Shown one piece after another: positions 1-64,000 of a DNA stretch of 64,000 nucleotides. A program made the translations under genes and the position numbers. Under the pieces are notes generated by a model. It made no database searches, was not told the origin of the DNA, and worked only from the letters and a program-made list of their open reading frames with translations. This stretch comes from Burkholderiales bacterium. GTDB taxonomy: Bacteria; Pseudomonadota; Gammaproteobacteria; Burkholderiales; Casimicrobiaceae. The stretch is taken from positions 1-64,000 of the forward strand of contig CAJPFI010000021.1 of NCBI GenBank assembly GCA_905339295.1, read 5' to 3'. Position 1 is the first letter of the stretch. Each line of letters begins with the position of its first letter.

Positions 1-12
1 AATCGCGAGTTC

Positions 13-34
13 GTGGGTCGGGCTTCAGCCCGAC
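13..34. repeat. Isolated REP-like hairpin downstream of ftsK
   Basis: A palindromic element GTGGGTCGGGCTTCAGCCCGAC: 7-bp GC-rich arms (GTCGGGC / GCCCGAC) around a 4-nt loop. The same element recurs in tandem at 3622-3856 and as three copies at 56175-56298, so it is a dispersed family in this genome. It lies about 60 bp beyond the ftsK stop and could act as an intergenic hairpin or transcript end. No transposase of the REP-associated type is visible in the window. Confidence 0.8.
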
Positions 35-92
35 GCGCGCGGCGGCGTCATTGCACGTCCCGTTCCACGCGCGACGATCCCGACACTGCACG

Positions 93-3513
<3,421 letters not shown>

Positions 3514-3621
3514 CGTCCGGCAGCGATCAGGTATCCAGGGACAAGGATCAGCGGCGTGGCGTTTGTCGTGACGGCGCATCGAGCGCCGGGCGCGAGTCGC
3601 GGATGCGGATGGGGTTCGGGC

Positions 3622-3856
3622 GTCGGGCTGAAGCCCGACCCACAGGCGCGATGCATGAACAGCGTCGGGCTGAAGCCCGACCCACAGGCGCGATGCATGA
3701 ACAGCGTCGGGCTGAAGTCCGACCCACAGGCGCGATGCATGAACGGCGTCGGGCTGAAGCCCGACCCACAGGCGCGATGCATGAACAGCGTCGGGCTGAA
3801 GCCCGACCCACAGGCGCGATGCATGAACAGCGCCGGGCTGAAGCCCGACCCACAGG
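3622..3856. repeat. Tandem array of a 42-bp REP-hairpin unit (5.6 copies)
   Basis: Unit starts fall exactly every 42 bp at 3622, 3664, 3706, 3748, 3790 and 3832; the last copy is cut off after about 25 bp. Each unit is the hairpin GTCGGGCTGAAGCCCGAC followed by a CCACAGG spacer containing ATGCATGAAC. Variation is slight: copy 3 has a hairpin mismatch (AAGTCCGAC), its spacer ends GAACGG, and copy 6 starts GCCGGG. Because 42 is a multiple of 3, frames stay open through it and give repetitive VGLKPDPQ- or RRAEARPTG-like translations that should not be taken as proteins. The array fills most of the 353-bp interval between trxB and the Smr gene. The remaining 3514-3621 holds nothing I recognise. 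Confidence 0.92.
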
Positions 3857-3866
3857 ATCCCTCGCG

Positions 3867-4553
3867 ATGGCGAAGCTCGCCGACCTGAAGGCGCTGCTCG
3901 ACGCGAAGCGCGCCGCGGAGCCGCCTGCGCCGACGGCGCACGCCGCGCCCGCCAAGGGCGCGGCCCCGCGCCCGCCCGCCCTCGCGCCGCGTCGCGCGAT
4001 CGCCGCATCGAAGCACGCGGAAGGCGACGTCGACCTCAAGGCCGCGTTCGCCGACGTCGCGCCGATCAAGCGCGCCAACAGGGCCTCCGTCGCCCTCCCC
4101 GCGCCCGTCCCGGTGCCGCGTCATCGCATCGCCGACGAGCGGGACGCGCTCGAGGCGTCGAAGTACGGCGACGAGCCCGCGCCGCAGACCTGGGACATCG
4201 GCCAGGAGATCGAAGGCGAGCAGACCTTCCTGCGCAGCGGGCTCGGGCCGGACGTGCTGACCAGGCTCCGGCGCGGCCACTGGTCCGTGCAGGCGGAGGT
4301 CGACCTGCACGGCCACGACTCCGAGCAGGCGCGCGACGCGCTGGCCGACTTCCTGGTCGCGGCGCGTGCGGCGGGCCTGCGCTGCGTGCGCGTGATCCAC
4401 GGCAAGGGGCTCACGTCGCCCAACCGCGAGCCGGTGCTGAAGGGCAAGGTGCGGCGCTGGCTCGCGCACTGGGACGACGTGCTGGCCTACTGCGAGGCGC
4501 CGCGCCACGCGGGCGGCGGCGGCGCCGTGGTCGTGCTGCTGCGCGGACGCTGA
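3867..4553 (+). CDS. Smr-domain protein (MutS2 C-terminal-like nuclease)
   Basis: Small stand-alone Smr protein of 228 aa. Known members nick or cut nucleic acid and some act in ribosome rescue. Residues 1-60 are a basic Ala/Pro-rich tail. The Smr domain occupies about 140-228 with the hallmark VDLHGHDSEQA near 145 and VIHGKGL near 178, and ends in AVVVLLRGR. The chosen ATG lies 10 nt after an AGGA that belongs to the last, truncated REP unit, so the ribosome site is built from repeat DNA. Several upstream ATGs inside the repeats are in the same frame and could give N-terminally extended forms. The secreted unknown follows after 3 bp. Confidence 0.85.
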   Translation: MAKLADLKALLDAKRAAEPPAPTAHAAPAKGAAPRPPALAPRRAIAASKHAEGDVDLKAAFADVAPIKRANRASVALPAPVPVPRHRIADERDALEASKYGDEPAPQTWDIGQEIEGEQTFLRSGLGPDVLTRLRRGHWSVQAEVDLHGHDSEQARDALADFLVAARAAGLRCVRVIHGKGLTSPNREPVLKGKVRRWLAHWDDVLAYCEAPRHAGGGGAVVVLLRGR

Positions 4554-4556
4554 CCG

Positions 4557-5087
4557 ATGCGGATCGCGCTCCTCGCCGCATGGTTCGCCGCCGTCGCGCC
4601 CGCGCTTGCCCTCGATGCGCATCCCGGCGCCCGGGCGATCACCTTCGACGGCGAGCGCCTCGTCCACGCCGCGGACGGTACGACGCCGGTGGAGCGCTGG
4701 CGCGAGTTCGTGCCGGCCGGCGAGAAGATCGAGCGATGGACCCGGCTCGCGTCGCTTCGCGAGTACCCGTCGCACGACGACCCGAAGGCGCTCGCCGGCA
4801 ACCTCGTTCGCGCGCTCAGGCGGCAGAATCCCGAGGCGCCGTCGTCGATCATCGAGAACCCGGCGACCGGCGAGGTCATCGTCGACTTCGTCACCTGGCC
4901 CGCCGACCGCGCGTTCATCGAGTTCAACCTGTTCCGGTACGGAAGGCGCGACGGCGGCGGCACGGTGGCGCAGCAGTACGCGCTGCGGCACTACGGCGAG
5001 GCGACCGCGTTCCTGCGCGGGCTCAAGGCCGAACGCCCCCGGCTGGTCGATCTCATGGCACGCGAGGGCCTGCGCGCCGCGCGCTGA
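4557..5087 (+). CDS. Secreted hypothetical protein
   Basis: A 176-aa product I do not recognise. It begins with a short hydrophobic signal peptide (MRIALLAAWFAAVAPALA, probable cleavage after ALA at about residue 18). The mature part is soluble and mixed alpha/beta in appearance, with conserved-looking stretches EYPSHDDPKA, GEVIVDFVTWP and FIEFNLFRYG. There are no cysteines and no obvious metal site. It starts 3 bp after the Smr gene and is probably co-transcribed. It converges on the nitrilase gene, with 86 bp between the two stops. The function is unknown; an envelope or periplasmic role is inferred only from the signal peptide. Confidence 0.7.
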   Translation: MRIALLAAWFAAVAPALALDAHPGARAITFDGERLVHAADGTTPVERWREFVPAGEKIERWTRLASLREYPSHDDPKALAGNLVRALRRQNPEAPSSIIENPATGEVIVDFVTWPADRAFIEFNLFRYGRRDGGGTVAQQYALRHYGEATAFLRGLKAERPRLVDLMAREGLRAAR

Positions 5088-5173
5088 CGGCGCGGCGGCT
5101 TCCACCGCCCCCGCCCTCGCACCGGCTCCGCGCGCGGGGACGCCTGTACCCCGCCTTTGCGCATCGCGTGCGC

Positions 5174-6043
5174 CTACAGCACGCGATGCGACAGCGCCGG
5201 CAACCGCGACCGCACGTCGGCGACGCGCGCAGGATCGCAGGCGCCGACGACCACGCCGGGTCCGTCCTCCGCGCGCTCGGCGACGACCTCGCCCCACGGG
5301 TCGACCAGCATCGAGTGCCCGTAGGTGCGGCGGCCGTTCCCGTGCACGCCGCCCTGCGCCGCCGCCAGCACGTAGGTCTGGTTCTCGACGGCGCGGGCGC
5401 GCAGGAGCAGGTGCCAGTGCGCGTTGCCGGTCGTCCAGGTGAACGCCGACGGCACGCACACCAGCGAGCACGGGCCGAGCGCGCGATAGAGCTCGGGGAA
5501 GCGCAGGTCGTAGCAGATCGTGAGGCCGACGCGCCCGAACGGGGCGTCGAACGCCACGGGCGCCGAGCCGCGCTCGATCGTGCGCGTTTCGTCGTAGTCC
5601 TCGCCGTCGTGTGCGAAGCGGAACAGGTGGATCTTGTCGTAGCGCGCGAGCCGCTCACCGTCCGGGCCGTACGCGAGGCAGGCGCTGCGGACGCGCGCGG
5701 GATCGCCGGTCACGATCGGAACGCTGCCGCCGACGACCACGATGCCGTGCTCGCGCGCCGCGCGCGACAGGAACGCCTGCTGCGCGCCCTCGCCGTCGCG
5801 CTCGGCGAGCCGCACCTTGTCCGACGCGCGCGCGCCGAGGATTCCGAAGTACTCGGGCAGCAGCACCAGTGCCGCGCCGTCGCGCGCGGCCTTCGCGACG
5901 AGCGCGCCGGCCTCGCCCAGATTCGCCTCGACGTCGCCGCCCGACACCATCTGGACCGCGGCCACGCGAATCGGAGGCGCAGGCGCGTCTTTCGCTTCCG
6001 CGCCGCGCGCCGGCTCGCCCCGGGGCGGCCGCCGGGCGTTCAC
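5174..6043 (-). CDS. Carbon-nitrogen hydrolase (Nit1 / deaminated-glutathione-amidase-like)
   Basis: Nitrilase-superfamily amidase of 289 aa. The Glu-Lys-Cys triad is clear: E in LLPEYFG near residue 63, K in YDKIHLFRF near 137 and C in LTICYDLRFPELYRAL near 176. The YDKIHLF and YDLRFPELYR signatures fit the Nit1/YbeM branch, which hydrolyses deaminated glutathione; this is inferred from family resemblance. The start is taken as GTG at 6043, which overlaps the TGA of yhdP (GTGA), implying translational coupling. The first 20 residues are a low-complexity leader before IRVAAVQM. In many Burkholderiales this gene sits between yhdP and tldD; here tldD is elsewhere in the window (19082-20545). 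Confidence 0.88.
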   Translation of the reverse strand: MNARRPPRGEPARGAEAKDAPAPPIRVAAVQMVSGGDVEANLGEAGALVAKAARDGAALVLLPEYFGILGARASDKVRLAERDGEGAQQAFLSRAAREHGIVVVGGSVPIVTGDPARVRSACLAYGPDGERLARYDKIHLFRFAHDGEDYDETRTIERGSAPVAFDAPFGRVGLTICYDLRFPELYRALGPCSLVCVPSAFTWTTGNAHWHLLLRARAVENQTYVLAAAQGGVHGNGRRTYGHSMLVDPWGEVVAERAEDGPGVVVGACDPARVADVRSRLPALSHRVL

Positions 6044-9000
6044 TTCGCCTTTTCCGCCGGCGCCGCCGGGTGCGCAGGCTCCGAGGTCGCCGGCGACGCG
6101 GGCGCGGCGGGGGCCGCGGACCCGGCCGGCGGCGCGGGCACCGGGCCGAGCGGACGCGTCCCGACCCGCGCCACGACCGGGTCGCTCCACGACCCGGTCA
6201 CGCGGTAATCGTACGAGAACATCTGCTCGATCGGATCCTTCATCGCCTTCTGCGCGAGCAGCGCGCCGGCGCCGAGCGCCGCCGCGACGAGGGGGTTCGC
6301 CGCGAGCAGCAGCATCGCGGCGCCGGCGGTCCCGGCCGAGAACGACGTCGACAGCGACGGCAGCACGCGCACGTTGAGCGTCTGCGTTTCCTTCGCGAGG
6401 TCGGCCTCGCCGCTGATGTCGACGCGCGCCGCGGGGCCGGCGAGCTTGAGGTCGTCGGCCGTCATCACGCCGCGCACGATGCGCAGGTTGCCCTCGATAT
6501 GGTCGAACGCGAAGCCTTCGCTGAAGACGTCGCGGAAGTCGAGCGACAGCCGGCGCGGCAGCGCCTGCAGCGACAGGACGCCGAGCAGCTTGCCGATGCC
6601 GGGCTCGATCTTGGTGAACTGGCCCGCGCCGACCTCGATCTTCAGCATCCCCGACAGCATGGCCGGATCGAACTCGGACGGCGCGCCCGGCCAGTCGAGC
6701 TGGCCCTTGATCGTCGTCGGGGCGGCGCGCACCGCGTCGGGAAAGCCGAAGCGTCGCAGCATCGCCCCCGCCTCCGGCGCCTCGAGCCCCACCTCGAGCC
6801 GGGTCTGCTGCGCCCTGCCGGCGGCGCGCCACCAGCCTTCGGCCTGCACGCGGCCGGCGTCGCTCGCGAGCACCAGCTTCTCGATGCGCCAGTCGGACGC
6901 CTGCGGCTTCGCGATCATCTCGAGGCGTCCGAGGTCGCGCCCCTTGGACAGGAGCGCGTCGCTCTGCACGTCGAGCTCCGGCCACGGGTTCGCGACGCCC
7001 TCCTCGCGCGCGCCCTTCCCGGCCTCCGCGCCCTGCCACGGCGCGAGCTCGCCCTCGTCGGGCACCGACATCCGCGCGAGGCGGCCGACGAGGCGGCCGT
7101 TCGGATGCTCGGGCGTCGCGGCGCGCCACGTCAATGCGCCGGCCGCTTCGCGCGCGACGAGCTGGATGCGCCAGTCCTCGCCGGTCGAGCGCGCGGTCGC
7201 CTTGACGTCGTTGAGCTTGCGCCCGAAAGCCTCGAAGACCGCCGCGTCGATGTCGATGCCCCGGATCGCCAGGCCGTCCGCCGGCGCGGCCGCCGCCGAA
7301 CGCGCCCGGGCCTGCTTGCGGAAAGCGAGCCAGTCGTCGAGGTTGAGCGACGGGAGGTCGCCTCGAATCCACACGCCCGCACGATCGTTCTCCGCAGGCT
7401 GCGTCGCGGCGCGACCCAGCAGCACGAGCGCCCGGTCCACCGTCGGTTCCTTTCCACCGACCTGCCGGTGCACGTGCACACGGCCGACGCGCGCGACGTC
7501 GACGACGAACGCGTCGGCCGCGCCCAGCGGGCCGGGTCGCCGCTCGATCCGCAGCGGCACGGAGTCGACCGCGGTCTTGCCTGCCGGCGCCGGCATGTCG
7601 ACGGCGGCGCCGCGCAGGCTCGAGTCGATCGTCCACTGCACCCGCCCCGCGCGCGACTCCATCGCGAGCGTCCAGTCGGTCGTGCCGGACACGCGGCTCG
7701 CGATCGCGTCGGGCAGGTCGTTGCGCAGCGCCGCGAGGTTGACGCTGCCCTGTCCGGTCACGCGCACGCCACCTTCGATCGCGGCGATCGACAGTTTCGC
7801 GGGACCGCCGAACACCTCGGCGGCGAGGTCCGTCGCGGACACACCGCGGTCGCCGAACGTAATGCGCCCGTCGACCTGCGAGAGCAGCGGCACTCCGGGC
7901 GCGCGCCACTGGTTGGCCGCCATCGTGTACTCGCCCGCGACGGTCGACCGGTCGACCGCGCCGAGCGGGATGCCGAGGCGCAGGGCGAGCTTTCCGTTGC
8001 CGGCCACCTGCGTGCCGTCGAGCGCGTGACCGATCCATCCGGCGACCGGGCTCGTCTGGATGAAGTGCACGAACTCGGCCGTGGGCCCGCTGGCCTCGCC
8101 ATCCACCGTGAGCTTGGGGACGCTGGCCGAGAGGTCGTCGATCTCCACGCGCGTGCGCCCGATCTGCGCGCCGTAAACGCGCCCTCTCGTCGCGTCGACC
8201 ACGAGCTTCGTGCGATCGATCCGCAGCTCGGCGTCGATGTCGCTGATCGCGGGCCAGCCCTCCACGTAGTCGATCGCGCCGCCGCGCGCCCTGGCGACGA
8301 TGAGGAGCGTGCCCTGCTTCGGGTCGGCGTAGGGAAACTGCGCGAGGTCGCCCTTGAGCGTCAGCCGCACGTCGTCGGACGTGCCGGCGGTGACGCCGCG
8401 GGTGATCCAGCCGCGCACCGCCGGGTCGAGCGCGAGCGGCAGGTAGCGCTGGAGCCCGCGCGCGTCTGCGCGCGTCAGGCGCGCCGTCAGGTCGACCGAT
8501 CCCGGGCCGGACTTCGCCGGGCGCCACGATCCCTGGGCGGTCCCCGCCGCATCCGCATTCGCGAACGCGAGACCGTCGACCTCGATCGAGTCGCCTTCGC
8601 TGCCGCGTCGCCAGCGAACGGTCCCCGTCATCGTGTCGAGCGCGATCGGGGCCGCGAGCAGGCGCGGAAGCGCGATCGTCACCGACTTGCTGCCCACCTT
8701 CGCGCTGCCGCCGCGCTCGTCCGCGGTGACCTTCGCCGACAGGCCGGACATGCCGGGCACGTCGCCGGCGGCCGCGATGCCGAGTTCGATCGCCTCGGCC
8801 TCGGCCGCGTACGACGTCGGCCCGTCGACCGGCCCTTCCCAGCGATAGCGAGCGTCGCGCAGCGTCCCGCGCGGCAGGTGGCGCGCGAGCACGTCGCGCC
8901 ACCTTTCGGGCATCGGCAGGCTCGCCGCGAGCGAGGCCAGCGGCGCGAGCTCGAGCACGTTCGCGCTCATGCGCCCGCTGCGGAAGCGGCCGTCGTCGCC

Positions 9001-10071
9001 GACCACCCCTTCGAGGGCGAGGTCGACCGGCGCGATCGGCACGCGGTGGCCGGTGACGAGCGCGAGGTCGCGCGTCGTGAAGCGCCGCGACGCGTTGTCG
9101 CCCAGCCAGGTGACGCGGCCGCTGACGCTCGCAAGCTCGAGGTTCGGCAGCGACGGCGCGAGCCGCGTGCTCACGTCGACGAGTTCGACGTCGGCGGTCA
9201 TGTCGCGAACGACGCCGCCCGCGAGCTCCGCCCACAGACGCAGCGCGCCGCGTCCGTCGCTGACCTCGACCGGCAGCGGGATCCAGCCGGCCCATGCGGC
9301 GAGGTCGGCGTAGTCGAGGCGCAGGTACACGCGCGCCTGCATCTGCGCGAGATCGTGCGTCGCGAGCCCGGTGAACTCGCCGCGCACGTCGATCGGCGAG
9401 GCGACCTCGGGAGGCGGGACACCGGTGAGCCCGAACCGGTGCCGGCGCGTGCCGATCGGATGCTCGAGGCGGAACTGGACGCGGTCGAGCACGAGCTGGG
9501 GCGCGCGGCGCCGCTCGTCGTTCCACAGGATCAGCGCGTCGCGCACGACGATCTCGCGCTGGCGCAGCAGCCAGTCGACGAGCCGCGTGTCGTCGACCGT
9601 CGACTCCGGATCGAACGAAAGACCCGCGACATGGATGCGGCCGGCGGCGTCGCGCGTGAGCGCGAGCTGCGGCCGTTCGATCGCGAGCTCCTTCAGGTGC
9701 AGGTCGCGCAACGGCAGCGACAGCCACGAGATCGTCGCCTCGACGCGGGGCAGCTCGAGCAGCGGCCGCCCGTCCGTGCCGGCCCGGTCGCGAACCGTGA
9801 GCCCGGTCACGACGAGCTTCGGGCTCCAGCCGTCCCAGCCGGTCGACAGACCCTCGATCGCCACGGGCGCGCCCAGCACCTGCGTCAGGCGCTCGGCGAT
9901 CTCGGGGCGGTACGCCTCGACGCGCGGCAACAGGACGTAGCGAACCACGAGCAGCGAGACGCACACGAGCACGACCGCGCTCGCGAGCAGGGTGCCGGCG
10001 AGGCCAACGAGGCGCGCGGCCCGCGAGCGAGTCGCGGCCGCCGACGCGGCGGATTCTGGCGCGACAGGCAT
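6040..10071 (-). CDS. yhdP: YhdP-family giant AsmA-like envelope protein
   Basis: A 1343-aa inner-membrane-anchored protein with a single N-terminal transmembrane helix (about residues 24-48, LAGTLLASAVVLVCVSLLV) and a very long periplasmic part made of repeated beta-strand segments. Family members are AsmA-like bridge proteins; E. coli YhdP affects phospholipid movement to the outer membrane. The C-terminal third carries the recognisable DUF3971/AsmA portion with LPSLSTSFSAGTAGAAMLL and KAMKDPIEQMFSYDYRVTGSW. It ends in a Pro/Ala-rich tail. Length is normal for the family. It is divergent from glnE (74 bp between starts) and overlaps the downstream nitrilase by 4 nt. Confidence 0.9.
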   Translation of the reverse strand: MPVAPESAASAAATRSRAARLVGLAGTLLASAVVLVCVSLLVVRYVLLPRVEAYRPEIAERLTQVLGAPVAIEGLSTGWDGWSPKLVVTGLTVRDRAGTDGRPLLELPRVEATISWLSLPLRDLHLKELAIERPQLALTRDAAGRIHVAGLSFDPESTVDDTRLVDWLLRQREIVVRDALILWNDERRRAPQLVLDRVQFRLEHPIGTRRHRFGLTGVPPPEVASPIDVRGEFTGLATHDLAQMQARVYLRLDYADLAAWAGWIPLPVEVSDGRGALRLWAELAGGVVRDMTADVELVDVSTRLAPSLPNLELASVSGRVTWLGDNASRRFTTRDLALVTGHRVPIAPVDLALEGVVGDDGRFRSGRMSANVLELAPLASLAASLPMPERWRDVLARHLPRGTLRDARYRWEGPVDGPTSYAAEAEAIELGIAAAGDVPGMSGLSAKVTADERGGSAKVGSKSVTIALPRLLAAPIALDTMTGTVRWRRGSEGDSIEVDGLAFANADAAGTAQGSWRPAKSGPGSVDLTARLTRADARGLQRYLPLALDPAVRGWITRGVTAGTSDDVRLTLKGDLAQFPYADPKQGTLLIVARARGGAIDYVEGWPAISDIDAELRIDRTKLVVDATRGRVYGAQIGRTRVEIDDLSASVPKLTVDGEASGPTAEFVHFIQTSPVAGWIGHALDGTQVAGNGKLALRLGIPLGAVDRSTVAGEYTMAANQWRAPGVPLLSQVDGRITFGDRGVSATDLAAEVFGGPAKLSIAAIEGGVRVTGQGSVNLAALRNDLPDAIASRVSGTTDWTLAMESRAGRVQWTIDSSLRGAAVDMPAPAGKTAVDSVPLRIERRPGPLGAADAFVVDVARVGRVHVHRQVGGKEPTVDRALVLLGRAATQPAENDRAGVWIRGDLPSLNLDDWLAFRKQARARSAAAAPADGLAIRGIDIDAAVFEAFGRKLNDVKATARSTGEDWRIQLVAREAAGALTWRAATPEHPNGRLVGRLARMSVPDEGELAPWQGAEAGKGAREEGVANPWPELDVQSDALLSKGRDLGRLEMIAKPQASDWRIEKLVLASDAGRVQAEGWWRAAGRAQQTRLEVGLEAPEAGAMLRRFGFPDAVRAAPTTIKGQLDWPGAPSEFDPAMLSGMLKIEVGAGQFTKIEPGIGKLLGVLSLQALPRRLSLDFRDVFSEGFAFDHIEGNLRIVRGVMTADDLKLAGPAARVDISGEADLAKETQTLNVRVLPSLSTSFSAGTAGAAMLLLAANPLVAAALGAGALLAQKAMKDPIEQMFSYDYRVTGSWSDPVVARVGTRPLGPVPAPPAGSAAPAAPASPATSEPAHPAAPAEKAK

Positions 10072-10145
10072 AATGGGCGGGCCCGGAGTCCTGCAAGTGT
10101 AACGGATCGACCCCGGGCGTCCCCCTCCGTTCCGCGCCCACCCGC

Positions 10146-12854
10146 ATGGATCTCGACGACGCGCTTGCGTTCAGTCACTACGCCCGCCGCGTCGCGGACG
10201 CCGATCCGGGCCGGCGGACCTGGCTCTCCGCCGCGATCGAGGCTCCGTTCGACTGGGCGCTCGCCCGGGCCGACCTCGACGCGGCCGCGGCGACGCCGGA
10301 GGCCGCCGGCGCCGCGTTGCGGTCGCTGCGCGCCCGCCTCATGCTCCACACGATCGCCCGCGACCTGACCGGACGCGCCGAGCTCCCCGAGGTGTGCGAC
10401 GCCGTCACGACACTCGCCGAGGTCGCGATCGCTACGGCCGTCGCGGTCGCGCGCCGCGACCTCGTCGCCACGCACGGCGAGCCGATCGGCGCGGAGAGCG
10501 GCACACCGCAGCCGCTCGTCGTCGTCGGCATGGGAAAGCTCGGCGGCGGCGAGCTCAACGTCTCGTCCGACGTCGACCTCGTGTTCCTCTATCCGGAGGA
10601 AGGCGAGACCGCGGGGCGCCGCCCGATCGCGAACCGCGAGTTCTTCGACCGCCTCGGCCGTCGTGCGAACGTCCTCATCTCCGACGTGACCGCCGAAGGC
10701 TTCGTGTTCCGCGTCGACATGCGGCTGCGGCCCTACGGCGAGAGCGGCCCGCTGACGCTGCCGTTCGGGGCGTTCGAGAACTACCTCGTCGCGCAGGGGC
10801 GGGCGTGGGAGCGCTACGCGTGGCTCAAGGCGCGCGCGCTGACCGGCGTGCCGCAGGCCGACCTCGACGCGATCGTGGCGCCGTTCGTCTACCGCAAGTA
10901 CCTCGACTACGACGCGTACGCGGGCCTGCGCGACGTGCACCGGCAGATCCGCGAGCAGGCTGCGCGCCGCGACGCGCGCGACGACGTCAAGCTCGGCCCC
11001 GGCGGTATCCGCGAGATCGAGTTCATCGTGCAGGCGCTGCAGATCGTGCGCGGTGGCCGCGAGCCGGGCCTGCGCATCCGCAACACGCGCGAGGCCCTCG
11101 CCGCGCTCGCCGCGCGCGAGATCCTGCCCGCGTCGGTGGCCCAGGCGCTCGACCGGGCCTACGTCTTCCTGCGCGAGACCGAGCACCGGCTGCAGTATCG
11201 CGACGACCAGCAGACGCAGCTGCTGCCCGAGGGCCCGGACGAGCTTGCCGCCCTCGCCCGCGCGATGCGTCACGGCGGCGCGACGGCGTTCCTCGAGGCC
11301 ATGGACGCGCACCGGCAGGAAGTCGGGAGGCAGTTCGCCTCGGTGTTCGGTGGCGGCGACGACGACGACGCGGACGGCGCGGCGGAATGGCGCGCCGTGT
11401 GGAACGCGCCCGAGGCCGGGGACGAACACGCGCCGCGCCTGGCGAGCGCGGGCTTCGACGATCCGTGGTCGCTGCTCGGCACGCTCGCGCGTGCGCACCA
11501 GGGCGGCCGGTACGCCGCCCTGCCCGCGACGTCGAAGGAGCGCTTCGACGCGCTCGTGCCGCGGATGCTCGCCGTCTCCGCCGCGCACCCGGGAAGCGCG
11601 GGGGCGCAGCAGACGTTCATGCGGTTGCTGGCCCTGCTCGAGGCGGTCGCGCGCCGCAGCGCCTATCTCGCGCTGATCATCGAGCACCCGCCGCTCCTGC
11701 CGAGGCTCGCCACGCTGATGGGCGCGTCCGCATGGGCGGCCGACTACCTGACGCGCCACCCGCTGCTGCTCGACGAGCTGCTCGACGCTCGCGTGCTGAT
11801 GGAGGAGCCGGATCCGGCGGCGTGGCGCGCCGAGCTCGGGCGCCTGCTCGCGGAGCACGCCGGCGACGCGGAGCGCCAGATGGACTCGCTGCGCCACTTC
11901 CAGCACGCGCAGTCGTTCCGCCTGCTCGCGCAGGACCTGGCGGGCCAGCTCACGGTCGAGCGGCTGGCCGACCACCTGTCGGCGCTCGCCGACGTCATCC
12001 TCGGGGAGACGCTCGCCGCATGCTGGTCGCACCTTGCGGGCGCCGACGCGCCACCGCCCAGGTTCGCGATCATCGGCTACGGCAAGCTCGGCGGGAAGGA
12101 GCTGGGATACGCCTCCGACCTCGACATCGTGTTCGTCTACGACGTCGATCCCGACGATCCCGACGCCGACGGGAAGCTCGCGCGGTATTCGCGGCTCGCG
12201 CAGCGCCTCAACACGTGGCTTACCAGCAACACGGCGGCCGGCCACCTCTACGACACCGACCTGCGCCTGCGCCCCGACGGCGCGAAGGGCCTGCTCGCGT
12301 CGTCGTTCGCGGCATTCCGGCGCTACCAGCGCGAGCACGCATGGACCTGGGAGCACCAGGCGCTCACGCGCGCGCGCTTCGTCGCCGGCGATGCGGCGAT
12401 CGGCGCGGCCTTCGAGGCCGAGCGCGACGCGATCCTGCGCCTGCCTCGCGACCGCGCGAAGCTCGCGGCCGACGTGGTCGAGATGCGCCGCAGGATGCTC
12501 GCCGGCCACCCGAACCCGACCGGCGACTTCGACCTCAAGCACGACCCCGGCGGCATGGTGGACATCGAGTTCGCCGTGCAGTACCTCGTGCTCGCGCACT
12601 CGGCCGTTCATCCGCAGCTCACCGGCAACCTCGGCAACATCGCGCTGTTGCGCATCGCCGGCGGGATCGGGCTGGTGCCGGCCGATCTCGCGGCACGCGT
12701 GGCCGATGCCTACCGCGAGTACCGCAGGACGCAGCACGCGATCCGGCTCACCGGCGCGGCGCATGCACGGGTCGGGCCGGCCGCGCAGCAGCGGCGTCGC
12801 GACGATGTCGCCGCGTTGTGGAAGGCGGTGTTCGGCGCGCCCTGGAACGCCTAG
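10146..12854 (+). CDS. glnE: Bifunctional glutamine synthetase adenylyltransferase / adenylyl-removing enzyme
   Basis: Controls glutamine synthetase by adding or removing AMP in response to PII and glutamine. The 902-aa product has the duplicated nucleotidyltransferase layout. The N-terminal adenylyl-removing half has GKLGGGELNVSSDVDLVF near residue 130. The C-terminal transferase half has GYGKLGGKELGYASDLDIVF near 645. Both GxSxDxD-type metal sites are intact, and each half is followed by a helical domain (GPGGIREIEFIVQ; DPGGMVDIEFAVQ). Length is slightly under E. coli GlnE. The gene encoding its regulator PII lies at 28165-28503. Confidence 0.95.
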   Translation: MDLDDALAFSHYARRVADADPGRRTWLSAAIEAPFDWALARADLDAAAATPEAAGAALRSLRARLMLHTIARDLTGRAELPEVCDAVTTLAEVAIATAVAVARRDLVATHGEPIGAESGTPQPLVVVGMGKLGGGELNVSSDVDLVFLYPEEGETAGRRPIANREFFDRLGRRANVLISDVTAEGFVFRVDMRLRPYGESGPLTLPFGAFENYLVAQGRAWERYAWLKARALTGVPQADLDAIVAPFVYRKYLDYDAYAGLRDVHRQIREQAARRDARDDVKLGPGGIREIEFIVQALQIVRGGREPGLRIRNTREALAALAAREILPASVAQALDRAYVFLRETEHRLQYRDDQQTQLLPEGPDELAALARAMRHGGATAFLEAMDAHRQEVGRQFASVFGGGDDDDADGAAEWRAVWNAPEAGDEHAPRLASAGFDDPWSLLGTLARAHQGGRYAALPATSKERFDALVPRMLAVSAAHPGSAGAQQTFMRLLALLEAVARRSAYLALIIEHPPLLPRLATLMGASAWAADYLTRHPLLLDELLDARVLMEEPDPAAWRAELGRLLAEHAGDAERQMDSLRHFQHAQSFRLLAQDLAGQLTVERLADHLSALADVILGETLAACWSHLAGADAPPPRFAIIGYGKLGGKELGYASDLDIVFVYDVDPDDPDADGKLARYSRLAQRLNTWLTSNTAAGHLYDTDLRLRPDGAKGLLASSFAAFRRYQREHAWTWEHQALTRARFVAGDAAIGAAFEAERDAILRLPRDRAKLAADVVEMRRRMLAGHPNPTGDFDLKHDPGGMVDIEFAVQYLVLAHSAVHPQLTGNLGNIALLRIAGGIGLVPADLAARVADAYREYRRTQHAIRLTGAAHARVGPAAQQRRRDDVAALWKAVFGAPWNA

Positions 12855-12873
12855 CGCCGCCACCCTGCCGGAC

Positions 12874-13329
12874 TCAGGCGGGCTCCCGTCCTGACCGTCG
12901 CATCTCGGCCTCCGCGAGGCGCTTCATCACCGCCCGCCATCCGGACTCCTCGGCGGCGCCCGATTCGGCGAGGATCGCGGCGAAATGACGCCGCTGGAGC
13001 GCGGACAGGCGCGCCTCCAGGGCGCGGCCGGCGACGCTGAGCGAGAGCCTGCGCACGCGCGCGTCGTGCGCGTCGCGCTCCCAGACGATCAGGTCCTGGC
13101 CCTTGAGGTCGCGCAGCGGACCGTTGAGCGACTGCTTGGACACGGCGAGCGTGCGCCGGATGTCGCCCACCGTCGGGTGGCGGAGCCGCGCGACGAAGAA
13201 CAGGATGCGGTGATGGGCGCGGCCCAGGCCCCGCGCGGCGAGCACGCGGTCGGGCTTCTCCACCATGCCCCGGTAGGCGAAGTACATGAGCTCGATCGCG
13301 GCGTCCAGCGCCGCCCGGCGGACCCGCAT
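12874..13329 (-). CDS. MarR-family transcriptional regulator
   Basis: A 151-aa winged-helix dimer protein. The DNA-binding part spans about residues 40-105: HHRILFFVARLRHPTVGDI, then the recognition region LAVSKQSLNGPLRDL and the wing DLIVWERDAHDARVRRLSL, which includes the D-x-R wing typical of MarR. Flanking helices form the dimer interface. A strong AAGGAGG ribosome site at 13334-13340 fixes the ATG start. It is divergent from ilvE, with a perfect inverted repeat in between, so autorepression and control of ilvE are likely. The ligand is unknown. The gene is convergent with glnE (19 bp between the genes). Confidence 0.9.
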   Translation of the reverse strand: MRVRRAALDAAIELMYFAYRGMVEKPDRVLAARGLGRAHHRILFFVARLRHPTVGDIRRTLAVSKQSLNGPLRDLKGQDLIVWERDAHDARVRRLSLSVAGRALEARLSALQRRHFAAILAESGAAEESGWRAVMKRLAEAEMRRSGREPA

Positions 13330-13365
13330 CCGGCCTCCTTGACCCGTGCCCGCCCGACGCGGCAG

Positions 13366-13390
13366 AATAGGTCATAGCAATTGACCTATT
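13366..13390. promoter_or_regulatory. Perfect 9-7-9 inverted repeat, probable MarR operator
   Basis: Arms AATAGGTCA and TGACCTATT are exact reverse complements, separated by TAGCAAT (25 bp in all). The site is conspicuously AT-rich in a 70% GC context. It lies 36 bp upstream of the marR start and 98 bp upstream of the ilvE start. Size and symmetry fit a MarR dimer operator. A TATTCT sequence overlapping its marR-proximal edge could be that gene's -10 box, which would make the site autoregulatory. Binding by this regulator is inferred from position. Confidence 0.75.
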
Positions 13391-13488
13391 GTGCCCGCGG
13401 CGGCCGGTGCCCGGCAAGCGCCGGCGGGCTTCCCGGGCGACGATGCCTGCTGCGGTAGACTTCGCCTTTGGCACCGAGGAGACGCTTC

Positions 13489-14412
13489 ATGTCGATGGCC
13501 GACCGCGACGGCTGGATCTGGTTCGACGGCAGGATCGTGCCGTGGCGCGAGGCCACGACGCACGTCCTGACCCACACGCTGCACTACGGGCTGGGCGTCT
13601 TCGAGGGCGTCCGCTGCTACAAGACGGTCGACGGCCCGGCGATCTTCCGGCTGCGCGACCACACCGACCGCCTGTTCCGCTCCGCCCAGGTGTTCGGCAT
13701 GAAGCTCCCGTTCTCGACCGGCATGATCGACGAGGCGCAGAAGGAGTGCGTGCGGAAGAACGGCCTGGAGTCCTGCTACATCCGGCCGATCGCGTTCTAC
13801 GGCAGCAACGCGATGGGCGTCGCCGCCAAGTCGAACCCGGTGGTGGTCGCGATCGCCGCGTGGCCCTGGGGCGCCTACCTCGGCGCGGACGGCATCGAGA
13901 AGGGCATCCGCGTGAAGACCTCGTCGTACACGCACCACCACCCGAACGTCACGATGTGCAAGGCGAAGGCGGTGGGCAACTACCCGGTGTCGATCCTCGC
14001 CAACCAGGAGGCGACGCACGACGGCTACGAGGAGGCGATGCTGCTCGACACGCAGGGCTACGTGTGCCAGGGCTCGGGCGAGAACGTGTTCATCGTCCGC
14101 AACGGCGAGCTGCACACGCCGGACCTGTCGGGCGGCGCGCTCGAGGGCATCACGCGCTCGACGATCATCGAGTTCGCGCGCGAGCTCGGGATCCCGGTGC
14201 ACGAGCGGCGCATCACGCGCGACGAGGTCTACCTCGCCGACGAGGCGTTCTTCACCGGCACGGCCGCCGAGGTCACGCCGATTCGCGAGTACGACCACCG
14301 CCCGATCGGCTCGGGCGCGCGCGGACCGCTCACCGAGAAGCTGCAGGCCATGTTCTTCGACGCGGTGAACGGGCGCAACGCGGCGAAGAAGCACTGGCTC
14401 GCCATGGTGTGA
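13489..14412 (+). CDS. ilvE: Branched-chain amino acid aminotransferase
   Basis: PLP enzyme making leucine, isoleucine and valine from their keto acids (fold type IV). The 307-aa product starts MSMADRDGWIWFDG and has THTLHYGLGVFEGVRCY. The PLP lysine lies in CKAKAVGNYPVSILA near residue 159. The cofactor-phosphate region GSGENVFIV and GITRSTIIE are present. The ATG at 13489 is preferred over one 21 nt upstream because GAGGAGA precedes it at the right distance. The next gene begins 2 bp after its stop. The MarR site lies upstream. Confidence 0.95.
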   Translation: MSMADRDGWIWFDGRIVPWREATTHVLTHTLHYGLGVFEGVRCYKTVDGPAIFRLRDHTDRLFRSAQVFGMKLPFSTGMIDEAQKECVRKNGLESCYIRPIAFYGSNAMGVAAKSNPVVVAIAAWPWGAYLGADGIEKGIRVKTSSYTHHHPNVTMCKAKAVGNYPVSILANQEATHDGYEEAMLLDTQGYVCQGSGENVFIVRNGELHTPDLSGGALEGITRSTIIEFARELGIPVHERRITRDEVYLADEAFFTGTAAEVTPIREYDHRPIGSGARGPLTEKLQAMFFDAVNGRNAAKKHWLAMV

Positions 14413-14414
14413 CG

Positions 14415-14618
14415 ATGGCCGCGACTCCCGCCGACCCGGCCGACGCGGTCCTGGTCGACCCGAAGGACCTTCCGGTGTTCTGCCCGAACACGGCGATGCC
14501 GCTGTGGAGCTCGCACCCGCGCGTGTTCCTCGACATCGTGCCGACCGGCGAGGTGAGCTGTCCCTACTGCGGCACGCGCTACCGGCTCGCCGGCGGCGCG
14601 CGGCCCGGCGGCCACTAG
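14415..14618 (+). CDS. Zinc-finger protein of the CHCC family
   Basis: A 67-aa protein with the conserved C-x(n)-H-x(n)-C-x2-C ligand set: Cys in VFCPN, His in SSHPRVFLDI, and CPYCGTRYRL. This matches the zf-CHCC family, whose mitochondrial relative is a small complex I subunit (NDUFS6). In bacteria it is a cytoplasmic protein of unclear role. It starts 2 bp after ilvE and precedes waaF, an arrangement seen in many Betaproteobacteria. It is too short for other domains. Confidence 0.88.
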   Translation: MAATPADPADAVLVDPKDLPVFCPNTAMPLWSSHPRVFLDIVPTGEVSCPYCGTRYRLAGGARPGGH

Positions 14619-14660
14619 CGGATTCTCCCGACCGGCGCCGGTCGCGCGCCCGGACAGCCC

Positions 14661-15683
14661 ATGGACCGCACGCTGATCGTCGCCCCGTCGTGGGTCGGCG
14701 ACGCGATCCTCGCCGAACCGCTCGTCTCGCTGCTGCGCGAGACCTACGAGGAGCCGTCGATCGACATCCTCGCGGCCCCGTGGTGCGCGCCGGTGTTCCG
14801 GCGCATGCGCGGCGTGCGCCGCATCGTCGACCTTCCGGTCCCGCACGGCCGCTTCGACCTGGGCACGCGCCGGCGCATCGCCGCCGACCTGGTGCGCGAG
14901 GGCTACGCGCGCGCGTTCGTGCTTCCGCTGAGCTGGAAGTCGGCGCTCATCCCGTTCCTCGCGCGCATTCCGCGCCGCATCGGCTACCGCGGCGAGTTCC
15001 GGCACGTGCTGCTCAACGACCTGCGCAGGCTCGACCGCAAGTCGCTGCCGCGCCTGGTCGATCGCTTCTGCGCGCTCGCCGGCCCGCCCGGATCGCGCGT
15101 GCCGATGCCGCCGGCGCCGGTGCTCGTGCCCGATGTCGCGAATCGCGACGCGGCGATTCGCGCGCTTCACCTCGGGGGAAGCGGCCCGGTCGCGATCCTG
15201 TGTCCCGGCGCCGAGTACGGGCCGGCCAAGCGCTGGCCGCCGACGCATTTCGCCATGCTCGCGCGCCACCTGCTCGAGGCCGGCGCGCGCGTGTGGCTCG
15301 CGGGGTCGCCGAACGACAGGCTCGCGGCCGACGCGGTGATATCGGCGGCCGGCGAGAGCGCGCGCCATATCCGCGACCTCTCCGGCAGGACCGACCTGGG
15401 CACCGCGATCGACCTCCTGTCGGCCGCGTCGGTGGTCGTCGCCAACGACTCGGGTCTCATGCACGCCGCGGCCGCGGTCGGCGTCCCCGTCGTCGCGCTG
15501 TTCGGCTCGTCGTCGCCGGTGTACACGCCGCCGCTGTCGCCGCAGGCGCGCGTCGCGCGGATCGACATCGCTTGCAGCCCCTGCTTCAAGCGCGAATGCC
15601 CGCTCGGCCACTTCAAGTGCATGCGCGAGCTTTCCCCCGAGCTGGTCTACAATCTGGCGCGCTCGACGATGACCGCCTCCTGA
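14661..15683 (+). CDS. waaF: ADP-heptose:LPS heptosyltransferase II
   Basis: Adds the second heptose to the inner core of lipopolysaccharide at the cytoplasmic face of the inner membrane (GT9 family). The 340-aa product opens with LIVAPSWVGDAILAEPL, where the Asp in the GDA motif is the expected catalytic base. It has RIGYRGEFRH and the ADP-heptose binding region CPGAEYGPAKRWPP. The donor-site VVANDSGLMHAAAAVGVP and the Cys-rich ACSPCFKRECPLGHFKCM typical of WaaF are also present. Length is normal. It shows that the organism builds a heptose-containing LPS core. Confidence 0.94.
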   Translation: MDRTLIVAPSWVGDAILAEPLVSLLRETYEEPSIDILAAPWCAPVFRRMRGVRRIVDLPVPHGRFDLGTRRRIAADLVREGYARAFVLPLSWKSALIPFLARIPRRIGYRGEFRHVLLNDLRRLDRKSLPRLVDRFCALAGPPGSRVPMPPAPVLVPDVANRDAAIRALHLGGSGPVAILCPGAEYGPAKRWPPTHFAMLARHLLEAGARVWLAGSPNDRLAADAVISAAGESARHIRDLSGRTDLGTAIDLLSAASVVVANDSGLMHAAAAVGVPVVALFGSSSPVYTPPLSPQARVARIDIACSPCFKRECPLGHFKCMRELSPELVYNLARSTMTAS

Positions 15684-15694
15684 CCGATCGACCC

Positions 15695-16126
15695 ATGGCC
15701 AAGGTCCGCACGCCCCCGATCTACACGACCCCGCAGGATGCCGCGCTCGCGTTCTACCAGGCCTTCGAGGCGCGCGACCTCGACGCGATGATGGCGACCT
15801 GGGCCGACGACGAGGAGATCGTCTGCGTGCACCCCGGCGGTCCGCGGCTGGTCGGCTACGACGCGATCCGCAGCGCGTGGGAGCAGCTGTTCGCCGGCGA
15901 GGCGCGCCTCAAGTTCCGGCTCGAGCAGCCGATCGCGATCGACACGGTCGGCCTCGCCGTGCAGAGCGCGATCGAGCACGTGTTCCTCGCCGACGGCAAC
16001 CCGCGCGGCCTCGCGGTCGCGACCAACGTGTTCATGCGCACGCCGACCGGCTGGCGCATCGTCTGCCATCACGCGTCGCCGACGTCCGCCGTCGCGGCGC
16101 CCGTGCCGGCGGGACCGCTGCACTGA
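15695..16126 (+). CDS. NTF2-like / SnoaL-fold protein
   Basis: A 143-aa single-domain protein: AALAFYQAFEARDLDAMMATWADDEEIVCVHPGG near the N-terminus, GYDAIRSAWEQLF, and C-terminal strands TNVFMRTPTGWRIVCHHAS. This is the DUF4440/SnoaL cone fold, a general small-ligand pocket. The HPGG and final HHAS residues are common in this subgroup. The precise function is unknown. It begins 11 bp after waaF and is probably in the same transcript. Confidence 0.82.
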   Translation: MAKVRTPPIYTTPQDAALAFYQAFEARDLDAMMATWADDEEIVCVHPGGPRLVGYDAIRSAWEQLFAGEARLKFRLEQPIAIDTVGLAVQSAIEHVFLADGNPRGLAVATNVFMRTPTGWRIVCHHASPTSAVAAPVPAGPLH

Positions 16127-16214
16127 CAGCGGAGCGCGGAAGCGCGTTTCCCGGCCGCCCCGACAGGAGGTCCCGGCGCGTGCATCGGGGACGCGCGCGC
16201 GCCGGATCGTCCGG

Positions 16215-17474
16215 ATGACCCGACGCAAACGCAATCTCGCGAGCGACCTTCGCGGCGTCGGCCGGATGGCCGTCGACGCGACGCTCGGCGTCACCGACCT
16301 CGTCGAGGCGCTGCACGCGCGCATCGCGCGCGCGCCGGTCCGCCTCGGCGGGCCGGTCGGCGGCGCCGTCGCCAGCGTCACCGGCCGGGTCTACCGCACG
16401 ATCCGCGGCGTGACGCGCGCCGTGGGCGGCGGCCTGGATGCGACGCTCGCGCGGCTCGTGCCGCTGGTCGGCGAGGTGTCCGACGCGCCGGCGCGCGATG
16501 CGCTCCTGGCCGCGCTCAACGGTGTGCTCGGCGACTACCTCGCGCGAAGCGGCAACCCGTTGGCGATCCCGATGCGCCTGCGCAGCGACGGCGTGGCGCT
16601 GGATCTCGCTCGCGATGCGCTCGCCGCGCGCATCCCCGCACCCTCATCCACGGTCGTCGTCGCGCTGCACGGCCTGTGCATGAACGACCGGCATTGGTCT
16701 CGCGCGGGCCACGACCATGGCGCGGCGCTCGCACGCGACCTGGGCGGCAGTGCCGTCCACCTGCACTACAACAGCGGCCTGCACGTGTCGTCCAACGGAC
16801 GCGAGTTCGCCGCGCTGCTCGACACGCTCGTGGCCGCCTGGCCGGTCCCGGTCGCGCGGCTCGTCCTGGTCGGGCACAGCATGGGAGGACTGGTCGCCCG
16901 GAGCGCCGCCCACTACGGGGAACTCGCCGGCCATCGCTGGCGCGGCGCCCTCCAGAGCCTCGTCTTCCTCGGCACGCCGCACCAGGGGTCGCCGTTCGAA
17001 CGCGGCGGCCACGGCATCGACCTGCTGCTCGAAGCGGTGCCGATCGCTTCGCCGTTCGCGCGGCTCGGCCGCGTTCGCAGCGCGGGGATCACCGACCTGC
17101 GGCACGGCAGCGTGCTGGACGACGACTGGGAAGGCCGCGACCGGTTCGCGCGCGGCGCGGGCGTGCGCCATCCGCTGCCGCTGCCCGTCGACGTCGCCTG
17201 CTTCGCGATCGCCGGAAGCCTTGCCGCGACGGTGCGCGGCGACGGCCACGGCATGCGGGGCGACGGCCTCGTCCCGGTCGCGAGCGCGCTCGGGTTCCAC
17301 GCCGACCCGCGCTTCGCGCTCGGGCTTCCTGCAACGCGGCGGTGGATCGCGCCGTCGACCGGGCATCTCGGCCTGCTCGCGTCGCCCACGGTGTACGCGC
17401 GCGTGCGCGAATGGCTGGCCGCGGCACCGGCGGCCGGCGCGCCTCCGCCTGCGCCCCTCGCGGACCGGCGGTGA
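16215..17474 (+). CDS. Alpha/beta hydrolase, lipase/esterase-like
   Basis: A 419-aa protein with a helical N-terminal extension of about 145 residues before the hydrolase core. The core starts at VVVALHGLCMNDRHWSR (oxyanion region). The nucleophile elbow is LVGHSMGGLVARS near residue 222, followed by LVFLGTPHQGSPFERGGHGID, a PGAP1/lipase-like segment. The probable acid and His lie in GDGLVPVASALG and STGHLGLLAS. There is no signal peptide, so it is probably cytoplasmic. The substrate cannot be told. It ends 9 bp from the convergent adenylate-forming gene. Confidence 0.85.
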   Translation: MTRRKRNLASDLRGVGRMAVDATLGVTDLVEALHARIARAPVRLGGPVGGAVASVTGRVYRTIRGVTRAVGGGLDATLARLVPLVGEVSDAPARDALLAALNGVLGDYLARSGNPLAIPMRLRSDGVALDLARDALAARIPAPSSTVVVALHGLCMNDRHWSRAGHDHGAALARDLGGSAVHLHYNSGLHVSSNGREFAALLDTLVAAWPVPVARLVLVGHSMGGLVARSAAHYGELAGHRWRGALQSLVFLGTPHQGSPFERGGHGIDLLLEAVPIASPFARLGRVRSAGITDLRHGSVLDDDWEGRDRFARGAGVRHPLPLPVDVACFAIAGSLAATVRGDGHGMRGDGLVPVASALGFHADPRFALGLPATRRWIAPSTGHLGLLASPTVYARVREWLAAAPAAGAPPPAPLADRR

Positions 17475-17483
17475 TCCGGGACC

Positions 17484-18752
17484 TCAGTTCCGGGCGGATT
17501 CGATCAGCGACTCGAAGACCTTGAACTTTGCCGTCCGTGAGCGGATGAAGTCGACCGTGCGGAACTCGATCGCGACGGGCTCGCCCAGCGAGCGAACGAG
17601 TTCCTCCCCGAGCTGTGCCAGCGACGGCGCGCAGAATCCCGCGCCGGGGACCAGCTCGACGACGATTCGATCGGGCGCGACCTGGGTCAGGCGGTACTGG
17701 TCGATGCCGGCCGAGCGCCGCAGCACCGTCGCGCACGCCATCGGCGCGAACAGCCGGCCGCTCGGCAGCGTGATCATGTCCCACACGCGGCCGCTGGGCG
17801 CCTCGATGCGCGGAAACGGCGAGCCGCACGGGCAGGCGCCGTGTCGCGGCGCGGTCAGGTCGCCGACGCGGTAGCGGATGAACGGCATGGCGTACGCGGT
17901 CAGGCTCGTCACGACGATCTCGCCGGTCGCTTCCGTGGGCGCCCCGGTGTCGAGATCCAGGCATTCGACGATCGCATGGTCGATGTTGACGTGCATGCCG
18001 TCGTGCGCCTTGCACTCGTGCGCGATCCGGCCGACCTCGTTCGTTCCGTAGAAATTGAACGTCTCGACGGCGGGATCGATCCGCGACCTGAGCACCGGGT
18101 CGAACATTTCGGTGCCGGTGATCAGGATCCTCGGCCGGCAGGCCTCCTCGAGGCGGTAGCCGACGCCGTGCAGCAGCGCACGCAGCGCGGTCGGATACGC
18201 CCAGAGCACCGTCGGCCGGAGCGCCCGGAGCGCCCGCTGCATCTCCTCGGGCGAGGACGTGCCCGGCACGACCGACGTCCGGAACAGCCCGAGGCGGTCG
18301 TGCAGTCGATGCGGCCTCCGGTGCTCCGGGCCGAGGATCACGATCTCGTCGCGCGCGCGGACGCCCGACGCGAGGAGCGTCCGCATGTCGATCATCCTCC
18401 GGGTCTGCCACTCGGCGAGGCCGACGCGGATCCGGAACGGCTCGCCCGTCGTGCCGCTGGTCAGGAACGTCGCGCAGTCGCGCTGTTCCACGTTCGAAGC
18501 GACGATGGCGGCCTCGCCCGCATGGCGCAAGTCCGCCTTGGCGGTGAGCGGAACGTGCACCAGGTCGCCGGCCGTCCGGATGTCGTCCGGCACGATGCCC
18601 GCCGACCGGAACAGCTCCCGGTAGTACGGAACGTTGTCGTACGCGTGATGCACGACGGCGCGAAGGCGCCGATCGCGGATCCGTTCCACTTGCGCGGCGG
18701 GAAGGCGGGTGACGCGCCGCAGCCGGCGCAGCTCCAGCAACTGGCCGATCAT
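17484..18752 (-). CDS. PaaK/CapK-like adenylate-forming enzyme
   Basis: A 422-aa member of the phenylacetate-CoA ligase superfamily. The ATP-phosphate loop is intact (TSGTTGEPFRIRV near residue 95). An FYGTNEVGRIAHEC motif supplies the adenine/acid contacts, and YRVGDLTAP and a short C-terminal domain follow. The opening LRAVVHHAYDNVPYYRELF is typical of CapK-type proteins, often found in capsule or exopolysaccharide loci rather than phenylacetate degradation. No such locus is visible here. It lies 31 bp after the FPASDP gene on the same strand and may share its transcript. The substrate is unknown. Confidence 0.85.
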   Translation of the reverse strand: MIGQLLELRRLRRVTRLPAAQVERIRDRRLRAVVHHAYDNVPYYRELFRSAGIVPDDIRTAGDLVHVPLTAKADLRHAGEAAIVASNVEQRDCATFLTSGTTGEPFRIRVGLAEWQTRRMIDMRTLLASGVRARDEIVILGPEHRRPHRLHDRLGLFRTSVVPGTSSPEEMQRALRALRPTVLWAYPTALRALLHGVGYRLEEACRPRILITGTEMFDPVLRSRIDPAVETFNFYGTNEVGRIAHECKAHDGMHVNIDHAIVECLDLDTGAPTEATGEIVVTSLTAYAMPFIRYRVGDLTAPRHGACPCGSPFPRIEAPSGRVWDMITLPSGRLFAPMACATVLRRSAGIDQYRLTQVAPDRIVVELVPGAGFCAPSLAQLGEELVRSLGEPVAIEFRTVDFIRSRTAKFKVFESLIESARN

Positions 18753-18783
18753 CGGGGCTCGCGGGCCATGCGACGCCGCGGCG

Positions 18784-19050
18784 TCATCGCTTGCGCAGAC
18801 GCGCCGGCACGTCGGCGTCCACGGCGACGGGATCGCTCGCCGGGAAGCTCTCCTCGAGCGCCTGGTCCAGCTCCGCGTCGAGGATGTCGCCGGCGGGCAA
18901 CGGCACCGCGCCGTGATCGATCGCGACCGGATCGCTCGCCGGAAAGGTCAGGGCGAGCGCTTCGTCGAGTCCGGCGTCGATGCTCCGGCTCGCGGAGCGC
19001 GTGCCGGCCGGCGCTGGCGTCGTGGCGGGCTTCGCGGCGGGCGTCGGCAT
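18784..19050 (-). CDS. Small FPASDP-repeat protein
   Basis: An 88-aa acidic, soluble protein built from two copies of a 20-odd-residue motif: LDEALALTFPASDPVAI (about residues 28-44) and LDQALEESFPASDPVAV (about 62-78), joined by a Pro/Ala linker. Single FPASDP-type motifs occur in many small proteins of unknown function in Proteobacteria; I know of no assigned role. It has no membrane segment. The ribosome site is weak. It sits 31 bp after tldD and 31 bp before the CapK-like gene. The conserved motif in duplicate argues it is real. Confidence 0.75.
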   Translation of the reverse strand: MPTPAAKPATTPAPAGTRSASRSIDAGLDEALALTFPASDPVAIDHGAVPLPAGDILDAELDQALEESFPASDPVAVDADVPARLRKR

Positions 19051-19081
19051 CGGAGGCTCGTCGTGACCACCGCGGGCACGG

Positions 19082-20545
19082 TCAGCGTGTCCCGCCCACC
19101 GTCATCTTCTCGATGCGCAGCGTCGGCTGGCCCACGCCCACCGGCACGCTCTGCCCGTCCTTGCCGCAGGTGCCCACGCCGGTGTCGAGCTGCATGTCGT
19201 TGCCGACCATCGTGACGCGGGTCAACGCGTCGGGGCCGTTGCCGATCAGCGTCGCCCCCTTCACCGGGTACGCGAGCCTGCCCTTCTCCACCTTCCACGC
19301 CTCGGACGCCGAGAACACGAACTTGCCGCTCGTGATGTCGACCTGGCCGCCGCCGAAGTTCGCGGCGTAGAGGCCGTCGTCGACCGACGCGAGGATTTCG
19401 CCCGGGTCGTGGGCACCGGCGAGCATGATCGTGTTGGTCATGCGCGGCATCGGCAGGTGCGCGAACGACTCGCGGCGTCCGTTGCCGGTGGGCGCGACGT
19501 TCATCAGCCCCGCGTTCATCCGGTCCTGCATGTAGCCGGTGAGGATGCCGTCCTCGATCAGCACGGTGCGGAGCGTCGCGTGGCCCTCGTCGTCGACGTT
19601 GAGCGAGCCGCGCCGGCGCTCGAGCGTGCCGTCGTCGATCACCGTGATGCCCTTCGCGGCGACGCGCTGGCCGACCCGCCCCGAGAACGCGCTCGTGCCC
19701 TTGCGGTTGAAGTCGCCCTCGAGCCCGTGGCCGATCGCCTCGTGCAGCAGGATCCCCGGCCAGCCCGGCCCCAGGACGACGGTCATCGGCCCGGCCGGGG
19801 CGTCGCGCGCGGACAGGTTGAGCAGCGCCTGGTCGACCGCGCGCTTCGCGTAGTCCTCGAGCAGCGCGTCGTCGAAGTACGCGTAGTCGAATCGCCCGCC
19901 GCCGCCCGAGTGGCCCTGCTCGCGCCGACCGTCCTCCTCGACGATCACCGTGATCGACACGCGCACGAGCGGCCGCACGTCGGCGACGATCTCGCCGTCG
20001 CTTCGCGCGATCAGCACGGTTTCCTGCTCGCCCGCGAGCGAGGCCATCACCTGCGCGACGCGCGGGTCGCGCCCGCGCGCCATCTTCTCGAGGCGCTCGA
20101 GCAGCGCGACCTTCGCCGCCTCGTCGAGGCTGCCCACGGGGTCGTCGCCCCGGTAGAGCCTGCGCGCCGGACCGCGCCGACCCACCGGCGCGCACGCCGA
20201 TTGCCCCTGCCGCCCGATCGCGCGCACGGCGGTCGCGGCTTCGTCGAGCGCGGCCGGCGTGATGTCGTCCGAATACGCGTACGCCTGCCGCTCGCCCGAC
20301 ACCGCGCGCACGCCGACGCCGCGGTCGATGCTGAAGCTGCCCGACTTGACGATGCCTTCCTCGAGGCTCCAGCTCTCGAAGCGCGCGTGCTGGAAATACA
20401 GGTCGGCGAAGTCGACGTCGTGCTGGTGGATCGCGGCGATCACCTGCGACAGCCGCGCGGGCGTGAGCCCCGCTGGAGCGAGGAGCAGCGCCGAGGCTTC
20501 GGCGACGAGCGCCTCGGAGACGGAAGGGACGGAGAGATCGGACAT
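19082..20545 (-). CDS. tldD: Metalloprotease TldD
   Basis: Zinc metallopeptidase that with TldE/PmbA trims unfolded peptides (microcin B17 maturation and CcdA turnover in E. coli). The 487-aa product has the HEAIGHGLEGDFNRKG zinc site near residue 270. It also has the N-terminal strand region FADLYFQHARFESWSLEEGIVK and the C-terminal GTCGKDGQSVPVGVGQPTLRI typical of TldD. The partner tldE is not in this window. In related genomes tldD often directly follows the nitrilase of the yhdP operon; here it is more than 13 kb away. Length is normal. Confidence 0.95.
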   Translation of the reverse strand: MSDLSVPSVSEALVAEASALLLAPAGLTPARLSQVIAAIHQHDVDFADLYFQHARFESWSLEEGIVKSGSFSIDRGVGVRAVSGERQAYAYSDDITPAALDEAATAVRAIGRQGQSACAPVGRRGPARRLYRGDDPVGSLDEAAKVALLERLEKMARGRDPRVAQVMASLAGEQETVLIARSDGEIVADVRPLVRVSITVIVEEDGRREQGHSGGGGRFDYAYFDDALLEDYAKRAVDQALLNLSARDAPAGPMTVVLGPGWPGILLHEAIGHGLEGDFNRKGTSAFSGRVGQRVAAKGITVIDDGTLERRRGSLNVDDEGHATLRTVLIEDGILTGYMQDRMNAGLMNVAPTGNGRRESFAHLPMPRMTNTIMLAGAHDPGEILASVDDGLYAANFGGGQVDITSGKFVFSASEAWKVEKGRLAYPVKGATLIGNGPDALTRVTMVGNDMQLDTGVGTCGKDGQSVPVGVGQPTLRIEKMTVGGTR

Positions 20546-20719
20546 CGGGAGTCGGGTGTCGGATGGCAGGTCGCCGGTGCGTCGGGGCTCGCGCGACGAA
20601 CCGGCGCCCCGGCCAGGCCCGTCGGGGCGCGCGGAGGTCGACGAACTGAGATTCTACTCGCGATCGGCCGGGCGACGTCCCGCCGGTGCCGCGAGCGGGG
20701 ACCGGCGGCCGGCGCCCGG

Positions 20720-21451
20720 CTACTGCGCGCCCTGGCCGAGGTAGGTCGCCGCGACGCGCGGGTTTGCGGCGAGCTCGGCGCTCGGGCCGGACAGAACGAG
20801 GTCCCCCGTCTCCAGCACGAACCCCTCGTCGGACACCTGCAGCGCCGCGCGCGCGTTCTGCTCGACGAGCAGGATCGACACGCCCGCCTGACGCAGTCCG
20901 ACGATGATGCTGAAAATCTCGCGCACGACGAGCGGCGCGAGCCCGAGCGAGGGCTCGTCGAGCATCAGCAGCTTCGGACGGCCCATCAGCGCGCGGCCGA
21001 GCGCGAGCATCTGTCGCTCGCCGCCGGACAGCGTGCCGGCGAGCTGGGCGCGACGCTCGAGCAGGCGCGGGAAGCGGTGATAGACCTCGTCCAGCGTCCG
21101 CCGCGTCGCGGCGTCGCCGTCGCGCCGGCGCGCGAACGCGCCGAGCTCGAGGTTGTCGGCGACCGTCATCGACGCGAACAGCTCCCGCTTCTCCGGCACG
21201 AGCACGAGGCCGCGCGCGACGCGCTCCTCGACGGAAAGGGTCATCAGCGACTCGCCCCGGTAGCGGATGTCGCCATGCGAGGGCAGGAGCCCCATGATCG
21301 CCGCGAGCAGCGTCGTCTTGCCGGCGCCGTTCGGGCCGATCACCGTGACGATGCGCCCCTCGCCGGCGGCCAGCGACACACGGTGCACGGCCTCGACCTT
21401 GCCGTAGCGGACCGAGACGTCGCGGACCTCGAGGAGCGCGTCCACCGTCAT
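20720..21451 (-). CDS. livF: Branched-chain amino acid-type ABC ATPase, LivF
   Basis: Second ATPase of the Liv-type importer, 243 aa. Walker A is GPNGAGKTT near residue 40, the signature is [10 protein letters not shown], Walker B is [13 protein letters not shown], and the H-loop region is [13 protein letters not shown] (Q/N replaces His, as is usual in LivF). Length is typical. It is the last gene of the livK-livH-livMG-livF operon, starting immediately after the livMG stop. The ligand (branched-chain or other amino acid) cannot be read from the ATPase. Confidence 0.93.
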
Positions 21452-21452
21452 C

Positions 21453-23216
21453 TCACACTCCGCCCAGGTACGCCTCGCGCACCGCGGGATTGCGCTGGAT
21501 CTCCGCGGGCAGGCCCTCCGCCAGCTTCTCGCCGAAGACCATCACGACGAGCCGGTCGGTCACGCCCATCACGAAATCCATGTCGTGCTCGACCAGCAGG
21601 ATCGTCATGCCCTCGGACTTGAGCGTGCGCAGGAGCTTCGCGAGCTCCTGCTTCTCGAGGTAGCGCAGCCCGGCCGCCGGCTCGTCGAGCAGGAGCAGCG
21701 TCGGGTCGCATGCGAGCACGCGCGCGATCTCGACGATGCGCTGCTGTCCGAGCGGCAGGCTGCCGGCGGCGTCGTACATGTGCGCCCCGAGCCCGACGCG
21801 CTCGATCTGCCGCGCGGCCTCGGCGCGCACACGCGCCTCCTCGCGCCGGTCGAGGCGCAGCGCCGCGCGCAACACGCCGGCGCGCCCGCGCAGGTACCCG
21901 CCGAGCGCGACGTTGTCGAGCACGCTCATCGTCGGGATCAGCTTGACGTGCTGGAACGTGCGTCCGATGCCGCGCCGCGCGATCTCGAAGGGCGGCCGGC
22001 TGCCGATCGACCTGCCGCGGAACACGACGTCGCCCGACGTGAGTGGCAGCGCGCCGGAGATGAGTCCGAAGGTCGTGCTCTTGCCCGCGCCGTTGGGGCC
22101 GATCAGGCCGAGGATCTCGCCATGCCGGATGTCGAACGAGATGTCGTTCACCGCGATCAGGCCGCCGAACGTCTTGCGCGCCGCGCGCACCTCGAGCAAG
22201 GCGCCGTCCTGCGCCGCGTAGTGGCGCACCGGAAGCGGCTCCGCCGCCCGGACCGGCAGCGGCGGCGCGCGCGGCAGCAGGCGCTCGATCCACGGCCACA
22301 CGCCGTCGCGCGCGCGCTGGAGCAGCACGATCAGCAGTGCGCCGAACACGATCATCTCGAAGTTGCCCGAACGGCCGAGCAGCTGGGGGAGGACGTCCTG
22401 CAGCACCTGCTTCAGCAGCGTGATCAGCGTCGCGCCGACGACCGCGCCCCACACGCTTCCGGCGCCGCCGACGACCGCCATGAACAGGTACTCGATGCCT
22501 GCGATGATCGAGAACGGCGTCGGGTTGACGAACCGCTGCAGGTGCGCGTAGAGCCAGCCGGAGATGCACGCGAGCAGCGCCGCGTAGACGAAGACCACGA
22601 TCTTGAGCCGCGCGCCGTCGACACCGAACGACTCCGCCATCTCGAATCCGCCGCGCAGCGACCGGATCGCGCGCCCCGGCCTCGAGTCGAGCAGGTTGCC
22701 CGTCCCCCACAGCGCCGCGAGCGCGATCGCCCAGATCAGGAAGTAGATCGACCGCTCGTTCCGCAGCTCGAGTCCCCCGATCGCGAGCGACGGTATGCCC
22801 GTCATCCCGGTGTGCCCGTCGAGGAACTCGAGGTTGCCGAACAGGAACGAGAGGCTGATGCCCCACGCGATGGTCGCGAGCGGCAGGTAGTGGCCCTTCA
22901 TCCGCAGCGTGATGAAGCCCAGCGCCAGCGCGACCAGCGCGGTGATCGCGAGCCCGACGAAGAGCGTGAGCCACGGCGAGGTCCCGTACCGCGTCGTGAG
23001 GTACGCGGTCGTGTAGGCGCCCAGCCCCACGAACGCGGCCTGGCCGAACGACGTCTGCCCCGCGACGCCCGTGAGAAGCACGAGGCCGAGCGCGACGATG
23101 CTGTAGAGTCCGATGTAGTTGCCGAGCGTCACCCAGAACTGTGGCGCGAGGATCGGCACGCCGACGAGCACCGCGAGGAACGCCGCGAGCACGACCGTCG
23201 ACCACGTGAGCTTCAC
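21453..23216 (-). CDS. Fused LivM permease - LivG ATPase
   Basis: A 587-aa protein with two parts that are usually separate genes. Residues 1 to about 320 are a LivM-type permease with several membrane helices and the signature [21 protein letters not shown]. After a proline-rich linker, residues from about 337 on are a LivG ATPase: [10 protein letters not shown], the LivG-type signature [10 protein letters not shown], Walker [12 protein letters not shown], and [11 protein letters not shown] with the switch His. The start is GTG (MKLTW) with GAGGGG just upstream. The fusion guarantees one ATPase per permease chain. It sits between livH and livF. Confidence 0.92.
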
Positions 23217-23265
23217 GCGCCCCCCTCGCGAACGCGGCGCGGCGGACGGTGCCTGCCGCGCGGAG

Positions 23266-24303
23266 TCATTCCTCGTCCTCGTGGTGGTGCGTCGTCAGGC
23301 TGCGCCACAGGAGCACCGGGATGATCAGCGTGAAGACGATCACCTCCTTGAACGCGCTCGCCCAGTACGACGAGAACGCCTCGAGCAGGCCCACCAGCAG
23401 CGCGCCGGCGGCGGCGATCGGGTAGCTCGCGAGCCCGCCGATGATCGCGGCGACGAAGCCCTTGAGCGACACGAGGAACCCCGAGTCGTAGTAGACGGTC
23501 GTGATCGGACCGATCAGCACGCCGCAGAACGCGCACACGAGCGCGCCGAGCGTGAACGTGAGCGTCCCCGCGAACGTCGGCGAGATGCCGGCGAGCCGCG
23601 CGCCGACGCGGTTGACCGCGGTCGCGCGGAGCGCGCGGCCGTAGAGGGTCCGGTTGAAGAACAGCGCGAGCGCGACGATCAGCGCGAGGCTGGTCGCCAC
23701 GACGAGCAGGCTCTGCCCGCTCACCCTGATGCCGCCCCACTCGTACGACGCCGACGTGAACGGCGGCGTGCGCGATCCTTCCGCCCCGAAGAACCACAGG
23801 CCGAGCCCGAGCAGCGCGAAGTGCAGGGCGACCGAGACGATCAGCAGGACGAGCACGCTTGCCTCGGCGATCGGCTGGTAGGCGATCCGGTAGAACAGCG
23901 GCCCGAGCGCCGTGACCGCCGTGAGCGTGAGCAGGATCTGCACGACGAACGGCGGCTGCATCGGCGCCACCAGGTGCAGCGTGCCGGCGATGGCGAGGGG
24001 CGCGCCGGCCCACCACGCGAGGCTTCGCGCGAGGTGGCGCGTCTCGCGCTGGCGGATCGCCTTCGCGACCTCCATCAGCGCCGCGACGACGGCCATCACC
24101 GCGAGCATGCCCGCGATGCCCGACGCCTTGCCGAGCTGCAGCCCGGCCAGCGTCAGCGTGCCGTAGGCGAGGAACTCGCCGGACGGCACCCAGATCACCC
24201 GGGTGACCGCGAACACCAGCACCAGGGCCAGCGCGAGCAGCGCGTAGACGGCCCCGTTGGTGATGCCGTCCTGCGCGAGCAGCGCGAAGATCTGGAGGTC
24301 CAT
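23266..24303 (-). CDS. livH: Branched-chain amino acid-type ABC permease, LivH
   Basis: Inner-membrane permease of the Liv family, 345 aa, about 9-10 membrane helices. It opens [20 protein letters not shown] and has the family motif [19 protein letters not shown] in the cytoplasmic loop that docks to the ATPase. It also has [23 protein letters not shown]. It is longer than the usual 290 aa because of an insertion of about 60 residues between the second and third helices (around 55-115), including the basic stretch [12 protein letters not shown] chose ATG at 24303; a GTG 21 nt upstream is possible. It carries a His-rich acidic C-terminus (HHHEDEE). Confidence 0.92.
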
Positions 24304-24377
24304 GCGCGACGCGGCCCCCGACACGCAACGGGCCGGCGCGGTCGTCCCGCCGCCGGCCCGTCCCGGGGATCAGTGCG

Positions 24378-25523
24378 TTATTTGGCGATGATCCACTTGC
24401 CGTTGTCGATACGCACCATCACGCGCGCGCGGTTGTCCAGCCCGTTGTGGTCGTGCGGCGTCATGACGAACACGCCGTGCGTGGCGACGACGTTCGCCTT
24501 CTCCAGCGCGTCGCGCAGCGCCACGCGGAACTCCTTCGTGCCGGGCTTCGCGACCTTCAGCGCCTCGGGAATCGCGCCCCTGAGCAGCAGGTAGGTGTCG
24601 TAGGCGTGGCCGCCGAACGTCGTGCGCGCGCCGAACTTCTTCTCGTACGCGGTGATGTACTCGGCCGCGACCTTCTTGATCGGGTTGCTGTCGGGCAGCT
24701 GCTCGTAGACCAGCATCGGGCCGGCGGGCAGCAGCGTGCCGTTGCCGTCCGCGCCGACCACCCGCAGGAAGTCCGGGTTGGCGACGCCGTGCGTCTGGTA
24801 GACCTTGCCCTTGTAGCCGCGCGCGACGAGCTCCTTCTGCGGCGTCGCGCCGGGCGTGCCCGCCGCGCCGATCAGGATCGCGTCCGGCTTCGCGGCGACG
24901 AGCTTCAGCACCTGGCCGGTGACCGACGAGTCGTTGCGGTTGTACTTCTCCTCGGCGACGACCTTGATGCCGGTCACCTGCGCCGAACGCTTGATCTCGG
25001 CGAGCCAGCCGTCGCCGTAGGCGTCGGCGAAGCCGATGTAGCCCATCGTCTGCACGCCGTTCGCCTTCATGCTGATCGCGATCGCGTCGGCCATCAGCGC
25101 GTCGGACTGCGGCGTCTTGAAGATCCAGCGCGTCTTGGCGTTCGCGGGATCCACGATGCGCGCCGACGCCGCCATCGAGATCATCGGCGTCTCGCCCTCG
25201 ACCGCCGCGTCGATCATCGCGAGCGAGTTGGGCGTGGTCGTCGAGCCGACCAGCACGTCGACCCGGTTCTCGCCGATCAACTTCTTCGCGTTCTGCACCG
25301 CCTTGGTCGTGTCGGAGGCGTCGTCCAGCACGATCCAGTTGACCTTCTCGCCCGCGATCGTCGTGGGCAGAAGCTCGAACGTGTTGCGCTCGGGGATGCC
25401 GAGGGACGCGGCCGGGCCGGTCGCGGACAGCGTCACGCCGACGGTGATGTCGGCCTGCGAGGCGCCGGCGAATGCGATCGACAGGACGGCGGCGAGCGCC
25501 GTCACGAGCTTGCGTTGGAACAT
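24378..25523 (-). CDS. livK: Periplasmic amino-acid-type binding protein of the Liv ABC system
   Basis: Type I periplasmic binding protein (ANF/LivK family), 381 aa, with a signal peptide cleaved after about residue 24 (AFAGASQA). The mature start DITVGVTLSATGPAASLG is typical. The ligand region includes LVGSTTTPNSLAMIDAA and SMAASARIVDP. This subgroup also includes aromatic-acid and amide binders, so the ligand is not certain. A strong GGAGGAG ribosome site precedes the ATG and a sigma70 promoter lies about 140 bp upstream. It is the first gene of the livK-H-MG-F operon. Confidence 0.92.
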   Translation of the reverse strand: MFQRKLVTALAAVLSIAFAGASQADITVGVTLSATGPAASLGIPERNTFELLPTTIAGEKVNWIVLDDASDTTKAVQNAKKLIGENRVDVLVGSTTTPNSLAMIDAAVEGETPMISMAASARIVDPANAKTRWIFKTPQSDALMADAIAISMKANGVQTMGYIGFADAYGDGWLAEIKRSAQVTGIKVVAEEKYNRNDSSVTGQVLKLVAAKPDAILIGAAGTPGATPQKELVARGYKGKVYQTHGVANPDFLRVVGADGNGTLLPAGPMLVYEQLPDSNPIKKVAAEYITAYEKKFGARTTFGGHAYDTYLLLRGAIPEALKVAKPGTKEFRVALRDALEKANVVATHGVFVMTPHDHNGLDNRARVMVRIDNGKWIIAK

Positions 25524-25661
25524 GGAACTCCTCCAGAGCCTCGGGATGGGAAAGGTCGGGAAGCGCGGCCTTCCGCCGCTTCTCTCCCGCCACCGTCGTC
25601 ATTCTCGCACGGGGGCGGCGCTCCACGAACAAGCCCCCATGCGTGCGACATGTTCCGGTGG

Positions 25662-25690
25662 ATTCTGGCAAGGCGCCGCCACCCGGTCAA
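25662..25690 (-). promoter_or_regulatory. Sigma70 promoter of the liv operon
   Basis: On the minus strand: -35 TTGACC (25690-25685), a 17-bp spacer, -10 CAGAAT (25667-25662). The -35 matches 5 of 6 and the -10 matches 4 of 6 consensus bases at ideal spacing. The transcript would begin near 25655, leaving a leader of about 130 nt before livK. Confidence 0.5.
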
Positions 25691-25778
25691 TGCGCCGCCT
25701 TGACCACGATCAAGCGAGCGGCTCGCGCGCTCCCCGCGCCCCGGGTGTCGGGCGAGTGCCAGGCACCGGAGGCCGCCG

Positions 25779-27407
25779 TCAGCGCGGCGCGCACATCGCG
25801 ACGGCGTCCGGCCCGTAACCCTCGGCGATGCCGCCGGCGGCCACCATCTGGTCGCGCACCGCCGGACTTGTCGTGTACCTGTGGTTGGTGTCGGCGCGAC
25901 GGTTCCAGACGCGGTAGACGGGTTGCGTGACCGGGTCGACGCACGCACCGCTCCCGGGAGCTGGCGCCGCGAGGTGCATCGCCGTATCCGACTCCAGCAC
26001 GAACGTCGGGTTCCCGGCGCGCACGCGATCGCACTCGCCGGCGTCCGCGGAGAAGAAGTGCGAATCGCCGTGTCCGGGCGGCAGGTAGAACCGGCAGATC
26101 GGGATCGTCCCCGCGACAGCGCCCGGCCACGCGCGAAACCCCGCGCCGGTGCGCTGCCAGCCCGCGAACGCACCCGCGTCGAGCCCTGCGATCTCGGCCG
26201 GATCGGACGTGATGAAGTAGTGATCGAGGTCTGCGTGGCGGTACTCGACGACCGGCGCCGTCCCGGGTGTCGTCGCGGCGCCGATGCGCAGCACCCTTCC
26301 GCCGTCGTAGTCGGCGATGTACACCTCGCCCGACTCGTCGCGGCCGAACGAGCTCACCTGGAAGCCGGTGGTGCCGACCTCGGCGCGGGCCCACCCGCCG
26401 GCGAACGATCCGGCCGCCGCCCACACCTTGCCGTTGCAGAAGTCGGCGAACAGGTAATTACCCGTGAATCCCGGCAGGACGCCGCCGAGAACGATCTCGC
26501 CGCCGGTGACCGAGCAACCTTCGTCGTGCGTGTACTCGACCACCGGCGGCGTGTAGATCGGGGACGTGCACGTCGGCGCGCCGCCCAGCCCGGTGCAGCG
26601 CGTTCCCTCGAGCACGCGCCAGCCGAAGTTCGGCGGCGCGGCGCCGGGCGGAACCGCGTTGACCTCCTCGCGCTGGTCCTGCCCGACGTCGCCGATCCAC
26701 AGGGCGCCGTTGCGGGGGTCGAACGCGATCTTCCACGGATTGCGCAGTCCCGTCGCCCAGATCTCCGCGCGCCCGCCGACGCCGTCCGCGTGAGGATTGT
26801 CCGGCGGGATCGCGTACGGCATGCCGCCGTCGACGTCGAGGCGCAGGATCTTGCCGAGCATGCTTTGCGGATCCTGCGCTCGGTTCTCCGGATCGTTGCC
26901 TTTGCCGCCGTCGCCCGTCCCGACGTAGAGATACCCGTCGGGGCCGAAGCGCAGCGCGCCGCCGTTGTGGTTCGCGTAGGGCTGATCGATCACCAGCAGC
27001 GTCGCGGCCGACGACGCGTCGGCGACGTCGGGCGTCGATTCGGGCACCCGGTAGCGCGCGATCACCGTCGCTCCGTCGGGCTTGCGGGTGTAGTTGACGT
27101 AGACGTGGCGCGTCGAGGCGAACCGCGGATGGAAGGCGATGCCGAGCAGGCCGCGCTCGTTGCCGCCGAGGACCGGCGTCCCGAGGTCGAGGAAGGGGGC
27201 GGGCAGCAGCGTGCCGTCGGCGATGACGCGAACCCGCCCCGCCTTCTCGACGACGAACAGCCGCCGGCTGCCGTCGCCGGCATGGACGATGTCGACCGGG
27301 TGCTCGAGCCCGACGGCGACCGGCGTCATCGGCACGGCCGCGGCGCGTGCCGGCGGCGCGGGCGCGAGCGCCGCGAAGCAAAGCAGGGCGAGTGCGCGGC
27401 GGACCAC
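25779..27407 (-). CDS. Secreted PQQ-type sugar dehydrogenase with DUF5648-like tail
   Basis: A 542-aa exported protein with a signal peptide ending near residue 22 (APPARAAA). Residues about 25-375 form a six-bladed propeller of the glucose/sorbosone dehydrogenase family: NERGLLGIAFHP, YANHNGGALRFGPDGYLYVGTGDGG in blade order, RNPWKIAFDP and IGDVGQDQREEVN. This family usually uses PQQ to oxidise sugars in the periplasm. From about 384 to the end is a separate DUF5648-like domain (VVEYRHADLDHYFITSDPAEI, GWQRTG, FYLPPGHGDSHFFSA), which is common in extracellular beta-proteobacterial proteins. It lies upstream of the liv promoter on the same strand but is probably an independent unit. Confidence 0.88.
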   Translation of the reverse strand: MVRRALALLCFAALAPAPPARAAAVPMTPVAVGLEHPVDIVHAGDGSRRLFVVEKAGRVRVIADGTLLPAPFLDLGTPVLGGNERGLLGIAFHPRFASTRHVYVNYTRKPDGATVIARYRVPESTPDVADASSAATLLVIDQPYANHNGGALRFGPDGYLYVGTGDGGKGNDPENRAQDPQSMLGKILRLDVDGGMPYAIPPDNPHADGVGGRAEIWATGLRNPWKIAFDPRNGALWIGDVGQDQREEVNAVPPGAAPPNFGWRVLEGTRCTGLGGAPTCTSPIYTPPVVEYTHDEGCSVTGGEIVLGGVLPGFTGNYLFADFCNGKVWAAAGSFAGGWARAEVGTTGFQVSSFGRDESGEVYIADYDGGRVLRIGAATTPGTAPVVEYRHADLDHYFITSDPAEIAGLDAGAFAGWQRTGAGFRAWPGAVAGTIPICRFYLPPGHGDSHFFSADAGECDRVRAGNPTFVLESDTAMHLAAPAPGSGACVDPVTQPVYRVWNRRADTNHRYTTSPAVRDQMVAAGGIAEGYGPDAVAMCAPR

Positions 27408-27457
27408 GGAGTTCGCGCGGCGCCCGCCCCCGGGCGGGCGTATCCGTCGCTCCGGCG

Positions 27458-27886
27458 TCAGCGCTTCAGCGCGTCGCGGATCTCGCGCAGCAGCACGACA
27501 TCCTCGGGAGGCGCCGCGGGCGGCGCGGGCGGTGTGTCGCGCTTCAGGCGGTTGATCTGCTTCACCATCAGGAAAATGATGAACGCGAGGATGACGAAGT
27601 TGATCGCGACGGTGATGAAGTTGCCGTAGGCGAACAGCGGGACGCCGGCCTTGGTGAGCGCCTCGTAGGTCATCGGCCCGCCGTACCCCGCGGGCGGACT
27701 GCCGAGCATGACGAACCAGTTCGAGAAGTCGAGCCCTCCGAAGATCCTGCCGACGATGGGCATGATGAGGTCCTTGACCAGCGAGTCGACGATCTTGCCG
27801 AACGCCGCGCCGATGATCACGCCGACTGCGAGATCGACGACGCTGCCCTTGACCGCGAATTCCCTGAACTCACTGGCGAATGACAT
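27458..27886 (-). CDS. mscL: Large-conductance mechanosensitive channel
   Basis: Pentameric tension-gated channel that rescues cells from osmotic downshock. The 142-aa product has an N-terminal amphipathic helix ([21 protein letters not shown]). The pore helix TM1 is [23 protein letters not shown] (stated here only as residues about 16-40), and TM2 falls near 82-105 ([14 protein letters not shown]). A C-terminal bundle ends [15 protein letters not shown]. The ATG at 27886 gives the family N-terminus and is preceded by GGGAG; upstream in-frame starts add unrelated sequence. The 278 bp between this gene and glnB (27887-28164) hold no gene I can support. Confidence 0.95.
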
Positions 27887-28164
27887 GTCCGCTCCCGAGT
27901 GGTGCGTTTCGACCGGCGCGCGGCTTCCCGGCACCGCCATTCCCCGATCCGCGGATGCCGACGCCCGGGCTGCCCGCGGACCGCACCGCGTTTCGCAGGT
28001 GTGCCGTCCCGCAGTCTCCGACGATGACGGAACGGGTGAACGTCATCGTCAGGCAGGGCGCGCTGCCGAGATAGTACTCCGGGGTACGGCAGGGCCGCGC
28101 ACCTCGGCGCGGCGGCCGACTGCGCCGTGACCCGCCGGGCGAGGGTTCGGGACGGCACACCAGG

Positions 28165-28539
<375 letters not shown>

Positions 28540-28563
28540 TTACACGACGACGCCGCCGCCGTG

Positions 28564-30189
28564 CTACCGGCCGGCCCGCGGCACGCGCTCCCATTCGCGC
28601 CACGCCGAGGTGATCGGGTAGCGCCAGTCCTTGCCGAAGCCTCGCGGCGTGATGCGGATGCCCACGGCGGCCTGCCGGCGCTTGTACTCGCTGACCTTGA
28701 TCAGGCGCACGACCTTCGCGACCGCGTCCCCGGGCAGCCCGCGCGCGACGATCTCCGCCGGGCTGGCATCCTCCTCGACGTAGGCCTCGAGGATCGCGTC
28801 GAGGACGTCGTAGGGCGGCAGCGAGTCCTGGTCGGTCTGGTCGGCGCGAAGCTCCGCCGACGGGGCGCGCGTGATGATCCGCTCCGGAATCACGCGGCCC
28901 AGCTCGTTGCGGTAGCGCGCGAGACGATAGACGAGCGTCTTGCTGATGTCCTTGAGCACGGCGAACCCGCCTGCCATGTCGCCGTAGAGTGTCGCGTAGC
29001 CGACCGCCATCTCGCTCTTGTTTCCGGTCGTGAGCACCATCGCGCCGGTCTTGTTCGACAGCGCCATCAGCAGCGTGCCGCGGATGCGCGCCTGGATGTT
29101 CTCCTCGGTCGCGTCGGGCGCGAGCCCGCGGAACTCGCCCTCGAGCGCGGCGAGGAACGCGGTGAACGGCCCCTCGATCGGGATCTCGTCGCACCGCACG
29201 CCGAGGATGCCGGCCATCGCGCGCGAGTCCTCGAGGCTCATCGCCGCCGTGTAGCGCGACGGCAGCATGACCGCGCGCACCTTGTCGCGCCCGAGCGCGT
29301 CGACCGCGATCGCGAGCGTCAGCGCCGAGTCGATCCCGCCGGACAGGCCGAGCAGCACGCCGGGGAAGCCGTTCTTCGTCACGTAGTCGCGCACGCCCAT
29401 CACCAGCGCGTGCCACACGTGCGGCTCGAGCCTCGGGTCGAGAAGGCCTCGCACCGGACGCGGCCGCGCGTCGTCGAATGCCGCCAGCGCGACGGTCTCG
29501 TGCCAGGCGGGAAGCTGCTGGACCACCGCGCCGTCCGCCGCGACGATGAACGACGCGCCGTCGAACACGAGCTCGTCCTGGCCGCCGACGCGGTTGACGT
29601 AGACGATCGGCAGGCCGTTCTCCCGCGCGCGCGCCGAGACGACGTCGAATCGCGTCGCCTGCTGGCGCGTGTGGTACGGCGAGCCGTTCGGCACGACGAG
29701 CACCTGCGCGCCCTCGGCCCGCGCCTGCGAGGCGGGACCGGCATCCCAGACGTCCTCGCAGACGATCAACCCGAAGCGGACGCCGTCGACGCCGACGACG
29801 CACGGGGCGTCGCCCGGCGCGAAGTAGCGCTGCTCGTCGAACACCGTGTAGTTGGGCAGGCGTTGCTTGCGGTACACCGCCTCGACCCGCCCGCCGCGGA
29901 TCACCGCGAGCGCGTTGTGGCGCCGGCCGGCGCGCATCTCGGGAAAGCCGACGATCAGCGCGACGTCGTTCACCGCCCCGGCCAGCGCCGCCAGCTCCGC
30001 CGCGCAGGCGTCGAGGAACGCGGGTCGCAGCACCAGGTCCTCGGGCGGGTAGCCGCACAGCGAGAGTTCGGGCGTGACCACGAGCGCCGCGCCGCCGCGC
30101 CGCGCCGCGCCGGCGGCGTCGAGGATGCGCCGCGCGTTTCCGGGCAGATCGCCGACGACCTGGTCGAGCTGCGCCAGCGCGATGTGCAT
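28564..30189 (-). CDS. nadE: Glutamine-dependent NAD+ synthetase
   Basis: Amidates nicotinic acid adenine dinucleotide to NAD using ammonia from glutamine. The 541-aa product has an N-terminal nitrilase-type glutaminase: E in TPELSLCGYPPEDL near residue 40, K in YRKQRLPNYTVFDE, and C in LIVCEDVWDAG near 144. The C-terminal synthetase has the ATP loop LGLSGGIDSAL near 280, TGNKSEMAVGY and DQTDQDSLPPYDVLD. The start MHIALAQLDQVVGD at 30189 gives the exact family N-terminus, although the frame is open farther upstream. It is followed by glnB. Confidence 0.95.
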   Translation of the reverse strand: MHIALAQLDQVVGDLPGNARRILDAAGAARRGGAALVVTPELSLCGYPPEDLVLRPAFLDACAAELAALAGAVNDVALIVGFPEMRAGRRHNALAVIRGGRVEAVYRKQRLPNYTVFDEQRYFAPGDAPCVVGVDGVRFGLIVCEDVWDAGPASQARAEGAQVLVVPNGSPYHTRQQATRFDVVSARARENGLPIVYVNRVGGQDELVFDGASFIVAADGAVVQQLPAWHETVALAAFDDARPRPVRGLLDPRLEPHVWHALVMGVRDYVTKNGFPGVLLGLSGGIDSALTLAIAVDALGRDKVRAVMLPSRYTAAMSLEDSRAMAGILGVRCDEIPIEGPFTAFLAALEGEFRGLAPDATEENIQARIRGTLLMALSNKTGAMVLTTGNKSEMAVGYATLYGDMAGGFAVLKDISKTLVYRLARYRNELGRVIPERIITRAPSAELRADQTDQDSLPPYDVLDAILEAYVEEDASPAEIVARGLPGDAVAKVVRLIKVSEYKRRQAAVGIRITPRGFGKDWRYPITSAWREWERVPRAGR

Positions 30190-30339
30190 GCGGCGATGGT
30201 AGCAGATCGAATGCGGGGTCAGAGACGCCGCTCGCGCCCGGCGCCGCGGGTTTCCGTCGCTCGTCTGCCGAGTGTCGTCTCCGATGCTGCGTTCGTTTCC
30301 GGTTGAGTCGCGCCCCGTCCGCGGCGACAATCGCCTGGC

Positions 30340-31518
30340 ATGCACTCCCCCGTTCCCCGCCCCGCCGCGCCGCTGCCGGTGCCCGTCGCGCCGATCGTCC
30401 GCGACGACGTGCCGCTTGCGGCGATCCCGCCGGCCGATTGGGATGCGCTTGCCCGCGGACAGCCGTTCCTGCGCCACGCGTTCCTCTCCGCGCTTCACGA
30501 CAGCGGCCGCGCGAGCCCGGCGACCGGCTGGACGCCGCGATTCCTGTCCGCCTGGCATGGCCGGACCCTCGCCGGCGCAATGCCGCTCTACGCCAAGTCG
30601 CACTCGTACGGCGAGTACGTGTTCGACTGGGGATGGGCCGACGCGTACCGTCGCCACGGGCGCCGCTACTACCCGAAGCTGGTCGCGGCGGTGCCGTTCA
30701 CGCCGGTCACCGGCCCCCGCATCCTCGGGCGCGATCCGGCGACGCGGCGCGCGCTGCTCGACGCGGCGCTCGCGCGCGTGGCCGACGGCAGCCACTCCTC
30801 GCTGCACGTGCTGTTCGCCGAGGACCGCGAGGCGCGCGAGCTCGAGGCGGCCGGGATGATCGCGCGGCGCGGCGTCCAGTTCCACTGGACCCACCGCGGA
30901 TGGCGCGACTTCGACGACTTCCTCGCCGCGTTCTCGCACGACAAGCGCAAGAAGATCCGCCAGGATCGCCGCAAGCTCGCGGAGCGCGCGGTCTCGTTCG
31001 TCCGCAAGCCGGGCAGCGAGGCCGACCCGCGCGACTGGGCGTTCTTCTTCCGCTGCTACGAGGCCACCTACCGCGCGCACCATTCGACCCCGTATCTCAC
31101 GCTCGAGTGCTTCGAGCGGATCGGCGCAGCGCTGGGCGATCAGGCGCTGCTGGTGATCGGCTCGCGCGACGGGCGCCCGGTCTGCGCCGCGCTCGACGTG
31201 ACGGACGGCGCGACGCTGTGGGGACGCTACTGGGGCGCGACCGAGTACGTGCCGGGAATGCACTTCGAAGCCTGCTACTACCAGGCGATCGAGCATTGTC
31301 TCGCGCACGGCATCGTACGCTTCGAGGGCGGCGCGCAGGGTCTCCACAAGCTTTCGCGCGGGCTCGAGCCCGTGGTGACGCATTCGGCGCACGCGATCGG
31401 CGATCCCGGGTTCGCCGCCGCGATCGCGCAGTTCTGCGCGCGCGAGCGCAGCGAAGTGGCCGCCACCGTGGACGAGCTTCACGACGCGAGTCCGTACAAG
31501 GCGGACGGCGGCAGCTAG
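30340..31518 (+). CDS. FemAB/GNAT-like protein (DUF482 family)
   Basis: A 392-aa protein of the peptidogalycan/FemAB-like acyltransferase family (formerly DUF482). Recognisable stretches are FLRHAFLSALHDSGRASPATGW, LYAKSHSYGEYVFDWGWADAY and TPVTGPRILG in the first half. FSHDKRKKIRQDRRKL, YWGATEYVPGMHFEACYYQ and GAQGLHKLSRGLEPV follow in the second. Known relatives transfer amino acids or acyl groups, but the substrate of this subgroup is not established. There is no signal peptide. It is divergent from nadE and starts a plus-strand run of four genes. Confidence 0.85.
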   Translation: MHSPVPRPAAPLPVPVAPIVRDDVPLAAIPPADWDALARGQPFLRHAFLSALHDSGRASPATGWTPRFLSAWHGRTLAGAMPLYAKSHSYGEYVFDWGWADAYRRHGRRYYPKLVAAVPFTPVTGPRILGRDPATRRALLDAALARVADGSHSSLHVLFAEDREARELEAAGMIARRGVQFHWTHRGWRDFDDFLAAFSHDKRKKIRQDRRKLAERAVSFVRKPGSEADPRDWAFFFRCYEATYRAHHSTPYLTLECFERIGAALGDQALLVIGSRDGRPVCAALDVTDGATLWGRYWGATEYVPGMHFEACYYQAIEHCLAHGIVRFEGGAQGLHKLSRGLEPVVTHSAHAIGDPGFAAAIAQFCARERSEVAATVDELHDASPYKADGGS

Positions 31519-31612
31519 CGCGGGTCGGCGCCGCACCGACGCGCCGGCCGGACACTTGCCTCCCGCTCGACGCGCCTCGCCCCGACCTTCCGCTCGCCCC
31601 TCGCCGCCCCCG

Positions 31613-32536
31613 ATGATCTTCGCGTCCGACCGCTTCGTCCTGCCGCTCCCGCCCGGGCACCGCTTCCCGATGGCGAAATACGCGCGGCTGCGCGAGCGCG
31701 TCGCGCGCGTCGCCGCGCACCTGTTGCGCGAGCCGGACGCGGCGACCGATGCGGAACTCGCGCGAGTGCACGACGCCGGCTACGTGGACGCCGTCGCGCG
31801 CGGCACGCTCGACGCGCGCGCGCAACGGCGCATCGGCTTCCGGTGGTCGGCCGCGATGGCCGAGCGCTCGCGCCGATCGGCGGGCGCGACGCTGGCCGCC
31901 TGCCGCAGCGCGCTCGCCTGCGGGACCGGAGTCACGCTGGCCGGCGGCACGCACCACGCGCACCGCTCGCACGGCGAGGGCTACTGCGTGTTCAACGACG
32001 CGGCCGTCGCGACGCGGGCGATGCAGGCGGAGGGGCGCGCGCGCCGCGTGCTCGTCGTCGACCTCGACGTGCACCAGGGCGACGGCACCGCGGCGATCTT
32101 CGCCGGCGATCCCGACGTCGTCACGCTGTCGGTCCACGGGCGGCAGAACTTTCCGTTCCGCAAGGAGGCGAGCACGATCGACATCGAGCTCGACGACGGA
32201 ACCGGCGACGATCCGTACCTCGCGACACTCGCCGCCGCGCTGCCCCGCGCGATCGACCGGGCGCGCCCCGACCTCGCGATCTACCTTGCCGGCGCCGATC
32301 CCTATGCCGGCGACCGCCTCGGCCGGCTCGCGCTCACCAAGGCCGGGCTTGCCGACCGCGACCGTTGCGTGCTCGACCGCCTCTCCGCGCAGGGCATCCC
32401 GGTGGCGATCGCGATGGCCGGCGGATATGCGGACGACATCGACGACATCGTCGACATCCATTTCGCGACCGTGGCGCTCGCCCTCGAGCGCGCGGGCGCG
32501 CTGGCGCCGATGGCGCGAGCGGTCGCGCCCGCGTGA
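31613..32536 (+). CDS. Histone-deacetylase-superfamily zinc hydrolase
   Basis: A 307-aa enzyme of the arginase/deacetylase fold, in bacteria usually an acetylpolyamine or acyl-amide hydrolase. The signature parts are in order: GGTHHAHRSHGEGYCVFND (active-site His pair), LVVDLDVHQGDGTAAIF (zinc Asp and His), LSVHGRQNFPFRKE and LAGADPYAGDRLGRLALT (second zinc Asp). The catalytic Tyr/loop region near the C-terminus is short. The ATG at 31613 gives the usual start MIFASDRFVLPLPPGHRFPM. It lies 55 bp before an enoyl-CoA hydratase gene and is probably co-transcribed with it. Confidence 0.9.
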   Translation: MIFASDRFVLPLPPGHRFPMAKYARLRERVARVAAHLLREPDAATDAELARVHDAGYVDAVARGTLDARAQRRIGFRWSAAMAERSRRSAGATLAACRSALACGTGVTLAGGTHHAHRSHGEGYCVFNDAAVATRAMQAEGRARRVLVVDLDVHQGDGTAAIFAGDPDVVTLSVHGRQNFPFRKEASTIDIELDDGTGDDPYLATLAAALPRAIDRARPDLAIYLAGADPYAGDRLGRLALTKAGLADRDRCVLDRLSAQGIPVAIAMAGGYADDIDDIVDIHFATVALALERAGALAPMARAVAPA

Positions 32537-32591
32537 TAGACTGGACTCCACGCTTCGACGGTGCGCACAGACGCGGCGCCCTCGCCTCCGC

Positions 32592-33386
32592 ATGAACGAA
32601 CCTGTCCTTCTCGAGCGCGAGGGCGCGGTGGTCACGCTGACGCTCAACCGCCCCGACGCGCTGAACGTCCTCGACATGGCGATGGTCGACGCGCTCGTGT
32701 CGGCGACCGCCGGCATCGCCGCCGATCCGTCGATCCGCGTACTGGTGGTCCGCGGCGCGGGCAGGCACTTCATGGCGGGCGGCGACATCCGGACCTTCGC
32801 GCAGGAGTCGGCACACCCGCCCGCCGAGCGCCAGCGCGGCTTCCAGCACCTGGTCGAGCGGGTGCACGTCGCGATCGAGACGATCGCGCGCATGCCGCAG
32901 CCGGTCGTCGCGCGCGTCCAGGGCGCGGTCGCCGGCTTCGGCCTTTCGCTGATGAACGCGTGCGACCTCGCGATCGCGTCCGACGACGCGTATTTCGCCG
33001 CCGGCTACCGGCAGATCGGCATCACGCCCGACGGCGGCGGGACGTGGTCGTTGCCGCGCATCGTGGGCCAGCGGCGCGCGCTCGGGATCCTGCTGCTCGG
33101 CGAGCGCTTCGGCGCCGCCGACGCGCTCGCGACGGGACTCGTCAACCGCGTGGTGCCGCTCGCCGAGCTCGACGCCGCGGTGGACGCCGTCGTGCGCACG
33201 CTCGCCGACGGACCACGCGAGGCGCTCGCCGGCGCGAAGCGCCTCGTCCGCCAGTCGCTCGACCGCACGCTTTCCGAGCAGCTGCAGGCGGAGGCGGTGA
33301 GCTTCGGCCGGATGGCCGCGACCGACGATTTCGTCGAGGGCGTGGCGGCGTTCCTCGAAAAGCGCCCCGCGCGCTTCGTCCGATGA
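32592..33386 (+). CDS. Enoyl-CoA hydratase/isomerase family protein
   Basis: Crotonase-fold enzyme of 264 aa acting on acyl-CoA thioesters. The oxyanion-hole segments are GRHFMAGGDIRTFAQE and VQGAVAGFGLSLMNACDLAIA. The following YFAAGYRQIGITPDGGGTWSLPR has Asp rather than Glu at one of the usual acid positions (GITPDGGG), so its reaction may be isomerase-like rather than plain hydration. It ends with a normal C-terminal helix (FLEKRPARF). Its stop overlaps the ATG of the downstream SDR gene (ATGA), so the two are translationally coupled. Confidence 0.9.
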   Translation: MNEPVLLEREGAVVTLTLNRPDALNVLDMAMVDALVSATAGIAADPSIRVLVVRGAGRHFMAGGDIRTFAQESAHPPAERQRGFQHLVERVHVAIETIARMPQPVVARVQGAVAGFGLSLMNACDLAIASDDAYFAAGYRQIGITPDGGGTWSLPRIVGQRRALGILLLGERFGAADALATGLVNRVVPLAELDAAVDAVVRTLADGPREALAGAKRLVRQSLDRTLSEQLQAEAVSFGRMAATDDFVEGVAAFLEKRPARFVR

Positions 33387-34219
33387 GCTCGCTCGCGGGC
33401 AGGACGCTGTTCGTCACGGGCGGCTCGCGCGGCATCGGACTCGCGATCGCGGTCCGCGCCGCGCGCGACGGCGCCAACGTCGCGATCGCGGCCAAGACCG
33501 ACGCGCCGAATCCGAAGCTGCCGGGCACGATCCACACGGCGGCGCGCGAGATCGAGGCGGCCGGCGGGCATGCGCTGCCGATCGCCTGCGACCTGCGCGA
33601 CGACGACGCGCTGCGCGCCGCGGTCGCGACGACCGTCGCGCGCTTCGGCGGCATCGACATTCTCGTCAACAACGCGAGCGCGATCGGCCTGACCGGCACC
33701 GAAGCGACGCCGATGAAGCGCTACGACCTGATGATGGACGTCAACGTGCGCGGCACGTTCCTGGCCACGCAGTCGTGCGTTCCGCATCTCAGGGCATCGG
33801 CCCGCGCGGGCCGCGGGCCGCACGTGCTGACGCTGTCGCCGCCGCCGACGCTCGACCCGCGCTGGTACCGCGACCACGTCGCCTACACGATCTCGAAGAT
33901 GGGGATGAGCCTCGCCGTGCTCGGGCACGCGGAGGAGTTCCGCGCGGACGGCATCGGCGTGAACGCGCTGTGGCCGCGCACGGTGATCCGCACGGCCGCG
34001 ATCGCGATGCTTCCCGGCGTCGGCGACCAGGTCGGCCGCCTGCGGACGCCCGAGATCGTCGCGGACGCGGCGCACGCGATCCTCGTGCGCGACCCGCGCG
34101 AATGCACGGGGCGCTTCTTCATCGACGAGGAGGCGCTTCGCGAAGCCGGCGTCACCGACCTGTCGCGCTACGCGGTCGAACCCGGGCGCGAGCTGCTGCC
34201 CGACCTGTTCGTGGATTGA
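33383..34219 (+). CDS. HSDL2-like short-chain dehydrogenase
   Basis: A 278-aa NAD(P)-dependent oxidoreductase. The cofactor loop is TGGSRGIGLAIA, the NNASA motif is present, and the active site is YTISKMGMS. The catalytic-Ser region reads TLSPPPTLDPRWYRDH, and VNALWPRTVIRTAA follows. These features match the hydroxysteroid-dehydrogenase-like 2 branch, here without the SCP2 lipid-binding tail that eukaryotic HSDL2 carries. The ATG overlaps the enoyl-CoA hydratase stop by 4 nt. Together with that gene it suggests a role in fatty-acyl or steroid-like acyl-CoA metabolism; the substrate is unknown. Confidence 0.9.
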   Translation: MSSLAGRTLFVTGGSRGIGLAIAVRAARDGANVAIAAKTDAPNPKLPGTIHTAAREIEAAGGHALPIACDLRDDDALRAAVATTVARFGGIDILVNNASAIGLTGTEATPMKRYDLMMDVNVRGTFLATQSCVPHLRASARAGRGPHVLTLSPPPTLDPRWYRDHVAYTISKMGMSLAVLGHAEEFRADGIGVNALWPRTVIRTAAIAMLPGVGDQVGRLRTPEIVADAAHAILVRDPRECTGRFFIDEEALREAGVTDLSRYAVEPGRELLPDLFVD

Positions 34220-34247
34220 ACCGTCCGGCGGCCGCCGGACGCGGGGA

Positions 34248-35525
34248 TCAGGCGACCCCCTCCTCGTCGCGCGGCAGGCCGACCCACTTCTGCGTGCCCG
34301 GCGCCTTCGCGCCCGCGCCGCGTCCGCGCCTTCGGCGCTTCTTCTGCCCCGCGCCGGCGCCCTGGCCTGGCGCGGCGCTCGCGCCCTGGGCGGGCGCGAC
34401 GTTGCCGACCTGACCGGGCATGACGTTGCCGTCGACCTCGCGCGCCGGCGCCCGTTCGCCGCGCGGCGCGTGGCGCTGGCCCGGCTGCGCGTCGGGCGCG
34501 CCCGGTTGCGCGCCTCCGGCGCCGCCGCGCCTGCGGCCGCGGCGCCGCTTGCGTGCCGCACCGGGTCCGGCGCCCGCCTGCGCCTGCCCGTCGCGCGCGG
34601 CGTCGTGCGGCGCACCATGCGGCGCGCGGTGCTGCGCGCGCTTCTGTCCCTCGCCGCGCGCGTGCTTCGGCTTCGCACCGGGACGCGGCGCCTGCGCCTG
34701 CGGCGAGCCGCCGCCCTGCGCACTCAGGCCCGCGGACCTGAGCAGCGCGTTGACCTCCGGCAGCTCGAGCTCCATCACCTCGCCGCGCTTGAGCGGCGGC
34801 GGCATCGTCACGCGTCCGTAGCGCACGCGGATCAGCCGCGACACGGTCAGCCCCAGCGCCTCGAACAGCCGCCGCACCTCGCGGTTGCGGCCTTCCTTGA
34901 CGACGACCCTGTACCAGTGGTTCGACGCATCCTCGTCGCCGCCGCCGTCCTCGACCTTCTCGCACCTCGCCGGGCCGTCCTCGAGCTCGACGCCGCGCTT
35001 CAGCGTCTCGATATGCTCGTCGGTGAGCCGCCCCATCACGCGCACCGCGTACTCGCGCTCGACTTCGTAGCGCGGATGCATCAGCCGGTTCGCGAGCTCG
35101 CCGGAGTTGGTGAACAGCAGCAGCCCCTCGGTGTTGTAGTCGAGGCGACCGACCGCGATCCAGCGGCCGTCGCTGATCGGCGGCAGCATGCCGAACACGG
35201 TCGGGCGCTCCTCGGGATCGTCGCGCGTGACGAGCTCGCCGGTCGGCTTGTGATAGACGAGCACGCGCGCTTTCGGCTCCGTGAAGCGGATCTTCACCGG
35301 CTCGCCGTTGATGCGCACCTCGTCGCCGGGACCGACCTTCTGGCCGATGTCGGCGGGCATCCGGTTGACGGTGATGCGCCCGGCGAGGATCAGCTCCTCC
35401 ATCGCGCGGCGCGAGCCGAAGCCGCAGCTCGCCAGCACCTTGTGCAGGCGCTGCGGCTCCGAGAAGACTTCGTCAGTGGAGCGCTTGTGTTTCGGAGGCG
35501 GCAGGCTCGCCTCGAAGCCCTGCAT
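34248..35525 (-). CDS. rluB: 23S rRNA pseudouridine synthase RluB
   Basis: Makes pseudouridine 2605 in 23S rRNA. An N-terminal S4 RNA-binding domain (QRLHKVLASCGFGSRRAMEE) is followed by the RsuA/RluB catalytic core with the Asp in GRLDYNTEGLLLFTN, plus WYRVVVKEGRNREVRRL. After about residue 285 comes a disordered tail of some 140 residues rich in Gly, Ala, Arg, Pro and Lys (runs such as RKRRRGRRRGG and KKRRRRGRG), typical of betaproteobacterial RluB. The start is uncertain: ATG at 35525 is preferred, with in-frame ATGs at 35567 and 35627. All overlap the scpB 3' end (53 nt for the preferred one). It is the last gene of the yciO-to-rluB operon. Confidence 0.9.
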   Translation of the reverse strand: MQGFEASLPPPKHKRSTDEVFSEPQRLHKVLASCGFGSRRAMEELILAGRITVNRMPADIGQKVGPGDEVRINGEPVKIRFTEPKARVLVYHKPTGELVTRDDPEERPTVFGMLPPISDGRWIAVGRLDYNTEGLLLFTNSGELANRLMHPRYEVEREYAVRVMGRLTDEHIETLKRGVELEDGPARCEKVEDGGGDEDASNHWYRVVVKEGRNREVRRLFEALGLTVSRLIRVRYGRVTMPPPLKRGEVMELELPEVNALLRSAGLSAQGGGSPQAQAPRPGAKPKHARGEGQKRAQHRAPHGAPHDAARDGQAQAGAGPGAARKRRRGRRRGGAGGAQPGAPDAQPGQRHAPRGERAPAREVDGNVMPGQVGNVAPAQGASAAPGQGAGAGQKKRRRRGRGAGAKAPGTQKWVGLPRDEEGVA

Positions 35526-36264
35526 CGCCAGGCTCGACTGATGCGGATGCAGGTTCGTCTGCCGCATCGGCCCCGAGGATCGGGGTTGCGAGTGCGAGTG
35601 CCGCCTCGGCGGCTTTGGCTGGGGCATCGGGTGTCTCCAGGAGGTGCGTGGCGTCGAGCTCGGCCAGCGGCGGGAGCTCCGCGAGCGAGGTGAGACCGAG
35701 GTCGTCGAGGAAGGCCTTCGTCGTCGCGTAGAGCGCCGGGCGTCCCGGCGTTTCGCGGTGACCGACGACTTCGACCCATTGCCGGTCCTCGAGCGTCCTG
35801 ACGACGTTCGTCGACACGGCGACGCCGCGGATGGCCTCGATGTCGCCGCGGGTCACGGGTTGCTGATAGGCGATGATCGCGAGCGTCTCCATGACGGCGC
35901 GCGAGTATTTCGGCGGCTTGTCGGGCGAGAGCCGGTCGATGTACGGCTGCAGCGAGGGCGACGCCTGGAAGCGCCAGCCGGACGCGACCTGCGCGAGCTC
36001 GACCTTGCGGCCGGACCAGTCGTCGCCGAGCTCGGCCAGGAGCTTGCGCACGGTCTCGCCGTCGAGCGGCGGATCGAACATGCGCGCGAGCTGCGCCGCG
36101 GACATCGCCTCGCCCGCGACGAGCAGCGCGGCTTCGAGGACGCGCTTGATCTCGGCCAGGTCGCCCGCGGGCGCCGCGTCGCCTCCCGGCGCAACGGAAG
36201 TCTCCGTCGCGGGTCCGGCGTCGGCCGGACGCGCTTCGGCATCGGAGGTCGGGGGCTCGTTCAT
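35473..36264 (-). CDS. scpB: Segregation and condensation protein B
   Basis: Kleisin-interacting subunit of the SMC-ScpAB condensin. The 263-aa product has a tandem winged-helix core, roughly residues 35-200: IKRVLEAALLVAGEAMSAAQL, YSRAVMETLAIIAYQQPVTRGDIEAIRGVAVSTN and GRPALYATTKAFLDDLGL. An acidic Ala-rich tail of about 55 residues runs over the start of rluB. The ATG overlaps the scpA stop (ATGA). The SMC gene is not in this window. Confidence 0.94.
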   Translation of the reverse strand: MNEPPTSDAEARPADAGPATETSVAPGGDAAPAGDLAEIKRVLEAALLVAGEAMSAAQLARMFDPPLDGETVRKLLAELGDDWSGRKVELAQVASGWRFQASPSLQPYIDRLSPDKPPKYSRAVMETLAIIAYQQPVTRGDIEAIRGVAVSTNVVRTLEDRQWVEVVGHRETPGRPALYATTKAFLDDLGLTSLAELPPLAELDATHLLETPDAPAKAAEAALALATPILGADAADEPASASVEPGDAGLRGEPAASETQALH

Positions 36265-37109
36265 CGGCTCTCGGCGGCGAGCGCGAAGCCCGCCTCGCCT
36301 TTCGCATGGACGTGGATCGGCGCGTACGGCTCCGCCTGCGTGACGTCGACCAGCTGCTCGCGCGCGAGCTCGAGCACCGCGAGGAACGTGACGACGAGGT
36401 GCGCGACGTCGGCGTGCGCGGAAAACAGCGTCGTGAACTCGGCGTAGCGGCCCGGCTCGAGCGCCTTCAGGATGCGGCTCATCTCGGCGCGGACCGACAG
36501 CTGCTCGCGCGTGACCAGGTGATGGCTGTGGATTCGCGCGCGCTGCACGAGGCCCGCCCACGCGGCGCGCAGGTCCGCGGGCTCGACATGCACGAACTGC
36601 GCCGCCACCGCGCGCTCGAACCAGACGCGCACCAGCTCGAAGTCGCGCCCGGCCATCGGCAGCGCGTCGATGGCCTGCGCCGCCGCCTTCATGCGCTCGT
36701 ACTCGAGCAGGCGCCGCACGAGCTCCACGCGCGGGTCCTCGGCCTCGTCGCCCCGCAGCGCGGGCGGGCGCGGCAGGAGCAGGCGCGACTTGATCTCGAT
36801 CAGCACCGCGGCCATCAGAAGGTACTCGGCCGCGAGCTCGAGCTGCGTCCGCCGCATCATCTCGACGTAGCCCAGGTACTGGCGCGTCAATTCGGCCATG
36901 GGGATGTCGAGCACGTTCACGTTCTGCTTGCGGATCAGGTACAGGAGCAGGTCGAGCGGGCCCTCGAACGTCTCGAGGAACACCTCCAGCGCCTCGGGCG
37001 GGATGTAGAGGTCGACCGGCAGCTCGGCGAGCGCCTCGCCGTAGACGCGCGCGACCGGCCTGGGCGCGGCCGACGGATGCGCGAGGTCGAGGGACGCTTC
37101 GATCGACAT
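36261..37109 (-). CDS. scpA: Segregation and condensation protein A
   Basis: Kleisin subunit bridging SMC heads. The 282-aa product has the signature FEGPLDLLLYLIRKQNVNVLDIPMAELTRQYLGY at its N-terminal SMC-neck-binding region (described here as residues about 40-75). It continues EYLLMAAVLIEIKSRLLLP and ends in a C-terminal winged helix (VVTFLAVLELAREQLVDVTQAEPYAPI) that contacts the SMC cap. The start ATG at 37109 follows the trpS stop by 8 bp. It is coupled to scpB by a 4-nt overlap. Confidence 0.95.
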   Translation of the reverse strand: MSIEASLDLAHPSAAPRPVARVYGEALAELPVDLYIPPEALEVFLETFEGPLDLLLYLIRKQNVNVLDIPMAELTRQYLGYVEMMRRTQLELAAEYLLMAAVLIEIKSRLLLPRPPALRGDEAEDPRVELVRRLLEYERMKAAAQAIDALPMAGRDFELVRVWFERAVAAQFVHVEPADLRAAWAGLVQRARIHSHHLVTREQLSVRAEMSRILKALEPGRYAEFTTLFSAHADVAHLVVTFLAVLELAREQLVDVTQAEPYAPIHVHAKGEAGFALAAESR

Positions 37110-37117
37110 GGGCGGCC

Positions 37118-38320
37118 TCAGGTGTAGCGCAGGCCCATCGCCTCGCGCACGTCTTCCATCGTCTCCTCGGCGAGCTTGCGCGCCCGCTCGCAGCCGTCGG
37201 CGACGATGTTGCGGACGAGCTGCGGATCGTCGAGGTACTTCTGCGCGCGCTCGTGCATCGGCGCCTGCTCCCTGAGAATGGCGTCGATCACCGGCTGCTT
37301 GCATTCGAGGCAGCCGATGCCCGCGCTCGTGCACCCTTTCCACACCCAGTCGCGCGTCGCCTCGTCGGAGTAGATCTGGTGCAGCGGCCACACCGGGCAG
37401 CGCTCGGGGTTGCCCGGGTCGCTGCGGCGCACGCGCGCCGGATCGGTCTGCATCGTGCGGATCTTGCGCGTGACCTCGGCCGGCTCCTCGCGCAGAAAGA
37501 TCGCGTTGCCGTAGGACTTCGACATCTTCTGGCCGTCGAGACCCGGCACCTTCGGCGTCGCGGTCAGCAGCGGCCGCGGCTCGGGCAGGATCACGCGGCG
37601 CGCGCCCTCGAGCCAGCCGAACAGCCGCTCCTGGTCGCCCAGCGACAGGTTCTGCGTGTCCTCGAGCAGGTCGCGCGCCGCGGCGAGCGCGGCCTCGTCG
37701 CCCTTCTCCTGGAACGCCGCCCGCAGCTCGTTGTAGCGCTTCGCCTTCCTGCTGCCGAGCTTCTTCACCGCCGCCTTCGCGTTTTCCTCGAAGCCGGCTT
37801 CCTTCCCGTAGATGTGGTTGAAGCGGCGCGCGAGCTCGCGCGTCAGCTCGATGTGCGACACCTGGTCGTCGCCCACCGGCACCATGTTCGCGCGGTAGAT
37901 CAGGATGTCCGACGACATCATCACCGGGTAGCCGAGGAAGCCGAAGTTCGACAGGTCGCGGTCGGCGAGCTTCTGCTGCTGCTCCTTGTAGGTCGGCACG
38001 CGCTCGAGCCAGCCCACCGGCGTGATCATGCCGAGCAGGAGCGTGAGCTCCGCGTGCTCGGGCACGCGCGACTGGACGAACAGCGTCGCGCGGGTCGGGT
38101 CGAGCCCGGCGCCGAGCCAGTCGACGAACATCTCCCAGACCATGTCGGCGATCGACTCCGACTCGTCGAAGTGCGTCGTCAGCGCGTGCCAGTCCGCCGC
38201 GAAGAACAGGCACTCGTGCTCCTCCTGCAGCCGCACCCAGTTGCGGAGCACGCCGTGGTAGTGGCCGATGTGCATGCGCCCCGTGGGACGCATGCCGGAG
38301 AGCACGCGGTCGTTGAACAT
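37118..38320 (-). CDS. trpS: Tryptophanyl-tRNA synthetase
   Basis: Class I synthetase of 400 aa. The HIGH-type motif is RMHIGHYHG near residue 16 and KMSKS is intact (GQKMSKSYGNAIFL). Tryptophan-pocket segments include FFAADWHALTTHFDE and GFLGYPVMMSSDILIYRA. Compared with the 330-aa E. coli enzyme it has an insertion of about 60 residues after VSHIELTRELARRFN (YGKEAGFEENAKAAVKKLGSR and following), which is characteristic of this subgroup. It begins 11 bp after the M50 protease gene and precedes scpA by 8 bp. Confidence 0.95.
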   Translation of the reverse strand: MFNDRVLSGMRPTGRMHIGHYHGVLRNWVRLQEEHECLFFAADWHALTTHFDESESIADMVWEMFVDWLGAGLDPTRATLFVQSRVPEHAELTLLLGMITPVGWLERVPTYKEQQQKLADRDLSNFGFLGYPVMMSSDILIYRANMVPVGDDQVSHIELTRELARRFNHIYGKEAGFEENAKAAVKKLGSRKAKRYNELRAAFQEKGDEAALAAARDLLEDTQNLSLGDQERLFGWLEGARRVILPEPRPLLTATPKVPGLDGQKMSKSYGNAIFLREEPAEVTRKIRTMQTDPARVRRSDPGNPERCPVWPLHQIYSDEATRDWVWKGCTSAGIGCLECKQPVIDAILREQAPMHERAQKYLDDPQLVRNIVADGCERARKLAEETMEDVREAMGLRYT

Positions 38321-38331
38321 GGAAGCTGCGG

Positions 38332-38991
38332 TCAGATGCCGGTCGACAGGCCGACGCCGGTGAGCGCCTCGATCGCGGCGACCGAGGCGCGGAAGAGCGG
38401 ACGCATCACCACGCCGAGCACGCCGGAGACGAGGAGCACGATCACGAGGATGAATCCGAACCGCTCGGTGTTCGAGTACGGGATCGCGAGCGAGCGCGGA
38501 AGCAGCGAAAGCGCGATGCGCCCGCCGTCGAGCGGCAGGATCGGCAGCAGGTTCAGGACCATCAGCGACACGTTGATCACGACTCCGACGACGGCCATGT
38601 ACTGCAGGCCGGCGCTCGCGAGCGCTCCGCCGCCCGAGGCGAGCCCGAGCAGCAGCGCCCAGAGGAGCGCCATCACGAAATTCGAGCCCGGCCCGGCGGC
38701 CGCGACCCACAGCATGTCCCGCTTCGGGTGACGGAGATTGCCGAAATTCACCGGCACCGGCTTGGCCCAGCCGAACAGGAACCCGCCCAGCCAGAGCGTG
38801 GCGAACGGCACGAGCACGGTACCCACCGGGTCGATATGCTTCAGCGGATTCAGGGTGACGCGGCCCAGCATCCAAGCCGTGCCGTCGCCGAACATCCGAG
38901 CCACGTAGCCGTGGGCCGCCTCGTGCACCGTGATCGCCAGAATGATCGGAATCGCGGCCAGCGCGATCCGCTCGAGCGACAGGAGCTCCAT
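38332..38991 (-). CDS. Site-2-protease-family membrane metallopeptidase (M50)
   Basis: A 219-aa integral membrane protein with five or six helices. The zinc-binding HEAAHGYVA lies in the first helix and the third ligand is in LPILPLDGGRIALSLLP. Between these, PLKHIDPVGTVLVPF and FGWAKPVPVNFGNLRHPKRDMLWVAAAGPGSNF (given here as residues about 48-100) match the stand-alone betaproteobacterial family adjacent to trpS. The target is unknown; there is no PDZ domain, so it is not RseP. Confidence 0.92.
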   Translation of the reverse strand: MELLSLERIALAAIPIILAITVHEAAHGYVARMFGDGTAWMLGRVTLNPLKHIDPVGTVLVPFATLWLGGFLFGWAKPVPVNFGNLRHPKRDMLWVAAAGPGSNFVMALLWALLLGLASGGGALASAGLQYMAVVGVVINVSLMVLNLLPILPLDGGRIALSLLPRSLAIPYSNTERFGFILVIVLLVSGVLGVVMRPLFRASVAAIEALTGVGLSTGI

Positions 38992-39047
38992 TGAGGGCGC
39001 ATTCTACCCGAGATCGGGTCCCGGCACGGCGCGCCCGCTCCCGCGGC

Positions 39048-39674
39048 TCAGGCGAGCCCCAGTACCGCGGGATCGCCCCGCCCGCGACGCAAGACGCTCC
39101 CCGGCGGCGTCGACAGGTCGACGATGGTCGACGGCTCGCCCGCGCAGGGACCGGCGTCGACGAACGCGTCGATGCGCCGGCCGACCGCAGCGACGATCGC
39201 ATCCGGGTCGTTCAGCGGCGCAGCGTCGCCCGGCAGGATCAGCGACGACGACAGGATCGGCTCGCCCATCTCCGCGACCAGCGCTGCGGCGACCGGGTGG
39301 CCGGGCACGCGCACGCCGATCGTGCTGCGCCGGGGATGTTTGAGCCTGCGCGGCACCTCGCGCGTCGCCGGCAGCAGGAACGTGTAGCTGCCGGGCACGC
39401 CCTGGCGAACGACGCGGAACTGCCAGTTGTCGAGCCGCGCGTAGCGGCCCGCCTGCGCCAGGTCGTGGCACACGAGCGTCAGGTGATGGTGCTCGTCGAT
39501 GGCACGGAGCGCGCGGATGCGCGCGGCGGCATCGAACGCGTCGAGCCCGCAGCCCAGCGCGTAGCACGAGTCCGTCGGATAGACGACGACGCCGCCCGCG
39601 CGCAGCAGCGCCACCGCCTGCCGGAGGAGCCGCGGCTGCGGGTTCGCGGGGTGGACGACGAGGTGTTGCGACAT
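39048..39674 (-). CDS. YciO/YrdC-family threonylcarbamoyl-AMP synthase-like protein
   Basis: A 208-aa protein of the Sua5/YciO/YrdC fold. GGVVVYPTDSCYALGCGL forms the nucleotide/threonine pocket. Also present are KHPRRSTIGVRVPGHPVAAALV and AGEPSTIVDLSTPP, with HHHLTLVCHDLAQAGRYA in the usual position. The sequence looks closer to YciO than to TsaC, so whether it makes the t6A precursor is uncertain. It is the first gene of the minus-strand operon through M50 protease, trpS, scpA, scpB and rluB. The ATG at 39674 is chosen because it gives MSQHLVVHPANPQPR. Confidence 0.9.
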   Translation of the reverse strand: MSQHLVVHPANPQPRLLRQAVALLRAGGVVVYPTDSCYALGCGLDAFDAAARIRALRAIDEHHHLTLVCHDLAQAGRYARLDNWQFRVVRQGVPGSYTFLLPATREVPRRLKHPRRSTIGVRVPGHPVAAALVAEMGEPILSSSLILPGDAAPLNDPDAIVAAVGRRIDAFVDAGPCAGEPSTIVDLSTPPGSVLRRGRGDPAVLGLA

Positions 39675-39765
39675 TCGCAGGGATGAGTAATCAGGGATCG
39701 GGAATCGGCATCGCGCGCCCGGTGCGCGGGCGGCCGCCAAGCCGCGTCGGCGCCGCCGCTGGTTA

Positions 39766-39794
39766 TATAATGTGCCCAAATTGCGACATTTTGG
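39766..39794 (+). promoter_or_regulatory. AT-rich promoter region with imperfect palindrome upstream of cysB
   Basis: A TATAAT box at 39766-39771 stands out in the GC-rich spacer. Immediately after it, 39776-39794 (CCAAATTGCGACATTTTGG) is a 19-bp palindrome with one mismatched pair outside the central three bases. The layout suits autoregulation by a LysR-type protein, but no -35 box is convincing and the known CysB sites are poorly conserved. Confidence 0.35.
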
Positions 39795-39872
39795 CTATAA
39801 ACGTCGACCCTGGCGATCCTGACCGGCGTGGACGTGCCGTCGCTGATCCCCGATCCCCTATCCCTGCCGCCC

Positions 39873-40811
39873 GTGAACCTGCAGCAACTTCGCTACCTCT
39901 GCGCCGTCGTCGACCATGGCCTCAACGTCTCGGACGCGGCCGCGGCGCTCTTCACGTCGCAGCCGGGCGTCAGCAAGCAGATCCGGCAGCTCGAGGACGA
40001 GCTGGGTCTCAGGGTGTTCGTCCGTCAGGGCAAGCGGCTCGCGTCGCTCACGCCGGCGGGGTCGGTCGTCATCGCGACCGCGCGCAAGGCGCTCGCCGAG
40101 ATCGGCAACCTGAAGCGCGTCGCCGACGAATTCCGCGGCGAGGACACCGGCGCGCTCGCGATCGCGACGACGCACACGCAGGCGCGCTACGTGCTGCCCA
40201 GGGTGCTGCAGGCGTTCGCCGAGCGTTACCCGAAGGTGCGCGTGATCCTTCACCAGGGCAACCCGCGCCAGGTCGCCGAGCAGACGGCGAGCGGCGATTG
40301 CGACCTCGGCATCGCGACCGAGGCGCTCACCGACTATCCGGAGCTCGCCACGCTGCCCTGCTACGCGTGGAACCGCTGCGTGATCGTGCCTTCCGGCCAT
40401 CCGCTCGCGAAGGCGAAGGGCCGGCTCACGCTCGAGGCGCTCGCCCGCTACCCGATCGTCACCTACGATTTCGCGTTCACGGGCCGCTCGCAGATCAACG
40501 CCGCGTTCGATGCGCGCGGGCTCGAGCCCAACGTCGTGCTCACCGCGCTCGACGCCGACGTGATCAAGACCTACGTCGAGCTGGGCATGGGCGTCGGCAT
40601 CATCGCCCAGATGGCGTTCGACCCGGCGCGAGACCGCGGCTTCGCCAAGCTCGACGCGGGCCACCTGTTCGCGCCGTCGATCACGCGGCTTGCGCTGCGG
40701 CGCGGCGTGTTCCTGCGCGGATACGTCTACGCGTTCGTCTCGCTGTTCGCCCCGAAGTACGACCGCGCGGCGGTGGACGCCGCGCTCGCGGGCCGGGAAG
40801 CCGCCGATTGA
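39873..40811 (+). CDS. cysB: CysB-type LysR regulator
   Basis: A 312-aa LysR-family activator of sulfur assimilation genes, sensing acetylserine or sulfate-related ligands. The N-terminal helix-turn-helix is NVSDAAAALFTSQPGVSKQIRQLE. The effector domain opens GALAIATTHTQARYVLPRV, which is diagnostic for CysB/Cbl, with LALRRGVFLRGYVYAFV near the end. I take the GTG at 39873 because it yields the family start MNLQQLRYL; a GTG at 39828 is possible. The downstream exporter overlaps its stop, so they are co-translated. No cys biosynthesis genes are in the window. Confidence 0.9.
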   Translation: MNLQQLRYLCAVVDHGLNVSDAAAALFTSQPGVSKQIRQLEDELGLRVFVRQGKRLASLTPAGSVVIATARKALAEIGNLKRVADEFRGEDTGALAIATTHTQARYVLPRVLQAFAERYPKVRVILHQGNPRQVAEQTASGDCDLGIATEALTDYPELATLPCYAWNRCVIVPSGHPLAKAKGRLTLEALARYPIVTYDFAFTGRSQINAAFDARGLEPNVVLTALDADVIKTYVELGMGVGIIAQMAFDPARDRGFAKLDAGHLFAPSITRLALRRGVFLRGYVYAFVSLFAPKYDRAAVDAALAGREAAD

Positions 40812-42040
40812 GCGCCGACGGTTCGTCACCGGCGCACGCCGCGCCGGCGCGGCGCTCCTGGTCGTTCGCGGCGCTGCTCGCGACGCTGGTGATGGTGGGG
40901 CCGTTCTCGATCGACCTGTACCTGCCGGCGTTCGCCGCGATCGGCGACGAGCTCGCGGTGCCGCGGGTGGCGGTGCAGGCGACGCTGTCCGCATACCTGT
41001 TCGCCTACGCGTTCATGATGCTGTGGCACGGCGCGCTGTCCGACGCGCTTGGCCGCCGTCCGGTCGTGCTGGCGAGCCTAGTCGTCTACGCGGTGGCGAC
41101 GCTCGGCTGCGCGATCGCGGGCAACGTCGAGTCGCTTTGGCTCGTGCGCGCGCTCCAGGGGCTGTCGGCGGGCGCGGGGCTGGTCGTCGGGCGCGCGATC
41201 ATCCGCGACCGCTTCCACGGGCACGAGGCGCAGAAGCTGATGTCGCAGATCACGCTCGTGTTCTCGATCGCGCCGGCGGTCGCACCGGTGATCGGCGGCA
41301 TCCTGCTCAACACCCTCGGCTGGCGCTCGATCTTCTGGGTGCTGCTCGCGTTCACGCTCGCGCTCCTCGCGTGGACCGCGCGGTCGCTCCCCGAGACGCA
41401 CCCGGTCGCGGCGCGCACGCAGCTGCATCCGCGCACGATGGCGCGCAACTACCGCGCGGTGCTCGGCCGCGGCGAGTTCCTGCTCCTCGCGCTCGTGCCG
41501 GCGCTCAACTTCTGCGCGTTCTTCGTCTACATCGCGGGCGCGCCGTCGTTCCTCGTCGACCTGCTCGGCGTGTCGACCTGGGGCTTCGGCTGGCTGTTCA
41601 TCCCGCTGATCGCGGGCGTCATGATCGGCGCGACGGCGTCGGGCCGCTTCGCCGGCCGGCTCACGCCGCACCGCACCGTTCGCCTCGGCTTCGCTTTCAT
41701 GGGCGGCGCGGCGGCCGCGAACCTCGCGCTGTGCGCGTTCGCGCCGCCGCACGTCGCGCTCAACGTCGCGCCGATCTTCTTCTTCATGATCGGCTCGTCG
41801 CTGGTGATGCCGAGCATCACCGTGATGCTGCTCGACCTGTTCCCGACGATGCGCGGGCTCGCCTCATCGCTGCAGGGCTTCATCCAGTTCGCGCTGTCGG
41901 GCATCATTGCCGGCACCGTCGCGCCGCTCCTCGACCGCTCGCTCCTCGGGCTCGCCGGCGGGATGGCCGGATTCACGCTCGCCGGGTTCGCCGCCTGGGT
42001 CGTCTATCTGCGCCGCTCGAACGTTGCTGCCGGGCCATGA
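40808..42040 (+). CDS. Bcr/CflA-type MFS drug exporter
   Basis: A 410-aa, 12-helix major facilitator of the drug:H+ antiporter-1 group. The family motifs are present: VGPFSIDLYLPAF in helix 1 with the conserved acidic residue, DALGRRPVVL (motif A), and LSAGAGLVVGRAIIRD with GWRSIFWVLL (motif C region). The start is taken as TTG at 40808, overlapping the cysB TGA (TTGA), because later ATGs would delete helix 1. Some Bcr homologues export cysteine, which would fit pairing with CysB; that link is an inference. Confidence 0.88.
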   Translation: MSADGSSPAHAAPARRSWSFAALLATLVMVGPFSIDLYLPAFAAIGDELAVPRVAVQATLSAYLFAYAFMMLWHGALSDALGRRPVVLASLVVYAVATLGCAIAGNVESLWLVRALQGLSAGAGLVVGRAIIRDRFHGHEAQKLMSQITLVFSIAPAVAPVIGGILLNTLGWRSIFWVLLAFTLALLAWTARSLPETHPVAARTQLHPRTMARNYRAVLGRGEFLLLALVPALNFCAFFVYIAGAPSFLVDLLGVSTWGFGWLFIPLIAGVMIGATASGRFAGRLTPHRTVRLGFAFMGGAAAANLALCAFAPPHVALNVAPIFFFMIGSSLVMPSITVMLLDLFPTMRGLASSLQGFIQFALSGIIAGTVAPLLDRSLLGLAGGMAGFTLAGFAAWVVYLRRSNVAAGP

Positions 42041-42513
42041 CGAAACCATCCGCCACCGCGATACTCGTGCTGGTCGCCGGCGCCGCGCTGCTGGCGACGG
42101 CCCCCGCCTCCGCCCAGCCCGGCGACGGCAGGCCGCAGGCACTGCCCGCGACGAAGATCCGGGTCGGACCGCACACGGTCACCGCCGAGGTCGCGGGGAC
42201 GCCGGAGCAGCGCACGATCGGGTTGATGTACCGCTTCAGCCTGCCGGCGGACCACGGGATGCTGTTCGTGTTCGCGGCGCCGCAGCCGCTCGCGTTCTGG
42301 ATGAGGAACACCTACATCCCGCTCTCGATCGCTTACATCGACGCCGACGGGCGCATCCTCAACGTCGCGGACATGGCGCCGCGCGACGAGTCGACGCACG
42401 CTTCGCACGGGGCCGCGCTCTACGCGCTCGAGATGCGCAAGGGCTGGTTCGCCGAGCGCCGCCTCGGGCCCGGCACGCGCGTTACCGGCCTGCCGCCCCC
42501 GGCGGCCCGCTGA
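42037..42513 (+). CDS. DUF192 exported protein
   Basis: A 158-aa protein with a signal peptide ending near ASAQ (residue 27) and a DUF192 domain: EQRTIGLMYRFSLPADHGMLFVF, PLAFWMRNTYIPLSIAYID and GAALYALEMRKGWFAERRL, in the order seen throughout the family. The fold is known structurally but the function is not. The ATG overlaps the exporter stop by 4 nt (ATGA), making cysB, exporter and DUF192 one coupled unit. Confidence 0.9.
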   Translation: MTKPSATAILVLVAGAALLATAPASAQPGDGRPQALPATKIRVGPHTVTAEVAGTPEQRTIGLMYRFSLPADHGMLFVFAAPQPLAFWMRNTYIPLSIAYIDADGRILNVADMAPRDESTHASHGAALYALEMRKGWFAERRLGPGTRVTGLPPPAAR

Positions 42514-42746
42514 CGCCCCCCCGCAGCGGCGACGGCACCGCACCGCGTGCTCCGCGCCGGGCATGCGCGATGCCGCCGTCATGGCACGTTGCGCGGATGC
42601 GCGCGTCGCGCGTGCGCCGTGCCCCGAGGTTGCGTTGCAGCGTCGCCGTCCGTCGCCCCGTTGTACACGACAGACTGTTCCGTCCTATGCTTGGCGTGAC
42701 GCTTCCCTCCACGCCCACCGGCCCTCCCCTGCGCCGCACCCGCGTC

Positions 42747-43562
42747 ATGACCTCGCCCGTGCGTCGTCGCGCCGCTCCTCCCGGATCCTCGATCGCGATC
42801 CTCGTTCCCGGCGCCGACGCCATCGCGAACGCGGGCGATCCGGCCAGCGTGATTCTCGCCTGGGCGCGCGGGCTCGGCTTCGACGGGATGAGCTACTTCG
42901 CGTCGCCGGCGGCGCGCCTCGCGGCCGACCCGACGCCGTCGTTGTGGTGCACCTGGGGCGAGGACTGGCAGCGCGAGTACCGCGAAGCGCGTCATGCCGA
43001 CGTCGACCCGCGCCTCGTCGCGACCGCCGACCAGTCGCTGCCGTGCCTGTGGGACGGAGGGATGATCGTCGCGCGCGGCCGGACGCGGCGGTTCCTCGAC
43101 GACGCCGCGCGAATCGGCATCCGCAGCGGCGTGGCGATCCCGATGGGCGTCGCGGGCGGGCGAGCCGTCGTCGCGTTCGACTCGTCGATCGCCCCGGTGA
43201 CGCAGGCGCGCCGCGCGGCGATCCTCGATCGGCTGGGGGACATGCTCTGGGTCGCGCAGGCGGTCCACGCGAGCCGCCACGCCGCGCTTCCCGCGCGCGC
43301 CGCGGCGTTGCGCCCCGACCCCTCCCACGCACTGTCGACCCGCGAGCATGCGTGCCTCGCGATGTCGGCGCGCGGGCTCACCAGCCGCGACATCGCGGTC
43401 AAGCTCGGCATCGCATCGCGGACGGTCGACTTCCACGTCGGCCGCGCGCTCGTCAAGCTGGCTGCGGTCAACCGCCACGAGGCGATCGCGAAGGCGATGG
43501 CGCGCGGCTGGCTGACGGGGTCGGACGGGCCAGCGGGGTCGGACTCGAAACGTCGCGTCTGA
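42747..43562 (+). CDS. LuxR-family regulator with autoinducer-binding domain (solo)
   Basis: A 271-aa quorum-sensing-type regulator. Residues about 25-175 form the acyl-homoserine-lactone domain with the conserved W-x3-Y (DWQREYRE), DP (ADVDPRLV) and W (LPCLWDGG) residues of the ligand pocket. Residues about 200-262 form the LuxR helix-turn-helix: LSTREHACLAMSARGLTSRDIAVKLGIASRTVDFHV. No luxI synthase is present in the window, so it is a solo or its synthase is elsewhere. The start could also be ATG at 42687. It converges on sppA with 13 bp between. Confidence 0.88.
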   Translation: MTSPVRRRAAPPGSSIAILVPGADAIANAGDPASVILAWARGLGFDGMSYFASPAARLAADPTPSLWCTWGEDWQREYREARHADVDPRLVATADQSLPCLWDGGMIVARGRTRRFLDDAARIGIRSGVAIPMGVAGGRAVVAFDSSIAPVTQARRAAILDRLGDMLWVAQAVHASRHAALPARAAALRPDPSHALSTREHACLAMSARGLTSRDIAVKLGIASRTVDFHVGRALVKLAAVNRHEAIAKAMARGWLTGSDGPAGSDSKRRV

Positions 43563-43575
43563 CTCCCTCCGCCCG

Positions 43576-44526
43576 TCAGCGCAGGTGCGGCATCGAGAAC
43601 GCGGACGAACGCATCGCCGTGATCGCGACGCGCCCGACCTCGGCCCCCACGCGCCGCGCCAGGCGGTTCACGAAATCCTCCCGCCGCGTGAAGTCGACGA
43701 CCTCCGTCGCGCCGAACACCTCGCGCGCGACGCTGTCGACCGTGCCGAACGCATCGGCGAGCCCCAGCTCGACGGCGCGCTGCCCGTTCCAGACGAGCCC
43801 GGAGAACATGTCCGGCGTTTCCCGGAGCCGCGCGCCGCGCGCATCGCGCACCGCGGCGACGAACTGCCGATGGATGTCGTCGAGCATCGACTGCGCGTAG
43901 TCGCGCTGCGCCTCCTGCAGCGGCGAGAACGGATCGAGGAAGGTCTTGTTGTCGCCCGCGGCGAGCGCGCGCCGCTCGACGCCGAGCTTCTCCATCGTGC
44001 CGACGAAGCCGAAGCCGTCGATGATCACGCCGATCGAGCCGACCAGGCTCGCCGGATCGACGTAGATCCGGTCGGCCGCCGCGGCCACGTAGTAGCCGCC
44101 CGACGCCGCCATCTCGTCGACGACCGCGTGCACCGGAATCTCCGGGTGCTTCGCCCGGAGCCGCCGCACTTCCGCGTAGATCTGCCCCGCCTGCACCGGG
44201 CTGCCGCCGGGACTGTTGATGCGCAGCACGACGCCCTTGGTGCCCGGCTGCTCGAGCGCGTCCCTGAGGCCGGCGATCACGTTGTCGGCGCTCGCGCGCC
44301 CTTCACGGTCGATCTCGCCGTCGAGGTCGACCAGGGCCGTGCACTTGTCGAGGCAAAGGCGGCCCTGCGTGCCGACGAGACCGAGGAGCACGAAGCCGCC
44401 GAGCACGACGATCGCGAGCGTCAGCAGCCGGAAGAAGATCGACCAGCGGCGCGCGCGCCGCTGTTCGACCACGATGTCGTTCGCAAGCGCCTCGAGCGCC
44501 CGCCGCTCCCAGCCTTCTTCCGCCAT
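43576..44526 (-). CDS. sppA: Signal peptide peptidase SppA (short form)
   Basis: Membrane-anchored serine protease that degrades cleaved signal peptides. The 316-aa S49 protein has one N-terminal transmembrane helix (FFRLLTLAIVVLGGFVLLGLV, around residues 31-51). The nucleophile Ser is in DEMAASGGYYVAAAAD, preceded by RINSPGGSPVQAGQIYAEV and followed by ASLVGSIGVIIDGFGFVGTMEKLGV, which carries the general-base Lys. The length is that of the single-domain type. The ATG at 44526 gives the usual betaproteobacterial start MAEEGWERRAL. It is the last gene of the rluC-gph-(Rieske remnant)-sppA run. Confidence 0.93.
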   Translation of the reverse strand: MAEEGWERRALEALANDIVVEQRRARRWSIFFRLLTLAIVVLGGFVLLGLVGTQGRLCLDKCTALVDLDGEIDREGRASADNVIAGLRDALEQPGTKGVVLRINSPGGSPVQAGQIYAEVRRLRAKHPEIPVHAVVDEMAASGGYYVAAAADRIYVDPASLVGSIGVIIDGFGFVGTMEKLGVERRALAAGDNKTFLDPFSPLQEAQRDYAQSMLDDIHRQFVAAVRDARGARLRETPDMFSGLVWNGQRAVELGLADAFGTVDSVAREVFGATEVVDFTRREDFVNRLARRVGAEVGRVAITAMRSSAFSMPHLR

Positions 44527-44567
44527 GTCGCCCCTCGCATCCGCGCGTGTACCGTCCTGCGTCCAGT

Positions 44568-44777
44568 CTACTCCGCCGCGACGACCGACACGCCGTCGCC
44601 GCCCACGACGACCGGCTCGAGCCCGCCGCCGGCGCACGGGCAAGCGTTGCGATACGCGGCGACGCGGCCCCTCCCGCGCAACGCGAAGCACGGCCCCGCC
44701 GCGCTCCCGAAACGCACGCCCGGACCGCCGTCGACCGGCGACGACGATGCCGCGACCCTCCTGCACCGGCCGTGCAC
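44568..44777 (-). pseudogene. Rieske-type ferredoxin remnant with the cluster ligands deleted
   Basis: The gene between gph and sppA in many Betaproteobacteria encodes a Rieske [2Fe-2S] protein of about 110 aa. Here the frame codes for only 69 aa. It keeps the family N-terminus (GVRFGSAAGPCFALRGRGRVAAYRNACP) and C-terminus (AGGGLEPVVVGGDGVSVVAAE), quoted in pieces here. The middle is gone: Cys-X-His has become CPC and the second Cys-X2-His is absent, so no cluster can form. The frame stays open, pointing to an in-frame deletion of about 40 codons across a CP/PC-like junction. The start is GTG at 44777 and the ribosome site is poor. It could instead be an unrelated small protein, but position and both flanks argue against that. 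Confidence 0.5.
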
Positions 44778-44815
44778 GGGATGCGTCGCGCGTCAGTCGC
44801 CGGCGGCGATCGCCG

Positions 44816-45484
44816 TCACGCGTTCGTCGCCAGCCACGTCCGCAGTTCCGCGATCGAGTGCACGGTCGCGAGCGGCCGGTGCGCCGCGAGCCCTTCCGTG
44901 TCGTGCGCGCCGTACGCGACCGCGACTGCCTGCGCGCCCGCGTTCCGCGCGAGGTCGAGGTCGTGCGTCGTGTCGCCGACCATCAGCGTGTCGCGCGGCT
45001 CGACCGCGAGCCGGTCCATCAGCGCGAGCAGCATGTCCGGATGCGGCTTCGGCAGCCCCTCGTCGGCGCAGCGCGTCGCGTGGAAGCGGCCGTGGAGTCC
45101 GGTGCGCGCGATCGAGCGATCGAGGCCCACGCGCGTCTTGCCGGTGGCGACGCCGAGCAGGAAGCCCGCATCGTCGAGATCCGAGAGCAGCGCGCACGCG
45201 CCGTCGAACAGCGGGATCGTCGTCTCGCGTCCGAGATAGTGGCGCCGGTAGTGCGACGCGAGCAGCCGCTGCTCGTCGGGCGTGAGCCCCGGCGCGACGT
45301 GGGCGAGCGCGTCGGCGAGACCGAGGCCGATCACGTAGCGCGCGTCGGCCTCGCTCGGCATCGGCCGGCCGACCTCGACGCAGGCGGCGCGGAGCGCGCC
45401 GGCGATCAGCGCCGTCGAATCGGCGAGCGTGCCGTCCCAGTCGAACACGATCAGCCGGTAGCGGCGCGGCGCGAGCTCAGGCAT
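44816..45484 (-). CDS. HAD-superfamily phosphatase, phosphoglycolate-phosphatase-like
   Basis: A 222-aa haloacid-dehalogenase-fold hydrolase. Motif I is VFDWDGTLADS, motif II VATGKTRVGLD, motif III Lys in GLPKPHPDML and motif IV MVGDTTHDLDLARNAG. The four-helix cap lies between motifs I and II. It resembles Gph, which clears 2-phosphoglycolate from oxidative DNA repair, but family members vary in substrate. The start overlaps the rluC stop by 8 nt. In relatives the order is rluC, this gene, Rieske protein, sppA. Confidence 0.9.
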   Translation of the reverse strand: MPELAPRRYRLIVFDWDGTLADSTALIAGALRAACVEVGRPMPSEADARYVIGLGLADALAHVAPGLTPDEQRLLASHYRRHYLGRETTIPLFDGACALLSDLDDAGFLLGVATGKTRVGLDRSIARTGLHGRFHATRCADEGLPKPHPDMLLALMDRLAVEPRDTLMVGDTTHDLDLARNAGAQAVAVAYGAHDTEGLAAHRPLATVHSIAELRTWLATNA

Positions 45485-46463
45485 GCGGGGAATGCGCCGT
45501 GTCCGCGCCCAGCGACGCGACGAACGACGCGAGGTCGGCGGGCAACGGCGAGACGAACGTCATCGCGTCGCCGCTGCGAGGGTGCGCGAGCGCGAGGCTC
45601 GCCGCGTGCAGGAACATGCGCTTCAGCCCCGTCTTCGCGAGCGTCCGGTTCCACGCGAAGTCGCCGTACTTGTCGTCGCCCGCGAGCGGGAAACCCAGGT
45701 GGGTCAGGTGGACGCGGATTTGGTGCGTGCGGCCGGTGTGGAGCTCGGCTTCCAGGAGCGCGAGCGGAGGATCGCCCGCCGGCCAGACCTGCACGCGGCG
45801 GAAGGTCGTCTGCGCGTGCTGGCCGTCGTCCTCGACGCGCACGCGTCGCTCCCCCTCTCGCGTCGTGTAGCGGTGCACCGGAAGCCGGACCACGCGCTTC
45901 GCGTCGCGCCAGCGCCCGCGCACCAGCACGGCGTAGCGCTTGTCGACCTCGCCCGCGCGCCATGCCGCGTGCAGCGCCGTGAGCGCGGACCGCTTCTTCG
46001 CGACGAGCAGCACGCCCGAGGTGTCGCGGTCGAGGCGGTGGACGAGTTCGAGGAAGCGCGCCTGCGGGCGCGCGGCGCGCAGGCGCTCGATGACGCCGTG
46101 CGCAATGCCGCTGCCGCCGTGGACCGCCACGCCGGCCGGCTTGTCCAGCACGACGAGGTCGTCGTCCTCGTGCAGGACGACGAGCCGCTCGCCCGCGCGT
46201 GCGGCCGAGGCGATACTCGCCGCGGGCGTCGGCGCCTCGCCGGTCCGCACGGGCGGGATCCGCACCCGGTCGCCTTCGACCAGCCGCGCGTCGGGTCCGG
46301 CACGGCGGCCGTTCACGCGCACCTCGCCCGACCGGACGATCCGGTACAGGTGACTTTTCGGGACGCCCTTGAGCGTCCGCACGAGGAAATTGTCGAGCCG
46401 CTGGCCCGCGGACGACTCGTCGATCGCGACTTCCCGCACTGCGTTGTTGCGTAAGCCGTTCAT
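45477..46463 (-). CDS. rluC: 23S rRNA pseudouridine synthase RluC
   Basis: Makes pseudouridines 955, 2504 and 2580 of 23S rRNA. The 328-aa product has an N-terminal S4 domain (AGQRLDNFLVRTLKGVPKSHLYRIVRSGEVRVNG, residues about 19-52). The RluA-family core has the catalytic Asp in ELVHRLDRDTSGVLLVAKK near 150, and HTGRTHQIRVHLTHLGFPLAGDDKYGD follows. Length is standard. It is divergent from rne; the promoter for rne overlaps its first codons. Confidence 0.94.
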   Translation of the reverse strand: MNGLRNNAVREVAIDESSAGQRLDNFLVRTLKGVPKSHLYRIVRSGEVRVNGRRAGPDARLVEGDRVRIPPVRTGEAPTPAASIASAARAGERLVVLHEDDDLVVLDKPAGVAVHGGSGIAHGVIERLRAARPQARFLELVHRLDRDTSGVLLVAKKRSALTALHAAWRAGEVDKRYAVLVRGRWRDAKRVVRLPVHRYTTREGERRVRVEDDGQHAQTTFRRVQVWPAGDPPLALLEAELHTGRTHQIRVHLTHLGFPLAGDDKYGDFAWNRTLAKTGLKRMFLHAASLALAHPRSGDAMTFVSPLPADLASFVASLGADTAHSPHA

Positions 46464-46474
46464 TCGCTTATAAT
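46447..46474 (+). promoter_or_regulatory. Sigma70 promoter of rne
   Basis: TTGCGT (46447-46452), a 16-bp spacer and a perfect TATAAT (46469-46474) on the plus strand. The -35 element lies inside the first codons of rluC on the opposite strand, so the two genes may interfere. Transcription would begin near 46481, giving a leader of about 570 nt. Confidence 0.6.
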
Positions 46475-46480
46475 TACGCG

Positions 46481-47052
46481 ATCAGCCGTGCCCGGCCCCC
46501 GCCGGCGCCCCCACCCCGAGACCGCCACCATCCGATGTCGGCCAGGGCACGAGGCGCCCCGGAATGGCCGACGCGGCGCCGCCCGGCGTGCCGGGCGGCC
46601 GAGCCGGGAAGTCTCTCGCCGGCCGGGCCGCGTGTCCGAAAAAAGAGTGACTTTAAGGCATTAGCGCAGTCCCGCGCCGCCCGGCATCGCCGGAGCACGA
46701 GCCCGGACTGTGCGGCAAGCGACTTCGATCACGAACGAGTTCCGGTCGGCGGTGCGGCGAACAGCCCCGACGGCCGGGCCTCCGGGATCTACCGTCACCC
46801 GGACTTCAGGCGATCCGAATCACCCGAACGGCCCGCCGCGCGAGCGCGAATGCGCATGCCGGCGAAAGCGATGCGATGACCCCTGCCGCCGCCTCCGTTC
46901 CACGCCGCCCCGGCCCCTCGGCCGGGCGGCGCGTCGCCCAGTCCGCCGCCGCACTGTCCTGAGCGGGAGTCGGGCGTAGTACGCCCACCTCCCGTCCGCT
47001 CGTCCCCCGCCTTCCGGGCCGGTCGTCGCCGACCGCGCAAGAAGGAATCCGC
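46481..47052 (+). other. Long 5' leader of the RNase E transcript
   Basis: This gene-free stretch between the rne promoter and start codon is about 570 nt. In E. coli the rne leader is also unusually long and folds into hairpins through which RNase E cleaves its own mRNA. The only AT-rich run here, around 46633-46655 (CGAAAAAAGAGTGACTTTAA), would be a natural single-stranded cleavage target. No protein is supported in it; AAGGA at 47042-47046 is the ribosome site. Confidence 0.5.
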
Positions 47053-49977
47053 ATGAAGCGCATGCTGTTCAACGCCACCCAGGCCGAGGAACTCCGGGTG
47101 GCCATCGTCGACGGGCAGAAGCTCGTGGACCTCGACATCGAATCCGCCGCCAAGGAACAGCGGAAGTCCAACATCTACAAGTCGGTCGTGACGCGGGTCG
47201 AGCCGTCGCTCGAGGCCTGCTTCGTCGACTACGGCGCCGACCGCCACGGCTTCCTCCCGTTCAAGGAGATCGGCCACCAGTACCTGAAGGGCGGGCGCAA
47301 GGGAGGCGGCGACGACGACGACGGCGACGCCGGACGCGGCCGCATCCAGGACCAGATCCGCGAGGGCATGGAGCTGATCGTCCAGGTCGACAAGGACGAG
47401 CGCGGCACCAAGGGCGCGGCGCTCACCACCTACATCTCGCTCGCCGGCCGCTACCTGGTGCTGATGCCGAACAACCCGCGCGGCGGCGGCGTGTCGCGCC
47501 GTGTCGAGGGCGAGGACCGCAACGAGCTGCGCGACGCGGTCTCGCAGCTCGACGTGCCCGCCGGGATGAGCGTCATCGCGCGCACCGCTGGCATCGGCCG
47601 CACGGCCGAGGAGCTGCAGTGGGACCTGAACTACCTGATGCAGCTGTGGCGCGCGGTCGAGGATGCCGCCAGGCTGCAACCGGGCGCCTACCTGATCTAC
47701 CAGGAGTCGAGCCTGGTCATCCGCGCGATCCGCGACTACTTCCATCCCGACATCGGCGAGATCCTGATCGACACCGAGGCGATCTACGAGCAGGCGCAGC
47801 AGTTCATGAGCCACGTGATGCCGGCCAACGTGAACCGCGTGAAGCTCTACAAGGACGACGTCCCGCTGTTCTCGCGCTTCCAGATCGAGCACCAGATCGA
47901 GACCGCTTACGCGCGGCAGGTTCCGCTGCCGTCCGGCGGCGCGATCGTGATCGACCACACCGAGGCGCTGGTGTCGATCGACGTCAACTCGGCGCGCGCG
48001 ACCAAGGGCGGCGACATCGAGACGACGGCGTTCAACACGAACCTCGAGGCGGCCGACGAGCTGGCCCGCCAGCTCCGGCTGCGCGACCTGGGCGGCCTGA
48101 TCGTCATCGACTTCATCGACATGGAATCGGCGAAGAACCAGCGCGAGGTCGAGAACCGGCTGCGCGACGCGCTGCACTACGACCGCGCGCGCATCCAGCT
48201 CGGCAAGATCTCGCGCTTCGGGCTGATGGAGCTGTCGCGCCAGCGCATCAGGCCCGCGCTGGCGGAATCCGCGTACATCGCGTGTCCGCGCTGCCACGGC
48301 ATCGGCCACATCCGCGGCATCGAGTCGACCGCGCTGCACATCCTGCGCATCCTGCAGGAGGAGGCGATGAAGGACAACACCGCGCAGATCGTCGCGCAGG
48401 TGCCGGTCGACGTCGCCACGTTCCTGCTGAACGAGAAGCGCGCCGACGTGCTGACGATCGAGACGCGCTTCAAGGTGAGCGTCCTGCTCGTGCCGAACCG
48501 GCATCTCGAGACGCCGAACTACAAGGTCGAGCGACTGCGCCATGACGAGCTGAACCACGCCGAGCCGCTGCCGCCGTCGTTCGAGCTGGTCGAGGCGCCC
48601 GAGGAGCAGGACCCGGCCAAGGCGAAGAAGGACGAGGCGAAGGAAGTCCGCCAGGAGGCGGTCGTCAAGGGCATCACGCCCGCGCAACCCGCGCCGCTGC
48701 CGGCCGAGCCCGCGCCTGCGCCCGGCGCAGCCGCCGCACCGGCCGGCCATGCCGCAGGCTCGTGGTTCGACCGGATGATGGGCTGGTTCCGCGGCAGGCC
48801 CGCGCCCGCCGCCGCCGCGACGCCGGCGCCTGCGCGGCAGCAGGGACAGGAGCGGCAACGCCGCGACGGCCGCGGTCGCGGAAAGGATTCGCAGGATCGG
48901 CGCGAAGGCGGACAGCCGCAGCGTCGCGACGAGCGTCGCGGCGAGGGACGCGATCGCCGCGACGAGCCGCGCCGCGGCGAGCCCAGGCGTGACGGCCCGC
49001 CGCGACAGGGGCAGCCGCAGGCCCCGCGCGGAGGTCAGCCGCCGCGCGGTGAGCGCGGCCGGGACGAACGACGCCCGGAAGGGCGGCGCGACGAGGCGGT
49101 GCGCGACGACGCGCAGCGCACGCAGGAGACGCGCCGGGACGACGGACAGCGCGACGAGGCGCGTCGCGAGCCGCCGCAGCGTCCGGAACGCGAGCGTCGC
49201 GAGAGAGGCGAGCGACGCGAATCGCCGGCGGCGCCGAAACCGGCCGTCGCGGTCGCGGCGCTGGTCGAAGGCGCGCCGATCGGCGCGGAGGACGCCAGGA
49301 ACGACGGCGGGCGTCGCCGCCGCCGTCGCGGTCGTGGGGGCGGCGATCGCGCCGCCCGCCCGGCCACGGCGAGTGGTGCCGCCGAGTCGGGCGCGGCAGA
49401 CGTGCAACGCGACGATGCGCCGAGACATGCCGCATTCGGTGCGGAAGGCGCAGGCGATGCGCCCGCGCGCGACGCGCTCCTTGCGTTCGAGTCGTCGCCG
49501 GCCGTGCACGTCGAGTCACCCGGCGAGCCGGTCCGCGCGGCACATGCGAACGCACACGCCGAGCCGGACGTGCCGGACGCCGACCTGTTCGGGGCTTCGC
49601 CCCAGCCCTCGGTCCGCCCACGGGAATCCACGGATACCGAAGCGAGCGTAGCGTCCACTGCGCGGACGGTGAATGCAGCGCCGTCCGACCGGGCAGTGCC
49701 GCGCGAACAGCCAACGTCGCCCGAACGACCTGCGCCGTCCGAGCCGCCGGCGTTGCCGACGCCGCCGAGGCAGCCCGCTCCGGCGATGACGCTCGCGCTG
49801 CCGGCGGACTCGGGACTCGAGCTGGTCGAGACCAGGCACGCGCACCTGGCGCCGCCACCGCTCGACGATGCGGACGCCACGCCGCGCCCGCGCCGGGTGC
49901 GGCCGCCTCGCGTGGCGATCCCCGAGGAGCCGCTCGAGATCGTCGAAACGCGCAAGGACGTGCCGCCGCCGGGCTGA
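47053..49977 (+). CDS. rne: Ribonuclease E
   Basis: Essential endoribonuclease and degradosome scaffold, 974 aa. The catalytic half holds the S1 domain ([23 protein letters not shown]) with a Gly/Asp-rich loop ([13 protein letters not shown]) in the middle, and a 5'-sensor/RNase H region. The DNase I-like site has metal Asps in VSIDVNSAR and IVIDFIDME. The Zn-link CPRCHGIGH is near residue 411. The C-terminal half from about 505 is disordered, with an amphipathic anchor candidate ([14 protein letters not shown] near 573-586), long Arg/Asp-rich RNA-binding tracts (about 600-720) and a Pro/Ala-rich end. This is typical RNase E architecture in betaproteobacteria. Confidence 0.95.
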
Positions 49978-50002
49978 GGCGTCGCGGCAGGCTCCGGGGG
50001 AA

Positions 50003-50032
50003 GGCGGGTCCGCGCGAGGACCCGCCTTTTTT
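50003..50032 (+). terminator. Intrinsic terminator of rne
   Basis: A perfect 9-bp stem GGCGGGTCC / GGACCCGCC around a GCGCGA loop, followed directly by six T residues. It starts 26 bp after the rne stop. It is the cleanest Rho-independent terminator in the window. Confidence 0.93.
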
Positions 50033-50077
50033 CGTGCGCGGCCGCGCCTCGCGTACGATGCGAGCGGTGCAGGCGAG

Positions 50078-50566
50078 ATGCCTGCGCGCCACGCCATGCT
50101 GCTGATCGTCCACCACACGCAGTTCGGCGCAACCGCGCAGCTCGCGCGCGCCGCGATCGAAGGGGCACGCGGCGCCGGCGCCGTCGAAGTCCGGGCGCGG
50201 CTCGCGCACGAGGCCGGCGTCGAGGACATGCTCGCGGCGCGCGGCTACCTCATCGGCACGTCCGAGAATTTCGGCGGCATTGCCGGGATGGTGAAGGACT
50301 TCCTCGAGCGCGTGTACTACCCGTGCGAGGGGCGCATCGAAGGGCGCCCGTGGAGCGCGTTCGTGTGCGCGAGCAACGACGGCGCCGGCGCGATGACCGG
50401 GCTCGAGCGCATCGCGGCCGGCCTGCGCCTGCGCAAGGTCCATCCGGGGTTCATCTACCGCAGCGGCGTCGTCGCGCAGCGGCACGAGGTGCCCGCGAGC
50501 GCGCTCGCGCAGGCGCGCGACCTGGGCGCGACGCTCGCCGCGGGACTCGACGCCGGGCTCTACTGA
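50078..50566 (+). CDS. Flavodoxin-like NAD(P)H-dependent FMN oxidoreductase
   Basis: A 162-aa flavodoxin-fold protein. The FMN phosphate loop is HHTQFGATAQLARAAIEGA, the second loop GYLIGTSENFGGIAGMVKDFLERV and the third CASNDGAGAMTGLERI. It is close to the NADPH-dependent FMN reductase/flavodoxin family of unknown electron partner. The start could be ATG at 50078 or 50096; the former has a purine-rich upstream run. The last 7 nt overlap the convergent phosphatase gene. Confidence 0.85.
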   Translation: MPARHAMLLIVHHTQFGATAQLARAAIEGARGAGAVEVRARLAHEAGVEDMLAARGYLIGTSENFGGIAGMVKDFLERVYYPCEGRIEGRPWSAFVCASNDGAGAMTGLERIAAGLRLRKVHPGFIYRSGVVAQRHEVPASALAQARDLGATLAAGLDAGLY

Positions 50567-51069
50567 GCGCGCGCGGGTGAGGCGTCCACCGCGAGTTGCG
50601 CCGCGAGCTCCCGGCTCGCCGCCTCGACCAGGTCGAGCACCGTCTCGAAGCCTTCCGCGCCGCCGTCGTACGGGTCGGGGACCTCGCGCACGCCGAGCCG
50701 CGGCGCGACGTCGAGGAACAGCCCGAGGCGGCCCGCATAGCGCGCCGGGCACATCGCCTCGAGGTCGCCCAGGATCGCGCGGTCCATCGCGAGGATGCGG
50801 TTGAAGCGCGCGAAGTCCTCGCGCGACACCTGCCGGGCCCGCAGGGGCGTGAGATCGTAGCCGCGCTTCGCCGCGTGCGAGACCGCCCGCCAGTCGGGCG
50901 GGTTGCCGACATGCCATTCGCCGGTGCCCGCGGAGTCGATCGTGAGGCGATGCGCGATTCCGGCGTCCTGCGCCATCGCGCGGAACACCGCCTCCGCGGT
51001 GGGCGAGCGGCAGATGTTGCCGAGGCACACGAACAGCACCGAGTGGCGCGCAGGGACGGGCGATATCAT
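50560..51069 (-). CDS. Low-molecular-weight protein tyrosine phosphatase
   Basis: A 169-aa phosphatase. The P-loop is VCLGNICRSPTAEAVF with Cys-x5-Arg near residues 15-21; the general-acid Asp is in VPDPYDGG. Bacterial members counter tyrosine kinases of capsule or exopolysaccharide export, or act more widely; no kinase is adjacent. The ATG at 51069 gives the family start just before SVLFVCLGN. Convergent with the flavodoxin-like gene, it overlaps it by 7 nt. Confidence 0.92.
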   Translation of the reverse strand: MISPVPARHSVLFVCLGNICRSPTAEAVFRAMAQDAGIAHRLTIDSAGTGEWHVGNPPDWRAVSHAAKRGYDLTPLRARQVSREDFARFNRILAMDRAILGDLEAMCPARYAGRLGLFLDVAPRLGVREVPDPYDGGAEGFETVLDLVEAASRELAAQLAVDASPARAQ

Positions 51070-51156
51070 GCGTGATTCTAGCGCACGCGCCGCCGCCGTC
51101 GCGGCGGCGCGCTTTCCGATTACCATTGCGTAGCGCCCCTGCCCGCCTCGCAGCCG

Positions 51157-52977
51157 ATGCCACCCGGCCCCCTGCCCGCCCGCGCGCGCGACGCCGCGAT
51201 GGCCGCCGCGCTCGCGCTCGCCGCGTGCCTGGCGGCCGCCGCCGGCGAGGTCCGTGCCGCGGATCCCGCCAAGGTGCTGCGCGTCGCGTCGCCCGACGTC
51301 ACCAGCCTCGACCCGCAGCAGGGCACCGATCTCTACTCGACGCGCGTGACCAGCGCCCTGTTCGAGGCCCTCTACCAGTACGACTACCTGGCGTCGCCCG
51401 CGAAGGTCGTGCCGAACGCGGCCGCCTCGATGCCGGAGATCGCCGACGGCGGCAGGACCTGGACGATCCGCGTGAAGCGGGGCATCCGCTTCGCCGACGA
51501 TCCCGCGTTCAAGGGCAGGCCGCGCGAGCTCGTCGCCGGCGACTTCGTCTACGCGATCAAGCGCTGGCTCGACCCGACGCTGCGGGGCGGCGGCGATCCT
51601 TCGCTCACCGACCTGATCGTCGGGGCGCGCCCCGTCGTCGAGGCCGCCCGGGCGCCGGGCGCGGCGTTCGACTACGACCGCGAGATTGCCGGACTCGTCG
51701 CGCTCGACGCGCACACGCTGCGCATCCGAACGACGGCGATCGACTACACGCTGCTCGAGCGCCTCGCGAGCCTGCCGTCGATGGCAGTCGCGCGAGAGGC
51801 GGTCGAGGCCGCGGGTGCGGACGTGATGACGCGTCCGGTCGGCACCGGCCCCTACGTCCTGAAGGAATGGCGCAGGGGATCGCGCATCGTGCTCGAGGCG
51901 AATCCGCACTACCGGACGATCGCGTTCCCGTCGTCCGCGGATCCGGCGCATCGTGCGCTCGTCGACGCGATGAAGGGCGTGAAGCTGCCCGCGATCCACC
52001 GCATCGAGATCGCGATCATCGAGGAGCTCCTGCCCGAGCTCCTGTCGTTCGAGAAGGGGGAGCTCGACTACGTGAGCCTCGGAGGGCAGGTCCTCGGCCG
52101 CGTGCTGGCGGACGACAGGCTGCGACCCGAGTTCGCCGCGCGTGGCGTCCGGCACGTCCGCTCGGTCGCGCCGTACCTCGTGTTCACCTACTTCAACATG
52201 GACGACCCCGAGCTCGGCGGCATGTCCCCCGAGCGCATCGCGCTGCGGCGCGCGATCGGCATGGGGTTCGACACGCCGGGATTCATCCGCGTCATGTATC
52301 GCGGCCAGGCGCTCCCCGCGAACCAGCTCCTGCCGCCGCACGTCGAGGGCCACGACACGCGGCTGCCGGCGAAATCGTCCCACGATCCCGCGGCCGCGCG
52401 CGCCCTTCTCGACCGGTTCGGCTACCGCGACCGCGACGGTGACGGCTGGCGCGAGGCGCCCGACGGCAGGCCGTTCACGCTCGTGCACAGCTCGATGCCC
52501 GACTCGTGGTCGCGGGAGGCCGATACGCTTTGGATGAGGAGCATGGAGGCGATCGGCCTGCGGATGCGCGTCAACACCGCGCCCTTCGCCGACCTGCTGA
52601 AGCAGAGCCTCGCGGGCCGGCTGCCGATGTTCAACATGGGCTACCGCGCGCTCGACCCGTCCGGCCACGAGATCCTGTCGACGCTGTGGGGACGTTCGCC
52701 GCCCGACACCAACCGGTCGCGCTTCAGACTCGCCGAGTACGACGCCGCGTACGAGGCGTTCCTGCGCACGCCGCCCGGCGTCGGGCGCAACGCGCTCGCG
52801 AAGCGCATGTCCGACCTCGTCCAGGCGTACGCGCCGATGACCTTCCAGGTCTACGGCGCCACCAACGTCTTCGTGCACCCGTGGGTCGAAGGCTACTGGC
52901 CCTCGCCGTTCGGGTTCTCGTGGAAATACCTCGACATCGACCCGTCGAAGCGCGTGGCCGCGAGTGCCGCGCGATAA
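51157..52977 (+). CDS. Family 5 extracellular solute-binding protein (peptide/nickel type)
   Basis: A 606-aa DppA/OppA-like periplasmic binding protein. The N-terminus is hydrophobic with a possible lipobox LAAC near residue 23, or alternatively cleavage after VRA. The mature part starts KVLRVASPDVTSLDPQQGTD. It has the family stretch PVGTGPYVLKEWRRGSRIVLEANPHYR (about 225-252) and FTYFNMDDPELG. It ends with IDPSKRV. No dpp/opp permease or ATPase lies beside it; the Bug-family binding protein follows 13 bp later. The ligand is unknown, with oligopeptides most likely by family. Confidence 0.9.
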   Translation: MPPGPLPARARDAAMAAALALAACLAAAAGEVRAADPAKVLRVASPDVTSLDPQQGTDLYSTRVTSALFEALYQYDYLASPAKVVPNAAASMPEIADGGRTWTIRVKRGIRFADDPAFKGRPRELVAGDFVYAIKRWLDPTLRGGGDPSLTDLIVGARPVVEAARAPGAAFDYDREIAGLVALDAHTLRIRTTAIDYTLLERLASLPSMAVAREAVEAAGADVMTRPVGTGPYVLKEWRRGSRIVLEANPHYRTIAFPSSADPAHRALVDAMKGVKLPAIHRIEIAIIEELLPELLSFEKGELDYVSLGGQVLGRVLADDRLRPEFAARGVRHVRSVAPYLVFTYFNMDDPELGGMSPERIALRRAIGMGFDTPGFIRVMYRGQALPANQLLPPHVEGHDTRLPAKSSHDPAAARALLDRFGYRDRDGDGWREAPDGRPFTLVHSSMPDSWSREADTLWMRSMEAIGLRMRVNTAPFADLLKQSLAGRLPMFNMGYRALDPSGHEILSTLWGRSPPDTNRSRFRLAEYDAAYEAFLRTPPGVGRNALAKRMSDLVQAYAPMTFQVYGATNVFVHPWVEGYWPSPFGFSWKYLDIDPSKRVAASAAR

Positions 52978-52990
52978 CGGAGGTACCCGC

Positions 52991-53989
52991 ATGCATGTCC
53001 ATCCCTCGCCGCGCCGCGCGGCCGTCGCCCTCGTCGCGGGGGGTCTCGCCCTCGCCGCGTCGTGCGCCTTCGCCCAGCCGGCGTCGACCGAATGGCCCGC
53101 CCGGCCGATCCGTATCATCGTCGCGCAGGCGCCGGGCGGCCCGCCCGACCGCATCGCGCGGTTCGTCGCCGAGCCGCTCGCACGGGCGCTCAAGGTCCCG
53201 GTCACGATCGAGAACCGGCCCGGCGCGAGCGGGATCATCGGCGCGGAAGCGGCGATGCGCGCCGCGCCCGACGGCCACACGCTGCTGATCGCGACGCTCT
53301 CGACGCACGTGCTCGTCCCCGCGACGACCGGGCAGGCGCCGTTCGACGCGGTGCGCGACTTCGCGCCGGTGATCAATCTGCACCGGTCGGTCAAGGTGCT
53401 GTGGGTGCCGTCGACGCTTCCGCCGCGCTCGCTCGCCGAGTTCGTCGCGCACGCGCGCGCGCAGCCGGGTGTGCTCAACTTCGCGACCGGCGGCGCGGGC
53501 TCGTCCAACCATGTCGACTTCGAGCTGTTCCGCCAGGCGACGGGCGTCGACCTCGTTCACGTGCCGTACAACGGCCCCGCGGCGGGCATCGCCGCGGTGG
53601 CCGGCGGGGAGGCGCAGGCGATGATCGTGTCGGTCACGACCGGCGCGGGGCCGCTGCAGGCCGGCCGCGTCCGTGCGCTCGTCGTGTTCGCGGGCCGGCG
53701 GTCGACGCTGCTTCCCGAGGTTCCGACCGCCGCCCAGGCGGGCCTGGGCGACCTCGACCTGTCGGCGTGGATCGGGCTCGTCGCGCCGGCGAACACGCCG
53801 GTCGAGATCGTCGAACGCCTCAACGGCGAGCTCCAGCGCATCCTGCGCGAGCCCGCGTCGCTCGCATGGGCGGACGCGCAGGGGCTCGAGATCGTGGGCG
53901 GCTCCCGCGCGGACTTCGCCGCGACGATCGAGAACGACCGGCGCCGCTGGGCGCGAGTCATCGGCGAGATGGGCATCGGCCGGCGCTAG
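52991..53989 (+). CDS. Bug/TctC-family tripartite tricarboxylate-type binding protein
   Basis: A 332-aa periplasmic binding protein with a signal peptide cleaved near FAQ (residue 29-31). The family core is [30 protein letters not shown], then [46 protein letters not shown] and [12 protein letters not shown]. Members are vastly expanded in Burkholderiales and mostly orphans of unknown ligand, usually organic acids. A good GGAGG ribosome site precedes the ATG. No TctA/TctB genes are adjacent. It converges on uvrB with 13 bp between. Confidence 0.92.
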
Positions 53990-54002
53990 CGCGCCGCCGG
54001 CG

Positions 54003-56036
<2,034 letters not shown>

Positions 56037-56069
56037 GGCGCGGTGATTCCCGGCGTGGCCAATCGGCTA

Positions 56070-56098
56070 TCTTACGTCGAACGATCGTTCGGGCGCCA
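56070..56098 (-). promoter_or_regulatory. uvrB promoter
   Basis: On the minus strand: -35 TGGCGC (56098-56093), a 17-bp spacer, -10 TAAGAT (56075-56070), leader of about 26 nt before uvrB. Both boxes are weak matches. The spacer holds the LexA-like palindrome, so a bound repressor would block polymerase. Confidence 0.4.
56078..56091. promoter_or_regulatory. LexA (SOS) box of Bacillus-like type in front of uvrB
   Basis: CGAACGATCGTTCG is a perfect 14-bp palindrome 42 bp upstream of the uvrB ATG. Its core GAACGATCGTTC matches 11 of 12 positions of the noncanonical LexA motif I recall being reported for Sideroxydans and related Betaproteobacteria (GAACGaaCGTTC), and is close to the Bacillus form CGAAC-N4-GTTCG. 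It does not resemble the usual betaproteobacterial CTGT-N8-ACAG. Regulation of uvrB by LexA is well known in other bacteria; that this site is used here is an inference. Confidence 0.75.
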
Positions 56099-56174
56099 GT
56101 CCTCGAGTCGGAGCCGACCTGCGGAGGGGCCGCGCCGAGCCTGATACCGCAAGTTCAGTCGCATGTCGAAGGGC

Positions 56175-56298
56175 GTCGGGCTGAAGCCCGACCCACAAGC
56201 CATGCACCACGCCCGAAACCGATGTAGGTCCGGCTTCAGCCCGACACATCATCCATGCGCCTCGCCCGAAACCGCCGTGGGTCGGGCTTCAGCCCGAC
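56175..56298. repeat. Cluster of three REP-like hairpins between msbA-like gene and uvrB
   Basis: Three copies of the same palindrome as at 13-34 and 3622-3856: 56175-56196 in one orientation, then 56224-56247 and 56277-56298 in the other. The last two are 53 bp apart and share flanking CATGC and GCCCGAAACCG, so they are a tandem 53-bp duplication. The second has a GTCCGG variant. The third overlaps the end of the upstream ABC transporter gene and supplies its TGA stop. The cluster separates two minus-strand transcripts. Confidence 0.9.
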
Positions 56299-58112
56299 AA
56301 CCTTCCGTCCTCCAGCGCTCGGCCGGCAACGGCGAACTGGAGTTCCGCGAGGCGTGCGTAGAGCTCGTTGTCGCGGACCAGCGCGTCGTGGGTCCCGGAC
56401 GCGATCGACCGTCCGCGATCCATCACGACGATGCGGTCGGCGTGGCGCACGGTGGCGAGCCGGTGCGCGATGATGAGCGTCGTGCGGCTCGCCATCAGCC
56501 GCTCGATCGCGAGCTGCACCATGCGCTCGCTCTCCGCGTCGAGCGCGCTGGTCGCCTCGTCGAGCAGCAGGATCGGCCGGTCGGCGAGTACCGCCCGCGC
56601 GATGGCGAGCCGCTGCCGCTGCCCGCCCGACAGCCGCACGCCGCGCTCGCCGAGGAAGCTCGCGTAGCCATTCGGCAACCGCTCGACGAACTCGGTCGCG
56701 TAGGCCGCCTCGCACGCCGCGCGCACGTCGTCCTCGCTCGCGTCGGGCCGCCCATAGCGCACGTTGTCGATCACGTTCGCGGCGAAGACCACGGGATCCT
56801 GCGGCACCACGGCGATGCGTCGCCGGACCTCCGCGGGATCGGCGCCGCGCACGTCGACCCCGTCGATCCGCACCGATCCCACCTGCGGATCGTAGAAACG
56901 CAGCAGCAGCTGGAAGACCGTGGTCTTGCCCGCGCCCGACGGGCCGACGAGCGCGACGCGCTCGCCCGGCCGCACCGCCAGCGAAAAGTCCTCGAGCGCC
57001 GGAGCGTCCGGCCGCGACGGATAGTGGAACGTCACGCCGTCGATCGCGATCTCGCCGCGCGGCGGCGAGGGCATCGCAACCGGATGCGCGGGCGCCGCGA
57101 TCCCGGGCACCGCCTCGAGCAGCTCGAACAACCGCTCGGTGGCGCCCGCCGCACGCTGCAGGTCGCCGACCACCTCGCTGATCGCCGCGACCGCGCCCGC
57201 GACGAGCACCGCGTAGAACACGAACGCCGACAGCTGGCCCGCACTCATGCGCCCGGCGAGCACGTCGTGCCCGCCGATCCACAGGATCACCCCGATCGCG
57301 CCGAACACGAGCAGGATCACGATGGCGACGAGCGCCGCCCGCTGACGGAAACGCGCGCGCGCGGCCTCGAACGCCCTCTCGACGCGATCGCCGAACCCCC
57401 GGCGGTCCTCCCCTTCGTGCACATATGCCTGCACGGTGCGGATCTCGTGCAGCGCTTCGTCGACGTAGGCGCCGACGTCACCGAGACGGTCCTGGCTCGC
57501 GCGCGCGAGCTTGCGCGCACGGCGCCCGAACAGCACGATCGGCGCCACCGTCAGCGGCACGCCGACCAGTACCAGCAGCGTGAGCTTGGGGCTCGTGAGC
57601 GCGAGCATCACCATCCCGCCGACGAACAGCAGCAGGTTGCGTGTCGCGAGCGACGCCGACGTGCCGACCACCATGTCGAGCATCGTGGTGTCGCTGGTCA
57701 GCCGCGAGATCACCTCGCCGGTGCGCGTCACCTCGAACCAGCCGGGCGGCATCTCCATCAGGTGATCGAATACCGCGAGGCGCAGGTCGTTGGTCACGCG
57801 CTCGCCCAGCCACGAGACGAAGTAAAAGCGCGTGTACGTCGCCGCCGCCATCACGACGACCACCAGCATCAGCCACGCCAGCGCCCGATCGAGCGCGGCG
57901 GGATCGCCCGCGAGGAAGCCGCCGTCGATCGCGACCCGCACGCCCTGCCCGATCGCCAGCACCGCGCCGGCCGCCGCGACCAGCGCGACCGCGGCGACCA
58001 CGACGCGCCAGCCGTACGGCCGCACGAAGCGGCCGATGCGCGCGAGCACGCGCAGCGCCGTCGCGGGCGGCAGCCTGGGAGCGTCGATCGGGATGCGGTC
58101 GCGGCGGGCCAT
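56289..58112 (-). CDS. MsbA-like ABC transporter (fused membrane and ATPase domains)
   Basis: A 607-aa half-transporter of the ABCB/lipid A exporter type, acting as a homodimer in the inner membrane. Six transmembrane helices lie in residues about 25-310. A coupling loop (LMEMPPGWFEVTRTGEVISRLTSDTTMLD) is followed by the ATPase: Walker A VGPSGAGKTTVF near 370, Q-loop VVPQDPVVFAANV, signature VRLSGGQRQRLAIARA, Walker B ILLLDEATSALD and H-loop IIAHRLATVRHADR. The ATG at 58112 (MARRDRIPID) is chosen; the frame is open upstream to 58349. The last residues and stop are encoded by a REP element. Substrate is probably a lipid or hydrophobic compound. Confidence 0.9.
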   Translation of the reverse strand: MARRDRIPIDAPRLPPATALRVLARIGRFVRPYGWRVVVAAVALVAAAGAVLAIGQGVRVAIDGGFLAGDPAALDRALAWLMLVVVVMAAATYTRFYFVSWLGERVTNDLRLAVFDHLMEMPPGWFEVTRTGEVISRLTSDTTMLDMVVGTSASLATRNLLLFVGGMVMLALTSPKLTLLVLVGVPLTVAPIVLFGRRARKLARASQDRLGDVGAYVDEALHEIRTVQAYVHEGEDRRGFGDRVERAFEAARARFRQRAALVAIVILLVFGAIGVILWIGGHDVLAGRMSAGQLSAFVFYAVLVAGAVAAISEVVGDLQRAAGATERLFELLEAVPGIAAPAHPVAMPSPPRGEIAIDGVTFHYPSRPDAPALEDFSLAVRPGERVALVGPSGAGKTTVFQLLLRFYDPQVGSVRIDGVDVRGADPAEVRRRIAVVPQDPVVFAANVIDNVRYGRPDASEDDVRAACEAAYATEFVERLPNGYASFLGERGVRLSGGQRQRLAIARAVLADRPILLLDEATSALDAESERMVQLAIERLMASRTTLIIAHRLATVRHADRIVVMDRGRSIASGTHDALVRDNELYARLAELQFAVAGRALEDGRLSG

Positions 58113-58236
58113 GGAATGCCGGGCGTCGGCCGGCGCGCCGGCCGCGGGGACGGACGCCGCGTCGCTCGCGCGTCGGTGCGGCCGCTCGCCCGTCGAACCG
58201 GTCGCGGTAGAATAGCAGTCTCGACACGAGGCACCG

Positions 58237-59454
58237 ATGAACGCTCCCCACGCCCCTTCCTTCCTCGGCGCCGTAGACTTCGCGCCGCGCGACCCGATCC
58301 TCGGCATCACCGAGGCCTTCAACGCCGACGCGAACCCGCGCAAGGTCAACCTCGGCGTCGGCGTCTACACCGACGACGACGGCAAGGTGCCGCTGCTCGA
58401 ATGCGTCAGGCGCGCGGACGCGCAGATGATGGCGCAGTCGACGCCGTGGACCTACCTGCCGATCGACGGGCTGGCGGTCTACGACAAGGCCGTGCAGGGG
58501 CTGCTGTTCGGAACCGACGGCGAGATCGTCGCGTCGGGCCGCGCGTGCACCGTGCAGGCGCTCGGCGGCACCGGAGGTTTGCGCGTCGGCGCCGACTTCC
58601 TGCGCCGCTTCGCCCCCGGCGCGCAGGTGTGGATCAGCGAACCGTCGTGGGAGAACCACCGCGCGCTGTTCGAGGCGGCCGGCTTCACCGTCAACGTCTA
58701 CCCCTACTACCACGCGCCGACGCGCGGGCTCGACGTCGACGGCATGATCGGCGCGCTGTCGCGCGTTCCCGAGGGCCACGTCATCGTGCTGCACGCGTGC
58801 TGCCACAACCCGACCGGCGTCGACCCGACGCCGGCGCAATGGGAGCGCATCCTCGCGGTCGTGCGCGAGCGCGGCCTGATCCCGTTCCTGGACATCGCCT
58901 ACCAGGGCTTCGGCGAAGGCATCGACGCGGACGGCGCGGTCGTCCGCCGCTTCGGCGCGACGCCCGGCCCGCTGCTCGTCGCGAGCTCGTTCTCGAAGTC
59001 GTTCTCGCTCTACGGCGAGCGCGTCGGCGCGCTGACCGTCCTCACCGCCAGCCGCGACGAGGCCGGTCGCGCGCTGTCGCAGCTGAAGCGCCTCGTCCGC
59101 ACCAACTACTCGAACCCGCCGACGCACGGCGGCAAGATCGTCGCGACGGTCCTCAACTCGCCCGAGTTGCGCGCGCTGTGGGAGTCCGAGCTCGGCGCGA
59201 TGCGCGAGCGCATCAGGAAGATGCGCTCGCTGCTGGTCGAGCGGCTGCGCGCGCGCGTGCCCGGATCGGACTTCTCGTTCATGCTGCAGCAGCGCGGGAT
59301 GTTCTCGTATTCGGGACTCACGAAGGCGCAGGTCGAGCGGATGCGCGCCGAGCACGCGGTCTACGCGATCGACACCGGCCGCATCTGCGTCGCGGCGCTC
59401 AACACGAAGAACGTCGACGTGGTCGCCGAGGCGATCGCGGCAGTCACCCGCTAG
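58237..59454 (+). CDS. Aspartate/tyrosine/aromatic aminotransferase
   Basis: PLP fold-type I aminotransferase of 405 aa, class I, AspC/TyrB branch. PRKVNLGVGVYTDDDGKVPLL and YLPIDGLAVYDKAVQGLLFG lie at the N-terminus. The PLP-binding regions are ALGGTGGLRVGADFL and HACCHNPTGVDPTPAQW. The lysine lies in SSFSKSFSLYGERVGAL and the substrate Arg near GRICVAALN. It could use tyrosine, phenylalanine or aspartate. A TAGAAT box at 58208-58213 and GAGG before the ATG suggest a short leader. It is divergent from the MsbA-like gene; in relatives it is next to uvrB. Confidence 0.93.
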   Translation: MNAPHAPSFLGAVDFAPRDPILGITEAFNADANPRKVNLGVGVYTDDDGKVPLLECVRRADAQMMAQSTPWTYLPIDGLAVYDKAVQGLLFGTDGEIVASGRACTVQALGGTGGLRVGADFLRRFAPGAQVWISEPSWENHRALFEAAGFTVNVYPYYHAPTRGLDVDGMIGALSRVPEGHVIVLHACCHNPTGVDPTPAQWERILAVVRERGLIPFLDIAYQGFGEGIDADGAVVRRFGATPGPLLVASSFSKSFSLYGERVGALTVLTASRDEAGRALSQLKRLVRTNYSNPPTHGGKIVATVLNSPELRALWESELGAMRERIRKMRSLLVERLRARVPGSDFSFMLQQRGMFSYSGLTKAQVERMRAEHAVYAIDTGRICVAALNTKNVDVVAEAIAAVTR

Positions 59455-59551
59455 TCGCGCCGGCGCGGAGTCGTTTCGCGGCGGATTCGCGCTCGCCGCG
59501 TGGTCTCACGGACACCCGCAGCCGCGATGCGCGTGGGCGGGCGCCCGGAGA

Positions 59552-60814
59552 TCAACGCTCACGGTCCGTGTTGCTCGCATCGTATCGGCGCCTGTCGTCG
59601 ACGACCTTGCCGTCGTCGGGCAGTTCCCCGGCCTCCAGCACGACCATCCCGCCCCGCAGCTTGGTGACCTCGCGCATGGTTGCCGAGATCCCCTCGGTGT
59701 CGACGGAGCCACCCCCGGCAAGCTCGACGTGCAGCATCATGCGGTCCCTCCCGCCATCGTGGTCGACGACCAGGCGGGCCTTCCGGATTTCCGGATGCTG
59801 ACGCACGATTTGGGAAATCTGCGACGGATGGACGAAGAGGCCACGCACCTTCGTCGCCTGATCTGCCCGGCCCATCCAGCCCCGCAATCTCGCGTTCGTG
59901 CGACCGCAGGGGCTCGTCCCGGGCAGGAACGCTGACAAGTCGCCGGTTCCGAACCGTATGAGCGGATAGTCGGCATTGTGAAGGGTCGTGACCACGACCT
60001 CGCCGATTTCCCCGGGCGCAACCGGGTCGCCGGTGCCTGGCTGCAGGACCTCGACCAGCACCCCTTCGTCGACGATGAGGCCATCGCGGGCTGCGGTCTC
60101 GTAGGCCACGGCGCCGAGATCGGCGGTTCCGTACAACTGGAAGCCGGCGATCCCTCGAGCGATCAGGCTGTCGCGCGAGGCCGGCGAAAATGCCTCCCCG
60201 GATACGAGAGCCTTGCGCAGGCTTCGCGTCGACATGCCCGCCGCGTCGGCCCGGTCCAGGATGATCTCCAGGAACGACGGCGTACCGGCATAGCCGTCAG
60301 GCGCAAGCTCCGCGATGACCTGGATCTGCTGCTCGGTCTGGCCGACGCCGCCGGGGAAGACGGTGCAGCCCAGTGCGAGAGCACCCTGCTCGACCATCGA
60401 GCCCCCCGGGGTGAAATGGTACGAGAAGCAGTTGTGGACGAGGTCGCCCTGGCGGAATCCGGCCGCGAAGAGCGCCCGGGCGAATCGCCAATAGTCCGCA
60501 ATCCGTCCTTCGGGCTCGAAAATCGGTCCCGGGGACGCAAACACGCGTGCCGCGACGCCCCATCGCGTGGCCGCCAACCCGCCGAACGGCCGCGCTCGCC
60601 TCTGCATTTCCACCAGCTCCGACTTTCGCGTGACGGGAACCCGGGCCAACGCGGAACGGCTGACGATGGCCCTCGGATCCACGTCCTCAAGGATCCGGCC
60701 GTACGCCGCCGAGTGCGCCTTCGCGTGCGCGATCTGTGCCCGCAGTTGCGAGAACTGCTCGCGCTCGCGCAATTCGGGATCGCGAGTCTCGAGCCGGTCG
60801 AAGTACTGGCCCAT
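59552..60814 (-). CDS. PaaK-like adenylate-forming enzyme with altered ATP loop
   Basis: A 420-aa protein of the phenylacetate-CoA ligase family. Conserved parts include LYGTADLGAVAYE, FGTGDLSAFLPG and the hinge/C-terminal domain start GRADQATKVRGLFVHPSQI. The usual phosphate-binding SSGTTGxPT loop is replaced by FASPGPIFEPEG near residue 93, so catalysis may differ. It follows livF with 172 bp between, which hold nothing I recognise. Neighbours (Liv ATPases, FadD-like enzyme) suggest CoA activation of an imported aromatic or fatty acid; whether this protein still forms an adenylate is uncertain. Confidence 0.82.
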   Translation of the reverse strand: MGQYFDRLETRDPELREREQFSQLRAQIAHAKAHSAAYGRILEDVDPRAIVSRSALARVPVTRKSELVEMQRRARPFGGLAATRWGVAARVFASPGPIFEPEGRIADYWRFARALFAAGFRQGDLVHNCFSYHFTPGGSMVEQGALALGCTVFPGGVGQTEQQIQVIAELAPDGYAGTPSFLEIILDRADAAGMSTRSLRKALVSGEAFSPASRDSLIARGIAGFQLYGTADLGAVAYETAARDGLIVDEGVLVEVLQPGTGDPVAPGEIGEVVVTTLHNADYPLIRFGTGDLSAFLPGTSPCGRTNARLRGWMGRADQATKVRGLFVHPSQISQIVRQHPEIRKARLVVDHDGGRDRMMLHVELAGGGSVDTEGISATMREVTKLRGGMVVLEAGELPDDGKVVDDRRRYDASNTDRER

Positions 60815-60986
60815 CGCTCAGCTCAGCGTGCCGGCGCGCGCGTGCGGAGGCGGCGGAAGGCCGGTCCGCCGACGCCGCTGCTTGAACGCTTGCCGCGCGC
60901 GCCGGGCGCGGGTCCGCCGCGGAGGAGGGATCGCGACCCTGCCGTCGCCCCTGCCGTCGCGCGATGCATTGTCGGCGCGCCGCGCA

Positions 60987-61856
60987 TCAGGCCAGCCAGC
61001 GCTTGCGCCGGCGGTAGTGCTTGACGTCGCGGAAGGACTTGCGCCCGACGCCGGAAATGCCGAGATAGAACTCCTTCACGTCCTCGTTTCTGGCGAGCTC
61101 GCCCGCGGCGCCGTCCATCACGAGCCTGCCGTTCTCGAGGATGTAGCCGTAGTCGGCGTATCGCAGCGCGACCATCGTGTTCTGCTCGGCCAGCAGGAAC
61201 GACACGCGCTCGTTGGAGTTGAGGTCGCGGACGATCTCGAAGATTTCCTCGACGATCCGCGGCGCAAGACCCATCGACGGCTCGTCCAGCAGGATCACCC
61301 GCGGACGCGCCATCAGCGCGCGGCCGATGGCGGTCATCTGCTGCTCGCCACCCGACGTGTAGCCGGACTGGGCGGCCCGGCGTTCCCTGAGCCTGGGAAA
61401 GTAACGGTAGACCCTCTCGAGCTCCGCGCTCCGCTCGCCCCTCGAGAGGCGCCGCATGTACGCACCGGCGAGGAGGTTGTCCTCGACCGTGAGATGCGGG
61501 AAGCAATGACGCCCCTCCATCACCTGGCAGATGCCGAGGCCGACGATCCTGCTGGTCTCGAGCCTGTCGACGCGGACGCCGTGGCACTCGATCGAACCTT
61601 TCGTCACTTCGCCGCGCTCCGCGGCCAGCAGGCCCGAGATCGCCTTGAGCGCAGTGCTCTTTCCTGCGCCGTTGGCGCCGAGCAACGCTACGACTCCGCC
61701 GTCGGGCACCGTCAGCGACACGCCCTTCAGGACGAGGATGACGTGGTCGTAGACGACCTCGACGTTGTTGAGCGAGAGGAGCCCGGGGGCGGGAGCCGGG
61801 GAAGCCGCGCCTCGTTCCCGGACGCAGGCATCGGCGGATGGGGTACCGGAGCTCAT
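60987..61856 (-). CDS. LivF-type ABC ATPase (second system)
   Basis: A 289-aa branched-chain-type ATPase. Walker A is GANGAGKSTALKAI near residue 60, the signature reads TSGGEQQMTAI instead of LSGGE, Walker B is VILLDEPSMGLAP, and SFLLAEQNTMVAL follows. It has a Pro/Ala-rich N-terminal leader of about 25 residues and a basic C-terminal tail (DVKHYRRRKRWLA) not seen in the first LivF. It follows livG by 10 bp. The permeases and binding protein that such ATPases need are not between the two. Confidence 0.9.
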   Translation of the reverse strand: MSSGTPSADACVRERGAASPAPAPGLLSLNNVEVVYDHVILVLKGVSLTVPDGGVVALLGANGAGKSTALKAISGLLAAERGEVTKGSIECHGVRVDRLETSRIVGLGICQVMEGRHCFPHLTVEDNLLAGAYMRRLSRGERSAELERVYRYFPRLRERRAAQSGYTSGGEQQMTAIGRALMARPRVILLDEPSMGLAPRIVEEIFEIVRDLNSNERVSFLLAEQNTMVALRYADYGYILENGRLVMDGAAGELARNEDVKEFYLGISGVGRKSFRDVKHYRRRKRWLA

Positions 61857-61866
61857 GGCCGTTCCG

Positions 61867-62664
61867 TCAGTGCGCGACGCCGAGGTAGGCGTCGATCACG
61901 GCCTGACTCCGCCGGATCTCGTCGGGCGTGCCGTCGCCGATCTTGCGGCCGTAGTCGAGCACGACCACGCGGTCGGAGATGTCCATCACGACGCCCATGT
62001 CGTGCTCGATCAGCACGATCGTCGTGCCGTACTGCTCGTTCACGTCGAGCACGAAGCGGCACATGTCCTGCTTTTCCTCGACATTCATTCCGGCCATCGG
62101 CTCGTCCAACAGCAGCAGCGAGGGTTCCGCCGCGAGGGCGCGGGCGAGCTCGACGCGCTTCTGCAGGCCGTAGGGAAGACGGCCGACCGGCGTCTTGCGG
62201 ATCGACTGGATCTCGAGGAAGTCGATCACCTCCTCGATCTTGCGGCGGTTCTCGAGCTCCTCCCGGCGCGCGCGCCCGACGTGGATCGCCTGCTCGACCA
62301 CGGTCCCCTTCATGCGGAGATTGCGCCCGGTCATGATGTTGTCGAGCACGCTCATGCCCTTGAAGAGCGCGATGTTCTGGAACGTCCTCGCAATGCCCGA
62401 CACCGCGGCGTCGTGCGGGACCATGTTGCGCCGGACCTTGCCGCGAAACGTGATGGTCCCCTGCTGCGGACAGTAGACGCCGTTGATCACGTTGAGCATC
62501 GAGCTCTTCCCGGCCCCGTTCGGACCGATGATGGCCCGGATCTCGTGCTCGCGCACGTCGAAGCTCACTTCGATGAGCGCCCGGACCCCTCCGAAGGCGA
62601 GCGAGATGCCCTCCATCCTGAGCATCTCGCCGCCGGGCAGACGGTCGCGCGGGCTCGACGGCAT
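61867..62664 (-). CDS. LivG-type ABC ATPase (second system)
   Basis: A 265-aa ATPase. It opens LRMEGISLAFGGVRALIEVSF, with Walker [15 protein letters not shown], signature LPYGLQKRVELARAL, Walker B LLLLDEPMAGMN and H-loop VLIEHDMGVVMD. The VPHDAAVSGIARTFQNIALF stretch is typical of LivG. It lies 4 bp downstream of the FadD-like gene and 10 bp before livF, so the three are clearly one operon. Confidence 0.93.
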   Translation of the reverse strand: MPSSPRDRLPGGEMLRMEGISLAFGGVRALIEVSFDVREHEIRAIIGPNGAGKSSMLNVINGVYCPQQGTITFRGKVRRNMVPHDAAVSGIARTFQNIALFKGMSVLDNIMTGRNLRMKGTVVEQAIHVGRARREELENRRKIEEVIDFLEIQSIRKTPVGRLPYGLQKRVELARALAAEPSLLLLDEPMAGMNVEEKQDMCRFVLDVNEQYGTTIVLIEHDMGVVMDISDRVVVLDYGRKIGDGTPDEIRRSQAVIDAYLGVAH

Positions 62665-62668
62665 GGGA

Positions 62669-64000
62669 TCAGCCGGCAGCCGGAGCCGCGGCGCCGAACG
62701 TCTGCGCCGTCTCGATACGAATGTCGGCCGCGACGATCCCGGTGCGTCCGTCCTCGAATCGCACCAGTGTCTCGACGTGCTGGACCGTCCGGCCCTCGTA
62801 GAGCGCCTCGACCAGCGTGCCGTATTTCTCGGAGACGAAGCCTCGCCGCACCTTGCGCGTGCGCGTCAGCTCGTCATCGTCGGGATCAAGCTCCTTGTGC
62901 AGCACGATGAAGCGGTGCACCTGCGATCCTGACACCGCAGCCTCTCTCGCGAGCTCGGCATTGACCTTCTCGACGCACTCCCGGACGAGGTCCCTCACCT
63001 CGGCCTTCTGCGCGAGGTCCGTGTAGCCCGAGTACGCCAGGCCGCGGCGCTCGGCCCAGTTGCCGACCGAGCTCATGTCGATGTTGACGAACGCGCAGAC
63101 CATCTCGCGGCCATTGCCGAACGCCACTGCCTCCTTGATGTGCGGAAAGAACTTGAGCTTGTTCTCGATGTAGTTGGGCGCGAAGAGCGTGCCGCTCGCG
63201 AGCTTGCCGACATCCTTGGCGCGATCGATGAGCTTCAGGTGGCCGTGCTCGTCGAAGAAGCCGGCGTCCCCGGTGTGGAAGTACCCTTCCCCGTCGATCG
63301 ACTCCATCGTGGCATCCGGCCGCTTGTAGTACTCCTTCAGGAGCATCGGACCACGCACCAGCACCTCCGAGCTTTCGGCGATACGCAGATCGACTCCCGG
63401 AGCGGGCCGGCCGACCGTGTCGAGCTTCACCTCGCGATCATGCTGCAAGCAGGTGTAGGCGCAGGTCTCGGTGGATCCGTAGAACTGCTTCAGGTTCACG
63501 CCGATCGACCGGTAGAATCTGAACAGGTCGGGACCGATCGCGGCCCCCGCCGTGTACGCGACGCGTATGCAGCTCAGGCCGAGCACGTTGCGCAGCGGGC
63601 CGTAGACCAGCAGGCTCCCCAGCCAGTACTTGATCCGGTCGGCGATCGGGACGGGCGAACCGTCCAGGACTTGCGCACCGCATCGTCGCGCGACCGCCAT
63701 GCAGCGGTCGAACATCCACCGCTTGAGTGCGCAGGCGTCCTCCATCCGGATCATGACCTGAGTCAGCACGTTCTCGAAGATGCGCGGTGGGGCGAAGTAG
63801 TAGGTCGGGCCGATCTCGCGCAGGTCCGTCATCACCGTGTCGGCCGATTCGGGGCAGTTGATCGTGAAGCCCGCCACGAGCCAGTTGACGTAGGAGAACA
63901 GGTGGTCGCCGACCCACGCCATCGGGAGGTAGGCAAGCACGCGGTCGCGAGGATTCAGCCCGTCGAATCCGCACGCGCCGCGCGCCGCCACCAGGAATGC
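62669..64000 (-). CDS. FadD-like acyl-CoA synthetase, N-terminus outside window
   Basis: The C-terminal 443 residues of an AMP-forming acyl-CoA synthetase; the frame runs off the right edge. Relatives in such clusters are about 640-660 aa, so roughly 200 residues, including the SGTTG loop, lie beyond the window. Visible motifs are YLPMAWVGDHLFSYVNWL, VAYTAGAAIGPDLFRFY, FYGSTETCAYTC (A5), GYFHTGDAGFFDEHGHLKLIDRAKD (A7-A8; residues given in part) and KVRRGFVSEKY. It belongs to the long-chain/bulky acyl type found with Liv ABC genes in betaproteobacterial aromatic or acyl acid clusters. Confidence 0.9.
   Translation of the reverse strand, partial: AFLVAARGACGFDGLNPRDRVLAYLPMAWVGDHLFSYVNWLVAGFTINCPESADTVMTDLREIGPTYYFAPPRIFENVLTQVMIRMEDACALKRWMFDRCMAVARRCGAQVLDGSPVPIADRIKYWLGSLLVYGPLRNVLGLSCIRVAYTAGAAIGPDLFRFYRSIGVNLKQFYGSTETCAYTCLQHDREVKLDTVGRPAPGVDLRIAESSEVLVRGPMLLKEYYKRPDATMESIDGEGYFHTGDAGFFDEHGHLKLIDRAKDVGKLASGTLFAPNYIENKLKFFPHIKEAVAFGNGREMVCAFVNIDMSSVGNWAERRGLAYSGYTDLAQKAEVRDLVRECVEKVNAELAREAAVSGSQVHRFIVLHKELDPDDDELTRTRKVRRGFVSEKYGTLVEALYEGRTVQHVETLVRFEDGRTGIVAADIRIETAQTFGAAAPAAG

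Follow-up and report, generated by a model that had tools for sequence, protein, structure and literature searches.

The LexA box of Bacillus and of the Actinobacteria is GAAC-N4-GTTC, and LexA2 of Pseudomonas putida is said to read the motif GTAC-N4-GTGC. A noncanonical LexA regulon has reportedly been described for Sideroxydans and Gallionella by Sanchez-Alberola et al. (2015, J Bacteriol 197:2622). P. putida has two LexAs, of which LexA2 is co-transcribed with imuA-imuB-imuC (dnaE2) and controls these genes (PMC3901139, PMC5261740). A standing question is how a LexA can acquire a new DNA code while the SOS response stays intact. One survey puts the number of reported LexA motifs at 17 and proposes duplication, divergence and re-uptake for SOS evolution; its model includes a two-LexA stage in which one of the two has a changed motif (PMC8565304).

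The locus compared here with these systems is the uvrB promoter in a 64-kb window, that is, the whole stretch of DNA that was analysed. Three features of this region are used below; LexG is a LexA-like protein encoded elsewhere in the same genome.

54003..56036, minus strand: uvrB, excinuclease ABC subunit B, 677 amino acids (open reading frame plus NCBIfam NF003673 and TIGR00631)
56069..56074, minus strand: -10-like hexamer TAAGAT, read from the sequence, 3 bp downstream of the predicted operator
56078..56091, no strand: predicted LexG operator CGAACGATCGTTCG, core GAACGATCGTTC (56079-56090), exact match

The identity of UvrB is clear, since NF003673 and TIGR00631 both score far above their cut-offs (NCBIfam score of 1070 bits against a cut-off of 743). 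The perfect palindrome that the initial annotation had reported was recovered with exactly its coordinates and sequence, CGAACGATCGTTCG at 56078-56091, both on reading the sequence and in a pattern search of the window; its near edge lies 42 bp upstream of the first base of the uvrB ATG. It is the only exact copy of CGAAC-N4-GTTCG in the 64 kb. When up to two mismatches were allowed, 95 matches were found against 68.8 expected, so weak matches to this pattern say little. The palindrome had also been placed between a -35 and a -10 box. The downstream half of this claim held, as TAAGAT resembles a -10 hexamer and TACAAT or TAGAAT replaces it at the same place in five relatives with a GAAC box (G335, G341, G336, G353 and G083). 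The upstream half did not, as a consensus scan at uvrB found no sigma-70 promoter and no convincing -35, so that the placement depends on the -10 element. We also noticed REP-like palindromes around GGGCTTCAGCCCGAC, with 18 matches in the window at up to two mismatches on both strands against 0.47 expected; they form clusters at 56175-56299 and 3620-3856, one of them just upstream of the uvrB promoter.

In the 4.03-Mb genome, GAAC-N4-GTTC occurs 47 times, compared with 11 times for a reversed-pattern control. The exact 12-mer GAACGATCGTTC has four copies, all of them at SOS genes: one at uvrB, one at recA (C50:66135, 118 bp upstream of the aligned RecA start) and two at lexG on contig C33, 26 bp upstream of the ATG and over codons 2-6. 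From base composition 0.07 copies would be expected genome-wide, taking the G+C content of the window, 71.9%, as the value for the genome. The genome-wide search thus confirmed, for recA and a LexA-like gene, the expectation that further boxes stand at SOS genes. A regulon of CTGT-N8-ACAG boxes, which had been named as evidence against the annotation, was absent at the exact-match level (one match, against six for the control). The idea that the GAAC-N4-GTTC sites make up a large regulon was rejected, as over half of them lie inside genes according to a rough GC3-based gene call that merges sites having identical flanks. A separate observation concerns contig C43, where an N6-methylase ORF, related to a defence-system methyltransferase, has a GAACGTTCGTTC box (L022 8757-8768, C43:12756) 57 bp upstream and, nearby, an ORF that by eye looks like an integrase; this locus is a possible SOS-controlled mobile island.

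LexG is an S24/LexA-like protein of 191 residues (S24 domain PF00717, E 7.6e-27). Ala78-Gly79, which we take to be the LexA cleavage site, and Ser114 and Lys151, presumably the catalytic dyad, were invariant in 11 of 11 aligned homologs. Two LexA models were narrowly missed: the DNA-binding domain PF01726 matched residues 8-58 with 21.0 bits (cut-off 23.7), and the LexA equivalog TIGR00498 gave 107.1 bits, just below its cut-off of 110.95. With our own threshold of at least 175 residues at an identity of at least 49%, homologs of LexG were found in 74 of 300 sampled genomes of the order, belonging to 22 families. Because this occurrence is patchy, LexG was probably acquired, and the same spread makes the box a weak taxonomic clue, contrary to what had been suggested. 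Nine of 11 named lexG loci (L239-L249) have the GAAC box; the Sterolibacterium-named L247 and the Nitrosomonadales-named L249 are without it. A protein in the Gallionella sp. STC_117 record is 59% identical to LexG and has the box about 28 bp upstream of the start of the match, and one in the Sideroxydans sp. STC_76 record is 57% identical with the box about 80 bp upstream, a likeness that concerns records so named and not the species studied in 2015. The noncanonical LexA that the initial annotation had deduced from the box thus agrees with the protein encoded in the genome, and LexG fits the noncanonical betaproteobacterial LexA of the GAACGaaCGTTC type described in 2015, which is the already-known part of the system.

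The second GAAC box over lexG codons 2-6, present in the own genus, was also seen in family f15 (L056, L057 and L058). In addition, inverted repeats beginning GGGGTCAGAGC were noticed directly after lexG in L019 (about 9060-9150) and over the start of the imuA ORF in L025 (about 8640-8725); given this overlap, imuA may actually begin further downstream.

A LexA of standard profile, here called LexC, shares the genome with LexG (C21:157530; PF01726, E 1.1e-25; TIGR00498, 232.4 bits against the cut-off of 110.95). The premise that a standard-type LexA would be absent therefore failed, although no exact CTGT box was found upstream of lexC in this genome. Instead, this region contains TACCGTCTATAATGACGGTA, and the same region in relatives contains TACCG-N10-CGGTA. 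The genes following lexC are, in order, cdd1, imuA, a dinB-family gene and imuB, which was identified by its IMS domain and its position. A further exact TACCG-N10-CGGTA sits on the start of dnaE2, its final base coinciding with the A of the ATG. The GAAC box, which had been expected at imuB and dnaE2 as well, is thus not the code of these genes; lexC, with imuA and imuB downstream, and dnaE2 have the TACCG box. As dnaE2 lies about 9 kb from lexC and has a box of its own, a single transcript from lexC through dnaE2 seems unlikely.

Among 22 genomes of the own genus the exact TACCG-N10-CGGTA pattern has 47 matches, of which 28 stand at lexC (12) or dnaE2 (16). The pattern is rarer than its reversed control, both in the own genome (4 against 7) and over the 22 genomes (47 against 159, the latter being our own sum); the remaining two copies of the own genome stand at neither gene. 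In 16 of the 22 genomes an exact box was found 19 to 116 bp upstream of the aligned dnaE2 start, a count that is no independent test since these boxes were found by motif search. TACCG-N10-CGGTA is the predicted operator of LexC, and its presence beside an imuA-imuB LexA is the new part of the system. A TACCG box also precedes a radical SAM gene in G337 (L437; PA0069 family by HMM) and in G347 (L459; similar by eye). PA0069 is a LexA target in Pseudomonas aeruginosa; its name was absent among the matches listed in our literature search.

To see how far these boxes are conserved, we searched 64 genomes of the own family (f1), most of them drafts, for LexG, UvrB, LexC and RecA, and counted the boxes where the start of the gene was readable: lexG in 29 genomes, recA in 54 of 57 genomes with a match, uvrB in 51 of 57, and lexC (lexA in genus g2) in 34 of 46, the last count leaving out eight short g2 loci, two g3 loci and two unfetched matches. 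Fisher tests on these counts ignore kinship. By our estimate a one-mismatch match arises by chance in a random 300-bp stretch with a probability of about 12% for the CTGT box and about 1% for the TACCG box, so one-mismatch CTGT matches are weak evidence. The GAAC box was found at lexG in 29 of 29 family homologs, with both sites in all 26 of the own genus (g1), g136 and g137 and one site in g3 (2) and g138 (1). At recA it was equally constant in four genera (g1 20/20, g136 3/3, g137 4/4, g3 2/2; 29/29 together) and was absent in g2 (0/17) and g4 (0/8). Six draft genomes have the box at recA and no LexG match (G344, G347, G349, G354, G301 and G321), perhaps owing to assembly gaps.

At lexC, a TACCG box with at most one mismatch was present in 25 of 25 genomes of g1, g136 and g137 (exact in 13) and in none of nine in g2. 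The latter genus has one LexA, of the canonical type, with lexA and recA as neighbours in the nine g2 loci with flanks; a CTGT box stands at lexA in nine of nine with at most one mismatch (exact in five) and, in exact form, at recA in 11 of 17. No GAAC box was found at lexC in 34 readable family promoters or at dnaE2 in 16, and no TACCG box at recA or lexG in the readable family promoters. In the two g3 genomes, neither a TACCG nor a CTGT box was found upstream of lexC. The genomes of g4 are small and gave no LexC match (0/11), and none of the three boxes was found at recA (8) or uvrB (9).

The sites and genes, their conservation and the near-complete non-overlap of the boxes are direct observations, and from them we infer binding, repression, cleavage, timing and acquisition in the following scheme. 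We consider it quite probable that the SOS response of this organism is split, with a LexG box at uvrB, LexG serving repair and LexC serving the mutasome. The uvrB palindrome would be an operator of LexG, and LexG would repress uvrB, recA and its own gene, the last through two operators, of which one lies in the promoter and the other covers codons 2-6. After DNA damage, RecA filaments would induce the self-cleavage of LexG at the Ala-Gly bond by the Ser-Lys dyad, and the repair genes would rise. LexC would control its own gene and the error-prone mutasome, made up of imuA-imuB and dnaE2. Both LexAs would be cleaved via RecA, and the two circuits would thus be separate at the DNA and coupled through RecA. 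Since recA would be under LexG and cleavage of LexC would need RecA, the mutagenic branch may come second and lag behind repair.

LexC also differs from the canonical type in its recognition helix and in the code that it is predicted to read. Residues 39, 41, 42, 44 and 45 of LexA touch DNA (helix residues are given in E. coli numbering). All 27 LexC rows (g1, g136, g137 and g3) have Ser-Ser at 41-42, where all nine g2 LexA rows and E. coli have Asn-Ala; among 24 LexAs from other families, 23 have Asn at residue 41, the exception being G012. The helix of LexC in the own genome reads FSTASSAEDHL, against a typical canonical F[RK]SANAAEEHL, and was found in this form in 13 of 18 g1 genomes (own included) and two of four g136 genomes, the others varying at 38-40. 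Asp45 is also present in CTGT-type LexAs and is therefore no mark of the helix change. The TACCG-N10-CGGTA box differs from the canonical TACTGT-N8-ACAGTA by about one base per half-site. Inspection of the recognition helix, as the initial annotation had proposed, thus revealed a LexC that departs from the canonical type at 41-42, but its predicted operator is TACCG and not GAAC.

In G012 (family f13) the helix is KSPASAEEHL, and TACCGTATAAATTTACGGTA stands at a canonical-type lexA beside recA; this genome has a second canonical-type LexA match, and its best LexG match reached only E 3.0e-16. A convergent origin of its code is no more than a possibility, since a tree that joins its LexA with LexC was not rejected (p-AU 0.45). 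As to LexG itself, the family sequences formed one clade of 27 rows (SH-aLRT 89, quick tree); the LexG of G323 (g138, 68% complete) lay apart from this clade, and the split G318 was left out.

Additionally, we surveyed 50 of the 74 LexG-positive genomes for a second LexA. A close canonical LexA was found in addition to LexG in 13 of the 50; in the other 37 the best match was weaker than E 1e-40, one of them being G045 with a canonical LexA that is 40% identical. Upstream of the canonical LexA, the 13 two-LexA genomes have an exact CTGT box in eight cases, the TACCG box in the own genome and a GGTGATA-like motif in two, and in two nothing was found. The imuA gene lies inside the fetched flank in six of nine two-LexA loci with flanks outside the own family. 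In G022 and G250 of family f23 (L205 and L206), the second LexA has another helix, and by eye a GGTGATA-TATCACC-like palindrome was seen upstream.

It is about as likely as not that the family preserves the steps of an SOS take-over: g2 would represent a single CTGT LexA with boxes at lexA, recA and uvrB; in g1, g136, g137 and g3 a GAAC LexA would have captured recA and in some cases uvrB; in g1, g136 and g137 the canonical-type LexA would have specialised on the mutasome with a TACCG code, chiefly through helix residues 41 and 42, which would turn CTGT into CCGT; and uvrB would have been re-wired between codes (CTGT, GAAC and possibly TACCG in G350), leaving repair and mutagenesis under separate repressors in one cell. 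This series presupposes that the CTGT state is the older one. A serious, though in our judgement less probable, possibility is that LexC was not a resident LexA changed in place and arrived from elsewhere with the imu cassette, its operator and helix already altered. The LexCs of g1, g136 and g137 form one clade with support of 100/99 that is not placed next to the g2 LexA, and in G012, from another family, the operator is similar and the helix likewise altered, and the LexA of G012 forms one clade with LexC in a tree that was not rejected (p-AU 0.45); both points fit such an arrival. Against it, a single clade of all own-family LexAs was not rejected either (p-AU 0.82, against the quick tree), and the second LexA has an exact CTGT box in eight of the 12 other two-LexA genomes.

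The uvrB box is less constant than those at lexG and recA. Counted by genus, GAAC boxes at uvrB are present in g1 5/17, g3 2/2, g136 0/4, g137 0/4, g2 0/15 and g4 0/9, that is, in seven of the 27 genomes of g1, g136, g137 and g3. As 12 of 17 own-genus genomes and all eight of g136 and g137 have no exact box, uvrB is not a constant member of the regulon. The boxes that are present stand at -48 to -65 in the five own-genus genomes and at -53 and -54 in the two of g3. In g2 the uvrB promoter has a CTGT box, exact in nine of 15 and with at most one mismatch in 13, and in the seven cases printed the box lies at -45 or -46; the code at uvrB thus goes by genus, with CTGT in g2 and GAAC in g3 and part of g1. 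G350 has TACCGTTAATCTATACGGTT at -40 of uvrB, a TACCG box with one mismatch, so the separation of the boxes is not absolute.

Of 80 sampled genomes from the order, two (G000 and G083) have an exact GAAC box and two others (G038 and G228) an exact CTGT box within 200 bp of uvrB, all four from the own family; neither box was found in exact form within this distance in any of the 71 genomes outside it. One-mismatch matches at uvrB elsewhere among the 80, such as a GAAC box in G297, were not counted. A putative LexA-type box at uvrB is, by this absence from all outside genomes, a family trait in this sample, with a code that varies with the LexA present. The suggestion that SOS control of uvrB is a general mark of genomes with a GAAC-type LexA was rejected, the exact boxes among the 80 genomes being confined to the own family.

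The gaps just described, together with the lack of a convincing -35 at uvrB, would suit a box that works at lexG and recA only, the uvrB copy being a matter of chance or a relic. We think this improbable, because the exact 12-mer has so low an expectation genome-wide (0.07), because the uvrB GAAC boxes recur in five own-genus and two g3 genomes, beside a -10-like hexamer where printed, and because the CTGT boxes of g2 show LexA-type boxes at uvrB to be a recurrent feature of the family. That the canonical-type LexC reads the GAAC boxes, LexG being a bystander or a phage-type repressor, is highly improbable: LexC is the better HMM match to LexA, with LexG narrowly under the TIGR00498 and PF01726 cut-offs, but the GAAC box is missing at lexC (0/34) and constant at family lexG (29/29), it stands upstream in 29 of the 30 best lexG loci of the order (all except L077; 19 of the 30 belong to LexG-only genomes, six to genomes with both LexAs and five to genomes outside the tested set), 37 of 50 LexG-positive genomes have no close canonical LexA, and g2, with the canonical LexA only, has no GAAC box at recA (0/17) or uvrB (0/15).

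We thus favour the split SOS response, with LexG predicted to control repair and LexC the mutasome. For the question of how LexA changes its code, the family offers a series of the kind that the published model passes through, within related genomes and with recognition helix and operator co-varying in a way that the exchange of a few residues in a laboratory LexA could test. Separate repressors for repair and mutagenesis, if they exist, could allow the mutation rate to be tuned independently of repair. No earlier report of a two-LexA SOS response split between repair and mutasome was found among the matches listed in our literature searches, whose scope fell short of most subscription journals.

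Compared with the known systems, the LexA of Bacillus and the Actinobacteria shares the GAAC half-site. The description of the box as 'Bacillus-like' is apt for the half-site and for nothing beyond it, as the proteins are distant, long actinobacterial matches being about 30-37% identical to LexG. With the regulon reported for Sideroxydans and Gallionella, the present system shares a GAACG-NN-CGTTC-type operator, a LexA-like S24 repressor unlike the standard betaproteobacterial LexA, and the repressor's own gene and recA as targets. It differs in having a second LexA alongside, with its own predicted operator and mutagenesis genes, in two operators at lexG, one of them over the coding start, and in uvrB as a lineage-specific target.

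LexA1 and LexA2 of P. putida are the closest functional parallel, since there too two LexAs are present and the second stands beside imuA-imuB. The layout here is of the same type, with lexC, imuA and imuB in order and one box type, TACCG, at lexC and dnaE2 alike. In P. putida, however, the core LexA is canonical, whereas here it is of the GAAC type and the imu-linked LexA has TACCG-N10-CGGTA; moreover, dnaE2 lies outside the cassette here, under its own box. With the duplication-and-divergence model (PMC8565304) the system shares that one of two LexAs diverges in its operator and the other controls the regulon. That model starts from a duplication within the genome, whereas in the present genomes the two LexAs belong to different lineages and the canonical-type one persists with a narrow task. 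The series in this family looks like a retained intermediate of the duplication-and-divergence model, with the other LexA drawn from a different lineage.
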